DNA of 14,547 bases from Eubacteriales bacterium (GTDB lineage: Bacteria > Bacillota_A > Clostridia > Christensenellales > Aristaeellaceae). The notes under the pieces are model-generated. The model searched no databases. It saw only the letters and a list, made by a program, of their open reading frames with translations, and was not told the DNA's origin. Both the position numbers and the translations under genes were made by a program. The DNA lies in contig JAUMYC010000020.1 in assembly GCA_030528845.1 (NCBI GenBank), positions 4,495 to 19,041 on the forward strand, in the 5' to 3' direction. This document shows, piece after piece, positions 1 through 14,547 of the stretch (within the stretch, counting starts at the first letter, position 1; every line of letters begins with the position of its first letter).

Positions 1-148
1 CCCACACCTCGCTGTCGCCGCTGTGCCCAAAGAGCCCGACAGAAATAACGATATTCCCCGCAAGCGTCAATCTCTTCTGCGCCGCCATGAATTCGTCCTT
101 AAACTTCGTGCTGCCGCACAGCGTGATCACCGGATATTTCCCGACCAT
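1..148 (-). CDS. Nucleoside 2-deoxyribosyltransferase-like protein, 5' part only (cut by window edge)
   Basis: Only the first 49 codons are present; the rest lies beyond the left edge. The protein opens with a hydrophobic strand and the motif ITLCGSTKF (about residues 8-16), followed by a helix (KDEFMAAQKRL) and a second strand running into GLFGHSGD. This is the nucleotide-binding start expected of the Rossmann-like nucleoside 2-deoxyribosyltransferase / DUF4406 group, whose members cleave or transfer N-glycosidic bonds of nucleosides or are uncharacterised relatives. The family assignment comes from recognising this N-terminus; activity cannot be judged because the catalytic region is missing. 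Two in-frame ATGs exist, at 154 and 148. AAAGGAG at 156-162 lies only 1 base from the first but 7 bases from the second, so the start at 148 is preferred. A terminator-like hairpin stands directly upstream of the ribosome binding site. Confidence 0.72.
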   Translation of the reverse strand, partial: MVGKYPVITLCGSTKFKDEFMAAQKRLTLAGNIVISVGLFGHSGDSEVW

Positions 149-168
149 ACCCATTCTCCTTTACGCAA

Positions 169-210
169 AAGGGATGCTGTTCTTTGCGAATAGCATCCCT
201 TATTTTTATT
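169..210. terminator. Terminator-like hairpin between hisS and the partial gene
   Basis: A perfect 10-bp inverted repeat (arms 169-178 and 192-201, 13-base loop) is followed on the plus strand by a T-rich run at 202-210 and on the minus strand by TTTTGCG. In the minus direction it could end hisS transcripts that pass the preceding repeat. It also lies only 6 bases from the ribosome binding site of the partial gene, leaving no room for a promoter in between. That gene must therefore be read through the hairpin or from a promoter I cannot see upstream of it. Confidence 0.6.
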
Positions 211-223
211 ATTCCCCCAATAT

Positions 224-278
224 GGGATTCTTAAGGGACAATGTCCCTTAAGCGGGGTCTTAGGGGCAGCGCCCCTAA
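224..278 (-). repeat. Composite double-hairpin repeat, copy 1 (3' of hisS)
   Basis: Read on the minus strand this has four parts in order: hairpin A (8-bp stem, TTAGGGGC/GCCCCTAA, 3-base loop; plus-strand arms 260-267 and 271-278), a short linker containing ACCCC, hairpin B (10-bp stem around loop ATT; plus-strand arms 230-239 and 243-252) and the tail GAATCCC (224-230). The same order recurs at 14151-14209 and 14323-14379, with different stem bases that keep pairing. It begins 9 bases after the hisS stop codon, reading in the hisS direction. Confidence 0.75.
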
Positions 279-287
279 CGTAACCCC

Positions 288-1529
288 TTACTTCTGGCCC
301 AGCTGCTTGATCTCCTCGTTATCATAGAACGCCACGGCGGAGAAGCCCGCGGCCTCCAGCGCGCCCAGCTGCTTGCCCAGCTTCTTCTGCTGCGGCAGCA
401 CGGTCACGGCATAATTTTCGCGCAGGCGCGCGGCCTTTTGGAGCACCTGGGCGAAATCGGCCTCGCCGCTGCGATAGAGCAGCGCCATGCGCTCGGCCAC
501 GGGGGCTTTGTAGCCCTGCTCGAGCAGAATGCCGCAGATGCGTTCAAAACCAATGGAGAAGCCCACAGCAGGCACCTGCTGGCCGATGAACTTGCCGATC
601 ATGCCGTCGTAGCGGCCGCCGCCGGCCACCGCGCCGGAGAACGCCGCGCAGGTGATCTCAAAGACAACGCCGGTGTAATAGCCCTGTCCGCGCACGAGGG
701 AGGGGCTGTATTCGATGGCATAGGAGCCGCCGGAGAGAGCCCGGACGGTGTTGATGATGGCCATCAGGCTCTCGGCCTGCGCCTTGTCCTCCAGAAGGGA
801 CGTCACGCGCTCGATGGAGAAATCGCCCGCGCGCAGGAAGCCGTCCAGCGCCTCGATGGCCGCGGCCGGATATTCCTTTTCGGTCAGCTCGGCCTTCACT
901 CCGTCCGGGCCGATCTTGTCCATTTTATCAAAGGTGATGCAGACGCTGTCGAGCGTCTCGGGCGCAAAGCCCATGGCGGCGAGCATGCCGCGCAGCATGC
1001 GCCTGTCGTTGATATTGACGGTGAAATCGGTAAAGCCGATGGCCAGCAGCGCGCGCGCCGTGACGTCGATCAGCTCGATCTCCGCGTTGTAGCTCTCGTC
1101 GCCGAGGATGTCGATGTCGCACTGCACGAACTCGCGCATGCGGCCCTTCTGCGGGCGCTCGGCGCGGAAGACGCGGTCGGTCTGGATGACCTTGAACGGC
1201 ACGGGCAGGTTGGCGCGGTTCGCCGCATAATAGCGCGAGAGCGGCAGAGTCAGATCGTAGCGCAGGCCCATGTCCGAAAGCGCCTTCTCCTCGCCCTTGG
1301 CCAGCGCGGCTTCCAATTTATCGCCCCTCTTGAGCACCTTGAAGATGAGGTTCAGGTTGTCGCCGCCCTCGCTCTTGTCGAGGTTTTCCATATCCTCGAG
1401 CATGGGGGTGGCGATGCGCTCAAAGCCGCTGGCGCGGTATACTTCGAGGATCTTGCCCTGCACAAAATCGCGCAGGCGCATCTCCTCCGGCAGATAATCC
1501 TTCATGCCCTTGAGCGGATTTACTTTCAT
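288..1529 (-). CDS. hisS: Histidine--tRNA ligase (HisRS)
   Basis: Cytoplasmic class II aminoacyl-tRNA synthetase that charges tRNA-His with histidine using ATP. The 413-residue protein starts MKVNPLKGMKDYLPEE, the usual HisRS opening. Class II motif 2 is FRAERPQKGRMREF (about 121-134). The histidine-binding motif is LVRGQGYYTG (278-287) where RGLDYYTG is more usual, the second is GGGRYDGM (303-310), and motif 3 is VGFSIGFER (322-330). The catalytic arginines of RGQGYY and FRAER are present, which argues against the HisZ regulatory paralogue. The C-terminal anticodon-binding domain is short (about 72 residues after residue 340), so the protein is at the low end of the family's usual length. 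AAGGAG lies 10 bases before the chosen ATG; the longer open frame upstream runs past the promoter and is not used. It is monocistronic and divergent from the PHP operon. No T-box leader fits in the roughly 30-base 5' UTR. Confidence 0.96.
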   Translation of the reverse strand: MKVNPLKGMKDYLPEEMRLRDFVQGKILEVYRASGFERIATPMLEDMENLDKSEGGDNLNLIFKVLKRGDKLEAALAKGEEKALSDMGLRYDLTLPLSRYYAANRANLPVPFKVIQTDRVFRAERPQKGRMREFVQCDIDILGDESYNAEIELIDVTARALLAIGFTDFTVNINDRRMLRGMLAAMGFAPETLDSVCITFDKMDKIGPDGVKAELTEKEYPAAAIEALDGFLRAGDFSIERVTSLLEDKAQAESLMAIINTVRALSGGSYAIEYSPSLVRGQGYYTGVVFEITCAAFSGAVAGGGRYDGMIGKFIGQQVPAVGFSIGFERICGILLEQGYKAPVAERMALLYRSGEADFAQVLQKAARLRENYAVTVLPQQKKLGKQLGALEAAGFSAVAFYDNEEIKQLGQK

Positions 1530-1566
1530 TTCTATATATCTCCTTTTCGGCGTTTTTCTTCTGTCT

Positions 1567-1595
1567 ATCCTATCCGAAAGCCTATGCCTTGTCAA
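1567..1595 (-). promoter_or_regulatory. Sigma-A-type promoter of hisS
   Basis: On the minus strand a perfect TTGACA (-35, 1590-1595) is followed after exactly 17 bases by TAGGAT (-10, 1567-1572). Transcription would start near 1560, giving a leader of about 30 bases ahead of the hisS ATG at 1529. The leader is too short for a T-box or another riboswitch. Confidence 0.75.
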
Positions 1596-1646
1596 CCGCA
1601 ATTGCGTGAACGCACGCGCAGGCCCCCGCCGCGGCCGCAAAATTCG

Positions 1647-1685
1647 CCCGGCGGGGGTGTTTTTCGCCGGGAAATGTACTATAAT
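1647..1685 (+). promoter_or_regulatory. Promoter of the PHP operon with an inverted repeat over its -35 region
   Basis: A perfect TATAAT (1680-1685) stands about 50 bases before the PHP gene start, but the bases at the matching -35 position (around 1657-1662) are a poor match to TTGACA. A 7-bp inverted repeat, CCCGGCG (1647-1653) and CGCCGGG (1665-1671), brackets that position. A good -10 with a weak -35 inside a symmetric site suggests control by a DNA-binding protein; this is inference. As RNA the repeat would be upstream of the start site, so it is unlikely to be a leader hairpin. Confidence 0.5.
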
Positions 1686-1734
1686 GGAGACACCGAACAG
1701 CCCCCGCATTACAAACGAAACGAGGTTTGCCCCT

Positions 1735-3021
1735 ATGTTTTTCAAGCCCAGACATATCGTCTTTCCGGTGAATACCAATGTCTCCATCGCCCTTGCCCCG
1801 CTCGGCCCGGTCGCCGTTTGCGAAGGGGACCGCTACGAGCTGCTGATCGAAGCCTATTCCGGCCTGCGCCGCTACAGCGCAAAGAAGGCCGGCCGCGCCT
1901 TTGACGAGAGCCGCTTTGCCTTTTTTGAGAGCGCGCACGAGATGCGCAAAGAGAACGGCCTGCTGCGGCTGGACGTCTTCTTCCCGCAGGAGGACCGCTG
2001 GCTGTGCACCCTTACGCGCAACGGCGAAAAGCTCGAGCAGTACGAACTCTGCTCCCTTGAGGAAGACCTCTTCCGCCTCACCCCCTACAAGGGCGACAAC
2101 CACATGCACACCTGCTTCTCCGACGGGCGCGAGAGCCCGGAATACCGCGCGGCGAACTGCTGCCGCAGGGCCTATGATTACTGCGTCATCACCGACCACC
2201 GCTGCTATTCCTCCTCTGCGGACGCGAAGGCGAAATTCGACCCGCTGAACATCCCCTATCTGGTCATCCCCGGCGAGGAGATCCACACGCCCGGCAACCT
2301 CGTGCACATCATCAACATGGGCGGAAACGCGGGCGTGACCGAATGGTACGAAAACGACCCCGAGGGCTACGAAAGGGCCGTGAAGGCGCGCATGGAGACC
2401 ATCGACGAGCCCATGAGCGAGGACGACAAATGGATGGCCGCCGCCTCCATGGAGGTCTTCGACCGCATCCGCGAGCGCGGAGGCGTGTCCATCCTCTGCC
2501 ATCCCTTCTGGGTGCATCTGGGCACGCTCCAGCACCACGAAGACGTGACCGCCTATCTGTTTGACCACAGGACCTTCGACGTCTACGAGCTCATCGCCGG
2601 CGGCGCCTTTGAGGAGGGCACGCAGCTGCAGATCTCCTATTATCAGCAGCAGCCCGCCATGCCCGTGGTCGGCTCCTCCGACACCCACCAGCTCGTCGGC
2701 GGCAGGCTCGAGCCGGGCAACTACACCGTCGCCTTTGCCGAAGAGCTCTCCGCCGGGGCCATCTGCAAAGCCGTGCAGAGCGGGCTTTGCGTCGCGGGCA
2801 TCAAAAACAAATTCTGGGGCGATTACCGCCTCGTGCGCTATGCCTATTTCCTCTCCGCCAATGTCTTCCCGCAGCACGACAAGGTGCAGGCCGACCTCGG
2901 CGACCATCTGCTCATCCACGTCAGCTCCGGCATGCCCGAAGGCGGCCCGCGCATCGAAAAAATGCGCTCCTTCACCGGCATGACGGAATACTTCGCCTCC
3001 CTGCGCTGGCAGGCGGAATAA
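1735..3021 (+). CDS. PHP-domain metal-dependent phosphoesterase
   Basis: First gene of a three-gene operon. The first ~115 of 428 residues are a strand-rich region of unknown role; the rest is a PHP (polymerase and histidinol phosphatase) domain. The PHP metal ligands are visible in order: HMH (H123, H125) with D130, TDH (D154, H155), the acidic pair of PGEE (E181, E182) followed by a His-containing strand near 184-191, CHPF (H256) and SSDTH (D316, H318). Standalone PHP proteins hydrolyse phosphomonoesters, 3',5'-bisphosphates or cyclic sugar phosphates with two or three bound metal ions; the substrate here cannot be read from sequence. The ATG at 1735 is chosen because GAGG lies 9 bases upstream and the only earlier in-frame ATG (1684) overlaps the -10 box. 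No signal peptide is seen, so it is cytoplasmic. The next gene starts 15 bases downstream. Confidence 0.85.
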   Translation: MFFKPRHIVFPVNTNVSIALAPLGPVAVCEGDRYELLIEAYSGLRRYSAKKAGRAFDESRFAFFESAHEMRKENGLLRLDVFFPQEDRWLCTLTRNGEKLEQYELCSLEEDLFRLTPYKGDNHMHTCFSDGRESPEYRAANCCRRAYDYCVITDHRCYSSSADAKAKFDPLNIPYLVIPGEEIHTPGNLVHIINMGGNAGVTEWYENDPEGYERAVKARMETIDEPMSEDDKWMAAASMEVFDRIRERGGVSILCHPFWVHLGTLQHHEDVTAYLFDHRTFDVYELIAGGAFEEGTQLQISYYQQQPAMPVVGSSDTHQLVGGRLEPGNYTVAFAEELSAGAICKAVQSGLCVAGIKNKFWGDYRLVRYAYFLSANVFPQHDKVQADLGDHLLIHVSSGMPEGGPRIEKMRSFTGMTEYFASLRWQAE

Positions 3022-3036
3022 AGGAGGAACGAGCCC

Positions 3037-4221
3037 ATGTACAGCATGCCCTCCCGCGAGCAGATCGTACAGCACTGCGAACAAGCCCTGCGCCGCCTGC
3101 GCGAGGTACACCTGCGCGCCATCGCGGACAGCCGCGGCCCGGTCGTCTATATTTCCGACGCCTACCCCGGCGTCTGGCTCGAGCACGTCTACGACGGGCT
3201 CGTCTGGGCCTCCCTCACCGGGGAATGGGACGTCGCCAAGGCCTATATCCGCCTCTTTCTGGACCACCAGCGCGAGGACGGCCGCCTGCCCTGCTATGTC
3301 TGGCAGGAGAAGACCGGCTACGGCCAGCTGCAGGAATGCGTTTCCTTCGCCTCCCTTGCATGGGAAGTGTACGAGACCACCCGCGACGAAGAATTCCTGC
3401 GCGAGGCCTATGAAAAATGCTGCCTCTGGGACAAATGGCTGTGCGAGCACCGCAACGGCTCCTCCGGCCTGATCGAAATGCACTGCGGCTACGACACCGG
3501 GCACGACAACTCCGCCCGCCTCGACGGCATGCGCCACCACGGCAGCGAGGGCGACGGCCCTGCCCTCTGCCCCGTCGCGCCCGTGATCGCGCCGGATATC
3601 AACGCCGTCTTCTTCGGCGACCGCACGGCCCTTTCCAAAATGGCTGCGCAGCTGGGCCTCGCCGAGGACAACCTGCACTGGATCCTGCAGGCCACGCGCA
3701 CCCGCCAGCTGCTGCTCGACACCTGTCTCGACCCGCAGGAGCTCTTCTTCTACGACGTAGACAAAAACGGTGTCATGCGCAAATGCCGCTCCATCTCCGT
3801 CACCAATGTCTTCAGCGAAAAGGTGCTCGGCCGCTGCCTCGTGCATTCCATCTTCGACCGCTACTTCCGCCATGGGGCCGAATTCGACACCCCTTATCCG
3901 TGGCCGTCCGTCTCCTCTGCCGATCCGCTCTTCGAGCGCCGCCTGCCCGGCAATTCCTGGGGCTATTATTCTCAGGGGCTGACCATGCTGCGCACGCTGC
4001 GCTGGATGAAGCATTACGGCCTGGAGGACGAGCTGCACGAAAACATGCGCCGCTGGCTCAGCGCGTGGACGGATTCCGCGCGCCCCTTCGGGCAGGAGCT
4101 CGACCCCTTCACGGGCGAGCCCTCCGAGAGCTCCCCGTGGTATTCCAGCACCATGCTCTTTTATCTCGTCTCCGCAAAGGAGCTCGGCTTCTGGCCGGGC
4201 GTGTCTTCCGAAAGGAGCTGA
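3037..4221 (+). CDS. (alpha/alpha)6-barrel glycoside hydrolase-like protein (GH63 / mannosylglycerate hydrolase-like)
   Basis: Second gene of the operon, 394 residues, preceded by AAAGGAGG 10 bases from the ATG. Helix pairs alternate with aromatic-rich loops, as in six-hairpin glycosidases of the GH63 / trehalase / MGH1 type. Visible landmarks are the WLEHVYDGLVWASLTGEW segment (47-64), GYDTGHDNSARLDGM (151-165), which resembles the loop carrying the catalytic Asp in this fold, PGNSWGYYSQG (304-314) and DPFTGEPSESSPWYSS (356-371), which resembles the C-terminal loop carrying the second acidic residue. These are motif resemblances, not a checked alignment. There is no signal peptide, so the substrate should be an imported or internal sugar. 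Its position between two phosphoesterases suggests a phosphorylated or phosphodiester-bearing saccharide. A glycan-binding or epimerase-type enzyme of the same fold is the main alternative. Confidence 0.7.
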   Translation: MYSMPSREQIVQHCEQALRRLREVHLRAIADSRGPVVYISDAYPGVWLEHVYDGLVWASLTGEWDVAKAYIRLFLDHQREDGRLPCYVWQEKTGYGQLQECVSFASLAWEVYETTRDEEFLREAYEKCCLWDKWLCEHRNGSSGLIEMHCGYDTGHDNSARLDGMRHHGSEGDGPALCPVAPVIAPDINAVFFGDRTALSKMAAQLGLAEDNLHWILQATRTRQLLLDTCLDPQELFFYDVDKNGVMRKCRSISVTNVFSEKVLGRCLVHSIFDRYFRHGAEFDTPYPWPSVSSADPLFERRLPGNSWGYYSQGLTMLRTLRWMKHYGLEDELHENMRRWLSAWTDSARPFGQELDPFTGEPSESSPWYSSTMLFYLVSAKELGFWPGVSSERS

Positions 4222-4227
4222 AGGACC

Positions 4228-5085
4228 ATGCGTTTTCTCGGCACGGGCGCGGCGGAGCTGCTGCCCAACCCCTTTTGCAAATGCCCCCTGTGCGAACACG
4301 CGCGGCGCGACCCTGCCGAGCGCAGGCGGCGCACCTGCTTTTTCTTCGACGAGCACACCATGCTCGATTTCGGGCCGGACGTGCTCGCCTCCTGTCAGGA
4401 TTTCGGCGTAGACCTCTGCGCTCTGCGCGACGTGTTCATCACCCACAGCCACGAAGACCATTTTTCCCTGACCAACCTCAACGTCGTCACCATGTCCCGC
4501 ACGAGCGACACGCCCTTTTGCGTGCATCTCTCCCGCGCTGCCTATGACGGCCTGCAGGGCGTGCGCGGGCTGATCGCCTCCGCCGCAAAAAAGGACGTCC
4601 TCTCCGCCGCGGAAAAGGGTTGGTACTCCTTCCGGCCGCATGACTTTTTCGAGACCTTCTCCGCCGGAGACAAGCGCGTCTTCACCGTGCGCGGCAACCA
4701 CCCCGGCGCGGCCCCCGGCGAGCGCAGCATGCATTATCTGATCGAGCAGGGCGGCAGGCGGCTGCTCTGGGCGCTCGACACCGGCCTGTATGAGCCCGAA
4801 TCGCTCGAGGCGCTCTCCGGTGCCAAGCTGGATCTGCTCATCATGGACGCGACCTTCGGCTCGGCCGAGCTCCCCGAGGGCACGCAGCATCTCAACGGAA
4901 CGCTCTTCCTCCGGCAGGTGGAGGCGCTGGAAAAATGCGGCGCCGTGACCGGCCAAACGCGCATCTTCGCCGCGCATATCAACCACAAGCACGACTGGAC
5001 GCACGCCGAGTATCAGCGCTTTTTCGACCGGAGCGGCGCGCACCCCGTCACCGTCGCGCGCGACGGCATGGAGCTGTGCTGGTGA
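4228..5085 (+). CDS. PhnP-like metallo-beta-lactamase-fold phosphodiesterase
   Basis: Third gene of the operon, 285 residues, starting 6 bases after its neighbour's stop with GGAG upstream. The N-terminal FLGTG strand is followed by CKCPLC (C17, C19, C22), the zinc-knuckle spacing of PhnP-type enzymes. The catalytic motif THSHEDH gives H73, H75, D77 and H78, with further likely ligands H158 (GNHPG), D184 (ALDTG) and a His-rich strand at H250, H253 and H255. E. coli PhnP opens 5-phospho-ribosyl 1,2-cyclic phosphate at the end of the C-P lyase pathway; other family members act on other phosphodiesters. No C-P lyase genes are present here, so a phn name would be unsafe. The protein is cytoplasmic. 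The context suggests hydrolysis of a cyclic or diester phosphate on a sugar, before or after the PHP and glycosidase steps. Confidence 0.82.
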   Translation: MRFLGTGAAELLPNPFCKCPLCEHARRDPAERRRRTCFFFDEHTMLDFGPDVLASCQDFGVDLCALRDVFITHSHEDHFSLTNLNVVTMSRTSDTPFCVHLSRAAYDGLQGVRGLIASAAKKDVLSAAEKGWYSFRPHDFFETFSAGDKRVFTVRGNHPGAAPGERSMHYLIEQGGRRLLWALDTGLYEPESLEALSGAKLDLLIMDATFGSAELPEGTQHLNGTLFLRQVEALEKCGAVTGQTRIFAAHINHKHDWTHAEYQRFFDRSGAHPVTVARDGMELCW

Positions 5086-5107
5086 GCAAATGACACACAA
5101 AAACCAC

Positions 5108-5157
5108 AAAACAGGGAGAGAAGCGCGGCTTCTTTCCCTGTTTTCCGTTTTCTCTTT
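5108..5157 (+). terminator. Intrinsic terminator of the PHP/GH/PhnP-like operon
   Basis: A 17-bp stem (arms 5108-5124 and 5128-5144, one G-U pair, 3-base GCG loop) begins 22 bases after the stop codon. The second arm ends in TTTT and is followed by CCGTTTTCTCTTT. It is strong and separates this operon from the glycan operon. Confidence 0.88.
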
Positions 5158-5177
5158 CCAAGAACACCGCAGTACGC

Positions 5178-5207
5178 TTGCTGTGCCGAACGCTTCTGTA
5201 GTATACT
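5178..5207 (+). promoter_or_regulatory. Promoter of the glycan operon
   Basis: TTGCTG (5178-5183) and TATACT (5202-5207) are 18 bases apart and lie about 58 bases before the transferase start codon. The -10 element sits in the perfect 10-bp palindrome TAGTATACTA (5200-5209). AAAGGAGGAGG at 5245-5255 is the ribosome binding site for the ATG at 5265. Confidence 0.62.
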
Positions 5208-5264
5208 ATACGCACATATCACAATGCGCGGCTGCCGCGCCGGGAAAGGAGGAGGACGCAGCGT

Positions 5265-6629
5265 ATGTTCCGACAGAAAGCGCACCGGCAGGAAGTGCTG
5301 CTGGGGCTGTTCCGCATCGCCCTGTACACGCTGATCACCCTCTCCTTCTTCCTCATCCTCTCCTTCACCAACAAGCCCATCCTGCACCTGAGCCGCACCT
5401 CCGGCATCACTCTGCTCTCCTTCGTTCTCTACGAATACCTCTTCACGCGCATCTACGGCGGCTACCGCCCGGGCATCATACGCGCGCGCTCCAATTTCTC
5501 CTCCATGGTGCTCATCGCGCTTTTTTCCGATCTGGCGGCGTATATCGAGCTGCAGATCATGAACGTGAACGACGGGCATAACGATTTTCTCATCCTGTTC
5601 GATATCGACGCGCTGCTGCTGCTGGCCGCCTTTGCCGTGCAGGTCGTCGTCATCGCCCTGTTCTGCGCCATCGGCGACAGGGTCTATTTCTCCTTGCATC
5701 CGCCGCTGTCCGCCTGCGTGATCACCGGCAGCGAGGAAGACAGGGAGATCATCTTCTCCAAACTCTCCAGCCATGCAAAGCATTTCCGCGTGGACGACAG
5801 CATCCTCTATACGGACGAGGACGTGCGCGGGCACGTCAAGCGGGCCGAGGCCGTCGTGCTCTATCATCTGCCCCCCGCCGCGCATCAGGAGCTGATCGCC
5901 TACGCCTACAAGCACAAAAAAGTGCTCTATTTCGACCTCAACATCGGAAACATCGTCTCCACGCACTCGCAGCCCTATATGCTCGACGACGTGCTCATGC
6001 ATTCTCACCACCAGCACGGGCTCACCGGCACGCAGCGCTTCATCAAGCGCACCATAGACATCTGCCTCTCCTCTCTGGCGCTGGTGCTGCTCAGCCCGGT
6101 CATGCTCGGCTGCGCAGTCGCCGTGAAGGCCTGCGACGGCGGCAGCGTGTTCTTCAAGCAGAAGCGCATCACGCGCGACGCCACCGTCTTTTATATGCTT
6201 AAATTCCGCACCATGAAGGAGCACGACGGCACGCAGAGGCAATACAGCGCCGAGGTGGACGACGAGCGCGTGACGAAGGCGGGCCGGGTGCTGCGCCGCT
6301 GGCGGTTGGACGAGCTACCCCAGCTCATCAACATCCTCGCGGGCGATATGTCTTTGGTCGGGCCGCGCCCGGAGATGCTCGAGAACATCGAAATGTACAC
6401 CTATGACCTGCCGGAGTTCGCCTACCGCGACCGCGTGAAGGCGGGCCTGACGGGCTACGCGCAGATCGAAGGCAAATACAACACTTCGCCGCGCGACAAG
6501 CTGATGATGGACATCACCTACATCGAAAACTACAGCGTGTGGCTGGATATCAAGCTCCTGGCCAAGACGCTGCTGGTCTTCTTCACCCCGGAATCCACCG
6601 AGGGCTTCAAGCGCAGGGAGGGAAAATAG
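5265..6629 (+). CDS. Polyprenyl-phosphate glycosyl-1-phosphate transferase (WbaP/WcaJ-type)
   Basis: Integral membrane enzyme that moves a sugar-1-phosphate from a nucleotide sugar onto undecaprenyl phosphate, the first membrane step of capsule, exopolysaccharide or glycoprotein glycan synthesis. The 454-residue protein has about four N-terminal membrane helices (roughly 12-34, 46-62, 78-98, 112-136), a soluble middle region (about 145-245) and the PF02397 catalytic domain. In that domain KRTIDI (261-266) precedes the membrane-embedded helix (266-287). It is followed by KFRTM (313-317), the catalytic Asp-Glu dyad in RLDELPQL (D349, E350), GDMSLVGPRPE (360-370) and KAGLTGYAQIEGKY (392-405). 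The full polytopic architecture is of normal length. It heads an operon with two glycosyltransferases; the next gene starts 3 bases after its stop. The sugar specificity cannot be read from sequence. Confidence 0.93.
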   Translation: MFRQKAHRQEVLLGLFRIALYTLITLSFFLILSFTNKPILHLSRTSGITLLSFVLYEYLFTRIYGGYRPGIIRARSNFSSMVLIALFSDLAAYIELQIMNVNDGHNDFLILFDIDALLLLAAFAVQVVVIALFCAIGDRVYFSLHPPLSACVITGSEEDREIIFSKLSSHAKHFRVDDSILYTDEDVRGHVKRAEAVVLYHLPPAAHQELIAYAYKHKKVLYFDLNIGNIVSTHSQPYMLDDVLMHSHHQHGLTGTQRFIKRTIDICLSSLALVLLSPVMLGCAVAVKACDGGSVFFKQKRITRDATVFYMLKFRTMKEHDGTQRQYSAEVDDERVTKAGRVLRRWRLDELPQLINILAGDMSLVGPRPEMLENIEMYTYDLPEFAYRDRVKAGLTGYAQIEGKYNTSPRDKLMMDITYIENYSVWLDIKLLAKTLLVFFTPESTEGFKRREGK

Positions 6630-6632
6630 GCC

Positions 6633-7697
6633 GTGCTGGTGAGCGTGATCATGCCCGTGTACCGGGTGGAAGCCTTTTTGCCGCGCGCCGTCGAGAGCGT
6701 GCTCGGCCAGACGCTGCGCTCTCTGGAGCTGATCCTCGTGGACGACGGCTCGCCCGACCGCAGCGGAGAGATCTGCGATCTGTACGCAGGCAAAGACGAG
6801 CGCGTGCGCGTGCTGCATCAGACCAACCGGGGCGCGCATGCCGCGCGCAACGCCGCCATGGAGATCGCCCGGGGGAAATACCGCTTTTTCTGCGATGCGG
6901 ACGACTGGATGGAGCCGGACATGCTGCGCAGCATGACGCAGCTTGCCGAGGAAACGCAGGCGGAGCTGGTCGTGTGCGGCTTCACCATCGACACGGACGC
7001 GCCCGGCGGCATGCACAGGCAGATCCTCCGCGCGCCGTCCGCCCTTTATCAGACAGCGGGCGAATTCCGCGCGCATGCGGCCGCGCTCTTTGACAACAAC
7101 CTGCTCTACACCCCGTGGAACAAGCTCTTCTTGGCCGAGCGCATGGACCGGCTGCACATCCGCTTCCCCGCCACCTTCTGGGACGACCTGCCCTTCAACC
7201 TCGCCTATCTGCGCGACGTGAACGCAGTGGCCGTGGACGAGGGCGTGTACTATCACTTCACCCGCTCGCGCGCGGAATCCGAAACGGCAAAATATGTGCC
7301 GCAGATGTACGAAAAGCGCGAGGAGGAGGACGGCTGGCTGCGCGAATTGTACGCCCATTGGGGGCTCGAAGGCCCGGTCGAGCGCGAATTCCTCGCGCGC
7401 CGCTATGCCGAGCGGCTCGTGGGCTGCATCGAAAACCTGACCAACCCCCTCTGCAAAATGCCCCTTGGCGAAAAGCTGCGGCGCATCCGCGCCATGCTGC
7501 ACGCGCCCCGCGCCCGCGAGGCCTTCGCCCTCGCCAGGCCGCGCACGGCGCTTTTGCGGCTGATGTTCTTCCCGCTGCGCAGGCGGCTCGTGCTCTGGGC
7601 ATGGCTGCAGAGCGTGGTCATCACGTTCGTCAAGACGCGCTTTGCGGGGCTGTTTGCCCGGCTCAAAGCCGCGCGCGGAAAGGCGGCCGCAAGATGA
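6633..7697 (+). CDS. Family 2 glycosyltransferase (first of two)
   Basis: A 354-residue GT-A fold transferase that would add a sugar from a nucleotide sugar donor to the lipid-linked glycan started by the upstream enzyme. The N-terminal domain shows VSVIMPVYRVE (3-13), LVDDGSPDRS (35-44), the NRGAHAARNAA acceptor/donor loop (65-75) and the metal-binding CDADDWM (87-93). The C-terminal region from about 305 is basic and rich in aromatic and aliphatic residues (VLWAWLQSVVITFVK), which suggests membrane association. The start is GTG at 6633, with AGGGAGGG about 11 bases upstream. It begins 3 bases after the transferase stop and overlaps the next gene by 4 bases (ATGA), so translation is probably coupled. 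Confidence 0.92.
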   Translation: MLVSVIMPVYRVEAFLPRAVESVLGQTLRSLELILVDDGSPDRSGEICDLYAGKDERVRVLHQTNRGAHAARNAAMEIARGKYRFFCDADDWMEPDMLRSMTQLAEETQAELVVCGFTIDTDAPGGMHRQILRAPSALYQTAGEFRAHAAALFDNNLLYTPWNKLFLAERMDRLHIRFPATFWDDLPFNLAYLRDVNAVAVDEGVYYHFTRSRAESETAKYVPQMYEKREEEDGWLRELYAHWGLEGPVEREFLARRYAERLVGCIENLTNPLCKMPLGEKLRRIRAMLHAPRAREAFALARPRTALLRLMFFPLRRRLVLWAWLQSVVITFVKTRFAGLFARLKAARGKAAAR

Positions 7698-8749
7698 TCT
7701 CCCTTATCGTCCCCGTCTATAACGAAAGCGCGCGCCTGCCCGGGCTGCTGCGTTGTCTGCGCGCGCAAAACGCCCCTGCGGGCGCGTTCGAGGCCGTGTT
7801 CGCGGACGACGGCTCGACAGACGACAGCCTTTCTCTTCTGCGCGCCGCGCAGGAGAGAGAAGCCTTCCCCATCCGCATCCTGAGCCGGCCCAATTCCGGC
7901 GTGAGCGCCGCACGCAACGCGGGGCTCGAGGCCGCGCAGGGCGAATACGTCGCCTTCGCGGACGCGGACGACCTGCTCGCGCCGAACTATGTGCAGGTGC
8001 TCTCCCTCTGCGCGCAGGCGCAGCCGGACGTCCTGCGCTTTTCCTTCACCCGCGTGCCCGCGCAGGCGGAGCAGCTCCCCCCGGCGCAGGGCGTTTTGCC
8101 CGAACGGGCGGACAGAGACGACCTGCTGCGGCAGTTTCTGGCCGATCCGAAGCTCTTCGGCCCCTACGGCTTTCTGTTCCGACGCGATTTCCTAATGCAA
8201 AACGATCTGCGCTTTGCCGAAGGGCGGGCCTATTACGAGGATTACGACCTGATCGTGCGCGCCGTCGCCTGCGCGCAGGACCTGTACGAGATGCCCTGCG
8301 TGCTGTACGGCTATCGGCAGGCAGAGGGCTCGGCCATGATGCGCTTTAACGCGCAGCGCGTGCAATGCCTCGAGCTGGCCGATCCCCTGTGCGCCTTTCT
8401 GGCCGAAAAAAAGCTGCCCTGCGCCGCGCAGTTTCAAAAATGGTACAAGGCGCGGCTGTATTGGGCGGTGCTTTGGCAGGCGTGCATGGCGCTGCCCTCC
8501 CCCGGCGACGCAAGGCGCTTTGCGCGGCTGACCGGCGGGCGGAAAATGCTGCGCTCGCTGGCGCTCTATCCCTCGCGCAAGGTAGCCGCGACGGCGCTGC
8601 TGGGCGCGCTCTGTCCGGAGGCGTACGCAATGCTGGCGAAAAAGCTCGGCCGCGGCCGCTCCTTCCTGCAGGAAATGAGCCGGGAGGAAGCCGACGCGCT
8701 GCTGCGTTCGCTCGCCCCCGCAGGCCGCGCGCCCTCCGTGCCCGGCTGA
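7694..8749 (+). CDS. Family 2 glycosyltransferase (second of two)
   Basis: 351 residues, GT-A fold. It shows ISLIVPVYNES (2-12), FADDGSTDDS (36-45), RPNSGVSAARNAGLE (65-79) and FADADDLL (88-95) with the DxDD metal motif. Downstream, FRRDFL and YYEDYDLIVRA match the acceptor-side region common in capsule and O-antigen GT2 enzymes. Its ATG overlaps the stop of the previous gene (ATGA), so the start is fixed by coupling. The two GT2 proteins are nearly equal in length and share the same order of motifs, so they are probably paralogues or parallel members adding successive sugars. No flippase or polymerase gene follows; the operon ends here at a hairpin. Confidence 0.92.
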   Translation: MISLIVPVYNESARLPGLLRCLRAQNAPAGAFEAVFADDGSTDDSLSLLRAAQEREAFPIRILSRPNSGVSAARNAGLEAAQGEYVAFADADDLLAPNYVQVLSLCAQAQPDVLRFSFTRVPAQAEQLPPAQGVLPERADRDDLLRQFLADPKLFGPYGFLFRRDFLMQNDLRFAEGRAYYEDYDLIVRAVACAQDLYEMPCVLYGYRQAEGSAMMRFNAQRVQCLELADPLCAFLAEKKLPCAAQFQKWYKARLYWAVLWQACMALPSPGDARRFARLTGGRKMLRSLALYPSRKVAATALLGALCPEAYAMLAKKLGRGRSFLQEMSREEADALLRSLAPAGRAPSVPG

Positions 8750-8779
8750 TCCTATCCAAAAACACGAAAATACAGACCG

Positions 8780-8818
8780 AACGGGGACAGCAGCGGAACG
8801 TGCCGTCCCCGTTGTTAT
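8780..8818 (+). terminator. Probable terminator of the glycan operon
   Basis: A 9-bp stem, AACGGGGAC (8780-8788) and GTCCCCGTT (8805-8813), has three further inner pairs across one mismatch and is followed only by GTTAT, a poor U-tract. It lies 30 bases after the last stop codon. Confidence 0.6.
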
Positions 8819-8887
8819 ACAGGAATATTCTGTGTGATCGAATGCTGTTGAAGAGACTGACAAACTCGAATTTGACGGAGAGATACA

Positions 8888-9343
8888 ATGCATCTTGAAT
8901 TGCGGACCATTGATGATGCCAATAAAGCTGCAGTCGAATTATTGGAAGTATCAGATAGTCAAAAGCAATATATAGCGTCAAACAAATCTTCTTTAGAAAT
9001 TGCAGCCAGCAAAGAATATAGAGAGACAGCACGACCCTTTGCGATCTATGCCGACGAAAGAATCATCGGTTTTACCATGTTTGCCTTTGAGCTTACTTCA
9101 AGTGACCCGAATGATAGATATTGGCTCTGGCGTTTTATGATCGATAAGGATTCGCAGGGGAACGGATATGGTTCTGTCGCCTTAGAAAAGATCATCGATT
9201 ACTTCAAAAGCCATGGTGCAGACCATATTTTGTTATCTACCAAGGAAAGCAATACATCCGCGCTTTCACTATACCATAAGTATCAGTTTGCCGAAACCGG
9301 AGAAATGAACGACGACGAGATAGTATTACGGTTAAATCTATAA
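8888..9343 (+). CDS. GNAT-family N-acetyltransferase (BltD-like diamine/polyamine acetyltransferase)
   Basis: A 151-residue single-domain acetyl-CoA-dependent acetyltransferase. The core is visible: AIYADERIIGFTMFAF (strands 3-4), YWLWRFMIDKDSQGNGYG (the acetyl-CoA pyrophosphate loop, Q/R-x-x-G-x-G/A equivalent QGNGYG), ALEKIIDYF helix, then STKESNTSALSLYHKYQF and a final strand ending VLRLNL. The RFMID ... QGNGYG pattern and N-terminal region resemble the B. subtilis BltD/PaiA spermidine-diamine acetyltransferases; that substrate is inference. GGAG lies 7-10 bases before the ATG. The gene is far more AT-rich than its neighbours: bases 8941-9000 have 17 of 60 G+C against 43 of 60 for 8461-8520. 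This suggests recent horizontal acquisition. No clear sigma-A promoter is seen in 8814-8887, where an 8-bp palindrome (GAATATTC, 8823-8830) could be a regulatory site. Confidence 0.88.
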   Translation: MHLELRTIDDANKAAVELLEVSDSQKQYIASNKSSLEIAASKEYRETARPFAIYADERIIGFTMFAFELTSSDPNDRYWLWRFMIDKDSQGNGYGSVALEKIIDYFKSHGADHILLSTKESNTSALSLYHKYQFAETGEMNDDEIVLRLNL

Positions 9344-9358
9344 ATTCCAGTTCGAGAC

Positions 9359-9400
9359 AAAACCAGCCCGGACCGCAATGGTCCAGGCTGGTTTGCTCTC
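9359..9400. terminator. Bidirectional terminator between the convergent GNAT and CAP genes
   Basis: A long stem pairs AAACCAGCC (9360-9368) with GGCTGGTTT (9386-9394), and inside it GGACC with GGTCC around a GCAAT loop. The minus side continues as TTTTGTCTC, a usable U-tract for the CAP gene; the plus side is followed by a weaker T-rich stretch. It lies 16 bases after the GNAT stop and 7 bases after the CAP stop. Confidence 0.82.
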
Positions 9401-9401
9401 T

Positions 9402-9893
9402 TCAGCGCCCGAAGAGCTGCACCCAATAGGTCACGCCGTTCACCGTGTAGGCGCATGTGCCGATCTTCGTGTAATGCGCGCGCAGCACATTGGCCCGATG
9501 CCCTGCCGAGGACATGAGCGCCGCCTGACATTTGTACGCCGTGGCATAGCCGCGCGCGATGTTCTCCGCATATGCGCCGGAATACACGCTCGACCAGCTC
9601 GTGCCGTCGGGCCGGGTATGGCTGAAATGGCGCGCGATCTCCTTCGCGCGGGTCTGCGCGGCGCGGCTGAGCGCGGCGTCCTCGCGCAGCGTGCCGAGGC
9701 CGTAGCGCAGCCTGTCCGCGTTCACCTCGGCGATGAGCTCCTGCCCGAGCGCGTCGGAAAAACCCTCCGCCGGGCCTTGCGTCAAAAAATAGCCGTTCGG
9801 GCTGTAATAGCGTGCGGCCTGCGCACGGGCTGCGCCGGGCAGCAGCAGCGCCGCGGCGGACAGCGCCGCCAGCAATTTCCTGCCTGCGTTCAT
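9402..9893 (-). CDS. Secreted CAP-domain (SCP/PR-1-like) protein
   Basis: A 163-residue exported protein. The signal peptide has a positive start (MNAGRK), a hydrophobic core (LLAALSAAALLLP) and a likely cleavage site after ARA near residue 24. A single CAP domain follows from about 48. It shows the helix starting LIAEVNADRLRYGLGTL, RHFSHTRPDG (88-97), AENIARGY (109-116), SAGHRANVLRAHYTKIG (129-145) and the final strand TYWVQLFG. The conserved cavity residues H92, E110 and H132 are present. Two cysteines (C122, C147) could pair. Bacterial CAP proteins resemble B. subtilis YkwD; their biochemical role is mostly unknown. AGGAGGGG lies 8 bases before the ATG. It is transcribed alone from the promoter at 9945-9974. 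Confidence 0.92.
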   Translation of the reverse strand: MNAGRKLLAALSAAALLLPGAARAQAARYYSPNGYFLTQGPAEGFSDALGQELIAEVNADRLRYGLGTLREDAALSRAAQTRAKEIARHFSHTRPDGTSWSSVYSGAYAENIARGYATAYKCQAALMSSAGHRANVLRAHYTKIGTCAYTVNGVTYWVQLFGR

Positions 9894-9944
9894 CTTTCGT
9901 ATCCCCTCCTAAAAAACAGGAAATGGGAGCATGCTCTGGAGAAT

Positions 9945-9974
9945 ATTGTAGCGCGGCGGGCAGGCGCAGGTCAA
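9945..9974 (-). promoter_or_regulatory. Promoter of the CAP gene, with a palindrome just downstream
   Basis: On the minus strand TTGACC (9969-9974) and TACAAT (9945-9950) are 18 bases apart. The perfect 10-bp palindrome GAGCATGCTC (9923-9941 region) lies between the -10 and the AGGAGGGG ribosome binding site, about where transcription starts, and could be an operator. That role is inference. Confidence 0.65.
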
Positions 9975-10038
9975 CGCGGCTTCCAGCAATTGGCGGCGGC
10001 AGGTTTTGACAAAGGACAGGCGCGGCCGGGCGGGGCGT

Positions 10039-10608
10039 TTATTTTCTTCTCCGGGCTACCAGCGCGCGCAGCTTCTCCCGCAGCCGTTCGCCTCTCTTCC
10101 CAGAGAGAACGACTGCGGCAACGCCGGCGACGGTCAGCGCCCAGAAGAGCCCGACGAGAAATTCCAGGTCGTATTCGCGGACGAAATAGCGATAACTCAG
10201 GCCCGTGATCCGCGAGTCCCAATGATATCGGGTCGTTCCGCTTTCTTCGACGATCTTGGGGATCATCACCTCCACAAAGCGGGAGACGCTGTAGATCGCG
10301 AGATTGCCCAGCGCGCCGAACGCCGCGACGCACAGCCCCGCGACCACGGCGATCCTGCGCGCAGCAAGATCCCGTGTGGAGCGGACGGCGGGCACGTCCC
10401 GGTCGCTCTGATAATCGTCGTTGAGCAGATAGTCCGTCGTCACGCCGAAGAGCTTGCTCAGCTGCAAAATATTCGCCGCGTCCGGCATCGCGCTGCCGGA
10501 TTCCCAGCGGGAAACGGCCTGCCGGGAGACGGCCAGCTTTTCCGCCAGCTGTTCCTGCGACATGCCGCCGCTCTTGCGCAGCCGCGCGATCTTCTCCGAA
10601 AGGTTCAT
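10039..10608 (-). CDS. XRE-family transcriptional regulator with two membrane helices
   Basis: A 189-residue protein. Residues 5-60 form an HTH_3 domain: IARLRKSGGMSQEQLAEKL, then AVSRQAVSRWESG (26-38, recognition helix) and the closing segment VTTDYLL. After a polar linker come two hydrophobic segments (about 85-107 and 150-169), separated by about 42 residues containing paired Tyr/Arg positions, and a very basic tail (ARRRK). With the DNA-binding domain cytoplasmic, the middle loop would face outside and could sense a signal. The start at 10608 is preferred to the upstream ATG at 10644 because AGGAGG lies 8 bases before it and MNLSEKIARLR is the usual start of such domains. It could regulate itself or the CAP gene downstream; an inverted repeat lies upstream at 10682-10697. 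Confidence 0.88.
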   Translation of the reverse strand: MNLSEKIARLRKSGGMSQEQLAEKLAVSRQAVSRWESGSAMPDAANILQLSKLFGVTTDYLLNDDYQSDRDVPAVRSTRDLAARRIAVVAGLCVAAFGALGNLAIYSVSRFVEVMIPKIVEESGTTRYHWDSRITGLSYRYFVREYDLEFLVGLFWALTVAGVAAVVLSGKRGERLREKLRALVARRRK

Positions 10609-10681
10609 AGGCCAAGCCTCCTTTTCTCTGTTTTGCTCCCCCATCCTACCAAAAACCGCCGCTTTCGGCCACCGCTTTTAC

Positions 10682-10697
10682 GTTGCACACGCGCAAC
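10682..10697. promoter_or_regulatory. Inverted repeat upstream of the XRE regulator gene (possible operator)
   Basis: GTTGC (10682-10686) and GCAAC (10693-10697) are separated by 6 bases, giving a 16-bp imperfect palindrome about 75 bases upstream of the XRE start codon. Its size and symmetry suit an XRE dimer site. The role is inferred only from position; no second copy was found. Confidence 0.3.
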
Positions 10698-10734
10698 AAA
10701 AGGTTACATCGCGCTTCTTTTGGCTTGCAGGCGG

Positions 10735-10771
10735 CAGAAAAGGAGCCGCCCGGAGTGCAGGCGGCCCCTTT
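10735..10771 (-). terminator. Terminator downstream of the amidohydrolase gene
   Basis: Arms 10739-10750 and 10760-10771 form a 12-bp stem with a 9-base loop. In minus-strand RNA every position pairs, one as G-U; on the plus strand the same position would be an A-C mismatch, so the minus strand is the functional sense. The stem is followed on the minus strand by TTTTCTG. It lies about 150 bases after the amidohydrolase stop, giving a long 3' UTR made of degenerate repeats. Confidence 0.6.
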
Positions 10772-10924
10772 GGGCAGTTTTTTTGTATTCGCGGCCCCGT
10801 CTGCCGCAGGCGCGCGGATTTTTCCCTCGCGCTCCTTTGGTCGGCGCAGTTATTTACCGCTCGATCTGCCGCAGTCGCGCGTTTTCCCATACGCTCCTTT
10901 TGTCAACGCGGATTTTTGCGCAGC
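10757..10924 (-). repeat. Degenerate tandem repeat in the 3' region of the amidohydrolase gene
   Basis: This is most of the 316-base gap (10609-10924) without a gene. Repeat units include TCTGCCGCAG at 10800-10809 and 10865-10874 (period 65), each followed one base later by CGCGCG, a run of T, CCC and CGCTCCTTT (10830 and 10892). A third, weaker unit lies to the left (GCAGTT at 10774 and 10846). The 11-mer CGCGGATTTTT also occurs twice (10813-10823, 10907-10917). On the minus strand each unit carries an AAAGGAGCG that mimics a ribosome binding site; the 70-codon frame starting after one of them (10890 down) has no recognisable protein content and is not called. Confidence 0.55.
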
Positions 10925-12085
10925 TCAGTCCTCGAGCGCCTCGGGCTGCAGCACGCCGTCGATATAGACCTGCTTGACGACGCAGCCGATCTCAAACGGG
11001 CAGCCGTCGGTCACAACGATATCGGCGTCCTTGCCCACCTCGAGCGAGCCGATGCGGTCGGCCGCGCCGATGTGCTTGGCCGGGTTGATGGTGATGGCCT
11101 TGAGCGCGTCGAAGGGGTCCATGCCGCTCTTCACGGCAAAGCCCGCGCACACGGCCAGATACTTCTGCGGGATGACCGGAGAATCGGTGATGATGGAGAC
11201 CTGGCAGCCGGCCTTGGCGAGCACGCCCGGGGTCGTCCAGGATTTATTGCGCAGCTCGAACTTGCTGGCATGGCCAAGGCTCGGGCCCACGGCCAGCGGC
11301 ACGTTCTCCTCGGCGAGGAGATCGGCGACGAGATGGCCCTCGGTGACATGCTCGAGGGTGATGTTCACGTCGAATTCCTTTGCGATGCGCAGGGCGGTGA
11401 AGAGGTCGTCCGCCTGATGGGCGTGCGCCTTGAGCGGGATCTTCTTCTCCAGCACCGGCAGGAGCGCGTTCATCTTCATGTCGAAGGGGGGCATCTTGGC
11501 CGGGTCGCCCTCGGCGGCGTCGACCTTCCTCTTATATTCCTTCGCCTTGAACAGCGCCTCGCGCAGCTTGGAGGCGGTGCTCATGCGGGAGGAGATGCCC
11601 TTTTCGCGGTAGCAGCGCTTCGGGTTTTCGCCGAAGGCGCATTTCATGGCCGCTTCCTTGATGACGCACATATCGTCCACGCGCCTGCCCACGGGCTTGA
11701 TGACGGCGAAGGTGCCGCCGAGCACGTTGGCGCTGCCCGGGCCCACGCAAAGGGTCGTCACGCCGGCCTCGCGCGCCTCGCGCAGGGACTTGTCAAAGGG
11801 CTGGATGCCGTCGATCGCGCGCAGCTGCGGGCTGACGGGATCGCCCATTTCGTTATAGTCGGAGCCTTCATAGCCGATGCCGTAGCCGTCCAGGCCGATA
11901 TGCCCGTGCGCCTCAATAAAGCCGGGATATACGTTCAGGCCGGAAATATCCGCCACGCAGGCGTCCTGCGGCACGGGGAGGGAGGAGCCGATGGCCGTGA
12001 TCTTGCCGCCGTCGATGGCGATATCGGCAATATAGGGTTCCTGATGGATGGCGTCGTGGATAAGACCGCCCTGAAGAATTTTCAT
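10925..12085 (-). CDS. Metal-dependent amidohydrolase
   Basis: A 386-residue cytoplasmic enzyme of the amidohydrolase superfamily (PF01979), which hydrolyses amide or related bonds with one or two metal ions in a TIM barrel. The flanking beta-sandwich strands are at the start (MKILQGGLIHD, IAIDGGKITAIG) and end (GSLEVGKDADIVVTDG, VYIDGVLQ). Metal ligands are seen in EAHGHIG (H60, H62), HAH (H221/H223), TLEHVTEGH (H246, H251) and TDSP (D301). FAVIKPVG (K130) could supply a bridging carboxylated lysine. The overall pattern resembles the imidazolonepropionase / prolidase-like branch; the substrate is unknown. The ATG at 12085 is chosen because the earlier in-frame ATG overlaps the -10 box. Its ribosome binding site, AGGAAAGG, is 14 bases away, so initiation may be modest. 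It is transcribed alone, divergent from the sigma gene. Confidence 0.9.
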   Translation of the reverse strand: MKILQGGLIHDAIHQEPYIADIAIDGGKITAIGSSLPVPQDACVADISGLNVYPGFIEAHGHIGLDGYGIGYEGSDYNEMGDPVSPQLRAIDGIQPFDKSLREAREAGVTTLCVGPGSANVLGGTFAVIKPVGRRVDDMCVIKEAAMKCAFGENPKRCYREKGISSRMSTASKLREALFKAKEYKRKVDAAEGDPAKMPPFDMKMNALLPVLEKKIPLKAHAHQADDLFTALRIAKEFDVNITLEHVTEGHLVADLLAEENVPLAVGPSLGHASKFELRNKSWTTPGVLAKAGCQVSIITDSPVIPQKYLAVCAGFAVKSGMDPFDALKAITINPAKHIGAADRIGSLEVGKDADIVVTDGCPFEIGCVVKQVYIDGVLQPEALED

Positions 12086-12128
12086 ATTATTCTGTCCGAC
12101 CTTTCCTGTTAAATTTCGGGTTTGTACC

Positions 12129-12157
12129 ATTGTAGCCCAATCGCATGCGAAACGCAA
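12129..12157 (-). promoter_or_regulatory. Promoter of the amidohydrolase gene with a palindrome in its spacer
   Basis: On the minus strand TTGCGT (12152-12157) and TACAAT (12129-12134) are 17 bases apart, placing the start of transcription near 12122. The perfect 10-bp palindrome TCGCATGCGA (12141-12150) lies between the two boxes, where a bound repressor would block polymerase. The operator role is inference. Confidence 0.65.
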
Positions 12158-12276
12158 GCGGGGCGCGCATGTTTTTGCGCCGCCCCTCCCCTGCAGAATG
12201 AAAAGCCGCCCTTCGTTTAACGCGGAATTTACACGCAGCATCTCCCCTCCGGCACGGCAAGAGCTATCTAATAAGC

Positions 12277-12308
12277 AAAGGGACAAAAAAGGACGTCCGA
12301 CCCTTTTT
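12277..12308 (+). promoter_or_regulatory. Leader hairpin upstream of the ECF sigma gene
   Basis: AAAGGG (12277-12282) and CCCTTT (12301-12306) can pair around a loop that holds the perfect 8-bp palindrome GGACGTCC (12291-12298), and the downstream arm runs into TTTTT. It resembles a weak terminator placed 16 bases before the ribosome binding site and might attenuate the operon. No convincing sigma-A promoter was found in 12158-12276; GGAATTT near 12226 is only a loose match to an ECF -35 element. Confidence 0.35.
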
Positions 12309-12324
12309 AGAAACACAGCGCAGG

Positions 12325-12331
12325 AAGGAGG
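12325..12331 (+). promoter_or_regulatory. Ribosome binding site that fixes a TTG start
   Basis: AAGGAGG stands 7 bases before the TTG at 12339, ideal spacing. No ATG or GTG in this frame has a comparable site, and the frame upstream (from 12198) codes for nothing recognisable. Confidence 0.8.
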
Positions 12332-12338
12332 TATCCCT

Positions 12339-12803
12339 TTGGACAAGGCCGAATTCACCCGCCGGGCAAGCGGCTGCGCCAAACAGCTGTACAAAATATC
12401 ATGGTGTATCCTGCGCAGCAACGCCGACTGCGAGGACGCTGTGCAGGAGGCTCTGCTGCGCGCATGGGCCAAGCTGCACACCCTGCGCAATGCCGATCAT
12501 TTCGAGACATGGCTCACCCGCATCCTGATCAACGAATGCAGAGGCATGCTCAGGCGCAGGCAGCGCACCGGCACGACAGAACTGACCGAAAACATTGCCG
12601 CACCGGATGCAGCCGAAGGCGATGTTTTCGCAGCCATACAGCGGATGGACAGACGCTATGCCATGCCGCTGCTGCTCAGGCATATGAGCGGATACACAGT
12701 CGGCGAGATCGGAAAGATACTGCGCATTCCGGAAACGACGGTGAAATGGCGGCTGAAGGAGGGGCGCAGGCGACTGCGCGCTCTGCTCGCCGCCGAAGGA
12801 TAA
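12339..12803 (+). CDS. ECF-type RNA polymerase sigma factor
   Basis: A 154-residue alternative sigma factor of the extracytoplasmic function group. Region 2 spans about 12-75, with LYKISWCILRSNADCEDAVQEALLRAW (here in two helices, 17-43) including the D-C-E-D-A-V-Q-E-A core-binding helix, then FETWLTRILINECRGMLRRR. Region 4 spans about 96-150, with the helix-turn-helix GYTVGEIGKILRIPETTVKWRLKEGRRRLR (in parts, 118-147). Length is normal for a minimal ECF factor. It starts with TTG, which may lower its expression. The stop is 11 bases before the ATG of a single-pass membrane protein with its own AAGGAGG, the usual sigma/anti-sigma operon order, so its activity is probably set by that protein. 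Confidence 0.93.
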   Translation: MDKAEFTRRASGCAKQLYKISWCILRSNADCEDAVQEALLRAWAKLHTLRNADHFETWLTRILINECRGMLRRRQRTGTTELTENIAAPDAAEGDVFAAIQRMDRRYAMPLLLRHMSGYTVGEIGKILRIPETTVKWRLKEGRRRLRALLAAEG

Positions 12804-12814
12804 GGAGGTCCATC

Positions 12815-14080
12815 ATGAACAGAAATGACAACGCTTTCGATTTTGAAAAGGCGGCGCCGGAAATGCCCGACGCCTTCCTCAGGCGCATCCACACGACCTG
12901 TGAGACCCTGCCGGAAAAACAAACGCATGTGCCGCTGATGAAGGTCGGCGCGGCGGTGGTGGTCTGCCTTGCGGCGGTGCTGGCCGTGTTCTTCTCCATC
13001 GGCAGGCCCGGCGGCGTGCCGGACATGCTCACCCCGCTGACGCAGAGCATATCCGATGGCGAGACAGACCTGCCCGGCGAGGGCGGCGGCGAAGAGCAGG
13101 CCGCAGAGCAGACCGAAGAAAAAGGCCATTACTCGTTCAATCCCGACGGCGCTTTCTACCACTGCATCCCCTATTGTCAGGGCGAGCGCAACCGGCTCAA
13201 CGGCCCGCTGAGCGTGGCCTCTGAAAACGGCCGCACCGCATGCCCGGTCTGCCTCGATGCGGAATATACCGACCCCGCGTTCGTGCGTGAAGGGCATACT
13301 GTAGATGAGATGAGAGAGGCCTACGCGCTCACATGGCCGTTTGAAGCCAATACTTATGATGATCAGGGCGTCATGTTTGAAGGCGATGTATATCTCTACG
13401 AATACACCTTTGACCCGTATTACCATGTGGATCCCGAAAAATGCGGCGCAGGCACGAAGGACGATATGCTCAAAACGATCCGCCAGATGGCCTACCGCCG
13501 ATACGAGCGCGAGATCTGCCTCACCTGCGCGCCAGTGCGCGATCTGGATCTGATGTTCTGGCTCAACGAAGGCGGCCGTTTCTACCACAAGGATAAGGAA
13601 TGCTGCGGCGAAGTGATGCAGGTGTACACCACGCTGGAAAATGCGGTGAAGGTATACGATGTGCCCTCGCTGTGCCCGTACTGCTCCGGCCTTAGGAGAG
13701 AAGGCGACGCCGATGAACCGACCCCCGATGAGATCATCTCGATCAACTGGAGCACCTACGAGATCACGCTCAACAGCGAATGGGCTTACCGCGAGGTGCA
13801 CCTTGCCGAGAACGGCGTCTACCACTATGATGCGCTCTGCACCGAAGGCGAACTCGAGCCGATGAGCCAGCTCATGGCCGTGCGCGACCACGAGGCCGCG
13901 CCGTGCATCGAGTGCATGGGCCCGTACACGCGCAATCTGGCCGTCTGCTTCAACGAAGGCGATGCGCTGTACCACGCGATGAGCATGTGCGGCGGCAGCC
14001 AGCTGAGCAAAAAGGCGTTCCAGTATGATGCGATCGGACACGGCATGACCCTCTGCTCCGAGTGCTTTAGGAACTATTAA
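12815..14080 (+). CDS. Putative membrane anti-sigma factor with five extracytoplasmic Tyr-His/Cys/CxxC modules
   Basis: 421 residues. The N-terminal ~40 are cytoplasmic and look like a short anti-sigma segment (FDFEKAAPEMPDAFLRRI). A single membrane helix follows (about 41-62), then an acidic linker (80-103) and a large extracytoplasmic region. Five modules repeat there, each with Tyr-His, a Cys 5-6 residues after the His, and a C-x2-C 22-25 residues later. They are H116/C121/C143-C146, H204/C210/C235-C238, H258/C263/C287-C290, H337/C342/C364-C367 and H387/C392/C414-C417. Most modules have a strand and turn before the Tyr-His (NEG, ENG or PDG). Each His-Cys-Cys-Cys set suits one zinc or iron ion, or redox-active cysteines. 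The cytoplasmic part lacks the HxxxCxxC of ZAS anti-sigma factors. The anti-sigma role rests on operon position and topology; the sensing role is inference. I do not recognise the whole architecture. Confidence 0.8.
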   Translation: MNRNDNAFDFEKAAPEMPDAFLRRIHTTCETLPEKQTHVPLMKVGAAVVVCLAAVLAVFFSIGRPGGVPDMLTPLTQSISDGETDLPGEGGGEEQAAEQTEEKGHYSFNPDGAFYHCIPYCQGERNRLNGPLSVASENGRTACPVCLDAEYTDPAFVREGHTVDEMREAYALTWPFEANTYDDQGVMFEGDVYLYEYTFDPYYHVDPEKCGAGTKDDMLKTIRQMAYRRYEREICLTCAPVRDLDLMFWLNEGGRFYHKDKECCGEVMQVYTTLENAVKVYDVPSLCPYCSGLRREGDADEPTPDEIISINWSTYEITLNSEWAYREVHLAENGVYHYDALCTEGELEPMSQLMAVRDHEAAPCIECMGPYTRNLAVCFNEGDALYHAMSMCGGSQLSKKAFQYDAIGHGMTLCSECFRNY

Positions 14081-14096
14081 GCATGACGGAGGAAAG

Positions 14097-14145
14097 GCAG
14101 GGGGCTCTGCCCCCTGCACCCCTGTTGCGCAGGGCTCTGCCCCGC
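14097..14145 (+). repeat. G/C hairpin pair after the anti-sigma gene
   Basis: GCAGGGGGC (14097-14105) and GCCCCCTGC (14109-14117) form a 9-bp stem around loop TCT, 16 bases after the stop codon. A second, imperfect hairpin (14129-14145, one A-C mismatch) has the same TCT loop. Both are type-A hairpins of the composite repeat without their B partner, and could serve as a U-less transcription end or a 3' stabiliser. Confidence 0.7.
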
Positions 14146-14150
14146 ACCCT

Positions 14151-14209
14151 TGCAGGGGGCTCCGCCCCCTGCACCCCTGCCAAAGGGTCATTGACCCTTT
14201 GGAATCCCT
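14151..14209 (+). repeat. Composite double-hairpin repeat, copy 2
   Basis: Hairpin A has a 10-bp stem (14151-14160, loop TCC, 14164-14173). A linker containing ACCCC leads to hairpin B (CCAAAGGGTC 14180-14189, loop ATT, GACCCTTTGG 14193-14202). The tail GGAATCCC ends it at about 14208. It is in the same orientation as the upstream sigma/anti-sigma genes. Confidence 0.8.
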
Positions 14210-14297
14210 TATTATGGGTATGTACATAAAACTCTGTTATTCTGTTCTGCAGAAAATCGTGGTTTTCTCGAAAATATCCATTTGGGGTTCCTTTGCT

Positions 14298-14379
14298 GCG
14301 CGGGACTTCGCCCCGCGCCTTGGCAGGGGGCTCCGCCCCCTGCACTCCCGCCAAAGGGTCATCGACCCTTTGGAATCCC
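14298..14379 (+). repeat. Composite double-hairpin repeat, copy 3, with an extra G/C hairpin
   Basis: An extra hairpin (GCGCGGG 14298-14304, CCCGCGC 14312-14318) precedes hairpin A (14323-14331, loop TCC, 14335-14343), a linker with ACTCCCG, hairpin B (14351-14360, loop ATC, 14364-14373) and the tail GGAATCCC. Between copies 2 and 3 lies about 85 bases of AT-richer sequence in which I see no gene. Confidence 0.8.
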
Positions 14380-14403
14380 CTCTAAAACTCTTTCAGTAAT
14401 GAT

Positions 14404-14441
14404 AAAAGACCGGCTGCGCAATCAAACGCAATCGGTCTTTT
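14404..14441. terminator. Terminator-like hairpin in the right-hand gene-free region
   Basis: AAAAGACCG (14404-14412) pairs with CGGTCTTTT (14433-14441) around a 20-base loop that has a further GCG/CGC pairing. T-rich arms on both sides let it work in either direction. The 467 bases from 14081 to the window end contain this, the composite repeats and no open frame with recognisable protein content. Confidence 0.6.
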
Positions 14442-14481
14442 GCTATGAAAGAACACATTCCTTCGGGCGCGCTCGCGGGGG

Positions 14482-14502
14482 TGCGGGGGCAAAGCCCCCG
14501 CA
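14482..14502 (-). repeat. G/C hairpin related to the composite repeat, opposite orientation
   Basis: TGCGGGGGC (14482-14490) pairs with GCCCCCGCA (14494-14502) around loop AAA. On the minus strand it is followed by CCCCCGC, like the type-A hairpins at 14097 and 14151 with their ACCCC linker. A type-B partner is not seen. Confidence 0.55.
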
Positions 14503-14547
14503 GAGGCGCCAAAGCTGCACTAGTCAACAAAAACTGGACACACGGAC

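Follow-up and report, generated by a model that had tools for sequence, protein, structure and literature searches.

The locus analysed here raises the question of what a membrane protein encoded directly behind an ECF sigma factor might do with five His-Cys-Cys-Cys (HC3) modules on its outer part. The ectodomains of anti-sigma factors set what a bacterium senses from outside, and few of these inputs are known. The window, by which we mean the whole stretch of DNA that was analysed (14,547 nucleotides of contig JAUMYC010000020.1, from an Eubacteriales bacterium), encodes on its forward strand an ECF sigma factor (12339..12803) with Pfam matches to Sigma70_r2 (3.1e-14) and Sigma70_r4_2 (2.7e-9); one general ECF superfamily model of NCBIfam lies above its cut-off among the 25 matches listed. 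The open frame of this gene extends from an ATG at 12198, and translation probably starts instead at the TTG at 12339, because a good ribosome-binding-like sequence, AGGAAGGAGG (12322..12331, forward strand, as read in the sequence), precedes the latter. Eleven bases further on, on the same strand, begins the gene of the membrane-anchored anti-sigma candidate (12815..14080, 421 aa), preceded by a ribosome-binding-site-like AAGGAGG that was likewise read in the sequence (12802..12808, forward strand). An earlier note on this DNA had placed the membrane protein directly after an ECF sigma gene; the 11-base gap agrees with this, and the pair is kept in a distant orthologous locus, L082. Near the sigma operon, the complementary strand carries genes for a CAP-domain (PF00188) protein (9402-9893) and an HTH_3 regulator (10039-10644). 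The intergenic region behind the anti-sigma candidate gene (14097-14379) contains palindromic repeats, in which an 86-nt unit occurs twice (87% identical) and a 28-nt unit, GCAGGGGGCTC(T/C)GCCCCCTGC, occurs three times.

Translation of 12815-14080 yields the five Tyr-His-x4/5-Cys-x21-24-Cys-x2-Cys modules that had been described, all encoded on the forward strand. Module 1 comprises residues 115-146 (13157..13252; putative ligands H116, C121, C143 and C146), module 2 residues 203-238 (13421..13528; H204, C210, C235 and C238), module 3 residues 257-290 (13583..13684; H258, C263, C287 and C290), module 4 residues 336-367 (13820..13915; H337, C342, C364 and C367) and module 5 residues 386-417 (13970..14065; H387, C392, C414 and C417). 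In agreement with the spacing reported earlier, 18 residues separate the final Cys of module 2 from the Tyr of module 3, and 18 likewise separate module 4 from module 5; the full series of gaps is 56, 18, 45 and 18. When the protein sequence is shuffled 20,000 times, the strict module never occurs more than once and a looser pattern never more than twice, as against the five observed, which rules out a chance motif.

The protein has a single membrane span (residues 44-62, 12944..13000, forward strand, Kyte-Doolittle 2.8); the best Kyte-Doolittle window starting outside residues 30-75 reaches 0.72, and a hydrophobic segment is present at the matching position in the homologues P0002 and P0003 and in L082. 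The part before the span (residues 1-42, 12815..12940, forward strand) is predicted to be cytoplasmic and, on the basis of its score against an N-terminal profile, is the candidate sigma-binding part. Beyond the span, an acidic linker leads to the module array, and the ectodomain from residue 67 on has 62 Asp/Glu vs 26 Lys/Arg. Pfam and NCBIfam scans give no family match for the protein, DUF4179 included, and its structure model (pLDDT 33) is too poor to judge whether the ligands of a module cluster.

Only three whole-protein relatives besides the window protein itself are found by a protein search (P0002, P0003 and P0004), with 59-75% identity to it over aligned residues. The putative ligands are kept in these at 56 of 56 positions (20/20, 20/20 and, in the shorter P0004, 16/16) vs 13 of 29 positions for the other Cys and His residues (7/12, 6/12 and 0/5, respectively), which argues for selection on the putative metal ligands. 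Among the remaining cysteines is C264, which adjoins the module 3 ligand C263 and is replaced by Arg in P0004. The earlier statement that the four ligands of the modules show no decay therefore holds in these three relatives and fails in the distant orthologue L082, whose third module is missing its first Cys and reads CxC where CxxC is expected, the other four modules being intact.

The gaps between modules 2, 3, 4 and 5 (18, 45 and 18) are kept in the homologues, apart from a change of 45 to 43 in P0004. The spacing had been read as the trace of a duplicated two-module block beside a lone first module, and the similarity of block 2-3 to block 4-5 (z=4.2) fits this reading, but that of block 1-2 to block 3-4 is nearly as high (z=3.7). 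Blocks 1-2 and 4-5 show no such similarity (z=-0.2), the odd modules are mutually alike (z 2.8-3.0), and module 2 is like module 4 (z 2.7) and less like module 3 (z 2.2). The z-scores are modest, and the module similarities lend modest support to a duplicated block plus a lone module.

The full-length alignment has no match in genome_contigs or viral_contigs, the L123 and L083 proteins have none in viral_contigs, and the module alignment has none among short proteins at E 0.01; the best match of the module profile to the PDB by sequence is a ribosomal protein at E 0.11. A further protein search adds 12 anti-sigma-like proteins (P0005-P0016); judged by eye, P0015 and P0016 no longer have the module.

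The neighbouring amidohydrolase provided an anchor into named genomes, the closest of which is RUG12806 (G001), an uncultured Clostridiales metagenome-assembled genome. This genome carries the orthologous pair L082, on another contig than the amidohydrolase and with overlapping sigma and partner genes; the sigma factor is 51% and the partner 27% identical to its counterpart in the window. Within the 200 genomes of the G001 family, a profile of the partner matches 68 at E 0.001, many of these matches being modules on other proteins, and a related sigma factor is present in 199 at E 1e-15. Ninety of the best-scoring 93 sigma loci were examined, without G096:C100 and G169:C301, which lie near a contig end, and G138:C15, which is the module-bearing L122. 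A downstream frame is found at 87 of the 90, the contig ending at that point in L164, L173 and L197, and a hydrophobic span is present within the first 110 residues of all 87. In 86 of 87 cases the frame begins no further than 2 bases beyond the stop codon of the sigma gene, and in 57 the two genes overlap by 4 bases. This closeness is in some measure built in by the script, which looked for starts from -70 to +250 bases relative to the sigma end and in L145 took one upstream of the likely GTG.

Modules, from one to nine per protein, are present in 31 of the 87 downstream proteins by profile and in 26 by strict pattern, counted after longer stretches had been fetched for 12 loci; the 31, from which L141/L137 with a module in another frame are excluded, cannot be taken as an unbiased estimate of frequency, since module or N-terminus searches had supplied the loci behind nine of the ten sequences in the sigma profile. 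Without the nine loci already recruited in this way, the counts are 25 of 78 and 21 of 78, respectively. As a background, the strict pattern occurs in two of 1234 frames of at least 250 aa, spurious ones included, in the 80 amidohydrolase loci L001-L080 from other genomes, and both are L,D-transpeptidases. Among the anti-sigma candidates, those of L186 and L177/L271 have nine modules each by profile, in 691 and 1060 aa. At L137:2500-3010, the C-terminal module of the sigma partner gene lies in a different frame, through either an assembly error or a real frame break.

The pairing of sigma factor and membrane protein is thus kept in L082, and its architecture is found again in a set of kin loci of one family: the array is real, conserved and, far from being singular, recurrent. 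What the earlier note proposed stands as to a sigma-paired membrane protein with putative metal ligands under selection. Its author knew of no such array on an anti-sigma factor, and this presumed rarity is not supported, since 31 of 87 related sigma-adjacent genes carry modules, up to nine of them; an array unique to the window is ruled out by the same loci. In one Clostridia family, many ECF-linked membrane proteins have acquired from one to nine copies of a small domain for which Pfam has no dedicated model.

In the window, TATCTAAT (12265..12272, forward strand) resembles CGTCTA(A) and may be a weak -10-like element of the sigma operon; we infer this role tentatively, because the window has no exact match to CGTCTA(A). 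Among 30 regions upstream of sigma genes, which belong to 29 related genes and the window and are mutually related, so not independent, CGTCTA occurs in 14 (expected 1.1, sd 0.8), AAC-N15-18-CGT(C/A) in 12 (expected 2.6, sd 1.5) and GAAAC-N14-18-CGTC in none; both of the motifs found are absent from the window. A longer pattern, CAACC-N15-18-CGTCTAA, derived from the same kin loci at which it was then counted, occurs six times in seven genomes, never more than once per genome and not at all in G087, and five of the occurrences are located just upstream of a sigma gene, the lone exception being in G161. The kin pairs with CGTCTA-type motifs upstream of their sigma genes may therefore be autoregulated, and their promoter differs from that of the window.

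Beyond the sigma-linked loci, a class-wide search of Clostridia gives a module match at E 1e-5 in 30 of 291 genomes. The expectation that similar units occur on other secreted proteins is confirmed by nucleases, metallo-beta-lactamase-type hydrolases and L,D-transpeptidases that carry them. When 20 host proteins from these 30 loci were scanned with Pfam, six matched Endonuclea_NS_2, five metallo-beta-lactamase (hydrolases that we take to be ComEC-like) and one SNase, and eight had no nuclease or metallo-beta-lactamase match. A sigma-like frame is present near two of the 30 loci. One is the pair of G001 itself; at the other, L239, the frame is weak and lies beyond the module genes. In L011:11290-14020, two tandem L,D-transpeptidase genes adjoin an amidohydrolase gene, with two related YYNPxGGxYYH modules in one and a single module in the other. 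Large proteins with many modules are encoded in L127-L136 (frames of about 580-1215 aa), L081 and L083; most have, by eye, an acidic start and hydrophobic spans, and 9-21 modules are counted by a loose overlapping pattern that takes some of them twice. None of the ten loci L127-L136 has a related sigma gene.

The modules of the window family are, as judged by profile comparison, kin of those on the other anti-sigma candidates (hhalign 98%, score 56, vs 9.1, sd 2.8, maximum 23, in 100 shuffles that keep the Cys and His columns). The occurrence of the module on secreted nucleases as well suggests that a structural metal is at least as likely as a sensor. As the earlier note suggested, the HC3 sites could do the sensing themselves: a change in their occupancy by zinc or a different metal, or oxidation of surface thiols, would alter the ectodomain and so free the sigma factor. 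Putative ligands that are strictly kept in close homologues while other Cys and His vary would be expected of such a system, and the range of one to nine modules among relatives could allow a graded response. A metal sensor would, however, make little sense on secreted nucleases, metallo-beta-lactamase-type hydrolases and L,D-transpeptidases; the number of modules varies freely among kin, one of the five is decayed in L082, and the eight other window genes scanned with Pfam include no metal-homeostasis gene. We regard this model as unlikely.

The first 44 residues of the window protein score 23.7 bits against a profile of 81 ECF-linked N-termini, built from kin loci rather than from RsiV and without the window; when the profile was run against 1000 shuffles, 955 were reported, the best at 13.4 bits. 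At E 0.01, DUF4179 is matched by 21 and DUF5643 by seven of 88 proteins (the 87 kin proteins and the window protein), the window protein matching neither. A re-scan of ten members finds DUF4179 in four, all at 20.1-27.4 bits and thus below the Pfam cut-off of 30.1, and DUF5643 in three, one of them above its cut-off. DUF4179 has been described as confined mostly to Firmicutes and, it appears, to anti-sigma families of the ECF30 type such as RsiV and BAS1627, and cleavage of RsiV frees its sigma factor (PMC6066255). Gene order and topology suggest that the window pair works like this DUF4179/ECF30-type class, a likeness that does not extend to formal membership, and the pair would then belong to an ECF30-like class with weak DUF4179 similarity.

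The weakness of that similarity, together with the absence from the window protein of a match to any known anti-sigma domain, leaves some room for a membrane protein that is merely co-transcribed with the sigma factor, for example as its target or accessory. Such an arrangement is quite improbable, as the pair is kept across distant genomes, with the 4-base overlap at most of the kin loci, the N-terminus is common to kin, and DUF4179-like relatives occupy the same gene position.

The fold of the modules may be related to that of the Ada zinc domain. A pooled alignment of 59 modules (without the near-duplicates L142, L170 and L172) scores 28.5 against a five-sequence Ada-like profile, vs 10.4 (sd 2.8, maximum 20.3) for shuffles; none of the shuffles that keep the Cys and His columns reaches the score of the pooled modules, in 200 local or 100 global comparisons. 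The corresponding probabilities are 92% in local and 34% in global mode, and the default comparison aligns only the C-terminal 23 columns. The modules of L229, L230 and L231 exceed the cut-off of PF02805 (Ada_Zn_binding). The window-family modules alone give no significant match to the Ada-like profile (3%; 13.9 vs 10.7, sd 2.6, maximum 19.3), and a scan of 36 modules with the HMMER filters on gives no PF02805 match for any of them at E 10, which rules out formal membership in that family. On this comparison of profiles, the module class probably has an Ada-like zinc fold; we infer it for the window modules only by extension, because of the two latter results. In a model of P0005, each module is predicted as strand-strand-strand-helix, with a mean pLDDT of 58-78 over 10-residue blocks, and Ada is not among the structural matches listed. 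P0005 (residues 226-403) and its relatives also have a C-terminal domain after the modules; its residues 311-403 are modelled with a block mean pLDDT of 83-93, and no clear structural relative was found for them.

The Ada domain contacts DNA, and modules that bind nucleic acid or another phosphodiester polymer, with the pair sensing extracellular DNA or a wall polymer, would suit the likeness of the pooled modules to Ada and the nuclease or metallo-beta-lactamase matches of 12 of the 20 scanned module-bearing proteins, but this is very improbable given an acidic ectodomain unfavourable for polyanions, the other eight proteins without such a match, and the L,D-transpeptidases that carry the module too.

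The explanation that we favour, with somewhat better than even confidence in it as a whole, starts from what is observed: the two genes are paired, here and repeatedly elsewhere, the partner has a membrane span, its putative ligands are conserved, and its modules are kin to a wider family. The short N-terminus would hold the sigma factor at the membrane. Each of the five Ada-like HC3 modules would be folded around one metal ion, most likely a structural zinc, and together they may form a multivalent binding ectodomain. Binding or loss of an envelope or environmental ligand would then lead to regulated proteolysis of the anti-sigma protein, which would free the sigma factor.

A more far-reaching idea, which we consider rather unlikely, is that tunable arrays of one to nine Ada-derived His-Cys3 domains act in a gut-type Clostridia family as ECF anti-sigma receptors for an extracellular polymer (DNA, RNA or wall polyphosphate) or for the surface zinc state. 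If so, such arrays would represent a hitherto undescribed type of ECF receptor; the openly licensed literature, as far as its accessible texts go, yielded no published description of the module domain. The presence of one domain on both ECF-linked proteins and secreted nucleases provides a comparative handle on its binding target and on the origin of new ECF receptors.

Among the closest known systems, clostridial secreted nucleases and metallo-beta-lactamase hydrolases (for example L229, L231, L235 and L254) have the same YH/FH..C..CxxC ligand pattern as the window protein, mostly in one C-terminal copy rather than in an array. The N-terminal zinc domain of Ada (PF02805; PDB 1adn, 1eyf, 1wpk, 1zgw and 1u8b) shares with the modules the order ligand-x3/4-Cys followed by CxxC. 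Its first ligand is a Cys, the acceptor of the methyl group, whereas the modules have His at this position and, in the window, are located on the outer part of a membrane protein. The ZAS anti-sigma factors, such as RsrA and ChrR, have their zinc motif in the cytoplasmic sigma-binding domain. They resemble the window protein in having Cys/His zinc-type ligands on an anti-sigma factor, a candidate one in the window; unlike theirs, its N-terminus has no HxxxCxxC, and a ZAS-type factor is ruled out, residues 1-43 holding only H26, C29 and H38. The RsiV/DUF4179 (ECF30) anti-sigma factors of Firmicutes are likewise membrane proteins paired with an ECF sigma gene (PMC6066255). Some kin proteins in the same gene position have DUF4179 similarity around the membrane span, below the cut-off in the four matches that were re-scanned; the window protein differs in having no DUF4179 match, and in it HC3 modules take the place of the lysozyme-binding domain.
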